Shown piece by piece: positions 1 to 64,000 of a stretch of DNA of 64,000 bases. Each line of letters opens with the position of its first letter. Positions within the stretch are counted from its first letter, which is position 1. A program made the position numbers and the translations under genes. The stretch is from Leptolyngbya sp. CCY15150 (GTDB lineage Bacteria > Cyanobacteriota > Cyanobacteriia > RECH01). The notes under the pieces are model-generated. The model was not told the origin of the DNA. It did not search any database and saw only the letters and a program-made list of their open reading frames with translations. Where the stretch lies: contig NZ_JACSWB010000132.1 of the NCBI RefSeq assembly GCF_016888135.1, positions 1 to 64,000 of the forward strand, in the 5' to 3' direction.

Positions 1-87
1 ATTGAGAACAGTGTCAATAGATTTGTTGAAAAAGCTCATTCTTTCGTTCAGGATTCGGCAGATTGGGCAAGCTACTGGTCAAAATGA
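1..87 (+). other. Open frame ending in a stop just before the first kinase
   Basis: Frame 1 is open from the window edge to a TGA at 85-87 and reads as a plausible C-terminal tail ending in ADWASYWSK. It could be the end of an upstream gene. It could also be the broken N-terminal part of the kinase that follows in the same frame, because that kinase starts in the middle of a PAS fold. The two cannot be separated without sequence to the left. Confidence 0.3.
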
Positions 88-90
88 GAA

Positions 91-4053
<3,963 letters not shown>

Positions 4054-4206
4054 GGAGCGATCGCTAGACGAGGCCAGAGCTTGATGGACTCCCGCCATGA
4101 TGTCTATTCAAGGATTGGATAGGCTGAGAAAATCAGGGCTTGATCTCTTTTGCCGAGCTAATCAACGAGAGATTAGGATGGCATACCCTTGTCTCAACTG
4201 CATCCT

Positions 4207-5682
4207 CTAGTCATCCTCGCTATGTTTTTGATGCCAACCTTGCCTATAGAACTGAGTGAGGGCACTTTGATAGCGCTGTACTAACGGCTGGAGACTGTAG
4301 ACCCGATCGGGGGGATGGGTAAGGGCATGACGCACATCAGCGGCGATCGCTTCTTCATCAATCCCAACTACCTGACCCGCAGAGACCACCGGATGCCCGG
4401 CCACGTATAGGCTATCCACATATCGAGATGCTCCCCGAGCCATGACCAGCGCCGCCTCATCGCAGAGATCTGGCACCACATCCGCCATCAGCGCCGCGCG
4501 GTTGAGCATGAGAATATCCGCTGCCATGCCCGGCTCCAAGGTACCAATGTCCTGGCGGTGGGTGACGACGGTGGCCCCGTAGCGATGGGCGCGGAAGAAG
4601 TGCGATAAGGTCAACGATTGTTCCATGCCTACCTCAGCGTGCAGATGATAGTTCAGCCGCAGTTCTTTCAGGGCATCATCATCATCATTGATGGCCATCC
4701 CATCTAAACCAAAGGCCGCTGGCACCCCGGATTGCACCAGTTGCCGATAGGGAGCTAGCCCCGATCGCAACCGTAGGTTAGAACTAGTATTCACGGAAAC
4801 GATCACACCGCGCTCCGCTAGCCGCTCCATTTCAGCAGGAGTTAGCCAAATGCCGTGGGCGATGGTCAATCGAGGCGACAGCAGGCCAATCTCATCCAAG
4901 TAGGTGATCAACCCTTGGGGGTAGTGGGCGTCGGCCCATTCCCGCTGGTAGCGAGTTTCCAGCACATGCATATGCACCCGCCGTCCCGTATTGGCCGAGG
5001 CTTCAGCGATCGCTTCTAGCAGCTCCGGTGAACACCACTGGGGGCCGCGCGGGCCATACTGGATGGTGATGCGATCGTCATCACCACAGGTGGCGGCCAG
5101 ATCGTCTACGAGCTGAAGCTGCTCTTGGGGCGATCGCGGTGGCTGGTTCCAAAGCTGTTCTACGGCAGAGCGATCGCTCTCTGGTATAAGGTTGAGTAAG
5201 CGATCGGTATGGCCATAGGATAAGGAATTGCGATCGTTCATCGATACCGCCAAACCCAAGCGTACGCCCACGTCTCGCGCCGCTTGACAAACCTGGAGCA
5301 TTTCCTCCATCACGTTGGGGCTGGCGGGATTATGGCAATGCATCACCGACCCCACGCCACCTCTGGCCATGCGAGCCATGGCTAGGGCGGCGGATTCATA
5401 GACTGGAACAGATGGGCTGAGCTTCAGGGACGGTAGCCACAATTCTAGGGCCTGATCCAGGGCTCCAAACACGAAGGGAGCTACCCCGCGCCCATGGTCG
5501 TGGGCATTGGCTAGGGCCGGCAGAGCCAGCCAATCGGGATGGTCAGCCAGGTCGGCAGGGGCGATCGCTTGGATCACGCCATCGTTGACGGTCAAACTCA
5601 CTTGATGTTGCGGGGGTTGGTCTCCAGGATGGGATAGGAGGGTACCAACAGACTTCGACCAAGTGGGCAGAGGGTTCGGCAT
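4207..5682 (-). CDS. Amidohydrolase (cytosine/guanine deaminase-like)
   Basis: Metal-dependent hydrolase of the amidohydrolase superfamily, 491 residues. Visible signatures are the first metal-binding pair H61-D-H63 in NAHDHGRG, a second histidine with nearby Glu in HMHVLETRYQ, a third in IAHGIWLTPAEM, and the catalytic Asp in FGLDGMAINDDDD. This pattern is typical of deaminases and chlorohydrolases acting on nucleobase-like rings. The substrate cannot be read from sequence. It lies 150 bp downstream of a co-directional NMT1/THI5-type binding protein, a family that includes pyrimidine and amine binders, so import followed by deamination of a small heterocycle is a reasonable guess. No permease or ATPase of such a transporter is nearby. 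The ATG at 5682 has only a weak upstream ribosome site. Confidence 0.8.
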   Translation of the reverse strand: MPNPLPTWSKSVGTLLSHPGDQPPQHQVSLTVNDGVIQAIAPADLADHPDWLALPALANAHDHGRGVAPFVFGALDQALELWLPSLKLSPSVPVYESAALAMARMARGGVGSVMHCHNPASPNVMEEMLQVCQAARDVGVRLGLAVSMNDRNSLSYGHTDRLLNLIPESDRSAVEQLWNQPPRSPQEQLQLVDDLAATCGDDDRITIQYGPRGPQWCSPELLEAIAEASANTGRRVHMHVLETRYQREWADAHYPQGLITYLDEIGLLSPRLTIAHGIWLTPAEMERLAERGVIVSVNTSSNLRLRSGLAPYRQLVQSGVPAAFGLDGMAINDDDDALKELRLNYHLHAEVGMEQSLTLSHFFRAHRYGATVVTHRQDIGTLEPGMAADILMLNRAALMADVVPDLCDEAALVMARGASRYVDSLYVAGHPVVSAGQVVGIDEEAIAADVRHALTHPPDRVYSLQPLVQRYQSALTQFYRQGWHQKHSEDD

Positions 5683-5832
5683 GAATCAACTCAAGTGAAT
5701 AATTTCGTTCTCGTCCGCCAGCAGAGCGGTGGATCACGGTGGAGTGTCTGGCTGCAACACCAGGACAGACTGAGACCTACGGTTCAGTAAGTCCATCGCT
5801 GTCATTGTCCCATGGGATGGAGCAAGAGGAGG

Positions 5833-6942
5833 TTACATGAGTTGACGATCGCCCAATTCAGGCAGGAAGCGATCGTCGAAGACATCCTCAGGTTTAGGCG
5901 TGGTGGGCAGTTCAAAGGCCTCTACGACTTGACCGATGGTTTTCTCAAACCGCGTGGGATCCACCGCTCCAAAACCGTTGGCCTCCACCTCCGGCGACAG
6001 GAAAAGGGTGTCGATGGCAATCTGCAGCCGTTCTCGCTCTAGGGGAATCTCGTAGAGTTCGTCAAACTGGGCCATGATCTCCACGGCCTCATCGGGATTG
6101 GCAAGGGTATCTTGCAAACCCTTGGTCAGCGCGCGCAAAAAGGCCGACATTTGCTCAGGGTTGGCTTCTAGGACATCTTGCCGAGCTAAGACCGCGTTGC
6201 CGTAGAAGTCTAGACCATAGTCAGCATAACGGAAAATATTGAGCTTATCTGGAGGATAACCCTCGGCGTTGAGGTTAGGTAGGGCGGAAATGGTGAAGGG
6301 GGCGATCGCATCAATTTCCTTGGTCAGCAACAACGTCTGCTGCAGGCGCGATTCAATGGCCGGCACTTCCACTTGGTCTAGATCAAAGCCTGCCGTTTGG
6401 GCAAACAGGGGCAGCATCCGTCGGGTAGCACTACCGGCTGGAATACCCAATATCTTACCTTCTAGCATGGCTGGCTCTGTAATTCCAGTCTCTTCCAAGG
6501 ACATGATACTCATGGGCGACTGATTGTAGTAGATGGCGATCGCTTTCACCGGCGTATCGGGATTGGTGATGTTGAACTCCATCAGACTATTGATATCGCC
6601 AAAGCCCATATCAAAGGCTCCTGCTGCCACCTTGGTGATCGAATCGGCAGATCCTTGACCGCGCTCAAACTGCACGTCTAGCCCCTCATCTTCAAAATAG
6701 CCCTTGGCGATCGCCACGCCTAGGGGCGCATGAACTCCTTGGATGGCCCAGTCAAGGGTGAAGCGAATGGGGAACAGCTCAGACGGCGCTGATTCGGTAG
6801 AACTATCGGCAGCCGCATCAGGGGCGGAAGAATCGGCAGATGGCGATGGATCCGATGGTGAGGCGCAGGCTTTGAGGAGCAAGGTTGCTCCCACGGCGGC
6901 AGATGCCCGCCCCAAAAATTTGCGTCGATTCATAGGTACCAT
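5833..6942 (-). CDS. ABC-type substrate-binding lipoprotein, NMT1/THI5 (SsuA-like) family
   Basis: Periplasmic binding protein of 369 residues. The N-terminus carries a twin-arginine motif (MNRRKFLGR) followed by a lipobox-like LLKAC, so it is probably exported folded by Tat and lipid-anchored at Cys. The mature region begins after a Ser/Ala/Asp-rich linker. It has the family's FTLDWAIQGVHAPLGVAIAKG entry and the KVAAGAFDMGFGDINSLMEF segment common in nitrate/sulfonate/pyrimidine binders. GAGGG in front of ATG 6942 supports this start; a second ATG lies three codons in. It is upstream of and co-directional with the amidohydrolase. No permease or ATP-binding partner is adjacent, so it must use components encoded elsewhere or act as a sensor subunit. 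The ligand is unknown. Confidence 0.85.
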   Translation of the reverse strand: MVPMNRRKFLGRASAAVGATLLLKACASPSDPSPSADSSAPDAAADSSTESAPSELFPIRFTLDWAIQGVHAPLGVAIAKGYFEDEGLDVQFERGQGSADSITKVAAGAFDMGFGDINSLMEFNITNPDTPVKAIAIYYNQSPMSIMSLEETGITEPAMLEGKILGIPAGSATRRMLPLFAQTAGFDLDQVEVPAIESRLQQTLLLTKEIDAIAPFTISALPNLNAEGYPPDKLNIFRYADYGLDFYGNAVLARQDVLEANPEQMSAFLRALTKGLQDTLANPDEAVEIMAQFDELYEIPLERERLQIAIDTLFLSPEVEANGFGAVDPTRFEKTIGQVVEAFELPTTPKPEDVFDDRFLPELGDRQLM

Positions 6943-7008
6943 GGTCGATCCCTCTTAGTTACTGGCTTGGTCATCGCTCAACCCGCGTCAGAGTCGAGGT
7001 TTCTGTAA

Positions 7009-7032
7009 ATCATATATGATGTATGATATATC
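7009..7032. promoter_or_regulatory. Candidate operator: tandem AT-rich palindromes
   Basis: ATCATATATGAT (7009-7020) is its own reverse complement. Five bases later GATATATC (7025-7032) is a second perfect palindrome. They lie about 70-90 bp upstream of the start of the binding-protein gene at 6942, where a repressor or activator could bind. The regulator is unknown, and AT-rich palindromes can arise by chance. Confidence 0.35.
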
Positions 7033-7195
7033 CTATATCGCTATGCGTTGTAGTGTGGGCTACTAAATGGGGTATCCTGCCTGAGGGCTCCATGAGAGCT
7101 ATCTGAGTATGGGGTTAGATTAAAATAAGTTTTGACGCTGACCGTTTTTTTGAAAACAGATTAGGGTAACATCATCTTAGTTGAGCTCAAAATCT

Positions 7196-7287
7196 GGCGT
7201 TGCTGAATAGCAGTGTAATTCTGCAACATTCTACAGGGAGTATCAGATCCCGTAGCTATAGGTTTATTTCCTGGGTCAGCAACGCTC
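7196..7287. repeat. 92-bp MITE-like repeat, copy 1
   Basis: It starts GGCGTTGCTGAATAGCA and ends in the inverted form TCAGCAACGC. It has the same length and many matching interior blocks as the element at 55045-55136 (GCTGAATAGCA, ATTC.GCA, GGAGT, GGTT.AT.TCCT). It has no coding capacity, so it would need a transposase supplied in trans. Confidence 0.6.
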
Positions 7288-7422
7288 AAGCTCTGTTGCT
7301 CATCGGCTTCAGGGTGTGCCATGGGTGTAGATATAGTCCTGCGGTACATCGGAGGCTGCCTAGACATGGGTAACATCTGTTCCTAGATCATGCCTAGATT
7401 AGAGGGTAGGAGGTTCGATCCT

Positions 7423-8406
7423 ATGACTATTCGCGCATTGTTTCGCGCCGCAGCAGTGCAGGGTGTAGCAGCTCCCTACAATACCCTACACCTAAAAGTT
7501 TTTTATCCAGGGCAGATATCAAAGAATGACCCAACTCAAAACTTGGGGGTGGTGCCTGCTGATGTGAGCCAAGCCCCTTTTCCAATCGTGATTTTCTTCA
7601 ATGGGATTAACTGTGGTGCAGAGCTATACCAATGGCTAGCGGTGACGTTGGCAGAACGCGGCTTTGTGGTCGTCACGTTTAACTGGGTGGCGGAAAATAG
7701 TCCCGGCATGGTGGCCATAACGCCCGGCGTAGATCTTGCCATGATGGCCCCTGCTCGATACGGCACTGGCCCCAGTGCAACAGCCCTACCAACCATCATC
7801 CGTGAACTAGAGCATCTACAGACGGAAGGGGTGTTGGCAGGTTTGCTAGATCTTGAGCGGATGATCCTGGGTGGTCATTCGGCTGGGGGGCGGGTCGCGA
7901 TCGAAAATGCCAATCCCACCTTTTTCTCCAACGTTGTTGCAACGTTTGCCTATGGCGGCCATGCAGCGGCAGCGGTGCAGCTTGGCTATGAGGCGGGTCA
8001 AATCTTACCCCTGCCGGATCAGGTACCTATGTTGCTGATGGGGGGCACCCGTGACGGGGTGATTTTTAACAGCAGTTATCGCTACGGCATCACCTGGGAT
8101 CAGGCACAAACGCCGGTGGTGCGAACCTTTCAGGAAGCGATCGCTGGTGGTAGGAACGATAGCTATCTCTGTATTGTAGAGGGCGCAAATCATTTTTCAA
8201 TCGCGGATGGGGTTGATGGTACGACCGGCTGCCCCTTCTTGGATTACCCTGAAACTCAGCCAGCAGCAGCGGTGCGATCGCTTTTGGCTGACACTATTGG
8301 GCTGTTTATAGATGCCCATGGTCGAGGAAAGGAGGGAGCGATCGCGACTCTGAATCAACTCCCTGTCACCCATCAATCGTTAATCGTTCAATGGGATAGG
8401 AAATAA
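7423..8406 (+). CDS. Alpha/beta hydrolase (chlorophyllase/PAF-acetylhydrolase-like)
   Basis: Predicted serine hydrolase of 327 residues. The nucleophile elbow is GHSAGG, close to residue 153, preceded by a strand and oxyanion segment PFPIVIFFNGINCG and YQWLAVTLAERGFVVVTFNW. Later Asp (GGTRDGVIF) and His (EGANHFS) positions are good candidates to complete the triad. The start at ATG 7423 is chosen because AGGAGG at 7408-7413 lies 9 bases upstream. An in-frame ATG at 7390 lacks such a site. No signal peptide is evident. The fold resembles bacterial chlorophyllase-type and dienelactone-type hydrolases, but the substrate cannot be assigned. A 245-bp element with inverted ends begins right after the stop codon. 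Confidence 0.8.
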   Translation: MTIRALFRAAAVQGVAAPYNTLHLKVFYPGQISKNDPTQNLGVVPADVSQAPFPIVIFFNGINCGAELYQWLAVTLAERGFVVVTFNWVAENSPGMVAITPGVDLAMMAPARYGTGPSATALPTIIRELEHLQTEGVLAGLLDLERMILGGHSAGGRVAIENANPTFFSNVVATFAYGGHAAAAVQLGYEAGQILPLPDQVPMLLMGGTRDGVIFNSSYRYGITWDQAQTPVVRTFQEAIAGGRNDSYLCIVEGANHFSIADGVDGTTGCPFLDYPETQPAAAVRSLLADTIGLFIDAHGRGKEGAIATLNQLPVTHQSLIVQWDRK

Positions 8407-8651
8407 GGCGTTACTAAATTGCCATAGGATTTGCGCTAACGAACCGTCAGTGAGATGCTCATACTCACCATTCATTCACCATGAAGGTAGTGTCAGCATC
8501 TTGCTCACATTCCGATGCCATATCTTCATTAGACTTAATCGGAATTAGGAAAAACAATCAAGTCTTGGCCCGAAACCGATCGATCGTATGGTTACTACAT
8601 CCATTTGGATATCGAGCAACTCATGACCGATCAGGTCTATTCAGTAACGCC
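8407..8651. mobile_element. 245-bp non-coding element with 13-bp inverted ends
   Basis: The left end GGCGTTACTAAAT and right end ATTCAGTAACGCC are inverted copies matching at 12 of 13 positions. The left end shares the GGCGTT-type terminus of the 92-bp repeats. The interior carries a 37-base block (8426-8462) that recurs at 62055-62091 with 4 differences. No transposase reading frame is present, so this is a relic or a non-autonomous element. No clear target duplication was found. Confidence 0.5.
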
Positions 8652-8711
8652 GAAACAACGAGCTAGGGGGACGCACATGTTGAACCATGGGATGTGTGCG
8701 TCTGAATGGCC

Positions 8712-9350
8712 CTATTCAGCCATAAGAACGCCCCGGAGCTCTCCACCGCGATACCAAGTTGTATGAACATCAACATAGAGCATGTTGCTATCTAAGGCGG
8801 CTAACTGCTCGTCGGTGAGCATGTAGTCTCCCATCACCCGTCCACCGTAACCAGTCTCATCCAGCATGACGTCTAGAGCATATTGAAAGGGGCCGTTTTC
8901 ACTGGCCATGCCCTGATGAATGTGAAAAGCAGAGGTAATGTTTGGATTGGGAGGATCTAAGGGATCGGTTGCATAGTCCCGTAATGGGCTAGACATATCT
9001 TTAAAGCTGCCTCGCACGATCAAGCGATTGCCCGCAAGCGCTGCGCCTACCGTGCCGATGGATGGAGCCATCACAGCATTGGGGACAATCTGATCGCCCC
9101 CCATAATCGCTACATAGGTTTTAAAAGGACTAACCGTCATCCCTTGAGCCATCAACACGGACTGAGCAGCCCGGAGGTTGTTTTGAATGTCTGCCTTAGT
9201 AGCCAGATCGGCAGGTTGCTCAAGAGTATGGGGCGTAGCGTTTTGAGAGATGGCGGACAAAAGAGATTGTCCGATGCCTGGGGATGAGAATCCAATGACA
9301 CAGACAAAGCTGAGGGCAGCTATAAGCATTGTCTTGAACCAGTTTTGCAT
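8712..9350 (-). CDS. Secreted CHRD-domain protein
   Basis: Protein of 212 residues beginning MQNWFKTMLIAALSFVCVIG, a signal peptide with likely cleavage near GIGQS, so it should be exported. The C-terminal half matches the CHRD domain: SAFHIHQG, GPFQYAL, and the closing YVDVHTTWYRGGELRGVL. CHRD was first defined in chordin and is common in bacterial secreted proteins of unknown function. The start at 9350 is preferred because it gives a clean signal peptide and follows AGGAAG. An upstream ATG at 9383 is possible. No operon partner is visible. Confidence 0.8.
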   Translation of the reverse strand: MQNWFKTMLIAALSFVCVIGFSSPGIGQSLLSAISQNATPHTLEQPADLATKADIQNNLRAAQSVLMAQGMTVSPFKTYVAIMGGDQIVPNAVMAPSIGTVGAALAGNRLIVRGSFKDMSSPLRDYATDPLDPPNPNITSAFHIHQGMASENGPFQYALDVMLDETGYGGRVMGDYMLTDEQLAALDSNMLYVDVHTTWYRGGELRGVLMAE

Positions 9351-10550
9351 GGCGTATTTGCTTCCTAGGTGATTTGAATACATCAACAGTAGCCCTTATG
9401 GTTTGCAAGGGCCTAAAGATAGTACGGCGCTCCCCGCATTTTGGATGTCCTAAATTCAGAAAACCCAACATCATCCTATGGAATGATGATCTTCTGTAAA
9501 GCAAGGGGGCGTAGATTTACCGAGCCTGTGAATTGGGACTAGCATTTCAAAAATACAAAATGAAATGAAGCGCAAGATTAGTTTACAAAAAAGAGTTGTG
9601 CCAACAAGCGATCGCTGCCCCCATACCATCACCCCATGACCAGCATTACCATGACGTGTAACGTTTTGTCGCTGCTGTCATCAGCAGAGCGCATAATCCC
9701 CATGGAGGAAGCGATCGCTATTAATGTTCAGTTCTCGATAATCTAGAACAGATGATATTTTGCTTGCCTTATATTATCCTCACAGCATGATCCTTTCAAT
9801 TCAATCTAAGCTTGAGTTGAAGATCAATCACCTGATTGAGATTAGCATCAACGATCTGGATTGACTGGAGATTCTTCTGGACTAAAACGATGATCTAAGC
9901 TATTCAGATTTGAAAAAATGGACTAAGAGATGAACGCTAAAACCTGCCCAATCTCAATTCATAGACTATGATTCAATATGCCAAATACCGGGAAAGCCAA
10001 GCCAGCCCACTTCTCAGCGATCGCCACTAGTTGAGGAAATTCAACACAGATCATTCTGAAGTAGCCTCAGATTACTTTACAGAAAGCATCAAGAACTGTT
10101 GCGTATTATGTATATTTAAGGCTTATACAGTGTAATGATTATAACGCTAACATCTACGACTTGTTACAAACCCTGCAGTATCCAGGTTCATGAATGATCA
10201 CGTCGTGAAATCAGTAATTATCCTATGGGTTACCTATCACCAGGGTTGTTATAAATGAAGTGTTGAACCGAAGATTGAATGTATCGCCTAGCAACTCCAC
10301 GGAGCGTCTATATAGAACAACCCATCATTTCCCAGAAATCTATTCAACGGCTTAACCACTGTTGCTCGCTCATCCGACTCAGTCAGCTCATACTCAACAA
10401 CAGCACCATGAATCACTCTAGTCTTCTCTACAGTATTCATCCCTGCGACCAGCTATCCGGATGTCTAGAGCATGATTTCTCATTAGCCGCTGATCTCATA
10501 TAAGACAAACAAGCCCCTACCCAATCGTTCGATAAAAGGAATCCGAAGCT
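9351..10550. other. Long AT-rich intergenic region
   Basis: About 1.2 kb with no convincing gene. Its AT content is higher than in neighbouring genes and it has a few HIP1 sites. A 74-codon open frame at 10279-10503 has no recognisable features. The region should contain the promoter of the Roadblock/GTPase cluster, but I could not place it. Confidence 0.55.
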
Positions 10551-10922
10551 ATGGCTATTAACGTTGAAAAGCTCAATACACTTTTACAAAACTTTGTGTC
10601 TGCAACCAGTGATGTTGAAGGTGCTGCCCTAGTAACTCCAGATGGTTTACCGTTAGCAACCAGCTTGCCCGGTGGCATGGATGATGAACGGGTATCTGCT
10701 ATGTCTGCTGCTATGCTGTCCTTAGGTGAACGCATTGGTAGTGAGCTAGCCCGAGGCAGCATCGATCGCATCTATGTTGAAGGAACTCACGGCTATGGTG
10801 TATTGACCAGTTGTGCCGAAGATGCTGTATTTCTAGTCTTGGCTAATCGATCAGCTAAGCTAGGGGTCTTGATGTTAGAAATCAAACGGGCGATCGCTGA
10901 ACTGAAGCTTGTTTTAATGTAA
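10551..10922 (+). CDS. Roadblock/LC7-domain protein (MglB-like)
   Basis: Single-domain protein of 123 residues matching Roadblock/LC7: an N-terminal helix, then VEGAALVTPDGLPLATSLP, a central MSAAMLSLGERIGSELARG helix, and IYVEGTHGYGVLTSCAEDAVFLVLANRSAKLGVLMLEIKRA. Such proteins dimerise and commonly act as regulators or activators of small Ras-like GTPases, as MglB does for MglA. The next gene encodes such a GTPase, which supports that role here. AAAAGGA about 10 bases before ATG 10551 sets the start. It is the first gene of a five-gene co-directional cluster. Its biological output is unknown. Confidence 0.88.
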   Translation: MAINVEKLNTLLQNFVSATSDVEGAALVTPDGLPLATSLPGGMDDERVSAMSAAMLSLGERIGSELARGSIDRIYVEGTHGYGVLTSCAEDAVFLVLANRSAKLGVLMLEIKRAIAELKLVLM

Positions 10923-10989
10923 TTGCTGCGCAATTGCACCTGTATCTCGTCTTGCTTTACTAGTCCTGTCGTCTGTGGTGATCCAACTC

Positions 10990-11556
10990 ATGGAAATCAT
11001 GCGCCTAGTTGTCACCGGGCCCGTCGGAGCTGGGAAATCTACTTTTATTCGCTCAGTGAGTGAAATAGATGTAGTTGATACCGACCGACGGGCAACCGAT
11101 GAAGCCAGCCTCCTCAAACCAAAAACGACCGTCGCATTTGACTTTGGACGACTTCAGTTCTCTCCTGATATGGCGCTTCACCTCTATGGAACGCCTGGAC
11201 AAGCTCGGTTTGACTTTATGTGGGACATTTTAATTCAACGTGCCCACGCCTACATGTTGCTTGTTGCGGCCCATCGCCCTCGGGAGTTTCACTATGCTCG
11301 TCGAATTCTTAGTTTTATGCAGCGGCGATCGCGGGCTCCTCTCATTATTGGGTTGACCCATACCGACCAGCCCGGCACCTGGGATGAAGAAAATATCCTG
11401 ATTGCCTTAGGCTTTCCAAATCCAGACCGCCATCCTCCGATCGTTAGCGTCGATGCAACCGAAGCCGGATCCGTTGCCGTTGCAATCATGACGCTGCTAC
11501 AACACTATAGCCAAGTCCAGCAACGGAATGTAGAACAGCCTACACCGCATCGATAA
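10990..11556 (+). CDS. MglA/Rup-type small GTPase
   Basis: Ras-like GTPase of 188 residues. The P-loop is GPVGAGKST (residues 10-18). G3 is LYGTPGQ, in which the usual Asp of DxxGQ is Gly; prokaryotic MglA-like proteins also often lose this Asp. A G4-like THTD (123-126) and G5-like SVDA follow. It probably cycles between GTP and GDP under control of the Roadblock protein encoded 67 bp upstream. The start is uncertain: GTG codons at 10975 and 10978 and ATGs at 10990 and 10999 are in frame, with no strong ribosome site. ATG 10990 keeps the usual short lead into the P-loop. The C-terminal tail is polar and lacks a lipidation motif. Confidence 0.87.
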   Translation: MEIMRLVVTGPVGAGKSTFIRSVSEIDVVDTDRRATDEASLLKPKTTVAFDFGRLQFSPDMALHLYGTPGQARFDFMWDILIQRAHAYMLLVAAHRPREFHYARRILSFMQRRSRAPLIIGLTHTDQPGTWDEENILIALGFPNPDRHPPIVSVDATEAGSVAVAIMTLLQHYSQVQQRNVEQPTPHR

Positions 11557-11674
11557 GGTTCAAGCACGCTGATTGTATGCATGATTTTCACAGGATATAA
11601 AGCCTCAAGTCACTGTCACACATCAGCCCTGAATTTGTAAACCCATTTAGCGATGATTGACAACAAGGAACATT

Positions 11675-12529
11675 ATGGCAATTACAGGACATTTAGTAGA
11701 ATTTTCCTTGGCGGAAATCTTTCAATTTCTAGAACAGGGGCATAAAACCGGGCTGCTGACTATCTTTGAGCAACCAGAGCCTGCCCCGCCTCGTGGCCGA
11801 GAACATTATATTTGGTTCAATCAAGGTCGTGTTGTCGCTGCTGCTAACCGATCCGACCACCGAGGACTGATTAGCAGCCTCAGCCAACGAGGCCTCCTGG
11901 GCGATCGCGCCGCTAGTCGTTTGGCCCAATCCTGTGGGCCCAAGGTGCCGCTCGGGTTATATCTGAAATCTCAAGGGATTTTAGACGCCGAGCAGCTAAA
12001 ACTCTTGTTTTACACCCAAGTGATGCGGCAGGTTTGCGCTTTATTTTCCGTGGTGGATGGATGGTTTCATTTTGATAGCAAGGCCGTGCTGCCCTGTGAT
12101 GAAATGACCGGTCTGAGTGCTCCTGCAACAGAAGTTACCCTGGCTGGTCTGCGAGCGCTTCGTAATTGGAGCATGTTAGAGGATAAGCTACCGGATCCTA
12201 TGTCAACTATTGTTGCTTTGGTAGAGGGCCAACCTAGTCTCCGGTTGAATGCTGTAGAGTGGCAAGTTTGGGAATTTACTGGAGGAAAAGATTCACTACA
12301 AACCATCGCTCAACATTTGCAGTTGCCGATTCATAAAGTTCAAGAAATTGTGTTTCGGCTCAATGTCGTGGGCTTATTAGAAGAAGTACCCATGATGGCC
12401 ATTGAAGCTGAAGCGGCTCACCAGCATGAGGAAGAGGACGAACAGCAGGTGCCATCACCCTTACCTGATGCGGCTGTTAGTCAGTCATTTCTCAACAATC
12501 TGGTTAGCTTCCTAAAACATAAAGTGTAG
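11675..12529 (+). CDS. PATAN/DUF4388-domain protein
   Basis: Protein of 284 residues. The N-terminus MAITGHLVEFSLAEIFQFLEQGHKTGLLTI is the classic opening of the DUF4388/PATAN domain, named for the cyanobacterial regulator PatA and thought to mediate protein interactions in signalling. A second helical part (residues 70-180) follows, then a winged-helix-like end (LQTIAQHLQLPIHKVQEIVFRLNVVGLLEEV) and an acidic Glu/Gln tail. AAGGAA just before ATG 11675 fixes the start; an in-frame TTG lies six codons upstream. There is no receiver domain, unlike PatA. The position after the Roadblock and GTPase genes suggests it is an effector or adaptor for that GTPase. Confidence 0.82.
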   Translation: MAITGHLVEFSLAEIFQFLEQGHKTGLLTIFEQPEPAPPRGREHYIWFNQGRVVAAANRSDHRGLISSLSQRGLLGDRAASRLAQSCGPKVPLGLYLKSQGILDAEQLKLLFYTQVMRQVCALFSVVDGWFHFDSKAVLPCDEMTGLSAPATEVTLAGLRALRNWSMLEDKLPDPMSTIVALVEGQPSLRLNAVEWQVWEFTGGKDSLQTIAQHLQLPIHKVQEIVFRLNVVGLLEEVPMMAIEAEAAHQHEEEDEQQVPSPLPDAAVSQSFLNNLVSFLKHKV

Positions 12530-12657
12530 GCGCTACAAATCCCTACGCTAGATCGGTTCAGATGAGTCTAAGCAAATTGCGATCGCCTCAAACACCAGTG
12601 ATTTGCTAAACACAACCTACGCTGATTTTCATCAACATCACAACAGAGGTCATAATT

Positions 12658-13131
12658 ATGGCTACTGAAGAACAAAAAAGACAAAATCAAGTTCGCCTGT
12701 CGAATTTGGCTTTATTAAGCTTAGCCGCTGGAGTTTGGGATATTTTAGGCAAAGGCGTCAATGCTTTCAGTGGCTCCATGGGCGATGCTATTCTTGAAGT
12801 CATGGAAAACGAAATGGGGCTAGAAATTGCAGGCGAAGACCCTGAGGCCGTGATGCATGAAATTAGCCGTATCTTTGTTGATGAATATGGATTTGCCAGT
12901 GATATTGAAGTCGTCATTCAAGATCAAGAACACTTCCAATTACGGGTCAAAAACTGTGTAAACCGCGGCTTCACAGATAAGCTCATGCAGGCAGGGGTGG
13001 AAAAGCCATTCATTTGTCCCATTATGAACTCTTGTCGCTCAGCTCTCAAACGCATGGGCTACAAAATGCATGAAGATATTGTGCAATGGAAGGAAGGAAA
13101 AGGCTCTATTATCTCGTTTTCACAAGTCTAG
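12658..13131 (+). CDS. Unassigned three-cysteine protein in the GTPase cluster
   Basis: I do not recognise this 157-residue protein with certainty. It has a hydrophobic helix near residues 15-30, a middle acidic helical part and a C-terminal mixed region with cysteines at 100 (KNCVNRGF), 120 and 126 (FICPIMNSC). The C-terminal spacing loosely recalls V4R-type small-molecule or metal-binding domains (an N-terminal helical part and a Cys-bearing C-terminal half), but the match is weak. AGAGGT precedes the ATG. It lies between the PATAN gene and the amidoligase gene, 66 bp before the latter, on the same strand, so it is probably part of the same unit. Confidence 0.72.
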   Translation: MATEEQKRQNQVRLSNLALLSLAAGVWDILGKGVNAFSGSMGDAILEVMENEMGLEIAGEDPEAVMHEISRIFVDEYGFASDIEVVIQDQEHFQLRVKNCVNRGFTDKLMQAGVEKPFICPIMNSCRSALKRMGYKMHEDIVQWKEGKGSIISFSQV

Positions 13132-13197
13132 TTTGGCACAGAAGTTGTGGTCGTTCAACGATGATCTGAATGAGCGACCCCAAGGAGGGCTGCATTC

Positions 13198-14490
13198 ATG
13201 AGAGATCCGATTATCCTGAACCACCGATCGCCCCTAGCACCGAATGAAGCTCGATACTGGAAAGACTTACTTTATCGAGTCACTAAGGTGGGTACAGAGA
13301 TTGAGGTCGCGCCACCCAAGCGGGTTAAGCGAGAGGATTTTGAAGCCGATGTGCAAACGGCACTGCAGCCATCCCATGACTTTGCTTGTTTAGGAACCCA
13401 TGGGGTCGTAGATGTGGTTACGGAGCATTGTGGCGTCGAAATTCAGGTTATTGGACGACAGCCTTACTTTCGAACGTTGCAATCTCAATATGCCAGCATT
13501 ATGTCTTTTTTGCACCGTTCAGGTGCCCGCCCTAGAGCTACCTGTGGGCTACACTTCCACCTGCTCACCCCTGGATTAGCCGAGCCCGTTCCAGAAGTCA
13601 TTGTTGCCAACCTCTGGAATTTAGTCCGACGCTATGCACCAGAGCTTAAGTTTTTGACCAGCGGAGGTGATAAACGGGAAACGCTCTGCCGGCGGCGCAA
13701 TTATAATAGCCATCTAGAGATGGTTCAACATTCTCCTGTGATCATGACGATGCAAGAGATTCATAGGGTGTTAAAAAACAGTTCCGTTGTGCCTGAGCAT
13801 CAAAACTTCTTAAATTTAGAACATCTGCAGTTTAACGCTACAGGAGATGTTCTGCCTTTTCATCTAGAGTTTCGCTTTCCCGACGCGGATCTTGCCCCTA
13901 CATCAGTGACGGCAAAGACGTTTTTATTCATGGCGCTGCTACTTAAGGCTGTGGATTTAGGACAGTACGGCGTGATTCATGTGGGCAAGATTAGACCTTG
14001 GCGACGCAAGATAGAACTCCTCAATCTGTTGAGCAATAATGACGGTAGTTTAGCCGCTAGCGATACCAGCGGCGTCACAAATACCGTGATTGAGGAACTC
14101 CAGCAGGGACTCTATGAGCTATTAGATCTGCTTGCACCGACGTTTAATTACTTTGTGGATAATCCTGCCCTACCTGTGCTCACAGCTTTGGTAGAACAAC
14201 CTATCTCTCTACGGCGCTGTGCTGGCTATGATTGGGCTGAGATTGAACAAACGTTGAGCGATCGCACCCGCTTAGATGATATAGGCTTTGATGAAACCGA
14301 TCGCGATATGATGCAGCATATTGACCTAGGAGATTGGAGTCAGTTTCCATCGCTGGAAGCTTGGTGTTGGTATGCAGCGCGAGAACTCTATTTAACACCA
14401 CAAAACTTAGAACACCGCCTAGAGCATCTTGAGACATTGCGGGGTATTCGCTGGGATGAAAACCAAGGAACTCTAGTATTTAATAAGTAG
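13198..14490 (+). CDS. Putative amidoligase (glutamine-synthetase-like fold)
   Basis: Protein of 430 residues with the motif order of the putative amidoligase family (PF12224): GTEIE at 32-36, a CGLHFHL block with H119 and H121, RRRN at 165-168, NLEHLQF at 206-212 and LEFRFPD with E224 and R226. These Glu, His and Arg positions match the expected metal- and nucleotide-binding residues of GS/GCS-like carboxylate-amine ligases. It would therefore join a carboxylate to an amine with ATP, making a peptide or isopeptide bond. The substrate is unknown. GGAGG upstream of ATG 13198 fixes the start. It is the last gene of the Roadblock/GTPase/PATAN cluster and ends 58 bp from a convergent kinase. Confidence 0.75.
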   Translation: MRDPIILNHRSPLAPNEARYWKDLLYRVTKVGTEIEVAPPKRVKREDFEADVQTALQPSHDFACLGTHGVVDVVTEHCGVEIQVIGRQPYFRTLQSQYASIMSFLHRSGARPRATCGLHFHLLTPGLAEPVPEVIVANLWNLVRRYAPELKFLTSGGDKRETLCRRRNYNSHLEMVQHSPVIMTMQEIHRVLKNSSVVPEHQNFLNLEHLQFNATGDVLPFHLEFRFPDADLAPTSVTAKTFLFMALLLKAVDLGQYGVIHVGKIRPWRRKIELLNLLSNNDGSLAASDTSGVTNTVIEELQQGLYELLDLLAPTFNYFVDNPALPVLTALVEQPISLRRCAGYDWAEIEQTLSDRTRLDDIGFDETDRDMMQHIDLGDWSQFPSLEAWCWYAARELYLTPQNLEHRLEHLETLRGIRWDENQGTLVFNK

Positions 14491-14548
14491 CTAGTGTAGC
14501 CTGTACATTTTGTTACAACCAGACTTTTAGCTTATCCTATGACTCAGG

Positions 14549-17500
14549 CTATTTAGGTGTACGGGGTAGACAAATAGGTAGCTCAATAATGAACTCAGTG
14601 CCAACGCCTGGAATAGATTGACAACTGAGGCAGCCGTGGTGCTTCTCAATAATTTGATGGCTGATGGATAACCCTAAACCGGTACCACGACCTACTGGTT
14701 TGGTGGTGAAGAAGGGATCGAAGATTTTTTGCCGTACCTCGTCGGCCATGCCAATACCGTTATCTTGAATACGAATCATAATCCATTGGGGCTCCCCATC
14801 ACAGATAATTGCTGTCTGAGCATCATCATAATCAGGCGTGTCCTGCGATCGCCCTGCTCGCACTGTTGTTGTTAGGGTAATGGTACGGGGAGCCGGTTGA
14901 TGTTCTAGGGCATCAATAGCATTGCTCAACAAGTTCAGAAAGACTTGGTTAATTTGGCTAGCATAACAGTCGATCGCTGGAAGATCGCCATAGTTTTTAA
15001 TGATCTCAATGGCGGGAGACGAGCCGTTGGCTTTTAGGCGACTCTGTAAGATCACCAGGGTATTATCGATGCCTTCATGCAGATCAACCGCCTTTACCTC
15101 CGCCTCATCTAGCCGAGAAAAGCTGCGCAGGGATTGTACGATTTGACTGATGCGATCGGTGCCTAGCTTCATGGAGTTCAATAAATTCGCGTAGTCATCC
15201 AGCAAAAACTCTAGTTCAATGTCTTGAATGCAGACTTGGATGTCGGGGGTGGGGGTGGGGTAATGCTGTTGATAGAGACGCAGTAGACGCACGAGGTCAC
15301 GGAAATAGCTATCGGCATAGGTAAGGTTGCCGCTGACAAAACCAACGGGATTGTTAATCTCATGGGCAATACCAGCTACAAGCTGACCCAAGCTTGACAT
15401 TTTTTCGCTATGGATCATTTTAGACTGGGTTTGCCGCAGGGTCTGGAGGGCATCACCAAGCTGCTGGGCCTGCTGCTGGGCCGCCGTGGCCGCTGCCCGG
15501 CTTTGGGCATAGAGTTCAGCTTGATCGATGGCGATCGCCAACTGGTTGGTGACGGCCTGCAGCAATTCCACCTCTGCCTGACTCCAGTGGCGAGTGCCCT
15601 GACCGTGGCTACAGACGATCGCCCCGAGTTGACCAGCATGGGTTTCTAGGGGCATCAGCAGGAAGGACTGAATACCCCAATCCTGCAGCCAAGCATAGAG
15701 ATCCGTCGAAGCCGGGAGGTCTGTCGTTTGGTCGAGGATCAGCGGTTCTAGGTGCAGCAGATACTGGGTGAGCGATCGCCGCAGGGTTGGTTCGCATTCT
15801 CCCAGTAAACTAGGTAAGTTAGCATAAAGAGACTCGTGGGTAATGGCGAGGGTGGGCGGTTCATCCACGGGGGCATCGTCTTCCCGCAAACACCATAGAA
15901 AATAGCAGCCATCGATATGCAGGAGATGGCGAATTTCCTGGACGGCTGCTCCCAAAATTGTATTGAGATCTAGGGAATTGCGGATTTGGCTGGCCAATCG
16001 AAATAATAATGATTCGCGACGACTGAGCAGTTCAGCCCGCGCCATACTCAAATCAATGGCGATCGCCATACTGTTGAAAATCCATTGCAGCGTGGCATAG
16101 GTACCTTCCAGGATGGGGCGACGGCTGAGGAGGGAAATCACGCCAATCAAGCGATCGTCCACAATCAAGGGATAGCCCACAAACGCCGTAATTTTTTCCT
16201 GGGTAGCCCAATCCTGCAGTCCCAAACAGGCATCCCGACCCACCTCATTGGTGAGATAGGGCTGTTGACTTTGGGCAATCACACCGACAATGGAAATACC
16301 GAGGGAAATGCGGCGGGGGAGATCGGGCACGGGGGGCACCGTACCGGCGATCGCCTGTAGGTCTAGCACATTGCTGTCTGGGTCAAACAGCCAGATACGC
16401 GCTAGGGTGATTTCTTCTAGCCCATTCATCAAGGCTTGAACACACCCTTCCAAGGTATCGGATAGGCTGCCAGCCCTAGCTAGGACTTGGCTAATCGAGG
16501 TGTTGAGGCTAGAAAGACGGGTATGTTCGAGAAGCGAGGCGACGGCTTTGCGATGCACGGTCACATCCCGGAGATAAAGAAATAATCCCCCCAAATGTGG
16601 ACAGGCGATTAACTCCAGCACCAGGCCAAAGGGAGCATAGGCATGTTCAAAGCGGATTTCGGTTTGTTGGGCAATGGCTCGATGGCAAGCTTCTTCCACA
16701 TCCGACTGAGCAAAGTTGGGAATGGCCTGCCACAGCGATCGCCCGATTACCTGGGTGCGATCGCAGCAGAGAATTTGTTCTGCCCGTAGATTGAGGTGGC
16801 TAATACACCATGACTGATCAACGGCAATGAATCCATCCGGCAAATGCTTATACAGCTCACTAGCCTGGTCTTGAGAGCAAGGGAGCTGGTCTTGGATAAT
16901 GCCCTCTAGGTCACAATAGTTGCGAATGGGGCGGTTGATTTGCAGCATCAAACTCGGCTGGCCCCGATCGGTCAACTGCAGCATCCAAGAGCTATTGATG
17001 GTGAGCCGCTGGCGATCGCGGGTGGACTGCACCATCACCCCATCCCATTGACCCTGTTGCAAACACTGATGCTGAATGGCCGCGATCGGCGCATCGGTGA
17101 CCGGTTGCAGCAGCGTGGTATAGTCTTGCCCCAAGGCTTGAGCTTTCTTCCAGCCATAGAGCTGCTCTGCCCCACGGTTCCAAAAGGTGATCCGGCCGCG
17201 CAGATCGAGGGCCAGGATCGCATCGCTCGCTAGGTTCAGCAGGTGCGACTGGGTGGTGAGGGCCAGGGCGGTTGCGGGAGCAGGCGTTGCTAGGTGCTCG
17301 ACCTGGGCCACCACTTGGCGGGCGATCGCTTTGAGACCTTGCTGTTGCCCAAACTCTAAGCGCCGGGCGGCGCGATCAAAAACCGAAAGCGTGCCCAGCA
17401 ACTCTCCAGTACTGGTCACCAGCGGCACCGCCGCATAAAATCCTAAGCCTAGGTTGGCGATCAACGGATGGCGCTGCACCGTCGCTGGCAGTTGGTGGGC

Positions 17501-17800
17501 AGCGATCGCCTCGGCGACATCTGGAATCAGCCACAGCGTTTCCACGGAGGGCGATCGGCGCGCCCACTGCGCACAGAGACTTTGTTCGTAGGGCACAGAA
17601 TGCAGGGAGGTGCCATAGGCCACCTGCACCCACTGACGATCCTCTGTCCATCCGCCTAGGAGAGCGATCGGAGCATGACAGACTTGGGCTGCCAAGAGGA
17701 CAGCATCCTCTAGGGCGCTGGATGTCACGGCATTTAATCGTTGATCACAAAGCAAGGGTTTAATGCTGTGGCTCAAACGCCCAGAATAAAGTGAGGTCAT
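14549..17800 (-). CDS. GAF-PAS-PAS-GAF-GAF histidine kinase
   Basis: Sensor kinase of 1083 residues without membrane segments. Domain order: GAF (about 1-175), PAS (180-300, [23 protein letters not shown]), PAS (310-425), GAF (435-590), GAF (595-785), a short coiled coil, HisKA with His813 in [11 protein letters not shown], and ATPase (910-1075) with [37 protein letters not shown]. There is no receiver, and no response regulator is adjacent, so the partner is encoded elsewhere. The GAFs lack an obvious bilin-binding cysteine context, so small ligands or protein contacts are more likely inputs. It converges on the amidoligase gene. Confidence 0.87.
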
Positions 17801-18249
17801 GTGGACTTAATGTATCCATTAAAAGAAACCAAGGCAAGAGACCATCACCCTAAACGTGACGGCGTCTTTAGTTCCCCTTCAGCACTAGATGCGAGGAGGT
17901 CAATCGATGCTGGGGTCGCTGCGATCAGCTCCGATGCTTCCACTCTCCACCCCTGAAGAGAACTACGTAGATATCCCTGATTTCCCGGAGGGGGTTCTCT
18001 ACTACAGCTTGATAGATCGTGAACCCCTATGTCAAAGAACGTATTGAAATATTAAAATTACGACACAACCCTAAATTTTTGTACAGGTAGAGAATTCACC
18101 TGTTCTTGATGGCAGCGCCTAGCAGGGAGGGCGATCGCCCTCTCCAGTACAGAGGCTTTCAGCGCAGGAATGTGTTATCACATCATCAGATCTGTCCTTT
18201 CATTCAGGCATTCAGGTCTGTCCTTCTATCATGATGGGTCTTGTGCCCT
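17801..18249. other. Divergent intergenic region
   Basis: About 450 bp between the divergent kinase and nitroreductase genes. It must hold promoters for both. I see HIP1 sites but no repeat or RNA element. Confidence 0.45.
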
Positions 18250-19287
18250 ATGCTACCCTCCACATCCGGTATCCTCTCGTCCCCATACCGCGACCTGATT
18301 CGCCTTGCCACCCTGGCCCCCTCCGGCCACAACACCCAGCCTTGGTTCTTTACCCAGGGCGATCGCTGCATCCATCTCCACCCAGATCAATCGCGACGGC
18401 TGCCGGTGGTGGATCCCGATGACCATGCTTTATGGATCAGCCTAGGTTGTGCCCTAGAAAATCTAGCGATCGCTACCCGCTGCACAGGTTTCAGCCCTCG
18501 CATTCAGCCGCAGCTTACGACCGAGCACCCTGTTCTCAGCGTATATCTAGAACCCAGCGATATCCCTCCTAGCCCCACTGACCTAGCCCTGCAGGAGGCT
18601 ATTTCCCAGCGCCAGTCTACCCGCTGTGCCTACGATCCTCGTGAAATTCCTGCCGACCATCTCCAACGCCTCATCCAGGCTAGCCAGCAGACCGGCGTCC
18701 AGGTACGCCTATTCTCAACGCCCGATGCGATGGCACCCTTCATCGCCTGGGTGCGCGAGGGCAATCGCCAGCAGTTTAGCGATCGCGCCTTTGTTGAAGA
18801 ACTGATGCAATGGATCCGCTTTAGCCGCCGAGAGGTGCAGCGCCATCAAGACGGTATTCCTAGTCGTGCCATTGGGATGCCCTACGTGCCGCGCTGGCTC
18901 GGCAAACGGCTAATGACCTGGTTTGCCACGCCCCAGAGCCAAGCCCAGCAGTTTGAGCAGCGCATCCACCAATCCTCCGCCCTGCTCCTGTTCATCGCTG
19001 ACCACCACGATCGCCCCCATTGGGTCAACCTAGGGCGTAGTTTCCAACGCGTTGCCCTGACGGCCACTAGCCTCGACCTAAAACATGCGCATTTGAATAT
19101 GCCCTGTGAGGTGCTATCAGTGCGATCGCAGATGCAGCAACACTTTGAGCTAGGCAACGCTCAGCCCCTCCTACTCATTCGCCTGGGCTATGCCAACGCC
19201 ATGCCCCGTGCTCCCCGGCGATCGCTCGACGCGGTCATCCAAGCTAGGGCCATGGATGATCCTTCCCCATCCAGCCCAAGCGAGTAG
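18250..19287 (+). CDS. Acg-family nitroreductase-like flavoprotein
   Basis: Protein of 345 residues related to the Acg group of FMN-binding nitroreductase-fold proteins. It has the opening LATLAPSGHNTQPWFF and the DPDDHALWISLGCALENLAIATRCTG segment typical of this branch, then QRQSTRCAYDPREIP, the usual second-half motif. Members bind flavin; some sequester it rather than catalyse reduction. The start is set at ATG 18250 within a longer frame beginning with TTG 18241. The ribosome site is weak. No partner gene is adjacent. Confidence 0.8.
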   Translation: MLPSTSGILSSPYRDLIRLATLAPSGHNTQPWFFTQGDRCIHLHPDQSRRLPVVDPDDHALWISLGCALENLAIATRCTGFSPRIQPQLTTEHPVLSVYLEPSDIPPSPTDLALQEAISQRQSTRCAYDPREIPADHLQRLIQASQQTGVQVRLFSTPDAMAPFIAWVREGNRQQFSDRAFVEELMQWIRFSRREVQRHQDGIPSRAIGMPYVPRWLGKRLMTWFATPQSQAQQFEQRIHQSSALLLFIADHHDRPHWVNLGRSFQRVALTATSLDLKHAHLNMPCEVLSVRSQMQQHFELGNAQPLLLIRLGYANAMPRAPRRSLDAVIQARAMDDPSPSSPSE

Positions 19288-19375
19288 ATGATCCAAGCCT
19301 GGAACTGCTACAGCTATACACAGCTATGCACAAGAGCCTGCAGCGCCGTGGAGCCATACTACGAGCAACGCCGGA

Positions 19376-22300
19376 TTATCGATGAAGCAGGGGTTGAGTA
19401 ATATTCACCAGTTCTTCAAAGCGGTAACTGCTAATCAGAATTTTTAATTGTTGGACTAAGTCGTGATGCTGACTGGAGGTTTTCTGAAGCAGGGCGAAAA
19501 GTTTGGTATCGTTGCATTCTAGGGCTGCTGTGTAGAGCTGTTCTGTCCACTGTTGGGGCATCGCAGCTAGGCGGGCTCTAATCTGGTCATGGCTGTACTT
19601 GCGCTTAGGAGTTTGGGGAGGAGAGGAGGAGAGGGTATCCTGGTATATATATTGAATTTGGAGATGCTGCGCTATCCTATCTAGGAGGTCAGAAATCTGA
19701 AAAGGCTTCCCAATCACAGCATCACACCCAGCAGATAAGCAAGACTCCTGTTGTTCTAAAAAGGCGCTAGCTGTAACGGCAATAATGACTGGATCTGTCG
19801 ATTGATGATCAGATGAGTCGCAGGCGATCGCTCGTTGAGATACCTGTTGGCGAATGATTCGGGTCGCTTCATAACCGTCTAGCACTGGCATATGCATATC
19901 CATAAAGATAAGATGAGGCTGCCAGCGTTGCCATTGCTGTATGGCTGTTTGTCCATTTTCTGCTTCTGCGACGTCAAAGCCAGTTTTAGTCAGGATTCTC
20001 ACCAACAGCAAGCGACTCACTGGGTTATCTTCCACTACCAGAATACGAGGGGCAGGTCTATCAGGAGGAAGGGCAATGGTTTGGATGGCGGGTTGATCCA
20101 TGGCTTCTGCATCGCCTGGTATGTCCACTTGGATGGAAAACCGAAAGCAGCTACCTTGACCAACGGCGCTCGTAACGGTAATGGTTCCACCCATCATGTG
20201 TACAAACTTCTGGCTAATGCGTAACCCCAAACCTGTCCCCTCTTGAGACTGAAGACCTGATTTGGTTTGGGTAAATGCCTGGAAGAGCTGGTTCATTTCT
20301 TCCGGCGCAATGCCCTGACCAGTATCCTCGACTTCAAAATGAAGCTGTACCGGAATCGATGCATCCATGGACTCCATGGTGCGATCGCAGAAAACCCGCA
20401 GCGCCACAAACCCTTGATCGGTAAATTTAATAGCATTGCTGAGCAAATTAAGAATCACTTGCCGCAGCTTATTTTCATCCGTGATGATTGAGGTGGGTAG
20501 GGTAGGATCCATATCGAGCTGAAGCTTCAGATTTTTGTCCGCTGCTTTCATTCTCAGCATAGCTTCAATTTGCTGCAGAAATGACCGAAGCTTAACAGGA
20601 GCTGTATACAGAGTGGTTTGCCCTGACTCAATTTTAGAAACTTCGAGAACATCGTTAATTAAGGACAGTAGATGTTCGCCACTGCTGTTGATAATCGACA
20701 CATATTTTTTGTGTGTAGGGGCGATCGCTTGATCGCGCTGCATGAGTTGGGCGAAGCCTAAAATAGCATTGAGGGGCGTGCGCAATTCGTGGCTCATATT
20801 GGCTAGAAACTCGCTTTTGGCGGAGTTGGCCGAATCGGCGACCTCTTTGGCCTTCTGCAATTCCTTAGCCTGGTGCTGGGTATGGGCAAACAGCTCGGCT
20901 TGGCGCACCGCCACCCCCAACTGGTTGCTAATTTGCAAGACGATTTGCACCTCGGATTCTTGCCAATCTCGGGGGCGATCGCTTTGGTAGATAGCCATTA
21001 AACCCCAGAGCTTTTGTCCACAGAGAATGGGGGCAATCACATAGGCCCTGGCCTGAAATTGTTCTAGAAAGTTGATATAACAGGGGCTCAGCTTTGCCTC
21101 ATAGATATCTGCGACGCAGCAGCAGGCATCTTTTTGGCGATAGATACCTCCGGATTGGGTTTGGAGGTAGGTGTCCGTGTGGGCAAGCGGACTAGACGTG
21201 AGCTGGTTAACCGTACAGCGATCCTCTTGGGCAACGACTTGAGAAAAACCTGGATCTTGGGCCCGGCTAGGGAGAATAGGCGTGAGGCGGCTGTCTACAG
21301 ATTCTGCCATGATGCTGCCGCTCCAGTCTGAATTGAAACGATAAATCAAGACGCGATCGCAGCTAATTTCCTGCCGTAACTCATCGGTAGTCGTGTCAAA
21401 AATCTGGTTAATATCTAAACTTTTGCGCATCTGCACCGTCACCCGATTGACAGCCTGCTCCCGCCGCATGGCTAGCTCCATGGCTGCTTCTGCCGCCGAT
21501 CGCTCTGCCACCTCCCCCTCTAGGGCCGCATTGGCCGACACTAATTCGGCGGTGCGCTGCTCAACCCGTTCCTCTAGATCGTCATAGGCTAGATGGAGCT
21601 GTTCTTCGGCCCACTTGCGCTGCAGTTCGGCCGCTGCCCGATCAGCAAAGATGCGGATGAGCGCTTGGGTGCGATCGTTGATGTGCATGGGTTTGGTATT
21701 GAAAATACACAGGGTACCAATCACATCCTGCTCTTGGTTGATTAACGGTGCGCCGATGTAGCTTTCTGCATTCCGGCTGGTTAACGAGGGTTGGTTAGGA
21801 AAGGCATCCTGCAAACCACTGGAGTACACTTGTAGTTGCCGAGTTTGAATGACCTGCCCCGGAGGCAATCCCTGCACGCCACACCGACTATTTTGGCCTA
21901 AATGATCCACGTCCCATATCGCTAGACTGCTGACCTGTTCTCCATCGTCGATGAGTTCAAAAATGCCCACGTAGGAAACCTGCAGGGCCTGAGCCAAGCT
22001 TTGGGCCAAGACCGGGAAGAAGTCATGACCGGTGACAGATGCGGTGCCTATCAAAATGGCCTGTAGAATATCTTCTGCCTGCTGTCTCTCTTGGATCTGC
22101 TGTTCCAGTTCCTGGTTCACCGCTTCCAGTTGTTCCGGTGTACGCAGAGACAGAAAGCGCGGCAAAAGCTCCACCAACATCAGCGCTGTGTAGCAAGAGA
22201 CTAGGGCCGTGATGGCCTGCTCAATGCCCGATACCCAATAGTTGGGGTGCCAAAGCGTCCAAATATCCAGTAGATGACCCACCCCACAGCAGAGGATGAA

Positions 22301-22492
22301 GGCGCTAAACAGGATGAAGACCTTCGAAAAGGGAATGTCACCGCGTTTACGCACAAAGTAGATGAGCAGGGCCGGGATGGAAAAATAGGCGATCGCAATC
22401 AAGGCGTCACTCAGGAGGTGAAGTCCTACCAAAGGTGTTTGCCAAAGATAGCAGTGACCATGGGGAATATAGGAAATCTGGAAAGGCAGCAT
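19376..22492 (-). CDS. Ethylene-receptor-like / cyanobacteriochrome-like hybrid histidine kinase
   Basis: Kinase of 1038 residues. Residues 24-105 form three membrane helices that match the plant/cyanobacterial ethylene-binding domain: D29 and Y36 with IP at 39-40 in [15 protein letters not shown], then C69 and H73 in [15 protein letters not shown], equivalent to the copper-ligand Cys and His of ETR1. A GAF domain (about 135-300) follows. Next is a phytochrome/CBCR-type GAF (about 340-530) with [22 protein letters not shown] and the chromophore-position cysteine C471 in [11 protein letters not shown], where Tyr replaces the usual His. HisKA has His568 ([10 protein letters not shown]); the ATPase motifs are [15 protein letters not shown] and [11 protein letters not shown] receiver (ILVVEDN, Asp in LIFMDMHMP) and a short helical tail finish it. 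Synechocystis UirS/SynEtr1 joins the same two sensor types. Here the receiver is fused. Confidence 0.88.
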
Positions 22493-23484
22493 GGGCAGTG
22501 AGTCTACAACTGAAAGTGATACGGGCCCATTTAACGGCTGGTGTTGTCTCGTTGCATGGACGTTAGATCGTTGAAAAACCTACGTTCTTGGGCTGATCTA
22601 GAACAGTTTGAGGTAGACAAGCAAGGTGGTGAGATGCCATGGTGTAAGCTGTCGAAGACCAAGCGTAGTCATATACCAAGCCTAGATATGCTAGGCAAGG
22701 GTGTCATTCCTAGTCTTGGGATAATGGAGGCGATGTGGTGGGATCAGGTAGGCAGTTTCAACAATGTTAACATTGACGCATTTAGAGTCGATACCTAAGC
22801 ATTAATACTGTGTTTTGGTAGGGATGACCGGTGCGAATGGATGAGAAAACAACGCTTGAACTGCACCAGAATGAATAGAGCCAGCATTAATTGTAGTAGT
22901 GCATCCCTATCTAGAAACAGCATAGCGAACTATAGGGTGGTTTTATCAATGAGTCGATGATGAAAGATGATGATACCTAGGGAGCGATCGCTCTCTGTGG
23001 GGTACAACCTCTAGCAGATTAGGTGTTTACCTTGATTGAACTCTCATATCTTCATCAGGTCTTCATCTAGTTACCAAGTAGATTAACGAGCAGGTTAAGT
23101 CTCAAGGGGCTCTGTCCTATATATGCCATGGTATGGGTAGGGCATGGTTTGAGATAGATCGTCCCCAACAGCATGTTTAGCAGCCGTCTACGTCAGCAGC
23201 CTGTACGTTTAGACCAGGTTCCAGACCTAAAAGCCACGATGTAGCAGGTTGTCTAGCCGCCCACGGACGTCACGATCCAGCGATCGCGTTTCGGCTACAG
23301 GGCGCAGGGCCGGTGTGCTTTTATGATGAGCTAGCGGTGCCCAGTGGTGATCTCTACCGTCGATCGTTCGCCCAGGTTCTAGCTTGCTAACCATTGAAGT
23401 CAGCGATCGCGATCAATCTTGCCCCGTTTGTTCAGAACTCTCCTAGGATGATGAAGAGATATGAAGCATCTCTAGTTGAGGATC
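22493..23484. other. Long divergent intergenic region
   Basis: About 1 kb between the ethylene-receptor-like kinase and the antiporter gene. It contains a small hairpin GCCTAG/CTAGGC at 22680-22696 and HIP1 sites. Open frames here (such as 22541-22798) show no coding character. Confidence 0.5.
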
Positions 23485-25095
23485 ATGGTGACGAGCTACT
23501 TTTTGACGTCTAATTTAGAGCGAGCCCTGCCCGAATCATCGGGAGAGTTTGCCGGCTGGGTCAGTGCGCTGATTATTTTGCTGCTGGTGGCAACGGCGGT
23601 GGCCTTGGTCACCCGGCGGCTGCGGATTCCCTATGTGGTGGGCTTGGTCTTGGCTGGATTGGCGATCACCCAAGATGCCCTGCCCGCCTCCATTCGCCTC
23701 AATTCAGATGTCATTTTGAACCTCTTTCTGCCAATTCTGATTTTTGAAGCAGCCATCAATACCGACATCAGTCGCCTGCGCAGCACCATCAAACCTATTG
23801 CCCTGTTAGCCGGCCCAGGGGTCGTCTTGGCAGCGGCGATTACGGCAGCTTTAATCCAGCTAGGGCTGTCGCTACCCTGGATTACCGCCTGTGCCATCGG
23901 CGTCATTTTGACGATTACCGATACGGTCTCGGTGATTGCAGCCTTTCGAGAGGTCTCGGTGCCGGGGCGCTTGGCGACGATTGTGGAGGGAGAAAGCCTC
24001 TTTAATGACGGCATGGCCCTGGTGCTCTTGGGCATCATTACCACCATCCATCTGCAGGGATCGTTTACCGTGGGTGAGGGGCTTGAGCAACTGCTGATTG
24101 CCTTTGTCGGCGGTGGGGCGCTGGGGTGGGGGCTGGGCTACCTCTGCGTGGGCATTTTCCGCCAGTTGGACGATGCTCTTAGCCATATTTTGCTGACGGT
24201 GGCGGTGTCCTTGGGCACGTTTCAGATTGGGCAACTGTTGGGGGTATCGAGTGCGATCGCTGTTGTGGTAACAGGTCTGGTGATTGGTAACCTCGGCTTC
24301 CGTCAAGCGTCCGCCTCTACCAAAGTCGCCCTCACTAATTTTTGGGAATATGCTGGCTTTGGGGTGAATACCTTTATTTTTCTGCTGGTGGGTATTGAAG
24401 TCAACCCGTTGCTGTTGCTCGATGCTCTGCCCGCTACGTTATTTGTCGTCGTCGCCTACCAACTGGGCCGCATCTTTTCCATCTACCCGCTGTTGGCGTT
24501 GCTAAGTCGCTTCGATCGCCCCTTGCCCCTGCGCTGGCAGCATGTTTTGATTGCGGGAAATGTGAAAGGATCGCTATCCATGGCCCTGGCCTTGAGCCTG
24601 CCCGTTACCTTACCCGATCGAATGCAGGTGATTACCCTCGTGTTTAGTACTGTACTCGTATCTTTAGTAGGCCAAGGTCTGAGCTTACCGTGGCTAGTAA
24701 AACGGCTACGCCTCTCAAAACCTTCTCCCACCAAGCAGCGTATTCAGTCCTTGCAGCTCAACCTGATTGCTTCCAAAGCAGCCCAGCAGGAGCTATCCGA
24801 ATTACTGCAGTCCGGCAGTTTACCTAAATCCTTGCATGAGGAATTGTTCGCGACCTATCAAGCTAAGATTGCCAGCTCTGAACGCGAGTTGCGTGATCTA
24901 TACAATGTCCGTGGAATGGTGGGGCAAGGTAGCGTTGATGACCAAAATCCCCTAGACAGTCTGCTGCGGCGCTTGTATCTAGCGGAAAAAGGAGCGGTGA
25001 ACCAAGCTATCCGCAAGGGATTGTTATCGGATGACCTAGCTCAACCCTATCTAACAGTACTTAATGAAAAACTTCTGTCTCTTAAGGACGATTAG
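23485..25095 (+). CDS. CPA1-family Na+/H+ antiporter (NhaP-like)
   Basis: Membrane protein of 536 residues with about twelve hydrophobic segments in residues 20-405, then a soluble helical tail of about 130 residues. CPA1 hallmarks are the ITDTVSVIAAFREV segment and the ESLFNDGMALVLLG motif with the ion-binding Asn-Asp pair. It should exchange Na+ (or K+) for H+ across the cytoplasmic membrane. The start is put at ATG 23485, just after TTGAGG; a TTG nine bases earlier is also in frame. Its last four bases overlap the end of the convergent RCK gene. Confidence 0.88.
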   Translation: MVTSYFLTSNLERALPESSGEFAGWVSALIILLLVATAVALVTRRLRIPYVVGLVLAGLAITQDALPASIRLNSDVILNLFLPILIFEAAINTDISRLRSTIKPIALLAGPGVVLAAAITAALIQLGLSLPWITACAIGVILTITDTVSVIAAFREVSVPGRLATIVEGESLFNDGMALVLLGIITTIHLQGSFTVGEGLEQLLIAFVGGGALGWGLGYLCVGIFRQLDDALSHILLTVAVSLGTFQIGQLLGVSSAIAVVVTGLVIGNLGFRQASASTKVALTNFWEYAGFGVNTFIFLLVGIEVNPLLLLDALPATLFVVVAYQLGRIFSIYPLLALLSRFDRPLPLRWQHVLIAGNVKGSLSMALALSLPVTLPDRMQVITLVFSTVLVSLVGQGLSLPWLVKRLRLSKPSPTKQRIQSLQLNLIASKAAQQELSELLQSGSLPKSLHEELFATYQAKIASSERELRDLYNVRGMVGQGSVDDQNPLDSLLRRLYLAEKGAVNQAIRKGLLSDDLAQPYLTVLNEKLLSLKDD

Positions 25096-25826
25096 ACAAC
25101 TCCGTTCAGACTAGCTTGGGGCAAGATGCTGGCGCTCGGGCCGCAGTCCTGGGTGCATAACCCCATGAATTCAATCATTTGCCGCACAAGGTGGGGTTTG
25201 GTGACCGCTAGGATGGTGGAACCATTTTCTAGGATGGTGCTGCCATTGGGAATAATCAGGTCTTCATGGGGATGGGCTTGGTAGCCGATGATCAGGGAGC
25301 CGGAAGGGAAGCGCGGATCTTGGGCCACTTCGGCGACGCTGCGCCCGACGATGTAGCACTGCTGGGGAATCGATAGCTTCAGGACTTCTACCTGTCCTTG
25401 CTCGAAGTGCATCATGGCATCCACTTGGGGATATTCGATAGCGTTCACGATACGGGCGATCGCTAACTCGGTGGTGCTGATGATATGGGTGGCTCCGGCG
25501 AGACGGTAGGGGGCGGCAAAGTCGCGATCGCGCATTCTCACCACAATTTGATCGACGCCATAATGTTTAGAAAGGGTGACCATGGCGAGGTTGAGGGCAT
25601 CGTCCTGGAGGGATGCGATCACGGCGTCGGCTTTGCGGATACCGGCTTCCATCAGCACGGTGGTGTTGACAGCACTGCCTTCAAAGGCCATGACGCCAAT
25701 TTTCTCTCGGGCATGTTGGCAAGCAAGGGGGTTGGTATCCACGATGGCGATGGTATGACCCATTTGCAGTAGGGTGGTGGCTAGATCTAGCCCCATCATG
25801 CTAGCGCCTCCAATCACAACGTACAT
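25092..25826 (-). CDS. RCK/TrkA-type NAD-binding K+ transport regulator
   Basis: Cytoplasmic protein of 244 residues with an RCK_N Rossmann fold (residues 1-125, ending in VRMRDRDFAAPYRLAGATHIISTTELAI) and an RCK_C ligand-binding domain (about 140-225). Such proteins bind NAD(H), ATP or c-di-AMP and gate K+ channels or KefB-like antiporters. The usual GxGxxG is degenerate here (IGGASMMG), so nucleotide preference may differ. Asp29 at the end of strand 2 (AIVDTNP) is kept, favouring NAD over NADP. GAGGAG precedes the ATG. A broken reading frame ends 3 bp upstream. It may regulate the adjacent CPA1 antiporter, but no K+ channel gene is adjacent. Confidence 0.82.
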   Translation of the reverse strand: MYVVIGGASMMGLDLATTLLQMGHTIAIVDTNPLACQHAREKIGVMAFEGSAVNTTVLMEAGIRKADAVIASLQDDALNLAMVTLSKHYGVDQIVVRMRDRDFAAPYRLAGATHIISTTELAIARIVNAIEYPQVDAMMHFEQGQVEVLKLSIPQQCYIVGRSVAEVAQDPRFPSGSLIIGYQAHPHEDLIIPNGSTILENGSTILAVTKPHLVRQMIEFMGLCTQDCGPSASILPQASLNGVV

Positions 25827-25829
25827 AAG

Positions 25830-26081
25830 CTAAACTCCTCGTGCGATCGCCTGTGCTTCTACTTTAGATGGTTTTTTACGTTTTAGGACATTGACACCAT
25901 GAGGGTAGCGTTCCTTATAAAAGTCTGATAGCTTTAAGCCTAATTTATTGAGTCGTGAAGCGATCGCTCGCCCAGGTGATCGTTTTCTTTGAGTAAGCAA
26001 CTGATAGAATTCTCCAATCAGGACTGGTTCGTTTGCAGCATTATTATATTTTTCTGAATGAATTTTATTGATGCTTTTAGG
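25830..26081 (-). pseudogene. Short open frame without start codon, upstream of the RCK gene
   Basis: An 83-residue frame ends in TAG 3 bp before the RCK start codon, as in a translationally coupled operon. Its composition looks coding, basic and helical (GEFYQLLTQRKRSPGRAIAS, LSDFYKERYPHGVNVLKRKK). It opens after an in-frame TGA and has no ATG or GTG; the first TTG is 28 codons in. It is either the surviving 3-prime part of a decayed gene or uses a rare start. I do not recognise the family. Confidence 0.4.
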
Positions 26082-26200
26082 TCAAAACCTTGCAGCTTCC
26101 GGAATCTGTCGCTATGGTTTTAGAGTAAAGCTATCATCTGATTAGCCTTTGTGGCTCAACGTCTGGTGATATCACGGTATACACTGCTCACAGCGATCGC

Positions 26201-29200
26201 ATGACCCCCAACGACGTCCAACGGATTCAGGCATTTATTGAAAAATGGCAAAGCTCAGAAGGAAATGAGCGAGCTAATTACCAAACCTTCTTTGGCGATC
26301 TTTGTGCTGCTCTCGGTGTCGAGGGGCCGCCGCCGAAGGGTAGTGTATTGGGGGATCCCTATTGTTTTGATAAGGACATCAAGTTTTTCAGCAGCGACAA
26401 GGCAGAATCTACCCGCTTTGCCGATTTCTACAAAGAAGGCTGTTTTTTGATTGAGGCGAAGCAGGGGAGTAGTGAGTCGGGCAAGGGGCATGGCAAGCGG
26501 GGCACGAAGGTCTACGACGACAACATGCAGAAGGCGTTCAACCAGGCGAAGTCCTATGCCTATAACCGTATGTTGGGGGCGATGCCGCCGTTTTTGATCA
26601 CCTGCGATATTGGCTCTCATTTCAATATTTGGGAAGGCTTTAGTGGGGAATATGGCAGCTATGGGGCGCGGCAGCGGATCAACCTAGCGGATTTGCGCGA
26701 CCCGGAGGTGTTCGATCGCTTCGTCAAAATGTTCACGGATCCGCAAGCGCTCAACCCTGAGAAGTATCGGGCCAGGGTGACGCGGGAGGTGGCGGCAGAG
26801 TTGGCGAAGCTCACCCGCTGGATTGAGGAACAGGGGCACGATCCTCAAGAAACGGCTAATTTTTTGATGCGCTGCATTTTTACGATGTTTGCCGAGGATG
26901 TGGAGCTGCTGAAGGGGGAGGTGTTTACCAAGGCGTTGCGCGATCGCTGGATTGCGAACCCGGCAACCTTTAAGCCCGAGATTGAGCAGCTTTGGCAAAC
27001 GATGAACACCGGGGGTAGCTTTGGGTTTGAGCGCATCTTGAAGTTTAATGGCAGCTTTTTTGAGAACGCCAGTGCGATCGCTCTCCCCAAGGAACAGCTA
27101 GAGGTTTTGTATGCCGCTGCTGCGAAGGATTGGAGCCAGGTGGAACCTGCGATTTTTGGGACGTTGCTGGAACGGGCACTGGAGAAGAAGGAACGCAGCC
27201 GTCTGGGTGCCCACTACACGCCGCGATCCTATGTGGAACGGTTGGTGCGTCCGGTGGTGATGGAGCCGTTGCGGGAGGAGTGGGATGGGATTGAGATTGA
27301 GCTAAAGCGTTTGTTAGAACCTGCTGCTGGTCAGGAGAACCCCACCGCCACCCAGCGCAAAAAGGCAGAGCAGGAAATCACCACTTTCTTGAAGAAGCTG
27401 CGCACGATCAAGATTCTTGATCCGGCTTGTGGGACGGGCAATTTCTTGTATGTGTCGTTGGATTTGCTGAAGGGGTTGGAGGCGGAGGTGCAAACGCGCC
27501 TGGTGGATGTGGCAGGGCAGGTGCAGCTCAATGTGTTGGAGCAGATTAACCCATCGCAGTTTTTGGGAATTGAGCTAAATCCCAGGGCGGCCGCTATTGC
27601 TGAACTGGTGATCTGGATTGGTTATCTCCAGTGGTATTTCAAACGCTATGGCAATGCAGAACCGCCAGAGCCGGTGTTGCAGGCGTTTGGCAATATCGAA
27701 AACCGGGATGCGGTGTTGACCTATGATGGCAAGGAGCCGGATGTAGACCCGAAGACGGGGCAGGTGCGAACCCGTTGGGGTGGGCGAATGATGCGGCATC
27801 CAGTGACGGGGGAGGAAGTACCCGATCCCATGGATCAGGTGGTGATTTATCGATATTTGAATCCTCGCCCTGCGGAGTGGCCGGAGGCGGATTATGTGGT
27901 GTCAAATCCACCGTTTTTAGGAAAACTCTTTATGTTCGAGAGATTAGGAGAAGGCTATGTTAAAGCTCTTAGAGAAGCTTACAAAGGTCAAGTTCCTGAT
28001 AGTTGTGACTTTGTAATGTACTGGTGGTATTTTGCAGCCGAATTAGCATCTAATAAAGAGCTTCAACGTTTTGGACTCGTAACTACAAACAGCATTACCC
28101 AAACCTTTAATCGTCAAGTTCTTAAGAAGGCTTTACAGCCACCAAAACCCATTCATTTAATTTTTGCGATTCCCGATCATCCGTGGATTGATAGTGAGGA
28201 GTGTGCTGCTGTAAGAATTGCAATGACAGCAGCAGAGAATGGAGTAGGTGCTGGACAACTCAATTTAGTCACTACAGAAAGCGATATAGAAGATGGAATA
28301 GCGTCTATTAGCTTATTAAATAAAAAAGGAATCATTCAAGACAATTTAAGTATTGGCGCTAATACAAGCTCTGTCATGCCACTCAAAAGTAATGATGATT
28401 TAAGTGGTATGGGCATGATGCTGGGTAACCGAGGATTTATTTTAGATGATGACGAAGAGTTTTCTGAACCAGTCATTAGGCCGATTATTACTGGTCGAGA
28501 TATAACAAATACAATCCGAAATCGTCGAGTTATAGATTTTTATGGGCTAACTCCAAAAGAAGCTCAGAAAATAGCACCTCAGTCATTCCAGAAAGTTCTC
28601 TTAAAGGTCAAACCTGAGAGAGATGTAAATTCACGCAAGAGCAGAAGAGAAAGCTGGTGGCTTTTTGGAGAAACGATGCCAAGAACTAGACGAGCTATCG
28701 AGGGATTATCGCGCTATATCGTTACTCCAGAAACTTCAAAGCATAGGATTTTCATGCTAATTGATGGAGCGGTTTTACCTGAACACGGTTTGATTGCTAT
28801 TGGAAGTGATAGTGGTTTCATTTTCGGTGTTTTATCCAGCCGAGTTCACGTGGACTGGACTCTTTCTGTTGGAGGCACCTTAGAAGATAGGCCACGTTAT
28901 AACAAGAGCGTCTGCTTCGACCCCTTCCCCTTCCCAGATCCCACCCCAGAACAAAAACAGAAAATCCGCGAACTGGGCGAACGGCTTGATGCCCACCGCA
29001 AGCAAGTCCAAGCTGCCCATCCCGACATCACCATCACCGGGATGTATAACCTCCTCGAAAAACTCCGCGCCGGGACACCCTTCACCGACGCAGACCGAGA
29101 GTACAACAACAAAGCCCTCGTCTCCACCCTCAAACAAATCCACGATGAGCTAGACACCGCCGTTCTCGATGCCTACGGCTGGCCCCACGACATCACCGAC

Positions 29201-29617
29201 GAGCAAATCCTCGAACGCCTCGTTACCCTCAACGCCGAACGCGCCGCCGAAGAACGTAACGGCCTCATCCGCTGGCTCCGCCCCGACTACCAAGCCCCGG
29301 AACAAGCGCAACCTGTTCAAACAGCGATCGAAGGTGTGGGTGCCCCCGAAGAAGTGATCATCGCCCCTGTCGAAGCGCAAAAGTGGCCCACCCAGCCCAA
29401 AGAACAACTCGCCGCCATCCGCGACCTGCTGCGCACCACCCCCGGCGAATGGACAGCCAAACAAATTGCGGCTCAGTTCAAAGGACGCACCACGCCAAAG
29501 AAACTCCAAGACATCACCGACAACCTCGAACGCATGGAGTTTTTCAGCCAGGTGATCGCCGAACAGCGCGACGGCATAACCTACTGGCACTATATTGAAT
29601 CGTCCGTTGCCGCCTAA
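26201..29617 (+). CDS. Single-chain type IIL (MmeI-like) restriction-modification enzyme
   Basis: Protein of 1138 residues combining nuclease, methyltransferase and specificity. Nuclease residues D75, E85 and K87 (DFYKEGCFLIEAK) have the D-x9-E-x-K spacing of MmeI. A helical spacer leads to an N6-adenine methyltransferase core with motif I LDPACGTGNFLYVS near residue 406 and catalytic NPPF at 569-572. The target-recognition part follows (about 600-900), then the FPFPDPTPEQ block and a C-terminal winged-helix-like tail (TTPGEWTAKQIAAQFKGRTTPKKLQD). One polypeptide should both methylate one strand of its site and cut at a distance. Base use is mosaic: G-rich third positions up to about 27905, AT-rich to about 28915, then C-rich third positions. 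The start ATG 26201 fits the family N-terminus. No other defence genes adjoin it. Confidence 0.85.
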   Translation: MTPNDVQRIQAFIEKWQSSEGNERANYQTFFGDLCAALGVEGPPPKGSVLGDPYCFDKDIKFFSSDKAESTRFADFYKEGCFLIEAKQGSSESGKGHGKRGTKVYDDNMQKAFNQAKSYAYNRMLGAMPPFLITCDIGSHFNIWEGFSGEYGSYGARQRINLADLRDPEVFDRFVKMFTDPQALNPEKYRARVTREVAAELAKLTRWIEEQGHDPQETANFLMRCIFTMFAEDVELLKGEVFTKALRDRWIANPATFKPEIEQLWQTMNTGGSFGFERILKFNGSFFENASAIALPKEQLEVLYAAAAKDWSQVEPAIFGTLLERALEKKERSRLGAHYTPRSYVERLVRPVVMEPLREEWDGIEIELKRLLEPAAGQENPTATQRKKAEQEITTFLKKLRTIKILDPACGTGNFLYVSLDLLKGLEAEVQTRLVDVAGQVQLNVLEQINPSQFLGIELNPRAAAIAELVIWIGYLQWYFKRYGNAEPPEPVLQAFGNIENRDAVLTYDGKEPDVDPKTGQVRTRWGGRMMRHPVTGEEVPDPMDQVVIYRYLNPRPAEWPEADYVVSNPPFLGKLFMFERLGEGYVKALREAYKGQVPDSCDFVMYWWYFAAELASNKELQRFGLVTTNSITQTFNRQVLKKALQPPKPIHLIFAIPDHPWIDSEECAAVRIAMTAAENGVGAGQLNLVTTESDIEDGIASISLLNKKGIIQDNLSIGANTSSVMPLKSNDDLSGMGMMLGNRGFILDDDEEFSEPVIRPIITGRDITNTIRNRRVIDFYGLTPKEAQKIAPQSFQKVLLKVKPERDVNSRKSRRESWWLFGETMPRTRRAIEGLSRYIVTPETSKHRIFMLIDGAVLPEHGLIAIGSDSGFIFGVLSSRVHVDWTLSVGGTLEDRPRYNKSVCFDPFPFPDPTPEQKQKIRELGERLDAHRKQVQAAHPDITITGMYNLLEKLRAGTPFTDADREYNNKALVSTLKQIHDELDTAVLDAYGWPHDITDEQILERLVTLNAERAAEERNGLIRWLRPDYQAPEQAQPVQTAIEGVGAPEEVIIAPVEAQKWPTQPKEQLAAIRDLLRTTPGEWTAKQIAAQFKGRTTPKKLQDITDNLERMEFFSQVIAEQRDGITYWHYIESSVAA

Positions 29618-29660
29618 GGACAATGCACCATGTTGTTTAGCCCCAACGTTGCCCTGTTTT

Positions 29661-30554
29661 TTAAGAATCGCTCTGTAATGCTTCAAAGCCAGCGATAATA
29701 TCGAGAAGTTCCTCCGTCACTAACGTTTGGCGATGCTGATTGTAGTCACTTTGGATTTGGGCAAGGCGTTCTTGGATATTTTTTTCGGCCACCTGCATCG
29801 CGGCCAGACGGCTGGCATTTTCGCTGGCGAGGGATTCCGCACAGGCCCGGAATAGTCCTAGAAAGAAAAGCTGTTGGAATAGGGCAGAGAACAGTTGTTC
29901 TGGAGGTAGAGTAATCATCGGCACCTGACGCGATCGCCATGGCTGATGCCGTAGATGGTTCAGCCAATCAGCATCCAGGGGATAGAGCTGAAACGTTTTC
30001 GGTCGATAGCTAGATCCACCCAGGAAGCGATGATGAAATACATAGATAGAGCCAATAGCTGAGTGCGATCGCCATTCCTCAAGCTTTTGCACAATCGTTT
30101 GCACCATGGGCGTGATGCCGCTCACCGAGCTGGGCACGCTGAAGCTACTATCGGTGGCATAGCCATCATCAGCCAGGCGCGCAGCCAAGCGGGTGCCCAC
30201 GGTGATTAAACGAGGAGGGAGCGATCGCTCGTTAGCCTGGGAAAGGTGGTTTTGTAGATGGTCTAAAACAGCGGCGGCTAATTGTTCATTGAAACGACCA
30301 CACATCCCTTGGTCGGAGCCGAAGATAACTAAGCAAGGCGGTGCAGCGGTGGGACGGATAGGTAAGCCGTTGGGCGTATGGTGTAACAAGACTTGTAGGC
30401 TTAGCTCTAAGACCTGTTGGTAGGTGCTTAGGGACGATACGGCCCGTTCATATTGGTGGATGCTGACGGCAGCCAAGGCCTTCATGGTTTTGACAATGGA
30501 CTGTAGTTCACGGGCGCTGCTGATTTTGCGTTGGAGGGCTTCAGTCGTGGGCAT
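29661..30554 (-). CDS. atpG: N-ATPase gamma subunit
   Basis: Central-stalk subunit of 297 residues. The N-terminal helix ([34 protein letters not shown]) and C-terminal helix ([35 protein letters not shown]) form the rotor coiled coil; the middle is the Rossmann-like part ([15 protein letters not shown]). It rotates inside the alpha3beta3 hexamer, coupling ATP turnover to ion flow. Last gene of the nine-gene operon; its start overlaps the end of atpA by 14 bp. It is divergent enough from housekeeping gamma to belong to the N-type branch, as the operon order also shows. Confidence 0.92.
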
Positions 30555-32082
30555 GGGGTTCTAGGCTCCTAACCACAAGAGTTGCTAAGTCGAGCAGGGC
30601 TTTATGGTCACCCTCGGAGAGGGGAATGCCGCTATGGATGCGATCGCTCACATCGGGCAATTGCTCTTGGAGTGCTTGATGAATCTGGGCTTCAGCGGTA
30701 GCAATCTGGTGGCGAGGTAGAGCATCAAACACCCCTTGGGTCACCGCCAGCAGCACGGCAATTTGAGTGGCGGCGGGCAGATGAACGAACTGGGATTGCT
30801 TCAGCACTTCCCGCACCCGCTGCCCCCGATCCAGGGTCTTTTGGGTAGCATCATCTAGACGAGTGCCAAAGCGGGCAAAGAGTTCTAGCTCCTCAAACTG
30901 GGCGTAGGACAGCCGCAATGCTCCGGCCACCTTGGCATAGGCAGGGAGCTGGGTCTTACCACCTACCCGCGACACCGATCGCCCCACGTCTACAGCAGGT
31001 AAAATACCCTTCTGAAATAAGTCGGGGGTTAGGTAAATTTGTCCGTCGGTGATTGACACTAAGTTAGTGGGAATGTAGGCGGATAGGTTTTGGGCTTCTG
31101 TTTCCACAATGGGCAGGGCCGTCAGGGAGCCACCGCCGCGCTCGGTGCAGAGATGGGTAGCCCGTTCTAGCAGGCGAGAATGGATATAGAAAATGTCGCC
31201 AGGAAAGGCTTCCCGTCCGGGGGGACGGCGCAGCAGTAGGGACAGTTCTCGATAGGCGCGGGCGTGACAGATCAGATCATCGTAGACAATCAGAACATCG
31301 CGGCCCTGTTCCATAAAATATTCGCCCATGGTGGTGGCGGCATAGGGGGCCGTGTACTGCAAACCGGGGGTTGTGTTGCCAGCGGCGACCACAACGATGC
31401 AATAGTCCATGGCTCCTTCCTGCTGCAGCGTGGCAATCAATCGGGCCAGGGCCGATCCCTGTTGGCCAATGGCGCAGTAAATGCAGATCATATCCTTACC
31501 GGCTTGGTTAAGGATCGTGTCGAGGGCGATCGCTGTTTTACCAATTTGGCGATCGCCTAGAATTAACTCCCGCTGACCTCGACCTACGGGAATCAGGGCA
31601 TCAATCACCTTAATCCCCGTCTCAAGCGGTACCGTCACCGGGGCGCGATCGAGGATCGATGGGGCAGGGCGTTCGATGGGCCAACGGGCGATCGCAGCAA
31701 TCGGGCCACGACCATCTAAAGGACGACCCGTAGCATCCATCACCCGCCCCAATAGAGCCGGCCCCACCGGCACATCCATCACCCGCCCCGTGCGGCGCAC
31801 CTCGCAGCCCGCCTGCAGCCCCTGGCTATCATCCAGCAGCACCACGCCCACTTCGTCTGCATCCAGGTTGAAGATCATGCCTAGGCGATCGCCCGGAAAT
31901 AAAACCAGTTCTTCCGATTGTCCATGGGGTAGCCCCACCACTCGGGCAATGCCATTACCTAGATACGTAACGGTGCCGACTTCTTGGCTGGCCAATTCAG
32001 GCTGATGATCCTGAACAGCTTGCCCAAAGGTTTGAAGGGCCTGGTCGAGGGCTGATTGTAGAAATACGTTGGATTGGGTCAT
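30541..32082 (-). CDS. atpA: N-ATPase alpha subunit
   Basis: Non-catalytic nucleotide-binding subunit of the F1 head, 513 residues, the normal length. The P-loop is GDRQIGKTA; the regulatory-site segment around [23 protein letters not shown] is intact, as is the Arg-containing [10 protein letters not shown] loop. It forms the alpha3beta3 hexamer with AtpD. It follows atpF on the same strand after a 76-bp gap and overlaps atpG downstream. A second set of F-type ATPase genes for the thylakoid H+ enzyme is expected elsewhere in the genome. Confidence 0.95.
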
Positions 32083-32158
32083 GGTTATGGTTTCTCCGCT
32101 TAGGTCACCTCATTCAGCCTGTAGATCGGGCATTGCCCATCCTAAAGATATAAGTTGC

Positions 32159-32923
32159 TTATCTAGTATGACTGAGGGCGCTGGCAAGCTTGGTGTCTAG
32201 TTCATCTAGGTAATGGGCAATATTCCAATCGAGGAGATAGCCAGCGGTGGTCAACTGAATGCCGCAGATCAGGCTTGGATCGGTGTCGAGGTCAAGGGCG
32301 ATCGCCTCTGGTACATGGTCACCAATCGCTTGGCGCAGGCGATCGCTCTGGGCTGTAGACAGGGGAAAGCCGCTGCGAAGGGTCAGATGGCGATCGGGGC
32401 TGTGGGTGAGGGCAGTGTGGAGGCGGTCTTGCTCCTGGGTGGATAGATGGTGAAGTTGGTGGATAAAAACCTGAACGATGTGTTCCTCCAGATCAACATT
32501 GGCAAGGTGGGTCAGCACTTGGCGCGTTGTGACTACCAACTGCTGTGTAGTTTGCTGATGAATTGTATCCCAGATCTGCTGATGCTCCTGCTCTAGATCC
32601 TTGAGCCACTGCTCCCGAGCGATCGCCACCGACTGCTTAGCCTCGTCTAACCAGGTCTGACGCTGCTGTTCTACCTGTTGTCGCGTTTGTTCCAGCCAAT
32701 CATCATGCTGAGCCTTGAGGGTCGCCTGCATCTGGCGATAGTATTCGGCTTCTTGGGCTGCTTCTGTGAGGCTGGTTTGGGCATCGGCAAGCTGGCTAGC
32801 AATCAGCGCCTCGCGTTTAGACATAGCCTGGGTAATTGGCCCATAGAGAAAGCGTTTGAGCAACCAGACAAGAACAAGAAAGTTAAAAATCTGGGCAACA
32901 ACGGTGAACCAATCAATGAGCAT
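32159..32923 (-). CDS. atpF: N-ATPase b subunit with delta-like C-terminus
   Basis: Peripheral-stalk protein of 254 residues, longer than a usual b subunit (about 160). One N-terminal membrane helix (IDWFTVVAQIFNFLVLVWLLKRFLYGPI) is followed by a long charged coiled coil rich in Gln and Glu. A C-terminal part (TDPSLICGIQLTTAGYLLDWNIAHYLDEL) resembles the end of subunit delta. N-ATPases lack a separate delta gene, and this extension is thought to take its place; no delta gene is present in this operon. Only 3 bp separate it from atpE. Confidence 0.92.
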   Translation of the reverse strand: MLIDWFTVVAQIFNFLVLVWLLKRFLYGPITQAMSKREALIASQLADAQTSLTEAAQEAEYYRQMQATLKAQHDDWLEQTRQQVEQQRQTWLDEAKQSVAIAREQWLKDLEQEHQQIWDTIHQQTTQQLVVTTRQVLTHLANVDLEEHIVQVFIHQLHHLSTQEQDRLHTALTHSPDRHLTLRSGFPLSTAQSDRLRQAIGDHVPEAIALDLDTDPSLICGIQLTTAGYLLDWNIAHYLDELDTKLASALSHTR

Positions 32924-32926
32924 GGT

Positions 32927-33202
32927 CTAGCCTCCTTGCTCAATCAAATAGGCCCAGTAGGGATTGGCGAATAGCAAAATTAAGGACACCACTAAGCAAT
33001 AAATTGCGGTGGATTCTACTAGCGCCATACCGACAAATAAGGTACGGGTGATGGTGGCGGCTTCATCGGGCTGTTGGGCTAGGGCGCTGAGGGCTTGGGC
33101 CAGGGCGCGTCCTTCCCCTAGGGCTGGGCCAATGGAACCAATGGCAATGGTGATGCCAGCGGTGACAATGGAAGCGATCGCAATCCAAGTTATATTATCC
33201 AT
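32927..33202 (-). CDS. atpE: N-ATPase c subunit with Na+-binding signature
   Basis: Rotor-ring proteolipid of 91 residues with two membrane helices joined by a polar loop (ALAQQPDEA). The inner helix has E30 in GPALGEGRALAQ; the outer helix has V62-E63-S64-T65 in MALVESTAIYCL. These match the Na+ ligands of known Na+-translocating F-type c rings (position 32 Gln/Glu, then Val, Glu, Ser, Thr), so Na+ rather than H+ is the predicted ion. The Gly-rich first helix packs the ring. It overlaps atpB by 8 bp. Confidence 0.94.
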   Translation of the reverse strand: MDNITWIAIASIVTAGITIAIGSIGPALGEGRALAQALSALAQQPDEAATITRTLFVGMALVESTAIYCLVVSLILLFANPYWAYLIEQGG

Positions 33203-33887
33203 GATCAGACTCTCCGTGTTCTTGCTGTATGCGGGTGGCGGCGGCTATGTACACCATGGCCAAAATTGAGAAAATATAGGCTTGGATCAATCCGGTCAGT
33301 AGTCCCATGGCTTGCATGACGACGGGAAACAGCAAGGGGGCGATGGATAGCAGAATACCAACAATCATGGTACCGCTCATCACGTTGCCGAATAGACGTA
33401 CAGCCAAGGCCAGGGTGCGAGAAAGGTCACCAATGATGTTAAACGGCAGCAAAATGGGGGTGGGCTTGAGATAATCCTTTAGGTATGCGCCGACGCCCCG
33501 TCGATGAATACCGAATAGGGGAATGGCGACGAATACGCAGATCGCCAAAGCCGCTGTGGTGGATAGGGAACCGGTCGGGGGTAAGAAGCCTGGGACAATG
33601 GTCAGTAGGTTAGAGGCAGCGATAAAAATAAATAATGTACCTACAAAGGGTAGGTAGGGTTCTGGGTCTTGATCGCTAATGTCACGAATCTGGTCGGCGA
33701 TCGCTCCTACGATCACTTCTAAACTATTCTGTCCCGGTGAGATGCGCGTGGAGCTAGAGAGATGGCGACTAATCCATAGGGATAGCCCAACCAACAGCGC
33801 CATCACCAGCCAGGTAAAGACAAGGGTAGCATTCAGGGCGATCGCGCCATGCTGCCAAAGGATTACGTTGTCGGTGCTAATGTTCAT
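33195..33887 (-). CDS. atpB: N-ATPase a subunit
   Basis: Membrane stator subunit of 230 residues with five to six helices. The essential Arg lies in SRTLALAVRLFGNVMSG, and the last helices read LLTGLIQAYIFSILAMVYI. It provides the two half-channels through which ions reach the c ring. It lies 6 bp after atpR and overlaps atpE by 8 bp, a sign of tight translational coupling. Confidence 0.94.
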   Translation of the reverse strand: MNISTDNVILWQHGAIALNATLVFTWLVMALLVGLSLWISRHLSSSTRISPGQNSLEVIVGAIADQIRDISDQDPEPYLPFVGTLFIFIAASNLLTIVPGFLPPTGSLSTTAALAICVFVAIPLFGIHRRGVGAYLKDYLKPTPILLPFNIIGDLSRTLALAVRLFGNVMSGTMIVGILLSIAPLLFPVVMQAMGLLTGLIQAYIFSILAMVYIAAATRIQQEHGESDHG

Positions 33888-33893
33888 GGTGGT

Positions 33894-34211
33894 TTAGGGC
33901 GTGGAACTGGGATAGCGGGCGGCGATGGTGAACCCGGTACGCACGATCAGTAGGGTGAGGAAAGCAATCAGCAGATTGGTGAACTGGGCCGTGGGCAGGG
34001 GCGATCGCATCAACACCCACCAAAAGCCAGCTAAACAGAGGCTGAGGCGTAGCAGGAGGCTAACAACCAGAATTTTTACGGGAGTTTTACTTTGGGGAAG
34101 ATGGTCTACGGTAACCCAAAGACCGCCAAAATATAAGATACCGATGACAAAACCAGCGATCGCTCCCTCGACCCAGGTTTGTCCGTCAATAAAAGATGTC
34201 CAGATCAGCAT
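33894..34211 (-). CDS. atpR: N-ATPase accessory membrane protein AtpR
   Basis: Small membrane protein of 105 residues with three hydrophobic segments and conserved-looking Arg positions (LLRLSLCLAGFWWVLMR, LLIVRTGFTIAARYP). AtpR is found only in N-ATPase operons and is thought to help assemble or stabilise the c ring, possibly pairing its Arg residues with c-subunit Glu. The start is put at ATG 34211, preceded by AAAAGGT. A longer frame begins 13 codons upstream without such a site. Confidence 0.88.
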   Translation of the reverse strand: MLIWTSFIDGQTWVEGAIAGFVIGILYFGGLWVTVDHLPQSKTPVKILVVSLLLRLSLCLAGFWWVLMRSPLPTAQFTNLLIAFLTLLIVRTGFTIAARYPSSTP

Positions 34212-34373
34212 AATAGTTACCTTTTTGTTGTTTCTTATGGTGCGATCCAATCTGCTTAGACAATCTATGGATTTAAGGCTTGGGCTGTATCCAAGTGCAG
34301 CGGGCGATCGAAGGTAGGATGTTCCGGATATGAACCTTCAGCCAGATTGGATAGAGATGGAAAGGGACTGAAA
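34212..34373. other. Intra-operon gap between atpQ and atpR
   Basis: 162 bp of non-coding sequence inside an otherwise tightly packed operon. It contains no ORF or strong hairpin that I could find. It could hold an internal promoter or processing site. Confidence 0.35.
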
Positions 34374-34676
34374 TTAATCATCTTGACTCTCCTTTTGAAT
34401 CCAATACCAAGCATTCATGCAGCCGATAGCAACTCCAAAGACCAGACCCATTAGCGTCCATGAATAGGGACTGGTAACGTGCCGATCGATCCAGATGCCG
34501 AGGGCAATGCCTAACAGAGCCGGAATGGTGACCGACCAACCCACTAGGCCAAACATGCCAAACCCATACCAAACGCTGTGGTTGCGACGCTGGGCTAGCA
34601 GCTTACGCGTGACTTTTGTGGCAATCTGATCGGGTAAGGTGCGTGAACGTTTGCGGGTGGGAGGATCGGGAGGCAT
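34374..34676 (-). CDS. atpQ: N-ATPase AtpI-like protein AtpQ
   Basis: Protein of 100 residues with a basic N-terminus (PPTRKRSRTLPDQIATKVTRKLL) and two membrane helices (MFGLVGWSVTIPALLGIALGIWID and SWTLMGLVFGVAIGCMNAWYWI). It belongs to the AtpI/AtpQ group that accompanies F-type ATPases and may assist c-ring assembly or Mg2+ uptake. It lies 20 bp after atpC. Confidence 0.88.
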   Translation of the reverse strand: MPPDPPTRKRSRTLPDQIATKVTRKLLAQRRNHSVWYGFGMFGLVGWSVTIPALLGIALGIWIDRHVTSPYSWTLMGLVFGVAIGCMNAWYWIQKESQDD

Positions 34677-34696
34677 GGGTTGAGATCTCCAAACAT

Positions 34697-35077
34697 CTAG
34701 GATAGGTTGAGAAATAGGCGGGCCATGGAGGCTTCTAGTTTGGCTAGGGACGAGCGGGTCTGGCGTTCTTGGTCATCGAGAATACGAAACTGCTGATCGA
34801 CCAACTCCCGTAGGCTTTGTAAATCCTGACCTTGGATGGCATGGCGGGTGGCCACCAACACCCCATCTCCTTGCTTGACCAACAGCCCAGAATCCACCGC
34901 CAGCACATGGGTCTGACCATCGGGGCTGTCAAACATTAAGATGCCGGGAGCCAGGGCGGTGACGTAGTCTACATGGCGGGGCAGTAGGCAAAAGGCACCG
35001 TTTTCAGCCTCAGCAATCACCTTGGTGACCGGCTGGTCAACCAAGATTTTGGTGGGTAGGGTGACTTTGAGATGCAT
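34697..35077 (-). CDS. atpC: N-ATPase epsilon subunit
   Basis: Rotor-stalk subunit of 126 residues: an N-terminal beta sandwich (MHLKVTLPTKILVDQPVTKVIAEAENGAFCLLPRHVDYVTALAPGIL) and a C-terminal helical pair with QFRILDDQERQTRSSLAKLEASMARL. It links gamma to the c ring and may inhibit hydrolysis. The position directly after beta (3-bp gap) is the usual N-ATPase order. Confidence 0.92.
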   Translation of the reverse strand: MHLKVTLPTKILVDQPVTKVIAEAENGAFCLLPRHVDYVTALAPGILMFDSPDGQTHVLAVDSGLLVKQGDGVLVATRHAIQGQDLQSLRELVDQQFRILDDQERQTRSSLAKLEASMARLFLNLS

Positions 35078-35080
35078 GGC

Positions 35081-36972
<1,892 letters not shown>

Positions 36973-38985
36973 TTACAAGGCACTGGTTGTCTCGCTGAAG
37001 TGATAGGTGCTGCGCAGACGTTGATGAACCGTTCGGTATAGCGATGGATCATCGCCCTTCATGCCAACCAGGGTGTAGAGACGTACGGTATTGCGTTCCC
37101 GCCCTTTCAGGGGATGATTGCCCACACACACCACATTCACCTCATCCTTCACCCACTGATAGACAGAATCTGTGATTAAAATATCTGTCCAGAACTTCCG
37201 GGTCATGCCTTCCACGCGGCTAGCAATATTGACCGTATCACCAATCACCGCATATTCTCTACGGCGCAAGGATCCGATATCACCAGCAACGACTTCACCG
37301 AAATTTAGACCTATACCGTTAAATAAGATCGGCTTGCCTGCATCTTGCCACTTAGCCTGTAGATGAACCAACGCCTTCCGCATCTCTAACACGGCGCGCA
37401 CAGCATTGAGTGTATCAGTCTGTTCTCCTTGAGACAGCGGCGATCCAAATTCTGCCATGATCGCATCGCCAATGAACTTATCTACTGTACCACCGGCATT
37501 TAGGATCACCTCAACCATCACATCCAGATATTCATTGAGCTGTTCTACGAGGGCTTCCGGGTCAGAGTTCATCGATAGGGTTGTAAATCCTCGGATGTCG
37601 CAGAACAGGATTGTAGCATTGAGGCGCTTACCCTTGAGTAAGGATTGGTAGTCTTCAGAATAGTGGGTGAGAATTTCCTGCACGATGGGAGAGGCCACGT
37701 ATCGTTCTAGCGTACGGCGCAAGCGCTGTTGCTCAAGCTGGCTTTGGACAGAATTAGCGACGATCGCCGTTGAACCACTCAGGGCGATCGCTCCTAGGGG
37801 AATCATCGTGGGTAACGTATACCTCCCTAAGGTAAAGCTAATATAACTAATGCTTGCCCAACTGAGAATCAGGACGAGGGTTAACACCACCTGACGGGAT
37901 GCTTTGTGAACAATCCACAGGAGAATGCCGCTACTGCCGGTGATGATCAACACCAGGATTGCATCATACCCTGGATGGGGCAGCCAATGGGTGACGACCT
38001 TTCCCTGCAAGGTGTTGGCGATCGCTGTTGCATGGAGTTCAACGCCGGGGGTTCGATCATCGAAGGGAGTGCGGACGATATCCTCTAAACTGACGGCGGT
38101 TGCGCCAATTAAGACAAGTTTGTTGTTAAACGTTCCTTGCCGCTGATGCCTAGCCCAGGTCACGGGATCTAAAATCTCCCAAAACGGTACCTGACGAAAC
38201 GTTACCCCGCCTGGGCCATAGTAGTAGAGTTCCGACCGTGCCATCTCGGGCGTGAGTGTTGTTGTTCGGTCAGCGGCCTGTAGGCTGGCCTCTGCAAAAC
38301 TTGGGATCTGAGGAATCGAGGTGGCAATTACCTCGTCATAATAGCGACTGGGCTGATCATAGATGCGGCCATCTACCCCTGGAATGACGTTAATATGTCC
38401 TTGATGATTATCCTCTGCACCCCATAGAATCGGCTGAGCTAGTTGATGGATAAGGTTACCGTCCTGAATATAGGCATCATAAAACCCTGCCAACACAATG
38501 CGATCGCCATAGGCTTGCAGGGCTTGCTCTAGGCTCTGATCGTCTTCAATGCCGTAAGAACTAGGGTCTAGGAATAATATATCTAGGGATACCGATCGCG
38601 CCCTCGCCTGCATGAGACGATCAAGGGCGATCGCATAGGCACGGCGCTGCCAGGGCCAGTTTTGGATAGGAGCTAAATCGGCATACTGTTCTGGCTTGGA
38701 TGCATAAAACTCGCCTTGGATCAGAGATGCTTGGTCAATTGCTAGAATGATAATATCGTCGGGTGGTGTGACAACCCCACGCAGTCGATAAAATATAAGT
38801 TGCGATCGCTTTTCGATCAGTTGAATTAAGGGATGGTTGGTAGCCGTTAGCGCGGTGCTGCTGAGGGTGATACACCCAATGATTAAATAGCTTAGGTAGA
38901 TAAGATTTATCTTCCGTCTACCCGATGTGCTTTTAGACGGTGGGCTGGGGTTAAATTTCAATAAAAAACGGCGTAACATGGTCAT
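36973..38985 (-). CDS. CHASE2-domain adenylate cyclase
   Basis: Protein of 670 residues. An N-terminal membrane anchor (INLIYLSYLIIGCITLSSTAL) leads into an extracellular CHASE2 sensor (about 50-330, with DIIILAIDQASL, RRAYAIALDRLM and ELHATAIANTLQGK). Three more membrane helices (about 340-415) follow. The class III cyclase domain (about 450-640) has metal-binding D463 (FCDIRGFT) and D507 (GDAIMAEFG), purine-selecting Lys in VDKFIGD, and the transition-state Asn and Arg in GDTVNIASRVEG. Lys with this context favours ATP over GTP. It should make cAMP in response to an unknown outside signal. The next gene in the same direction upstream is a FecR-domain protein, a pairing often seen in cyanobacteria. 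Confidence 0.9.
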   Translation of the reverse strand: MTMLRRFLLKFNPSPPSKSTSGRRKINLIYLSYLIIGCITLSSTALTATNHPLIQLIEKRSQLIFYRLRGVVTPPDDIIILAIDQASLIQGEFYASKPEQYADLAPIQNWPWQRRAYAIALDRLMQARARSVSLDILFLDPSSYGIEDDQSLEQALQAYGDRIVLAGFYDAYIQDGNLIHQLAQPILWGAEDNHQGHINVIPGVDGRIYDQPSRYYDEVIATSIPQIPSFAEASLQAADRTTTLTPEMARSELYYYGPGGVTFRQVPFWEILDPVTWARHQRQGTFNNKLVLIGATAVSLEDIVRTPFDDRTPGVELHATAIANTLQGKVVTHWLPHPGYDAILVLIITGSSGILLWIVHKASRQVVLTLVLILSWASISYISFTLGRYTLPTMIPLGAIALSGSTAIVANSVQSQLEQQRLRRTLERYVASPIVQEILTHYSEDYQSLLKGKRLNATILFCDIRGFTTLSMNSDPEALVEQLNEYLDVMVEVILNAGGTVDKFIGDAIMAEFGSPLSQGEQTDTLNAVRAVLEMRKALVHLQAKWQDAGKPILFNGIGLNFGEVVAGDIGSLRRREYAVIGDTVNIASRVEGMTRKFWTDILITDSVYQWVKDEVNVVCVGNHPLKGRERNTVRLYTLVGMKGDDPSLYRTVHQRLRSTYHFSETTSAL

Positions 38986-39098
38986 AAAACTCTTATTGTA
39001 ATTTTTATCTTTATGGGTTTAGTATCAGTAAAATGCGCATAGCCTACGGCATGGCTTTGCTAAAGCGACAGCGTAACGCATTCAGTCCTCATGAGATA

Positions 39099-39130
39099 GT
39101 GCATTACGGCTTCGCCTAACAGCACCCTAC
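39099..39130. repeat. Short hairpin repeat of a common cyanobacterial type
   Basis: GTGCATTACGGCTTCGCCTA and the following AACAGCACCC fold into an imperfect stem-loop. It resembles the GTGCGTTA...TAACGCAC intergenic repeats widespread in cyanobacterial genomes. A related half-copy (CGTAACGCATT) lies just upstream near 39072. Confidence 0.4.
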
Positions 39131-39238
39131 AATAAGGTTGATTGAGAGATCCCCCTACTGTCCACCTATTGATTAGGGGGCGCGCACAATAACGAGTAAT
39201 CAGACGGTGGGAAGGCGCTGCTGATCAAGCTGATCCAT

Positions 39239-39283
39239 CTAGTTGGGTTGAACCTAGTTGGGTTGAACCTAGTTGGGTTGAAC
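39239..39283. repeat. Three tandem copies of a 15-bp unit
   Basis: CTAGTTGGGTTGAAC occurs three times head to tail without change (39239-39253, 39254-39268, 39269-39283). The length is a multiple of three, so a short minus-strand frame reads FNPTR three times. Such short exact arrays vary between strains. Confidence 0.85.
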
Positions 39284-39397
39284 CCCTGCTCTTCTCTGGA
39301 AGAGCCGTGAACGGTAGATAGATAGCTGTACTCAACAACGCCCTCATCTATGGCAGTTAAAGGAGGACGGGACAAGGCGATCCCTCCGTCCTAGACG

Positions 39398-40213
39398 CTA
39401 GAAAGGTAGGCTAGGCCGAGGAGGCGCTATGGACTCTACTGGTGAACCACCGCTGGGGTACGGCACATCTGGAAAGAGCTGGGTAAAGCTCTCACGAATT
39501 TGATCCATGCCTGGCAGTTCAGTCAAGAAGGCATCGAATAATTCTCCCAGCAGAATCTCAATGAAGTCATTCGCGGTCATTCGCTCCACGGTGCCAAACT
39601 CTTCACCCTCTGTGGTTTGAATTTTTTCGCCTGCCGTCAGCGTGATGGATTCACGGTTGACATCTGATGTAACGCCTGGGCTTTCTAGGGGAGCCGCAGC
39701 CGCATCGCTTGGGGGAGCCGCAGCCGCATCGTCCGCCACCTGCTTGCTCAGCGTCACTTCACCTTCTAGTACCTGGATGGTCTCCCGGCCCGCCTCATCC
39801 ACCGACAGCAGATAGGTCGTACCTCGTACCCCAGCTAGGGTAGAAGGTGTGCAGCCATTGATCGAACCATTCACCAATAATGTACCGCTTTGTAAATTGG
39901 CACATTGCCCAATGGTCAATACGGAGTTGCTGGCTAGACGAGCGACCGCTCCTGTATTGAAGTTAATTTGAGCACGGGCACTGCCGGTACGCACGCGCTG
40001 CCCTTGGCTGGCCGTGTCGTTCACCCGAGCGATCGCCTCTTGGATATAGACCTGATCGCTATCTAAAATTTCGGTCACTCGTCCAGAGGTGATCGATTGC
40101 GCTGTACTGGGCGTACTGACCAATGCCAGCCCAAAGCATAGACATAATCCCAACGAAAAACTCAAAACCGTTTTCCAGTGACGATCCATGAACCCCGTCA
40201 ATCTTCGTAGCAT
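39398..40213 (-). CDS. Exported FecR-domain protein
   Basis: Protein of 271 residues with a signal peptide (VLSFSLGLCLCFGLALVSTPSTAQS) and a FecR domain (about 55-150: QRVRTGSARAQINFNTGAVARLASNSVLTIG, LAGVRGTTYLLSV, IQVLEGEVTLS). A low-complexity linker encoded by a direct repeat carries DAAAAP twice, and a Pro-rich end follows. CAGGAG 7 bases before ATG 40213 fixes the start. FecR domains act in envelope signalling and may bind partner sensor domains. The neighbouring CHASE2 cyclase on the same strand suggests they work together. Confidence 0.85.
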   Translation of the reverse strand: MLRRLTGFMDRHWKTVLSFSLGLCLCFGLALVSTPSTAQSITSGRVTEILDSDQVYIQEAIARVNDTASQGQRVRTGSARAQINFNTGAVARLASNSVLTIGQCANLQSGTLLVNGSINGCTPSTLAGVRGTTYLLSVDEAGRETIQVLEGEVTLSKQVADDAAAAPPSDAAAAPLESPGVTSDVNRESITLTAGEKIQTTEGEEFGTVERMTANDFIEILLGELFDAFLTELPGMDQIRESFTQLFPDVPYPSGGSPVESIAPPRPSLPF

Positions 40214-40499
40214 TCAAAATCTCCTGAGCATCAAGAACGTGTAGAGGGCTCAACTCCATGAAACCCCCTAGAGATTGTAATGGTGGATACTGTTTATCAT
40301 GATTCAACACGTAAGAATCTTGCCCTAAATTGTTAAGAAAAAGAGACAAGACATGTTGATAGACTGCGTAGATTCACGTGATCCCCTGATTGTAGCAATC
40401 CGATTTTAAGGATGGTTGCTGCTTAACATGAAGTTTCCGTTGTCTCCCAGCCTGAGAGCTGGTTCGATGGGATCGAGCGAGGACGGCTAGAAGCCATAG
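40214..40499. other. Intergenic stretch before the riboswitch
   Basis: About 290 bp between the FecR gene (minus) and the riboswitch (plus). Both need promoters here. No other element seen. Confidence 0.4.
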
Positions 40500-40645
40500 A
40501 TGCTGTGATAGGCTTAGAAAAAGCTGGTTTTAGTGGGAAGCAGCCACTAAACGTAAGGGGGAAAGTCCGGTGAGAATCCGGCGCTGTCCCGCAACTGTGA
40601 TGAGATGCGTGATCGATCTCTAAGTCAGGATGCCCGCCGCTGTCA
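40500..40645 (+). ncRNA. Cobalamin (AdoCbl/B12) riboswitch
   Basis: The conserved core is present in order: a GGTTTTAGTGG/CCACTAAAC helix, then AAGGGGGAAAGTCCGGTGAG and AATCCGGCGCTGTCCCGC, then AACTGTGA, and the 3-prime B12 box AGTCAGGATGCCCGCC. This family represses downstream genes when B12 is abundant. The plus strand downstream has only a possible 53-codon frame and, after about 400 bp, an unknown gene. None is a known B12 transport, synthesis or B12-independent enzyme gene. The exact P1 limits are estimates. Confidence 0.9.
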
Positions 40646-40675
40646 GTTCGATTCATATCCATCTGCGAGGTACGG

Positions 40676-40837
40676 ATGAGCCATTGGTTGAGTTACGTTG
40701 TGCATAATAAGTGTCTTCCATCTAGTTCTAGGCGGCAGAAATTTCCCGACTACCGTCGCGCAGGCGTCGCGCCTGCAGCAAGCCAGAGGCTTGTGCGACA
40801 GTGGACTCCATGCATATATGGATGTTTCTCCACCTGA
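40676..40837 (+). CDS. Possible small or truncated ORF directly after the riboswitch
   Basis: ATG 40676 follows GAGG by a normal distance and opens a frame of 53 codons (MSHWLSYVVHNKCLPSS...). The second half runs through a double-hairpin repeat at 40760-40796, so the natural end may have been replaced. I recognise no family. It may be the remnant of the gene once controlled by the riboswitch, or chance. Confidence 0.25.
   Translation: MSHWLSYVVHNKCLPSSSRRQKFPDYRRAGVAPAASQRLVRQWTPCIYGCFST
40760..40796. repeat. REP-like double hairpin
   Basis: GCAGGCG-TCG-CGCCTGC (40760-40776) is a perfect 7-bp stem. It is followed at once by CAAGCC-AGA-GGCTTG. Such GC-rich doublets resemble dispersed intergenic repeats of cyanobacteria. 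Only one copy was noticed in this window. Confidence 0.45.
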
Positions 40838-41042
40838 CGTCAAGTCTTCATGTTGCGACCTAGGTGATCGGCATCGTCCGCAACCCTAGTTCGCGACCCT
40901 AGTTCATAACCATGGTCAGAGGGGGGCGATCGCCTCTCTCTAGACCCATTCATGACGTTACTAGGGGCGATCGTTCCCAATGCTATGAGCGATCGCCCGA
41001 CCCTTTGCTCGTTGTTCATGTCTAGTGTATGAGACTGGTTCT

Positions 41043-41489
41043 ATGCGTTTTCAACCGGATCAGTGGACAGACCACTGTGACTCCTGGATGCCCTCCTTCA
41101 TCCACGACCATTATTTGATGATTGGCTCCATGGCTTGGCAAGGCTATCAGCAGGCGGGACGTGGGCTGGTGTTCTGTGAGATTTACCCATCTCAGGGGCG
41201 ATCCTCTAGCTTTTGGCCCTATCGTCTGCGGTTTACGCCTCAACGACATATGCCTAGTCGGCTACAGCGGCTGGCGTTAGAGGATGACACCATCGATCAG
41301 GTGGGGCGATCGCTGACCACCTATGATCCCCATCAAGCCATGGTGCTGCTGCTGGTCGCGGGTGACCAGATTGAGATCGACCTACTGCAGAATGTAGCGA
41401 TCGCTCCGGAGATCTGCCATGCCCAAATCCTACAGCGTTGGTCAGAGTTTCAGCCCTGTTTTACCCATCCCTGGCTCGATCAACCCTAG
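41043..41489 (+). CDS. Hypothetical protein, 148 residues
   Basis: I do not recognise the family. The frame is open, has HIP1 sites and normal codon use, and reads as a compact soluble protein rich in Trp, His and Gln (MRFQPDQWTDHCDSWMPSFI, then RLALEDDTIDQVGRSLTTYDPHQAMVLLLVAGDQIEIDLL). The start is put at ATG 41043; a GTG six codons earlier is also in frame and neither has a strong ribosome site. It is the first convincing gene downstream of the cobalamin riboswitch, but about 400 bp away. Confidence 0.6.
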   Translation: MRFQPDQWTDHCDSWMPSFIHDHYLMIGSMAWQGYQQAGRGLVFCEIYPSQGRSSSFWPYRLRFTPQRHMPSRLQRLALEDDTIDQVGRSLTTYDPHQAMVLLLVAGDQIEIDLLQNVAIAPEICHAQILQRWSEFQPCFTHPWLDQP

Positions 41490-41875
41490 CTGTTGGCCCC
41501 TAGGACGCTTTCAAGATCGGTCTATGCCCCCGCCAAAGGTTTCGCCGATCGGCTACAATGCCTGCGATAGTCTCGTACTCATCCGGCTTTTGAACGTGAC
41601 AACGTTAGGGCGTGACAACCTTAGAGGGTAGGATGTCATGCCCAAGGCTGATTGAGCTCATTGAGATCATCGTCTCACCTACCTCTCTCTGTTAACTTGC
41701 TGTACCCTATAAAACTGACGCTGTGACGTGATCTGAGATGTCGGAACAATGGCTGACATTCCCAGAGCAACAACGCTGATCCTTGTAATTGCTTGAAACT
41801 ACCTATGGTCAACCCAGTTCATCCAATTGTTGTTCATCTATCTGGGCTGCTACCTCGCCGCCAAGGAGTTGCCCT
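41490..41875. other. Intergenic region before the desaturase gene
   Basis: 386 bp. It contains a 16-17-bp near-perfect direct repeat (CGTGACAACGTTAGGG / CGTGACAACCTTAGAGG at 41595-41627), which could be a regulator site upstream of the lipid genes. No ORF of note. Confidence 0.45.
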
Positions 41876-42712
41876 ATGATCGACGCTCAATACAACCCGC
41901 CTCGTCCGCGCTGGGATGTGATCACCTTTACGATCGCCCTCCATCTGGCTGCCCTGCTTGCCATCTTCCCCGCCAATTTCAGTTGGTCGGCCGTAGGGGT
42001 TGCAGTAATGCTCCATGCCCTCACCATTGGTTTAGGTATTTCCCTAGGGTTTCATCGTCTGGCAACCCACCGCAGCTTCAAAGTACCCAAGTGGCTAGAG
42101 TACTTTTTTATTCTCTGTGGCACCTTAGCTGGTCAGGGTGCGGTAAAGGGATGGGTGGGATATCACCGGATGCATCATCTCTATGCCGATCGCCAGGGCG
42201 ATCCCCATGACTCTAGCCAAGGGTTTTGGTGGAGTCACATCGGCTGGCTGATGCACACCATTCCTAGCAGCGGTGAACTGCGGCGGTTTACCCAAGATAT
42301 CAACGGCGACCCGTTCTATGAATTTTGCCATAAGCACTACATTGCTTTGCAGGTTGTGCTAGGTGTTTTACTCTATGCCTTGGGCGGAATGCCCTGGGTG
42401 GTGTGGGGTATCTTTGTACGGCTCTTTGTGGGCTTTCACAGCACCTGCTTTGTGAACAGCGCTTGTCATATGGTGGGCTATCGCTCCCATGAGGTTGAGG
42501 ATACCTCCACCAATTGCTGGTGGGTGGCCCTGCTCACCTTTGGAGAAGGATGGCATAATAACCATCACGCGAACCAATCGTCTGTGCGATACGGCTGGCG
42601 CTGGTGGGAGCTTGATATGGTTTGGCTGACGGTGTGGTTCTTGCAATCCATGGGTCTGGCGAGTCAGGTTAAAGCAACCCTCCCTTCTAGCAAATCTCTA
42701 GCGACAAAATAG
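41876..42712 (+). CDS. desC: Acyl-lipid/acyl-CoA delta-9-type desaturase
   Basis: Membrane di-iron desaturase of 278 residues. The three histidine boxes are H60-R-L-A-T-H65, H97-R-M-H-H101 and H227-N-N-H-H231, on a four-helix membrane scaffold. GFHRLATHRSFK and the GWVGYHRMHHLYADRQGDPHD block are typical of DesC-type delta-9 enzymes, which place the first double bond in acyl chains. AAGGAG 7 bases upstream fixes ATG 41876; longer upstream frames are not supported. It abuts the cyclopropane synthase gene, so both are likely co-transcribed. The exact regiospecificity and acyl carrier cannot be read from sequence. Confidence 0.88.
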   Translation: MIDAQYNPPRPRWDVITFTIALHLAALLAIFPANFSWSAVGVAVMLHALTIGLGISLGFHRLATHRSFKVPKWLEYFFILCGTLAGQGAVKGWVGYHRMHHLYADRQGDPHDSSQGFWWSHIGWLMHTIPSSGELRRFTQDINGDPFYEFCHKHYIALQVVLGVLLYALGGMPWVVWGIFVRLFVGFHSTCFVNSACHMVGYRSHEVEDTSTNCWWVALLTFGEGWHNNHHANQSSVRYGWRWWELDMVWLTVWFLQSMGLASQVKATLPSSKSLATK

Positions 42713-44017
<1,305 letters not shown>

Positions 44018-44746
44018 CCTGCCAGCAGTTGCCTGAGGGAGACTTCAGGTCTAGGGGGCAAACCTGGGGGGCGATCGCAATTTTCGGTGTTGCTTAGATG
44101 AGAGATGAATTCCCTGAACCAACCGTTGCACCATCGGCTGTTCAGAAATAGGTTCATCTCAGAAATCAGCACCGCTCAATTTTTTTTTTTCAGAGTAATG
44201 TCCGGAATCCGGAAACTTGCCCGTGTATTTACGGTTGGTTTTGCATCTTGGTGCAAAGCCGATCATGGATCAAGGTCTCTTCGTGATCGTTCGGAGTGAC
44301 TCGCTACATAGGATCGAATCCTCAATTTTCGCTCCATCGCTTGAACTACAGTACTAGTCCCTGTACTTCTGCAACCGATGGTGTTAGATAATGGGGGATT
44401 GAAACATTCTGAGACGGTTGATCAGACGGCCCATCTCTTCGTGAAACTTGGGTTTGCTGAATCAGACGGGCCAGAATTTAGATTCAAGGTTTTCAGTTTT
44501 CTGATGATCTGCTGCATTGTCTTGACTATCTAATAATTTATCTAGTTGTGTTTGTCTAGGTAAATTTATCTTGTTAGCCAAGCCTCAGAGGCGCGGGCGA
44601 TCGCCCACGTCTTGTCAATAAATGCTTGCAGAGCATCACGGTTTTAAGATTTTTGGTTCCTACCTGTAGAACGCTCGAATCATTGATGTGGCAGTGCTCT
44701 ATGCCTGCTGCAAATTCGACATCTATATTTTTCCTAAGGATGCATT
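44018..44746. other. Intergenic region upstream of the subtilase gene
   Basis: About 730 bp. It contains a run of 11 T at 44180-44190 and AT-rich DNA near 44520-44570. No gene, repeat or RNA motif recognised; a 64-codon frame at 44105-44299 lacks coding character. Confidence 0.5.
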
Positions 44747-47458
44747 ATGACAGATGTATTTGCCCCCGCAATTGAACAAGATTGGCTTAATCTTGAGGTT
44801 TCCCATGGCGCGAAGGAACTGGCTCCTACTCACTATGGCTTACCAGATTTAACCCATCCTTTTGCTAGTCCATCCCTGTTAAGCCTGCGTGATGCTATTG
44901 CAGCGCTGGGCCCCTTGGTTGATCAATCCCCCCACGATCTACGAAGCTATGATCCATCGCTTGTGACGTTACCAAGTGACGATAGTTCCCTGGCCGATGG
45001 TACAGACTCTGTTCTTGGTAGCCTAACTGAGCAAAGTTTGGTGGGTAATCTATCGGACAGTATTCTGCTTGCACCCAATCGGGCCACAGCGGTCATCAAT
45101 AGGCAGGGAGAAGCTGGGACAGATGATGCCTTATCGACAGCCTTATCCACTGGTCTCTATTCCGGATTAAGTGAACTGACCATCAATGGCACCATTGGCG
45201 GGACGAACCACCTAGCTCCTGATCTGGATGTAGACTTCTACTCGGTTTCACTGCAGGCGGGCGATCGCCTTTTGATTGACATTGATGCTGAGCTACTGGG
45301 GACGTCCCTCGATTCCGGTCTGCGCCTCTTTGATGCAGCCGGTAATGAGCTAGCTTGGAGCGATGATGATCAAGCACCGGGAGAAGAGTTTACCTTTGAT
45401 TCGTACCTAGACTTTACTGCGAATACGACTGGAACCTATTACATCGGAGTCAGTGGATACCCCAACTTCGACTATAGTCCACTAGTGCCGTACAGTGGTT
45501 CATCAAGCAGCAGGGGAGATTATCAGCTCAATCTTACCCTGACGCCCTACGCCCGTGAACAAAATGATCTGATCACCCAGGGAATTTTAACAGGGCTCAG
45601 CTCTAGTAATCCGGGACAGGTGCAGTTTACCGGGGTGATTGGTGATAGCCCGAACGTGAGCCCAACCTTCGATCGCGACTTTTTCCATGTGCGCCTTGAT
45701 GCCGGTGATGTGCTGACGGTTGATATCGATGCCTTTGCCCAAGGAACCTGGCTAGATTCTGTGGTGCGGGTGTTTGATGCCAATGGCAATGAGGTGGCAT
45801 TTAGTGATGATGCAGCAGCGCCTGGAGAGACACTATCCTACGATCCTTATCTACAGTTCACTGCCCAACAAACCGGAAATTACTACATTGGCATCAGTGG
45901 ATATGGTAATGATCTCTACGATCCGTTTGACCTATTCAGTGGAGTCTCAGGCAGCACTGGGGAATATACTCTAACCCTAGACGTTGCTCATAACTTGAGT
46001 AGTGATGAATCCAACGATACGCTCACGGAAGCTATTTACACGGGTTTAGGGCCTGCAACTCCCGGCACCATTGAAGTACAGGGTGCAATAGGCGACAATC
46101 CATCCTTGGCTTCTGGCCTGGATGTGGATATGTTTAGTGTGCAACTGAATGCGGGCGATCGCTTAATTATTGATGTAGATGCCCATCAGTTCGGTGGATC
46201 CCTGGATTCAGGACTGCGGATCTTTGACGCTTTGGGCAATGAATTGCTTCTCAGTGATGATAATCCAGCGCCCGGTGAATCTTTCTCCTTCGATCCATAC
46301 CTTGAATTCACCGCTACGGAAACGGGTAACTACTATATCGGTCTGAGCGGATACTGGAACTACGACTACAACCCGTTTCTTGCCGGTAGTGGCACCCCAG
46401 GCAGCACTGGGGACTACACCATGATCATGACGGTTGAGTCAGGACTCTCTACCCCAGTCACCCCTGGTTTTAGCAGTATCTATGGCTATGGTTTGGTGAA
46501 TGCAGCGGCGGCTGTTGCGGCGGCCATTGATGAGCCTACCTTCCCCGATCAGCCCAACCTCGGGGGCAATCTCTGGGGCCTAGATAGGGTGAATGCGCCG
46601 GAAGCCTGGAGCCAAGGCTACACGGGCGAAGGAATGGTAGTAGCTGTGCTGGATACCGGGGTAGATTGGCTACACCCTGACCTCAGCGCCAATATCTGGG
46701 TCAACCAGGCTGAAGTTCCTGGCAATGGCATCGATGATGATAGCAATGGTTTTGTTGACGATGTCCGTGGCTGGGATTTTGTCAATGATGATAATACTCC
46801 AGATGACGTAGATGGCCATGGCACCCATGTCTCCGGTACCATCGCAGGGCTGAATAATGGGTTTGGCATTACTGGCGTTGCCTATGATGCCGCTATCATG
46901 CCTGTCCGCGTCATCGGAGACTGGGCAGAACAGGATGAATATGAGTACCTGAGAGCGATCGCTGATGGAATTTACTATGCGGTAGACAACGGTGCCCATG
47001 TCATCAATATGAGTCTGGGCTACGACCCATCGTGGTTCCCCGGCGGTGTGCTGCCCCCGGAAGCTACGGAGGTTGAAGCAGCTCTTCAGTATGCATCCCA
47101 ACAGGGCACAGTGGTGATCATGGCAGCCGGTAATGACTATAGCTCCCTGCCAGGATATCCAGCCATTCATGCTCTAGACTGGGGAATGGCAATTGGGGCC
47201 GTGGATGAGTTTAATCAAATGGCCGACTTCTCAAACTACGCTGGCTCAACACCTCTGGACTATGTGGTCGCTCCTGGTGTAGATGTCTATTCGACCCTGC
47301 CTAATGGTAATTTTGGGGTTTTCAGCGGCACCTCAATGGCAGCTCCCCACGTTGCTGGAGTAGCAGCCTTGGTGATGCAAGCCAATCCTAATCTAACAGC
47401 GGCTGAGGTAGAAAACATCTTAGTCAGCACTGCTAACCCTGCAGGAATTACGGTGTAG
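44747..47458 (+). CDS. Subtilisin-like serine protease with three N-terminal PPC-type repeats
   Basis: Protein of 903 residues. Residues 1-135 are a low-complexity acidic lead without a classical signal peptide. Three PPC-like beta repeats (about 145-265, 275-420, 430-565) each read DFYSV.L.AGDRL.IDIDA, LDSGLRLFDA.GNE and TGTYYIGVSGY. A short GYGLVNAAAAVAAAI segment precedes the S8 catalytic domain (about 605-900). Its catalytic residues are D636 (VAVLDTGVDW), H691 (DGHGTHVSGTIAG), oxyanion N796 (AAGND) and S863 (SGTSMAAPHVAGVAAL). PPC domains normally sit after the protease domain, so this order is unusual. It is presumably exported, possibly by a type I or outer-membrane route encoded elsewhere. 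AAGGAT precedes ATG 44747. Confidence 0.87.
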   Translation: MTDVFAPAIEQDWLNLEVSHGAKELAPTHYGLPDLTHPFASPSLLSLRDAIAALGPLVDQSPHDLRSYDPSLVTLPSDDSSLADGTDSVLGSLTEQSLVGNLSDSILLAPNRATAVINRQGEAGTDDALSTALSTGLYSGLSELTINGTIGGTNHLAPDLDVDFYSVSLQAGDRLLIDIDAELLGTSLDSGLRLFDAAGNELAWSDDDQAPGEEFTFDSYLDFTANTTGTYYIGVSGYPNFDYSPLVPYSGSSSSRGDYQLNLTLTPYAREQNDLITQGILTGLSSSNPGQVQFTGVIGDSPNVSPTFDRDFFHVRLDAGDVLTVDIDAFAQGTWLDSVVRVFDANGNEVAFSDDAAAPGETLSYDPYLQFTAQQTGNYYIGISGYGNDLYDPFDLFSGVSGSTGEYTLTLDVAHNLSSDESNDTLTEAIYTGLGPATPGTIEVQGAIGDNPSLASGLDVDMFSVQLNAGDRLIIDVDAHQFGGSLDSGLRIFDALGNELLLSDDNPAPGESFSFDPYLEFTATETGNYYIGLSGYWNYDYNPFLAGSGTPGSTGDYTMIMTVESGLSTPVTPGFSSIYGYGLVNAAAAVAAAIDEPTFPDQPNLGGNLWGLDRVNAPEAWSQGYTGEGMVVAVLDTGVDWLHPDLSANIWVNQAEVPGNGIDDDSNGFVDDVRGWDFVNDDNTPDDVDGHGTHVSGTIAGLNNGFGITGVAYDAAIMPVRVIGDWAEQDEYEYLRAIADGIYYAVDNGAHVINMSLGYDPSWFPGGVLPPEATEVEAALQYASQQGTVVIMAAGNDYSSLPGYPAIHALDWGMAIGAVDEFNQMADFSNYAGSTPLDYVVAPGVDVYSTLPNGNFGVFSGTSMAAPHVAGVAALVMQANPNLTAAEVENILVSTANPAGITV

Positions 47459-47498
47459 TTCTGTCGCGACCTCATCGTAGGCACGAGTGATTCATCCG

Positions 47499-47530
47499 AA
47501 CGTCCCTCTTGATCAAGGGGGACGTTTTAT
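47499..47530 (+). terminator. Rho-independent terminator after the subtilase gene
   Basis: AACGTCCCTCTTG and its complement around GATCAAGGGGGACGTT form a long hairpin with one T-G wobble, followed at once by TTTTAT. It lies 41 bp after the subtilase stop codon. Confidence 0.75.
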
Positions 47531-48436
47531 GTAGGAGGTTGGCTCGATAGCAGGTGAATCCTCTTTTGTCACTCTTGGAAAAGAGGAGATCAAACCCTCA
47601 GTCTCTCGTCAGATGTCCCTAGCTGTGACGAGAATTCGTTGGGATGTCGCCAAGAGATAGAGGGATGAGAGATCTCCCTAGCTTTCTTTGAGGAAAACTC
47701 TCGATGGTTAAATCTGTGTTTTCTCGCAAGACTCTAGGTCTAGAAAACCACGAACCAGATCGAAGGTAAACCCAAGATAGATGTATTCCATAAAGTTTCT
47801 GTGAAGATGGCGGATTGTTTCTTCACAGAAACTTGATAAATTAAATCCCTGTATTTTTATGATTTTCTTTGCGTTTTAATGTCATGGTTTTTGCGTATAA
47901 TTGCTTGTATAGCCTGTTACTTATGTGTCATTGTTGTAAGGAAAATGCAAAGACTTGAAACGTTTGTTTACATGGATGTTTAGGTTTAATCAGCAATTAG
48001 CCGTAGAAGTCTATTGTATTACTTGTGACTTAGATTGCTTAATGGTGGGCTATTGAACGCCTTGCTTGCTGGGCTGAAATGTCTAAATCATGGAGTGATG
48101 AAGATAACCTTTCAACGATTGCTTCTAGCGCTTGGAAAGGCTATCATCTTTGAGCCTTGCTAAATCGTCATTTTAGCCAGACATTATTTGGATAGTTGGC
48201 TTGTAAAATCCTGGCATTGTTAAGTTTCGCGGAATCGTCATTGCACTGGCCATCCCTATTGACCTAGCTATCATTCTGTTTCAGGCAACTACTGGTCAAT
48301 CCTTTATCGTTTGTGGGCTAATTCAGGTAGACGGGGTTGATGGTTTCTACGTTTGATCGTCTGAGATCCTGGTCAACGCAACTGAGAATCCAGGTACAAA
48401 TTTTCTATAAATTACACAAACGCAGGGTACTAGTAT
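47531..48436. other. Long AT-rich region before the RTX gene
   Basis: About 900 bp without a gene, AT-rich especially at 47850-48000. It holds a perfect 15-bp inverted repeat at 47793-47834. It is likely a long 5-prime leader or promoter region for the exported RTX protein. Confidence 0.5.
47793..47834. repeat. Perfect 15-bp inverted repeat with 12-base loop
   Basis: AAGTTTCTGTGAAGA at 47793-47807 is the exact reverse complement of 47820-47834. No T run follows in either direction, so it is not a clear terminator. It could be an RNA hairpin or protein-binding site. Confidence 0.7.
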
Positions 48437-50914
48437 ATGGTGACTATTAACTTAACGGATACAACCTACAATCAGGCTTTTGACGACTTGCCCGTATTTG
48501 GCCTCACCGGCAGCGCGTTACCAACGGGCTGGTCATTTCTGGAAGCCGGATCGGGCAATGCCGTGTACAGCATTAACAATGGCAGCTTCTCGACGGGCAA
48601 CACCTATCTCTATGGGGCTGGCAGTGGTGCCAACAATGATCCTGAAAGAGCCTTGGGTGGACTGCGCTCTGCCACAGTGGTTCCTACCGTTGGCGCAAAT
48701 TTCACCAACACCACCGATTCCACGATCACAGGTCTTGATATTTCCTATGTGGGTGAGTTGTGGCGCTTAGGGACGCCTGGGCAAGAGGATCGCTTAGATT
48801 TTCAATACAGCTTAGATGCCAGTTCCCTCGATACAGGAAGCTGGGTGGACGTTGATGAGCTTGATTTTACGACGCCTAACACGACGGGATCAGCGGGGGC
48901 ACGGAATGGTAATGCGGCTGAAAACCAGGCTAATATCAGCGGTCTGATCGCCGGTCTTGAAATTGCGCCGGGAGAGACGGTCTGGATTCGCTGGACTGAT
49001 GCTGCAGTTCCCGGTGCAAATGATGGCCTGGCCGTAGATGACTTTTCACTGACGCCACTGTTTGAGGCTCCTCCAGTCAGTGATATACAGATCACCGAGT
49101 TTATGTATGCAGGTGGTGCTGGTGAGTTCATTGAGTTGACCAATGTGGGGACGGCACCTGTCGATATGACGGGCTGGAGCTATAGCGATAGTGCGCGTCT
49201 ACCCGGCTCTTTCTCGTTGGACGGGTTTGGCTTGGTGCAGCCGGGTGAGTCGGTGATTCTCACCCAGGCCAGTGAAGCAGATTTCCGAGCAGCTTGGGGA
49301 CTGGATGTCTCCTTTAAAGTCATAGGTGACCTTGACGTTCAAAACCTTCTCAGGCGCAATAATGAGATCAACTTATATGATGCAGAGGGGAACTTAAGCG
49401 ATCGCCTCACCTATGGCGATCAAGACTTTCCCGGCACCATTCGCACGCAAAATGTCAGCGGTTGGACAACCCTAGACAATCTAGATGCCACAGAGATTAA
49501 TGATGGTTGGCTGCTATCGAGCATCAATGATCCACAAAACTCTCGGGAAGGAGGGGGCTCTATTGGCAGCCCCGGCGTTTTCAACGCTGGCCAACCCGGC
49601 ATTGTCTTGATTGAGTCGGCAGCCCAGACGGATGTGGAAGAGGGTGGTGCGACGGATACCTACGCGATCGCTCTCCGCAGCCAGCCGAGTGCTGAGGTTG
49701 TGATTACCATTAACCCCAATGGTCAAACCAGCACCAATGTCACCACGTTGATCTTTACGCCAGACAACTGGAATGTGGCGCAAACGGTGATCGTTACGGC
49801 GGTCGATGATGATGTGTTTGAGGGAGATCACACGGGTAGCATTACCCATACAGTTACAAGTGACGATGATACCTATGATGGTATTAGCGTTCGTCCTGTG
49901 ACGGCTAACATCACGGATAACGACAGCCCACCGCCTCTCGTCAATGGTCTGCCTGCTACCCAATACATCAACAGTCGGGGAGTTGTTGTCGGCCCTGCCT
50001 ATCAAATGGGTGAACTCTATGCTGGAGAGCTATTCAGCAACTCTGACGGAACGGATAACCCAAACGATACAATGGCTGGCACGGATGGAGATGACAACAT
50101 CTGGGGCGGCCTTGAAGGCAACGATACCATTGATGCTGGTGACGGTAACAATATCGTTGGTTTTGGTAATGGTGACGCTTGGGTTCGGGTTGGTGACGGA
50201 GATGATTTTGTCTATGCGGTTGGTGATGGTGGCGGTGATAATATCGTTGACTTGGGGCTTGGCACCAATAGTTTTTGGGCAGTAGGAGGCAACAATACGA
50301 TTACGGCTAGAGGTAGCAATGTCATCGGTATTGGCATCGGTAATGACACGGTTACGACAGGTGCCGGCAACGATTTTATCTACAGTGTTAATGGTGGCGG
50401 TGGGACTAATAGTTTACGACTCGGAAGTGGTGCCAATGAAGTTTGGCTAGAAGGCGGAGACTATACCATCGTCACCGGTCGTGACAATGACGTGCTCGGC
50501 CTTGGCACAGGGACGGATATCGTTAATGCTGGTGATGGAGACAACATCATTTACATGGTTAATCCGGATCTTCCTGCCGGTAATAAAACCATCCAGACCG
50601 GAGCCGGAGATGACTACATAGCTACTGGATCTGGAGATGATCTCTTGGATGGTGGTGCTGGCAACAATATCTTATTGGGTGGAATTGGATCTGATACGTT
50701 TGTTATCAGCAATGGGGCATCTAACTACATCGGTGATTTTGAATTGGGTATTGATCAAATCCAGCTCATTGATGTAGAGTTCGAACAACTCAGTTTTATT
50801 CAAGGACAAGGGGATACGGCCCTCGATGCTTTCATCGCTGTTGACGATGTAATTTTGGCTCAGGTCGCTAATCTTGAGGCAAGTCAGCTTGGCACAATCG
50901 CGAACTTTGTCTAA
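48437..50914 (+). CDS. Lamin-tail and RTX calcium-binding exported protein
   Basis: Protein of 825 residues. Residues 1-210 form a beta-rich N-terminal domain (LPTGWSFLEAGSG, WVDVDELDF). A lamin-tail domain follows at about 214-385 (ITEFMYAGGAGEFIELTNVGTAPVDMTGWS). A Calx-beta-like module at about 390-500 ends in LIFTPDNWNVAQTVIVTAVDDD. From about 545 to 770 come RTX-type glycine/aspartate nonapeptide repeats (GTDGDDNIWGGLEGNDTIDAGDG, TGSGDDLLDGGAGNN), and the last 55 residues form the usual C-terminal type I secretion signal region. It lacks an N-terminal signal peptide, as expected for type I export. Lamin-tail domains are often found near nucleases, but no nuclease motif is visible here. 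Surface or extracellular role; function unknown. Confidence 0.85.
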   Translation: MVTINLTDTTYNQAFDDLPVFGLTGSALPTGWSFLEAGSGNAVYSINNGSFSTGNTYLYGAGSGANNDPERALGGLRSATVVPTVGANFTNTTDSTITGLDISYVGELWRLGTPGQEDRLDFQYSLDASSLDTGSWVDVDELDFTTPNTTGSAGARNGNAAENQANISGLIAGLEIAPGETVWIRWTDAAVPGANDGLAVDDFSLTPLFEAPPVSDIQITEFMYAGGAGEFIELTNVGTAPVDMTGWSYSDSARLPGSFSLDGFGLVQPGESVILTQASEADFRAAWGLDVSFKVIGDLDVQNLLRRNNEINLYDAEGNLSDRLTYGDQDFPGTIRTQNVSGWTTLDNLDATEINDGWLLSSINDPQNSREGGGSIGSPGVFNAGQPGIVLIESAAQTDVEEGGATDTYAIALRSQPSAEVVITINPNGQTSTNVTTLIFTPDNWNVAQTVIVTAVDDDVFEGDHTGSITHTVTSDDDTYDGISVRPVTANITDNDSPPPLVNGLPATQYINSRGVVVGPAYQMGELYAGELFSNSDGTDNPNDTMAGTDGDDNIWGGLEGNDTIDAGDGNNIVGFGNGDAWVRVGDGDDFVYAVGDGGGDNIVDLGLGTNSFWAVGGNNTITARGSNVIGIGIGNDTVTTGAGNDFIYSVNGGGGTNSLRLGSGANEVWLEGGDYTIVTGRDNDVLGLGTGTDIVNAGDGDNIIYMVNPDLPAGNKTIQTGAGDDYIATGSGDDLLDGGAGNNILLGGIGSDTFVISNGASNYIGDFELGIDQIQLIDVEFEQLSFIQGQGDTALDAFIAVDDVILAQVANLEASQLGTIANFV

Positions 50915-50949
50915 ATAAGATAAAAGTTGATGATGATGTCAAACGGTGC

Positions 50950-51930
50950 ATGATGCCTATTCGCCGACGGTTTTGGCTCCTTGCCCTATTGGCTACGCTG
51001 TGGGCGATCGCTATTATGGCTTGCGATCGCCTCCCTCAATCTAATTCGCCGCCTCTGCGCGTAGCCTTTAACCTTTGGCCAGGCTATTTTCCGATGGTCT
51101 TGGCCCAAGAGCGTGGATATTTCGCTGAGCAAGGGATAGAGGTAGAGCTGAGCTTAGTGGGGGGCACGATCATGAGTGATTTTCGAGAGGGCCGCTATGA
51201 TGGGCTAGCCATGACGATTGGGAATGCCATTACCACAGCGCCTGAGCAACCAATTCGGATTGTGATGGCGCTGGATGATTCCATGGGGGCCGATGCGGTA
51301 GTAGCTAGCTCTGAGATTGAAGCGATCGCTGATCTGCAGGGGCAATCCGTTGGGGCGACCCTAGGGGGCTTTGGCGAATTATTCCTTGAGCAAATGCTAG
51401 ATTCTGTCGGTCTCAGCCGGGAAGAGGTTACTTTTGTCGAATCTGATCCTAGTGAGGTACCGGAAGAATTGGGCGATCGCCTGATCCAAGCGGGGCATAC
51501 CTGGGAGCCCCATGTCTCTCGTGCTGTGGAGCAGGGTAACCGGATTTTATTTACTAGTGCGGAGACGCCAGGTTTAATTACCGATGTGGTTTTCTTCAAG
51601 GAATCAGTGATCAGCGATCGCCCAGATGATGTTCGTGCTTTTGTTAGAGCTTGCTTTCAAGCGATTGAAACCTGGCAGGAAGATATCTCAGGGGGAACAG
51701 CCTTAATTGCAGATGCTCTAGACTTAGAGGCTGATGATATTTCCCTGGATGGCATTCGTCTGTTGACCTTGGCAGATAATCAACGGCGGTTTGATCCAAG
51801 TGATGAAAGCTCGCTCTATCAAAATACTCAGCTTTATACAGACTTTTTCTTGCGCACGGATGCTATCACGGCACCCATTGATCTCGATCGGCTGATCGAC
51901 GATGCTTTTTTGAACTTGACTGACTTGTGA
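50950..51930 (+). CDS. NMT1/THI5-type ABC substrate-binding lipoprotein
   Basis: Protein of 326 residues with signal and lipobox (LLALLATLWAIAIMAC), so lipid-anchored on the periplasmic side. The mature part has the family opening LRVAFNLWPGYFPMVLAQERGYF and the FREGRYDGLAMTIGNAI and DLQGQSVGATLGGFGELFLEQML segments. The pattern fits nitrate/taurine/aliphatic-sulfonate-type binders, but the ligand is unknown. No permease or ATPase gene adjoins, so it depends on partners elsewhere or feeds a sensor. It differs clearly from the other such protein at 5.8-6.9 kb (Tat motif there, Sec-type here). Confidence 0.82.
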   Translation: MMPIRRRFWLLALLATLWAIAIMACDRLPQSNSPPLRVAFNLWPGYFPMVLAQERGYFAEQGIEVELSLVGGTIMSDFREGRYDGLAMTIGNAITTAPEQPIRIVMALDDSMGADAVVASSEIEAIADLQGQSVGATLGGFGELFLEQMLDSVGLSREEVTFVESDPSEVPEELGDRLIQAGHTWEPHVSRAVEQGNRILFTSAETPGLITDVVFFKESVISDRPDDVRAFVRACFQAIETWQEDISGGTALIADALDLEADDISLDGIRLLTLADNQRRFDPSDESSLYQNTQLYTDFFLRTDAITAPIDLDRLIDDAFLNLTDL

Positions 51931-52263
51931 TCTTATCCTGAGAGATGGCCGAGGCCTCTCCCTGAATAGCGATTCTGACCAAATTTAATATCCAATTTAA
52001 TGTCAATAGACTATCCCTGCTCAAACAGAACAAGGGATAGTCTACAGAGTAGTCTAGAAAGTCTTCATGAGCTAGGGTTGAACTGTATGAGCTCCAGATG
52101 CGATCGCTCCTTCTGATGATGCATCAACGGATGAATCAACGGGGTCATCAGACGATTGCAGCAGGTGCGATCGCCTGATAAGGCTAGCTAAAGCTTTTGC
52201 TTAACGATGCGTTGCCTTAACGATCAGGTGCCTGACGATCTGTTCAACTGATCAAGATAAACC
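51931..52263. other. Convergent intergenic region with a hairpin
   Basis: 333 bp between two convergent genes. TAGACTATCCCT at 52007-52018 pairs perfectly with 52033-52044 over a 14-base loop. No T tract follows on either strand, so a role as a factor-independent terminator is doubtful, though position suits it. Confidence 0.5.
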
Positions 52264-54294
52264 CTAGGATTTGGGTTGACGTGGATAATGGACTACGATA
52301 ATCGACACCTCCGGACAGCGGCGGGCGATCGCTTCTGGGGCTCGTCCTAGTAAGGGTTCACCCATACGATGGCTGCTGGCCGTGAGCAGGAGGAGATCCT
52401 CTGGTTCCAGTTGACGAGTCACCTTGGCGATCGAATTCCCCTGGATGGTGTCAACCCGTAGATCGGGATCCAAGTCTAGATCTCTGTAGCGACTTTGTCC
52501 GCCACTTTGCACAAGCTGCAGAACTTGGAGATTAGCTTTTAACTCACCGGAGATCTGTTGTGCAAGGGTGATCGTTTGCAGAAATTCCTCTTTGGTGGTT
52601 TCGCTTTCATCTACGGCAAGAATCACCCGACGGGTGTTTTTAATGGGCACTGGAAAGCGCGTGACTAAGACAGGAACATTAGCCGCGCGCACAATCTTAT
52701 CCAGCATTCCGCCGAAGAAATTATCGCGATAGGTGGAATATCCTTTCCATCCACAAATAATTAAACTTGCGTGGCGTTCCATTGCAGCGCGAATAATGCC
52801 TTTGTCAATGGAATCATCAACCCGACCAATGGCCTCCACTTGGGCGACAGCGGCATGGGCAATTTGTTCGGCGGCAGCAAGGAGCTGGGACTGCTGGGTC
52901 ATGGATGCAGGGGCGATCGCTTCCCCAGCATCAGATACGACGTGAATAGGAAGTAAGGTGCCCTGCCCTCGTTTCACCAGCATCAAGGCTAACTGCAATA
53001 GGTTATTTTCGGTGTTGGGGTTAGCAACGGGGACTAACACCCGTTTACCCCATTGGGCATTCTCTGAAACAGATTCCTGGGGTTCTTGAGGTTGCAAGCG
53101 ACTACCCCAGCGAGCGGTAATCCATGGTGATAGAATACAGCTCATCAAAATCATCGCAATAGTACCGTTGACCGTCAGTTCATCCACAAGGTCAATATTA
53201 AAGGCAACGGTAATGGCGGCGAGGGTTGAGGCGGCTTGGGCAACCGATAAGCCAAACATCACCATCACCCCATTGTGGGGAATATGAAACCATCGACCGA
53301 TTCCCCAAGCTGCGCTATATTTGCTGATCAGCTCTGCCCCAATCATGACAACGGCAACCAAGATTGACTGGGGTTCCCGAATCAGCACTAAGGGATCGAC
53401 TAACATGCCCACAGAGATCAGGAAAAATGGCACAAACAATGTGTTGCCGATGAACTGAATTCGGTTCATCAAGGGGCTGAGTGCAGGAATAAGTTGGGTA
53501 ATAGCAATGCCTGCTAGAAAAGCTCCCACAATCGGCTCAATCTGGATCATGCCAGCAATGGACGACACCACAAATAAGGTGGTGAGCACGAAAATAAATT
53601 CGGCACCTTCATCATGGCCAAATTTCTGGAAAAACCATCGTCCAATAATCGGTACACCTACAAGGGTAGCGATCGTGTAAATCGTTAAGGCCGGAATGAG
53701 AAATAGCCAAAAGCCAAGGGTGAGTTCACCTTCAGCAGCACGCACAACAATGGCTAAGACCAGTAGGGCTAACACATTGGTGATCAGAGTTCCACCTAAG
53801 GTCACGGTGACCAGCCGCGATCGCATGATACCCAGCCGCGACACAATCGGCAGAGCCACGAGGGTGTGGGAGGCGAAGCAGGAGGCTACCAGAATCGCGG
53901 CTAAGAGATCGTAGCCCAGCATGAGCATGGCTGCGGTGCCAAGTAACATGGGCAATGCGAAGGTAGCAAGCCCAAAGGTTACTGCTTGTTTGGCATTACC
54001 CTTGAGGTCTTCTAAACTCGTTTCTAAGCCTCCCAAAAACATGAGAAACAGAAGCCCTACGGTTCCCAAGAGTTCAATCGTGGCGTCGCGTTCGAGAATA
54101 TTGAGACCATAGGGCCCCACAATTACACCAGCGATGATCAAGCCGATTAAGCCCGGCATGTTGAGCCGTTCTACAATCAGGGGAGCCACAAGCATGATGG
54201 CAATGATGATCAGAAAGATCTGAACAGGGTCAGTGATGGGCCCCGATAGCTGGGCCAAGCTGTAGGGTAATAATGGTAGAGAACAAAGGGTCAT
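52264..54294 (-). CDS. CPA2-family cation/proton antiporter with universal-stress domains
   Basis: Membrane protein of 676 residues. About twelve hydrophobic segments (20-385) resemble KefB/NapA exchangers (LNMPGLIGLIIAGVIVGPYGLNIL, GLLFLMFLGGLETSLEDL, and the GAFLAGIAITQLIPALSPL segment). Two universal-stress-type domains follow (about 410-545 and 555-670; RVLVPVANPNTENN, RRVILAVDESETTKEE, LLLLTASSHRMGEPLLGRAPEAIAR), the last with a nucleotide-binding-like end. It should exchange Na+ or K+ for H+, tuned by ligands of the stress domains. It is a common cyanobacterial architecture (NhaS3-like without proof of ion). Confidence 0.87.
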   Translation of the reverse strand: MTLCSLPLLPYSLAQLSGPITDPVQIFLIIIAIMLVAPLIVERLNMPGLIGLIIAGVIVGPYGLNILERDATIELLGTVGLLFLMFLGGLETSLEDLKGNAKQAVTFGLATFALPMLLGTAAMLMLGYDLLAAILVASCFASHTLVALPIVSRLGIMRSRLVTVTLGGTLITNVLALLVLAIVVRAAEGELTLGFWLFLIPALTIYTIATLVGVPIIGRWFFQKFGHDEGAEFIFVLTTLFVVSSIAGMIQIEPIVGAFLAGIAITQLIPALSPLMNRIQFIGNTLFVPFFLISVGMLVDPLVLIREPQSILVAVVMIGAELISKYSAAWGIGRWFHIPHNGVMVMFGLSVAQAASTLAAITVAFNIDLVDELTVNGTIAMILMSCILSPWITARWGSRLQPQEPQESVSENAQWGKRVLVPVANPNTENNLLQLALMLVKRGQGTLLPIHVVSDAGEAIAPASMTQQSQLLAAAEQIAHAAVAQVEAIGRVDDSIDKGIIRAAMERHASLIICGWKGYSTYRDNFFGGMLDKIVRAANVPVLVTRFPVPIKNTRRVILAVDESETTKEEFLQTITLAQQISGELKANLQVLQLVQSGGQSRYRDLDLDPDLRVDTIQGNSIAKVTRQLEPEDLLLLTASSHRMGEPLLGRAPEAIARRCPEVSIIVVHYPRQPKS

Positions 54295-54756
54295 GCGATG
54301 GGCCAGCAGGCTTGCTAGCGGCTAAAGATTAAAGGGAGGTTATGGCTAAGGTTGAGAGCGATCGCCTTTGCCCTAGATGTTGCACCCATACCCGACTGTC
54401 AACTAGCTGATGATCTTAGAATGCTCGATAGAATTATAGAAGACCAGAAGCATCATCACTCTATCTGAGCCATCAACGAAACTCAATCTATTCGTGACCA
54501 TGTATCAAGATCCTTAAGGGTGAATGATGGCATAATCTTAATACTGACGGGCCCCTATCCATGGCTGAGTCATATTATGTCAAGTCTGGCTGAAGGGGCA
54601 TAGCTAGACCATCCTGACTTCGACCCCCGCTTCACTGCCCCCGTGCCAAGGAGGAGCCAAACACCCAGGCACTGACCAAGCTTTGGATAAGTGGCTTGTC
54701 TAACTAGATGGGATGGTATGGGGAAGAGGTTGGGCATTGTTGTGGAGGACGGGTTG

Positions 54757-54790
54757 AGCTGTATGGTGTTTAGAGCTGTATGGTGTTTAG
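54757..54790. repeat. Two tandem copies of a 17-bp unit
   Basis: AGCTGTATGGTGTTTAG occurs twice head to tail with no change, in non-coding DNA. Confidence 0.85.
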
Positions 54791-55044
54791 AATCATGGGA
54801 TGAGATCGGCTTAGGGCATGGTGAACTCAGGCCAATCAGCAAGGGTATACCTGTCGTTCCAAGGTTTTGGGGAGACAGTGCCACTAGGCAGAAGAGCTAT
54901 TTGTCCTCACCTTAGCGCCTCTTCAAACCTTCCTAGATGTTCTTGAGAACTAGATGCTGTAGATGGAGAGAGCGATCGCTTGGGCGATGGATAGGGCTAT
55001 CACACCGGAGGTGTTTTACGAGAAAGCGTTCTGGAGAAAGAGGG

Positions 55045-55136
55045 GGCGTTGCTGAATAGCAAGATGATTCCGCAGGATTTTATATGGAGTTTGGGAGTTT
55101 CTAGTTCGAGGTTCATCTCCTAACTCAGCAACACCC
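55045..55136. repeat. 92-bp MITE-like repeat, copy 2
   Basis: It starts GGCGTTGCTGAATAGCA and ends in the inverted TCAGCAACACC. Same length as the copy at 7196-7287, with several shared interior blocks. It lies about 300 bp upstream of the P-type ATPase gene. Confidence 0.6.
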
Positions 55137-55277
55137 AAAAGAGGTTTACATGCGAGGCATTTCGCCTGAGTCTAGCGTTCTATCAATAGATTGAGTAGTA
55201 GTGGTCTGCTTGTAAAGCTGTGATGTTCTGGTCTCAAGTTCATGCGTCTGAACATGGATGTTAGCTGAGACCAATGA

Positions 55278-55305
55278 TTAATCAAGGTGATTTAATCAAG
55301 GTGAT
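55278..55305. repeat. Two tandem copies of a 14-bp unit
   Basis: TTAATCAAGGTGAT occurs twice in a row, about 160-185 bp upstream of the P-type ATPase start. It could be a regulator site with two helical-turn-spaced half-sites. Confidence 0.8.
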
Positions 55306-55463
55306 TGTCCAAAGGCTACCAGTACCGATGTAGCAGAACAATCATCCGCTGGATAGATTTACGTTGAGGCTGCTTACCACTTGGATGGTTGAGAGGTATG
55401 GTAATAGTGTAGGCTAAATCTTCCGTGCCCCATGGTGGCCTCAAACTCCAAGGAGACAAGTCT

Positions 55464-58265
55464 GTGGCAAAACAATCTGCCCAAGCTCGACTACCTCAAC
55501 ATCAGCAAACCTGGCATGATCTCAGTCTTCCGACGATTGTGGATCACCTTAAACTAGATGTGAATGTAGGGCTTACGTCCCAAGAAGCTGAAAAACGCTT
55601 GGAACAGTATGGCCCCAATGAGCTTAAGGCTAAGTCGGGAAAGCATCCCATCTTGCTATTTCTCCTGCAGTTTAATCAACCACTTCTGTACATTTTGCTG
55701 ATAGCTGGTTTGATCAAGGCATTCTTGGGGCAGTGGGTGAATGCCGGTGTTATCTGGGGCGTAACGGTGATTAACGCCATCATCGGTTTTGTCCAGGAAT
55801 CTAAAGCAGAAAGTGCGATCGCTGCCCTAGCATCGGCCGTGGAAACCGATGCCATGATTCGCCGTGATGGACAAAGTATTCAAGTATCCTCCAAAGATTT
55901 GGTACCAGGTGACTTGGTGCTGCTGACGTCTGGAGATAAAGTACCAGCCGATCTCAGACTGGTGCGTTGCCGTAATCTTCAGGTTAATGAGTCTGCCTTG
56001 ACAGGTGAATCTGTAGCCGTGGAAAAACAGGCGGGGGAGAGCGTATCTCCCTTAGCTGAGGATACGCCCCTGGCTGAACGGCTGAACATGGCCTATGCCG
56101 GTAGTTTTGTTACCTTTGGCCAGGGAGAAGGGATTGTCGTTGCCACGGGGAGCAATACCGAAACCGGTCGGATCTCAAAGCTGATGGAGGAATATACCTC
56201 CTTAATGACCCCCCTAACCCGTAAGTTCGATCGCTTTAGCAAAACCCTGCTCTACGCTATTTTAGCTGTGGCTGTCTTTACCTTTGTGGTGGGGTTAGGC
56301 TATGGTAATTCCCCGATCCAGATGTTTGAAGCGGCGATCGCCCTAGCTGTGAGTGCAATTCCAGAGGGGCTGCCAGCCGTGGTCACCATTACCCTGGCGA
56401 TTGGGGTTTCCCGGATGGCTCGCCGCAACGCTATTGTTCGCAAACTGCCGGCGGTGGAAACTCTGGGCAGTGCAACGGTGATCTGTTCTGATAAAACCGG
56501 CACGCTAACCGAAAATCAGATGACGGTACAGATGGTGTTTGCCGGGGGGCATCACTACTACATCACCGGAGATGGCTACATGCCTCAGGGGGACGTGCGG
56601 GATGGCGAAGACCAACCGATTCCACCTGAGCAGCTACCGCCGCCGCTGCGTCAATGCTTGCAGGTAGGCATGTTATGTAATGATTCTGAGCTAGAGCAAA
56701 AAGATAAGATTTGGGGCGTGGTTGGGGATCCTACGGAAGGGGCTCTGCTGGTGGCTGCTCGCAAGATTGGTTTTAATCGAGTAGATTTAAACCGAACCTA
56801 TCCGCGATTAGATAGTATTCCCTTCGAGTCTGAGTACCAGTATATGGCGACGCTCAATCGGGTGGAGGGGGATAGGGCAGCGATCTATGTGAAGGGATCG
56901 ACGGAGGCAATTGTATCGCGCTGCCAACAGGTTTTGGCTGCCGATGGATCGACTCATCCCATTGATCCGCAGTACATTTTTGAGCAGGTCGAGCATATGG
57001 CCTCTCGGGGTCTACGAGTGCTGTCGTTTGCCTATAAACCAGCTCAGGGGCAAACTGTCGATCACGATGATATTCAAACAGGATTAATATTTCTTGGACT
57101 CCAGGGCATGATCGATCCGCCGCGAGCAGAAGCGATCGCCGCCGTGAAGGCCTGTAAATCAGCAGGCATCCAGGTGAAGATGATCACGGGGGATCATCAG
57201 GTCACGGCCTCAGCGATCGCCAAACGGATGCGCCTTAGCGATCGAGACACGATTTTATCCTTTACGGGCAAAGATCTGACGGAGATGGATGCCCAAGCGC
57301 TAGCCAATGCTGTTCAAGATGGAACGGTTTTTGCCCGAGTTGCGCCGGAACAAAAGCTACGTCTGGTTGAAGCGCTGCAGGCACGCGGGCATGTGGTGGC
57401 TATGACTGGAGATGGGGTGAATGATGCGCCGGCGCTCAAGCAAGCAGATATTGGCATCGCTATGGGTAAGGCAGGGACGGAGGTGGCTAAGGAAGCTGCG
57501 GACATGGTGCTGACGGATGATAACTTTGCCTCCATTGAAGCAGCCGTGGAAGAGGGGCGAGCTGTTTTCCGTAATCTGATGAAAGCGATCGCCTTTATCT
57601 TACCGGTGAATGGTGGTGAGTCGATGACCATCTTGTTAAGCGTGCTCATGGGACGGGGAGATATCTTGCCGATTCTATCCCTGCAGGTGCTGTGGCTGAA
57701 TATGGTTAACTCGATTGCCATGACAGTCCCCCTAGCCTTTGAGCCTAAGTCCTATAACCTGATGAACCGCGAGCCGCGCCTTCCCAATGAACCTCTGCTT
57801 TCGAAAAACTTGCTTAAACGGATTGCTCTCATATCCGTTTTTAACTGGATTTTGATCTTTGGCATGTTTGAATGGGTACGCTACAACGCTAGCGGCTTCG
57901 GCTGGATTCCCAGTGATTTAGGTAGTGATGAGGCGGTAGACTATACCTTAGCGATCGCCCGCACGATGGCCATTCAGGCTTTGGTGGCAGGACGAATTAT
58001 TTATCTATTAAGCATTAGTCAATTTTGGCATACCGTCATGGCTAAACTTCAAGGTCTCTCAGTTCCCCTAGGTGACGTATCTGCCCTAAGCTATGGCATC
58101 ATCGCGGCTGTGGTTTTGCAAGTCGTCTTCAGTCAATGGGACGTGATGAACTTTTTGTTTAGAACGGCTCCTCTCCAATGGGATCAATGGTTAATTTGTG
58201 CAGGTGTGGCCCTGCCTATTGTGGCTGTTTCGCTCCTAGCTAATTATCTCAACCCTCAAAACTGA
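55464..58265 (+). CDS. P-type cation-transporting ATPase (P2-type)
   Basis: Membrane pump of 933 residues. Actuator motif TGES ([14 protein letters not shown]), phosphorylation site D343 in [11 protein letters not shown], hinge [22 protein letters not shown]. Ion-site helices: M4 [10 protein letters not shown] keeps the PEGL Glu; M5 PVNGGESM keeps Asn and Glu; M6 [17 protein letters not shown] lacks the Thr-Asp pair of Ca2+ pumps (NLVTDG), having Asn-Ser. So Ca2+ transport as in SERCA is doubtful, and Na+, K+ or another cation is possible. GTG 55464 is chosen because AAGGAG lies 8 bases upstream. The gene overlaps the end of the convergent kinase by 10 bp. Confidence 0.88.
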
Positions 58266-61200
58266 ATGGGCAAGATAACCTGGAAGGTGCTGCCTACTCC
58301 AAGCGTACTGCTAACCGTAATCTCTCCGTCCATCAGTTGGGCTAAACGACGACTGATAGAGAGACCAAGTCCGGTACCTTCTAGGGCTTTTTTTCCTGCC
58401 TCTGCTTGGGAAAAAGCGTCAAAAATCAGCTCTAGATCCTCAGATGCGATGCCTACACCCGTATCTGTAACCGTAAAGCAAAGGTGAACACAGCGTAATG
58501 TCTGTAGCGTAGACTCCAGCTTAGACTCCGTCGATGGTTTAGATAGATCTGAGTCAGAAGGTGCTAACGTAACGGATAAGGAAACTTGGCCTTGGGGTGT
58601 AAACTTGATCGCATTATCCAAAAGATTGATCAGAATCTGATTCAGTCGTTTGGCATCGGTGAATACTTTCCGGGGAACCTCGGGTGAGATCTGTAGGATC
58701 ATCTTGATGCCCTGTTGCCGGGTGCGGAGCTGTAGGCTGCCCCAAATGGACTGTAGTAACTCATATAGGTTACATGATTCGGAGGTCAAAACCATCTGAC
58801 CCGACTCAATTTTTGATAAATCTAATACTTCATTGATCAGCTGCAGTAGATGGGTGCCGCTGTTACGGATAAAACTAACCCGCTCTTGATTGTCGGGACT
58901 GAGGGTGCGATCGCGCTCCATCAGTTGAGTGAACCCCAAAATAATATTGAGAGGCGTGCGCAGCTCATGACTCATGGTAGCCAGGAACGTACTCTTGGCT
59001 TGATTAGCTTCCTCGGCTGCATCCCTAGCCTGTTCTAGGCTTTGTTCAGCCTGCTTGCGATCGCTAATATCTCGTGCAGCGGCGTAGGCAAGATTACCAA
59101 CAGGATGCGATCGCCACTCAATCCAGCGGTAGGATCCATCGCGACAGCGATAGCGATTGACAAAATTTAAAACAGGTTGCTGATCAGATAACTGCGAGAG
59201 AACGGATAATGTATTATCTAAGTCATCAGGATGGACATACTGGAGAAAATTACTGCCTTCTAGCTCATCCAAGCCATAGCCTAGGGTTTCTTCCCATTGG
59301 CAATTGAGGCGCAGGAAGGTTCCGTCTAAACTGGCAATGCAGAGAAGATCCAGGGCAACGGAGAAAAAACGATCAAGCTCTTCCGTTTTGCGCTGTAGAT
59401 CTGCCTCCGCCCGTTTGCTATCGGTAATGTCGAGACTCGTGCCAATGATCCGATAGATTCTTTGATCCTCCTCCCTTCGAAAAGGAGTTAGGGTTGTATA
59501 CCAAACCGTTTCCTGATGGTTGAGCACGATCTGTTCTTCATAGGCAATAGAGTGCCCTACTTCTAAACATGTTTGATAATGCTGCGTTACGACGTCCCAG
59601 ACTGGAATTTGTGCCTCTTGCGGAGTTTTCCCGATCAACTCCGCTTCAGACAGTCCTGTCATCCGTTGCAGATAAGGGTTAAATGCAATGAATCGAAAAT
59701 CACCATCATCTGTGACATCGAGCACAAAAATACCGTTCTCAATACCGTCATAAATACTGCGTAGGAAGGCCTCTTTTTCTTTAACTTGAGCTTCAGCCTG
59801 CTTGCGATCGCTAATATCTGTAACCACACCATACCAAGCTATCTCACCATTCTCCCGAAGCAAAGGGCGAGAGCTACCCTGAACCCACCGAATTTTACCT
59901 GATGGATTGATAATCCTCCACTCATGGCGAAAGGGTTGCAGTGTTTCTAGGCTGGCCTGCACTGCCGCAAGATAGCTAGCCAGATCTTCGGGATGGATGC
60001 ACTTTAAAATAACGCCAGCATCCTCAAGAGTTGCTTCAACAGAGATTTCATGAATTACTTCAATAGCACGGCTCATATGTTCAAAATAAAATGAACCATC
60101 TACCCGTCGCACAATAATATAAATATTAGCCGGTGATGACTCGGAAATCTCTCTAAACCGCTCCTCACTCTGTATCAAGGCTAGCTCGGCTTGTTTGCGC
60201 GCCGTGATGTCATATTCAATGATAGTGACTGTCATATATTGTGTAGATTCATCCCAGCGTGTTGCTTGGGTGCTAGAAATCCAGCGCAAATCTCCATCTT
60301 TGTGCCGAAACCGATATTCGAGGGTGCGGCTTGCGGGCAAGGTTGTCAAGTCTGTTTCTGGGGTAATAGGCTGCCCTCTATCCTCTGGAACCACTCGCGA
60401 CAGCCATAGACCTGGATCTGCGGCCAGTTCCTCCACTGCATACCCAAACACCTGCTCGTAGCCTGCAGAACGATAACCCGTTATCCAGGTTAGGTCGGTA
60501 AGCTGACGCATGGTTGTAATTGCCCCTGGCGCACTATTTAAAATGTCGTTGAGCGTGGCTTCACTCTCTTTCAAGGCTGCCGTCTTGCTAGCCACCTGTT
60601 CCGCTAAGTTTTGCTCGTAGGTGAGCCGGTGTTCGTCCGCCCGCTGCAGGTCAACCCCTAACTGGCGAAGTGCTGTAGCTAAGCTATCTACTTCGATGAT
60701 TTGACTGGTTGGCAATGATTGCTTGCGATCGCCTGCACTCAACGCCTGTGCAGTTCGAGTTAAGCGGAGAAGCGATCGCGTCAAGCGTTGAGTAGTATAG
60801 ATGCCAATGCCCACTGTGCTGATTAAAGCTAAGATACAGAGCAGGATCGTGCGGCGAACATTGCTGTGAATCTCGTTCATAAAGTTTGATTCGGGCAGCA
60901 CCACAATACTTAGCCAGTTGAGGTCACCTTGGAGGGGAATGACTTGCACAAAGTATCGTTTTTGATGCCAATCTAGAGTCAGCCGCTGGCTTTGTCTTAT
61001 CTGACTGAGGTCAAGATTCTGATCAGTGATTAACTGGGCCGTGGCAGCAGTCAGAGGATCTGGGCTTTGGGTTGCCAGTAAACGTCGAGGTAGCACCGCT
61101 ACATTGTCATCTAGTCGTTCTTGGGGTGTGTCGTCAAAAGGGACGTCCTGGGACGATGTAGCCACCAGCAGACCATTAGGCTCTATTAAAAAAACTTGCC

Positions 61201-61936
61201 CGTGACTGTCGGCGTTGAGATGCTGCAAAAATTCTCCTACCTGCGTTAGGTAGACACTTGCCCCTAGTACCCCTTGAAATCGTCTCTCCGAGTCATAAAA
61301 GGGTAGAAACCTCACAACTTGGAGAATGGGCTGGTCAGCTCCCATAGATAGAGTAATTGTTAGCGTCCAGATTCCCTGCTCCACATTACGGGCTCTGCCA
61401 TACCAAGGATCACCTGGAGGATCGTTGTGGGGATCATAATTTTGCCGTACCTCTTCCAACGCTAACTGTTGCCCTGCTGCGTTGGCTGAATACCTGTAAA
61501 ACTCGCGGTTGGGGGAGTCGGCATCTAGTCTACGAATTACCAAAGCATTGGACTGAGGACGCTCAACAGCTAAAAATTCTCCATCTTCATTGGCGATCGC
61601 TAAGGAGCTGAGCTGAGTTGAGATCTGAAGTTGTTCGACAAAATGTTGCTCCATCATCGTCAGGTCGTAGCCATCTAAACGGCCTTGACGCAGCAAAACC
61701 GCATTCATCTCTGTCATCAGAGTTGGTACTGAAAAGTAAGTATCTAGAGTTTGCTCGATGCGATCGCCCATCTCTGTGATCAGTTGATCTGCTAACGTAT
61801 TGACTGATCGCTGTCCACTTTTATAGGAGAGATAGCCAACTAGGAGCACAACTCCCGCAACCTGCACCACAAAAGGCACGATGAACACAAGGCGCAGGGG
61901 AAATCGTGGGAGTTTATGCATATCACCTTCAGCCAT
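58256..61936 (-). CDS. Cache-HAMP-PAS histidine kinase
   Basis: Membrane sensor kinase of 1226 residues. A first membrane helix (VFIVPFVVQVAGVVLLVGYLS), a double-Cache periplasmic domain (about 40-345, with VSTLAVERPQS-like and LGASVYLTQVGEFL parts), a second helix (TILLCILALISTVGIGIY), HAMP (about 370-430), four PAS domains (about 455-580, 585-710, 715-840, 845-965), HisKA with His990 ([10 protein letters not shown]) and ATPase (about 1090-1220; [25 protein letters not shown]). No receiver. It senses a periplasmic small molecule; ligand unknown. ATG 61936 gives the listed length. An ATG five codons in (61921) has AAGGTG close upstream and may be the true start. Confidence 0.87.
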   Translation of the reverse strand: MAEGDMHKLPRFPLRLVFIVPFVVQVAGVVLLVGYLSYKSGQRSVNTLADQLITEMGDRIEQTLDTYFSVPTLMTEMNAVLLRQGRLDGYDLTMMEQHFVEQLQISTQLSSLAIANEDGEFLAVERPQSNALVIRRLDADSPNREFYRYSANAAGQQLALEEVRQNYDPHNDPPGDPWYGRARNVEQGIWTLTITLSMGADQPILQVVRFLPFYDSERRFQGVLGASVYLTQVGEFLQHLNADSHGQVFLIEPNGLLVATSSQDVPFDDTPQERLDDNVAVLPRRLLATQSPDPLTAATAQLITDQNLDLSQIRQSQRLTLDWHQKRYFVQVIPLQGDLNWLSIVVLPESNFMNEIHSNVRRTILLCILALISTVGIGIYTTQRLTRSLLRLTRTAQALSAGDRKQSLPTSQIIEVDSLATALRQLGVDLQRADEHRLTYEQNLAEQVASKTAALKESEATLNDILNSAPGAITTMRQLTDLTWITGYRSAGYEQVFGYAVEELAADPGLWLSRVVPEDRGQPITPETDLTTLPASRTLEYRFRHKDGDLRWISSTQATRWDESTQYMTVTIIEYDITARKQAELALIQSEERFREISESSPANIYIIVRRVDGSFYFEHMSRAIEVIHEISVEATLEDAGVILKCIHPEDLASYLAAVQASLETLQPFRHEWRIINPSGKIRWVQGSSRPLLRENGEIAWYGVVTDISDRKQAEAQVKEKEAFLRSIYDGIENGIFVLDVTDDGDFRFIAFNPYLQRMTGLSEAELIGKTPQEAQIPVWDVVTQHYQTCLEVGHSIAYEEQIVLNHQETVWYTTLTPFRREEDQRIYRIIGTSLDITDSKRAEADLQRKTEELDRFFSVALDLLCIASLDGTFLRLNCQWEETLGYGLDELEGSNFLQYVHPDDLDNTLSVLSQLSDQQPVLNFVNRYRCRDGSYRWIEWRSHPVGNLAYAAARDISDRKQAEQSLEQARDAAEEANQAKSTFLATMSHELRTPLNIILGFTQLMERDRTLSPDNQERVSFIRNSGTHLLQLINEVLDLSKIESGQMVLTSESCNLYELLQSIWGSLQLRTRQQGIKMILQISPEVPRKVFTDAKRLNQILINLLDNAIKFTPQGQVSLSVTLAPSDSDLSKPSTESKLESTLQTLRCVHLCFTVTDTGVGIASEDLELIFDAFSQAEAGKKALEGTGLGLSISRRLAQLMDGEITVSSTLGVGSTFQVILPIQF

Positions 61937-62221
61937 GGAAGAGTTTGTGGCTGGCCGCTATTCTAAGCAGGGCTGAGGGACTTTGTCGATGCATAGTGAC
62001 GTTACTCAGCAATTCGCAACATACTAGATCAATCTAGGGTGGTGCAATCGTAAGAGGATTTACGCTAACGAACCGTGAGCGAGACGCTCATCCTTTTGTT
62101 CCAGTACCTTGAACCCAACAGCGATCCTTGAGTCGCGGTGGCATCTACGACCACAGAAGCGATCGCTCCTCGCTATCATAGACTATGAGATCTAGCACAG
62201 CCGGTTGTCATTACCCTATCC
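61937..62221. other. Intergenic region with a repeat block
   Basis: 285 bp between divergent genes. It holds the 37-base block at 62055-62091. Confidence 0.45.
62055..62091. repeat. 37-bp dispersed block shared with the 8.4-kb element
   Basis: It matches 8426-8462 at 33 of 37 positions (core GCTAACGAACCGTGAGCGAG), and its GAACCGTGAGCGAGACGC part is also at 36913-36930. No inverted ends are recognisable around this copy, so it is probably a fragment. Confidence 0.55.
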
Positions 62222-63109
62222 ATGGCAGATTATCCAACCCATATTCTCTTTTCCCAGCATGGGCTCACAGACACCAACCAAACGATGCGGGCCTTAGCCC
62301 AGCGGTTGGCAGGAGTACAGATGCATGTTGTTGCCCCTAACCTAGGGTATGTGCGCACGCTATGGCACATGCAGCCCCTGCTAAACACGATTGAGCAAGC
62401 CGCTCAGGATGCCTTCCGCCGCTATCCGGATCCTCCCGTGCGGATTGTGGCCACCTCTCTAGGTGGTGTGCTTTGGGTCGAGCTGTTGTCCCAGCATCCA
62501 GAATGGTGGCCGCGCATCGAGTCGCTGGTGCTTTTGGGTGCGCCCATTGGCGGCTCGGATTTTGCCCGCATGGTGGATCCCTTTGGGTGGGGGATTGGTA
62601 TTGCCAAGCATCTGGGTCAAAATCGTCGGGACTTGGCAGAAGCGATCGCGGCGACGATTCCTACCTTAGTTGTGGCAGGGCATACCAGCGGCGGGCGCGA
62701 TGGCACGGTGCCCATTGAAGCCACGAAATTAAATCACGCCCATTTTGTCTGTCTAGAGGGCGTCACCCATCCCCAGCTTCGTCACCATCCCAAGGTGGTT
62801 CAGACCATTCAAGATTTTTGGGCCCAGCCGCGATCGCCCCTACCGCTGGTCACTAGTCGAATCATGCAGTTGATTGACCAATTTCGCCGTGTGCCTGGCA
62901 TGACGGATACCAGCACTCGATATTTTGCCCAGGCGACGCCGGTCTGCACCTTTGTCGATGGCATCACCCTGCGCACCTGGAGAAACCCTATGGGCGTAGA
63001 TTATCTCTTCATTGCCAATGCCCATGGGCAATGTACCTATGCTGGTTTCGTCGGCTGGATGCATGCTGCAGAACTACGCCAAGCTCTTCGGCAAGTTCAA
63101 GCATCTTAA
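62222..63109 (+). CDS. Alpha/beta hydrolase family protein
   Basis: Predicted serine hydrolase of 295 residues. The nucleophile is S79 in VATSLGGVLWVELL. Asp in HTSGGRDGTVPIEA and His in LEGVTHPQLRHH complete a likely triad within the first 190 residues. The last 90 residues (FAQATPVCTFVDGITLRTW...ANAHGQCTYAGFVGWMHAAEL) form an extra small domain with two cysteines. The overall layout is lipase/PGAP1-like, but the substrate is unknown. ATG 62222 starts at the family-typical ILFSQHGLTDTNQTMRAL strand. Stands alone between repeats and the convergent GST gene. Confidence 0.78.
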   Translation: MADYPTHILFSQHGLTDTNQTMRALAQRLAGVQMHVVAPNLGYVRTLWHMQPLLNTIEQAAQDAFRRYPDPPVRIVATSLGGVLWVELLSQHPEWWPRIESLVLLGAPIGGSDFARMVDPFGWGIGIAKHLGQNRRDLAEAIAATIPTLVVAGHTSGGRDGTVPIEATKLNHAHFVCLEGVTHPQLRHHPKVVQTIQDFWAQPRSPLPLVTSRIMQLIDQFRRVPGMTDTSTRYFAQATPVCTFVDGITLRTWRNPMGVDYLFIANAHGQCTYAGFVGWMHAAELRQALRQVQAS

Positions 63110-63207
63110 ACCTGTGGCACCGCAGATTCTACATGCATCATCTTGAAGTTTTTGCATTGAATCTTGGTGTTGCTGAAGGACTAGCTATCTGCGATCGCTC
63201 CCTGCAC

Positions 63208-63861
63208 CTAAGACGCTCGGGCTATCTGTTGCTGGCGACGTTTAATCTTCAACGATACCCAGCGTTTCCAGATCGCAAACGATGCATCATCCGGATTTGT
63301 TTCATCCCATGTGGGGCGAGCGGTAATTTGATGATACCAGGTGGCGATCGCTGGATAGTCGTTGAAATCCAACCCTAGCCGGTGCAGTAATGGAAGTACG
63401 GTGCCAACGGTGATATCGGCTAAAGAGATCCCGTCACCTCCGAAGAAGGGAGCATCGCCCAACTGCTCAGATAAGAATGTCAGGATCCGCTGTAGCTCCT
63501 CGGTGGCCTGAGTTGGTTCAGGATTGAGCACCCATGGAGGTAGCTGGGACATCAGCTCATTGGTGGCAACCATCTGCACCATGCGCATCTTAGCGATCGC
63601 TTCTGGAGATTGGGGTACCAGTGATGGGGTTGGATACTGGGCTTCTAGATAGTCCAAAATCGCTAGAGATTCCAGAATGCGCAAGGAACCATCGACGAGG
63701 ACTGGTACATGGTGAAAGGGATTGAGGGACAGAAACTCGGGCTGAAACTGATCGCCATTGAGGTTCACTACAACGGGCTCGAAGGCAAGTCCTTTTTCGA
63801 GAAGGGCAATCCAAACGCGGCGGGCAAAGGGGGACAGGGGATGGTAGTAAAACGTCAGCAT
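63208..63861 (-). CDS. Glutathione S-transferase family protein
   Basis: Soluble protein of 217 residues. The N-terminal thioredoxin fold (MLTFYYHPLSPFARRVWIALLEKGL, then NPFHHVPVLVDG and ESLAILDYLEAQYP) holds the glutathione site, with Ser10 of SPFARR in the catalytic position. The C-terminal helical domain has GDGISLADITVGTVLPLLHRLGL. It should conjugate or isomerise small electrophiles; substrate unknown. AGGAG five bases before ATG 63861 fixes the start; an upstream in-frame start at 63891 is less likely. Confidence 0.87.
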   Translation of the reverse strand: MLTFYYHPLSPFARRVWIALLEKGLAFEPVVVNLNGDQFQPEFLSLNPFHHVPVLVDGSLRILESLAILDYLEAQYPTPSLVPQSPEAIAKMRMVQMVATNELMSQLPPWVLNPEPTQATEELQRILTFLSEQLGDAPFFGGDGISLADITVGTVLPLLHRLGLDFNDYPAIATWYHQITARPTWDETNPDDASFAIWKRWVSLKIKRRQQQIARAS

Positions 63862-63959
63862 GGAGTCTCCTGGGGATGGGGTGAAAAGCAAGACCGATCG
63901 GTCTTTTTTAGGGTAAGAGTATCAGTGGTTCGGCAGCGATCGCCTTCAGTCCATGGGGA

Positions 63960-64000
63960 TCAAGACCGCTGCAACTGATCGATATAGTCGTTCAAGTGCG
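63960..64000 (-). CDS. Possible C-terminal end of a gene continuing past the window
   Basis: The minus strand reads HLNDYIDQLQRS then TGA (63960-63962), open to the window edge. It looks like a helical protein end 100 bp upstream of the GST gene, co-directional with it. Too short to identify. Confidence 0.3.
   Translation of the reverse strand, partial: HLNDYIDQLQRS

What the first reader, a model, noticed from the sequence alone, without database searches (positions are those of the whole stretch)
40500..41042. Cobalamin riboswitch without an identifiable target gene
The riboswitch core is complete, but the next 400 bp hold only a 53-codon frame with a fair ribosome site that runs into a double-hairpin repeat, then an unknown gene. 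No B12 transport or synthesis gene follows. Either the target was lost by repeat insertion, or it controls a small peptide, the unknown 148-residue protein or an antisense RNA.
Basis: partly seen in the sequence, partly recalled or inferred. Interest (0 to 1): 0.65.

Follow-up and report, generated by a model that had tools for sequence, protein, structure and literature searches.

The report
B12 riboswitch that outlived metE
This cyanobacterium keeps a working-looking vitamin-B12 RNA switch after losing the gene such switches usually control (metE); comparison with about 150 related sites shows that the switch almost always also serves a small, unnamed protein gene, which is still here just behind it.

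Summary
The riboswitch is real: Rfam RF00174, 58.3 bits, window 40508-40655. It is not targetless. In the nearest other genus the same element precedes metE (B12-independent methionine synthase), and the window's "unknown 148-residue protein" is the next gene in that operon. metE is absent from all three genomes of the window's genus; metH is present. The 148-residue family was found by protein search alone. It lies behind a cobalamin riboswitch on the same strand in 67 of 72 and 77 of 80 loci: behind metE, behind in-frame metE deletions, or directly. In Pseudanabaena its start codon is the one inside the riboswitch's P13 hairpin. So the riboswitch's lasting partner is this gene, sometimes with a desaturase and a CMAS gene behind it, as in the window. 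The protein has a CcmS-like fold but is not CcmS. In the window's genus the aptamer is 95-96% identical and P13 100%, against 60-82% around them; the protein's dN/dS is 0.10. Repeat insertion did not remove the target. Weak point: here the 148 start lies 362 nt from the switch, without the usual ribosome site or overlap.

The parts
40508..40655 (+). Cobalamin riboswitch aptamer (Rfam RF00174)
   Evidence: cmscan 58.3 bits, E 7e-12; local model of 17 cyanobacterial elements gives 169 bits over 40508-40690, window sequence included in the model; 94.9% / 96.4% identical in two sister genomes against 60-82% in flanks
40660..40678 (+). P13 hairpin (expression platform): CATCTG-CGAGGTA-CGGATG, with ribosome site GAGG (40667-40670) in the loop and the leader start codon (40676-40678) in the 3' strand
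   Evidence: TCTGCGAGG invariant in 17 aligned elements; 100% identical in the genus; the same hairpin holds the start site of the next gene at cbiM, hupE and Pseudanabaena 148 loci
40676..40837 (+). 53-codon leader ORF starting in P13
   Evidence: ORF list; start position shared with nearly all metE/148-type elements; in the genus the length is 53/79/43 codons, so the peptide itself is not conserved
40680..41042 (+). Spacer between riboswitch and 148 gene; the place metE (plus about 230 nt of leader) occupies in the nearest other genus; no metE remnant left
   Evidence: G003 order riboswitch-metE-148a-148b; no remnant by sensitive tblastn/blastn; no intrinsic terminator on + strand
40742..40821 (+). 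Strain-specific double-hairpin repeat
   Evidence: six other copies in the genome at E < 1e-3, fold z -3.5; absent here in sister genomes
41043..41489 (+). 148-codon gene: retained partner of the riboswitch, unnamed family with CcmS-like fold
   Evidence: homologues in 74 of 242 cyanobacteria; riboswitch upstream in 67/72 and 77/80 loci; dN/dS 0.10; AlphaFold pLDDT 83.6, Foldseek only CcmS E 3.7e-6
41876..42712 (+). Fatty-acid desaturase, conserved next gene (possible further member of the operon)
   Evidence: Pfam PF00487; follows 148 closely in several distant riboswitch-148 loci
42722..44017 (+). CMAS-family SAM-dependent methyltransferase (cyclopropane synthase-like), conserved after the desaturase
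   Evidence: Pfam PF02353 E 5e-89; same order in loci that still have metE, L158 and L160

Best explanation
A standard translational OFF-type cobalamin riboswitch that once headed a metE operon and now serves what is left of it. Ancestral order: riboswitch, short leader ORF starting in P13, metE, 148a (148b), in some lineages desaturase and CMAS. metE was deleted, as in several other cyanobacterial lineages that rely on metH. The riboswitch was kept because the 148 gene (possibly with the desaturase and CMAS genes) is itself a B12-controlled gene, made when the cobamide level falls. Proposed working: cobamide binding hides the ribosome site in the P13 loop; without it ribosomes start at the P13 ATG, and leader translation lets the downstream gene be expressed. 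Shown by sequence: the riboswitch, the linkage, metE loss in the genus, conservation of switch and gene, and in relatives direct or overlapping coupling. Inferred: ligand response, and how leader translation reaches a start 362 nt away in this genus.
For: Rfam hit. G003, same family, carries riboswitch-metE-148a-148b. metE absent from G000, G001, G002; metH in 59/59 genomes, CobS in the own genome. The 148 family, found by protein only, has a cobalamin riboswitch upstream on the same strand in 67/72 and 77/80 loci, checked with Rfam in 13 of 14 re-scanned loci. Forty genomes whose 148 locus lacks a full metE have none anywhere, only fragments. In Pseudanabaena the P13 start codon is the 148 start codon. 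In-frame metE deletions keep the metE/148a overlap of 17 nt. Conserved 148-desaturase-CMAS order, also with metE present. Aptamer 95-96% and P13 100% identical against 60-82% in flanks; 148 dN/dS 0.10. No terminator in between.
Against: In the window's genus the 148 start has no clear ribosome site, no overlapping upstream ORF, and lies 362 nt behind P13, so the link from switch to gene is not visible in the sequence. The selection argument rests on three genomes, and the 148 gene of G001 is missing at a contig end. The 148 tree puts the window protein with stand-alone riboswitch-148 copies rather than with G003's metE-operon copy (AU p 0.02, long branches present), so metE may never have stood in exactly this copy. 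No expression or ligand data.
Confidence: 0.66

Rival explanations
1. Relic: the riboswitch belonged to metE, metE was deleted, and the element is now a non-functional left-over on its way to decay.
For: metE absent in the genus; no coupling or ribosome site visible at the 148 start; a strain-specific repeat has entered the leader; one such element elsewhere does look degraded (L081, no Rfam hit).
Against: Aptamer 95-96% and P13 100% identical across the genus while flanks are 60-82%; Rfam score as good as at intact metE operons; riboswitches are kept in front of 148 genes in many metE-less lineages.
Confidence: 0.14
2. Different history, same target: this is a descendant of a stand-alone riboswitch-148 copy, not of a metE operon that lost metE.
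For: 148 tree groups the window with stand-alone copies (G008 second copy, G172, G239, Pseudanabaena second copies), support 91/95; AU test rejects grouping with G003's 148a, p 0.02.
Against: Long branches meet; the closest riboswitch sequences outside the genus include metE-type elements; loci with metE, L158 and L160, share the window's 148-desaturase-CMAS order.
Confidence: 0.3
3. The real output is the downstream desaturase-CMAS pair (membrane lipid change under B12 shortage), with the 148 gene only passing through.
For: Conserved 148-desaturase-CMAS order behind the riboswitch in distant lineages, desaturase start close to or overlapping the 148/148b stop; no terminator on the + strand.
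Against: Most riboswitch-148 loci, such as those of Pseudanabaena and Microcoleus, show no desaturase next to 148; in the window 386 nt separate 148 and the desaturase.
Confidence: 0.12
4. The riboswitch controls the 53-residue peptide itself or a regulatory RNA.
For: Start codon and ribosome site are conserved and lie in P13.
Against: Peptide length and sequence differ among sisters (53/79/43 codons) and it runs into a strain-specific repeat; no opposite-strand gene downstream for an antisense role.
Confidence: 0.06

Closest known systems
Cobalamin riboswitch upstream of metE in cyanobacteria (Limnospira PCC 8005, PMC8400943; Synechococcus PCC 7002, Perez et al. 2016, cited in PMC7205611, not read)
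   Same: Same RNA family; metE is the gene at this place in relatives; long distance to metE (337 bp reported in Limnospira; about 180-660 nt in most loci here).
   Different: metE is gone; the second gene of the operon is what remains.
Mycobacterium tuberculosis ppe2 B12 riboswitch with translated uORF (PMC11260477)
   Same: Riboswitch controls translation of a short upstream ORF on which the downstream gene depends, by stop/start overlap and reinitiation; the same overlap layout is seen in several cyanobacterial riboswitch-148 loci.
   Different: Other phylum, unrelated target; in the window itself no stop/start overlap is left. Coupling is inferred here and measured there.
CcmS (Slr1911), beta-carboxysome assembly chaperone (PMC11635287; PDB 9iur, 8zlh)
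   Same: Fold: mixed helix and four-strand layout; the only significant PDB matches for both 148a and 148b models; weak profile similarity.
   Different: Far below the CcmS family cut-off (at most 15.8 of 125 bits); linked to B12 riboswitches; CcmK1 binding untested.
Regulons of cobalamin riboswitches in the 255-genome survey (PMC3766115)
   Same: Categories used there include isozymes of B12-dependent enzymes, which is where metE would fall.
   Different: The categories named in the main text have no place for an unknown small protein; the supplementary gene lists could not be read here.

Membership tests
Cobalamin riboswitch (RF00174) | Covariance model score above the curated cut-off over the full model | tested here: met
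   58.3 vs 31.5 bits, positions 1-189
Cobalamin riboswitch (RF00174) | Conserved core with compensating base changes | tested here: met
   42 pairs, 16 with changes on both sides, in 17 cyanobacterial elements
Cobalamin riboswitch (RF00174) | P13-L13 stem-loop in the expression platform that can pair with L5 | tested here: inconclusive
   P13 present and conserved; its loop is nearly invariant in the aligned set, so L5-L13 pairing cannot be tested by covariation
Cobalamin riboswitch (RF00174) | Binds a cobamide and changes expression | not testable with these tools
   needs in-line probing and a reporter
metE riboswitch operon | metE directly downstream | tested here: not met
   no metE in the genome, no remnant in the spacer
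metE riboswitch operon | 148a gene as next gene after metE | tested here: met
   family member at 41043-41489; in G003 and most intact operons 148a overlaps the metE stop by 17 nt
CcmS (NF049993) | Score above the family cut-off | tested here: not met
   window protein no hit, relatives at most 15.8 of 125 bits
CcmS (NF049993) | CcmS fold | tested here: met
   Foldseek E 3.7e-6, probability 1.00, TM 0.50/0.56; 148b E 5.7e-6
CcmS (NF049993) | Binds the CcmK1 C-terminus | not tested
   needs pull-down; binding residues were not compared

The most novel reading that the evidence does not exclude
Cyanobacteria have an undescribed B12-shortage module: a CcmS-fold protein made under cobalamin riboswitch control, translationally coupled to whatever gene stands in front of it (metE, mini-MetE remnants, CobW, a SAM methyltransferase, DUF1636 or a bare leader peptide), in some lineages with a desaturase and a CMAS gene behind. 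metE is the replaceable passenger and the CcmS-like gene the constant part.
Probability: 0.4. Interest if true: 0.72.

Novelty: new variant of a known kind. Interest (0 to 1): 0.58.

Why it matters
Riboswitch targets are usually read from the first annotated gene. Here recurrent loss of that gene exposes a second, unnamed partner that is kept under a B12 riboswitch across cyanobacteria. It gives a first functional clue (a response to low B12) for a family that matched no Pfam or NCBIfam family, links a carboxysome-chaperone fold to B12 physiology, and offers natural deletions in which coupling between an upstream ORF and the next gene can be tested.

Tried and rejected
metE remnant in the window spacer: none above chance by tblastn with 26 cyanobacterial MetE proteins and by blastn. 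Long-range helix hiding the gene's ribosome site: strong in one group of metE leaders (L037, L110, L129/L167) but not in the window (shuffle p 0.26). Conserved MetE-like tail as a tag recognised by the CcmS-like protein: MetE proteins not followed closely by 148a mostly have other tails, so overlap with the 148a ribosome site explains the tail better. Antisense role: no opposite-strand gene downstream. Repeat as cause of gene loss: absent in sisters. Intrinsic terminator or clear sigma-70 promoter on the + strand between riboswitch and 148: none found by a simple scan. Viral fold library: no informative named match. First alignment A1 mixed strands and was replaced by A2.

Full report
OBSERVATION. 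Rfam finds a single family in the 64-kb window, the cobalamin riboswitch RF00174 at 40508-40655 on the + strand (58.3 bits, cut-off 31.5, E 7e-12, full length). Behind it lies the P13 hairpin CATCTG-CGAGGTA-CGGATG (40660-40678). A strain-specific double hairpin follows (40742-40821; fold z -3.5; about six other copies in the genome), then the 148-codon gene 41043-41489, then a desaturase (41876-42712) and a CMAS-family methyltransferase (42722-44017). The genome, a cyanobacterium of 5.75 Mb, has two more, weaker elements: one ahead of a HupE/UreJ-like gene with a CobW gene behind it, one ahead of a cbiX-like gene.

WHAT STANDS THERE IN RELATIVES. In G003 (same family, other genus) the element is followed by a leader of about 240 nt, metE (749 codons), and two tandem paralogues of the window's 148-residue protein, here 148a and 148b. 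metE (TIGR01371) is absent from the window genome and from both other genomes of its genus. metH is present in all 59 relatives and CobS in the own genome. So the absent target has a name: metE. Both sister genomes lack the repeat at this place and still lack metE, so repeat insertion did not remove it. The spacer keeps no recognisable metE piece.

THE 148 GENE IS THE CONSTANT PARTNER. A protein search found the 148 family in 74 of 242 cyanobacteria, and a second scan gave 80 named loci (the two sets overlap). A covariance model of 17 cyanobacterial elements with P13 (R1) was run on all these loci. A cobalamin riboswitch lies upstream on the same strand in 67 of 72 and 77 of 80. R1 was built here, so 14 loci were re-scanned with Rfam itself: 13 hold RF00174 above the curated cut-off, and the exception, L081, looks degraded. 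Genomes carry about two such elements each, so chance would give roughly one in a thousand per locus (my estimate). Architectures: metE between (18 and 8 loci), metE remnant (4 and 4), 148 within 320 nt of the riboswitch (20 and 22), 148 start codon equal to the P13 start codon (10 and 8, mainly Pseudanabaena), longer gaps, or other genes between. Those other genes, where examined, include CobW, DUF1636, a SAM methyltransferase, a TonB receptor and an FAD oxidoreductase.

REPEATED LOSS OF metE. Forty genomes whose 148 locus lacks a full metE have no full-length metE anywhere; five carry fragments, four of them at this locus. On a 148a tree the metE/no-metE label changes 8 times; strongly supported branches alone force 3.

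COUPLING. In most intact operons the metE stop lies exactly 17 nt past the 148a ATG. Several deletions are in frame and keep this overlap: ORFs of 106, 104, 93, 53 and 41 codons that join the start and the end of MetE (L081, L112, L134, L229, and the L108/L174/L235/L189 group). CobW, methyltransferase and DUF1636 genes standing in metE's place often end with the same overlap. MetE proteins not closely followed by 148a mostly have other C-terminal tails, so the shared tail is best read as the 148a ribosome site inside the upstream frame. Where no gene is left in between, the short leader ORF that starts in P13 often ends within a few nucleotides of, or overlaps, the 148 start. This resembles the M. 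tuberculosis ppe2 B12 switch, in which a translated uORF is needed for the next gene through termination-reinitiation (PMC11260477). The coupling is inferred here from layout. Not every locus has it, and deletion frames are not random draws from one process, so I give no p-value.

THE WINDOW'S OWN GENUS. Against G001 and G002 the aptamer is 94.9 and 96.4% identical and P13 100%, against 82% in the upstream intergenic region and 60-74% in the spacer. The 148 gene has dN 0.032 and dS 0.313 against G002. Both switch and gene look constrained. A simple scan finds no terminator on the + strand between them. The weak point is that the 148 start here has no clear ribosome site and no overlapping upstream frame, and lies 362 nt behind P13. 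How leader translation would reach it is not visible. A ribosome-site-hiding helix seen in one group of metE leaders is not found here.

HISTORY. The order 148-desaturase-CMAS recurs in distant lineages, including two loci that still carry metE (L158, L160), which argues for a deletion at a shared locus. The 148 tree instead puts the window with stand-alone riboswitch-148 copies, and an AU test rejects grouping it with G003's 148a (p 0.02, long branches present). The riboswitch tree places the window among a mixed group that includes metE-type elements. I leave this open (about 0.3 for the stand-alone origin); it does not change the proposed target.

THE PROTEIN. No Pfam family; the only NCBIfam signal, in relatives, is CcmS at 14-16 bits of the required 125. 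AlphaFold gives pLDDT 83.6, pTM 0.77. The only significant PDB matches are two CcmS structures (9iur E 3.7e-6, TM 0.50/0.56; 8zlh E 5.9e-5). 148b gives the same answer, and profile comparison with a CcmS sequence agrees. CcmS is a chaperone that binds the C-terminus of a carboxysome shell protein (PMC11635287). So: CcmS-like fold, not a member of the CcmS family, partner unknown.

VERDICT. The interpretation 'no identifiable target' is replaced by 'metE lost, second operon gene retained'. Evidence is comparative only; ligand binding, transcript extent and protein function remain to be measured. The rival confidences are not exclusive: the history rival and the lipid-gene rival can each be true together with the main reading.

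Noticed in passing
L037:6096-6360, L110:3087-3299, L129:3250-3512 (metE leaders): A 13-bp long-range helix pairs the region around the leader ORF stop (GUUGUAGCGUUCU) with the metE ribosome site (AGGACGCUACAAC): a candidate leader-translation-controlled metE site. Strong in one group of leaders, absent in others.
   Followed up: partly
L159:3924-4994, L160, L190, L209, L227: DUF1636 (2Fe-2S ferredoxin-like) and, in L159, a PterinBD-DUF4346 protein stand between the cobalamin riboswitch and 148a; in L190 a DUF1636 frame ends in a MetE-like tail.
   Followed up: partly
L165:2334-4728: Cobalamin riboswitch followed by a TonB-dependent receptor (likely B12 uptake) and then a 148a gene.
   Followed up: no
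L086 and L094 (G008): One genome with both a full riboswitch-metE-148a-148b operon and a second riboswitch-148 copy without metE.
   Followed up: partly
L081:4905-5113: Riboswitch ahead of a mini-MetE ORF that scores only 39.5 bits with the local model and has no Rfam hit: possibly a switch in decay.
   Followed up: no
window 39241-39285: Three tandem copies of a 15-nt unit (TAGTTGGGTTGAACC) in the gap between two opposite-strand genes.
   Followed up: no
window 36973-40213, - strand: CHASE2-adenylate cyclase and FecR-domain genes, divergent from the riboswitch; conserved next to it in G001 but not in G002.
   Followed up: no
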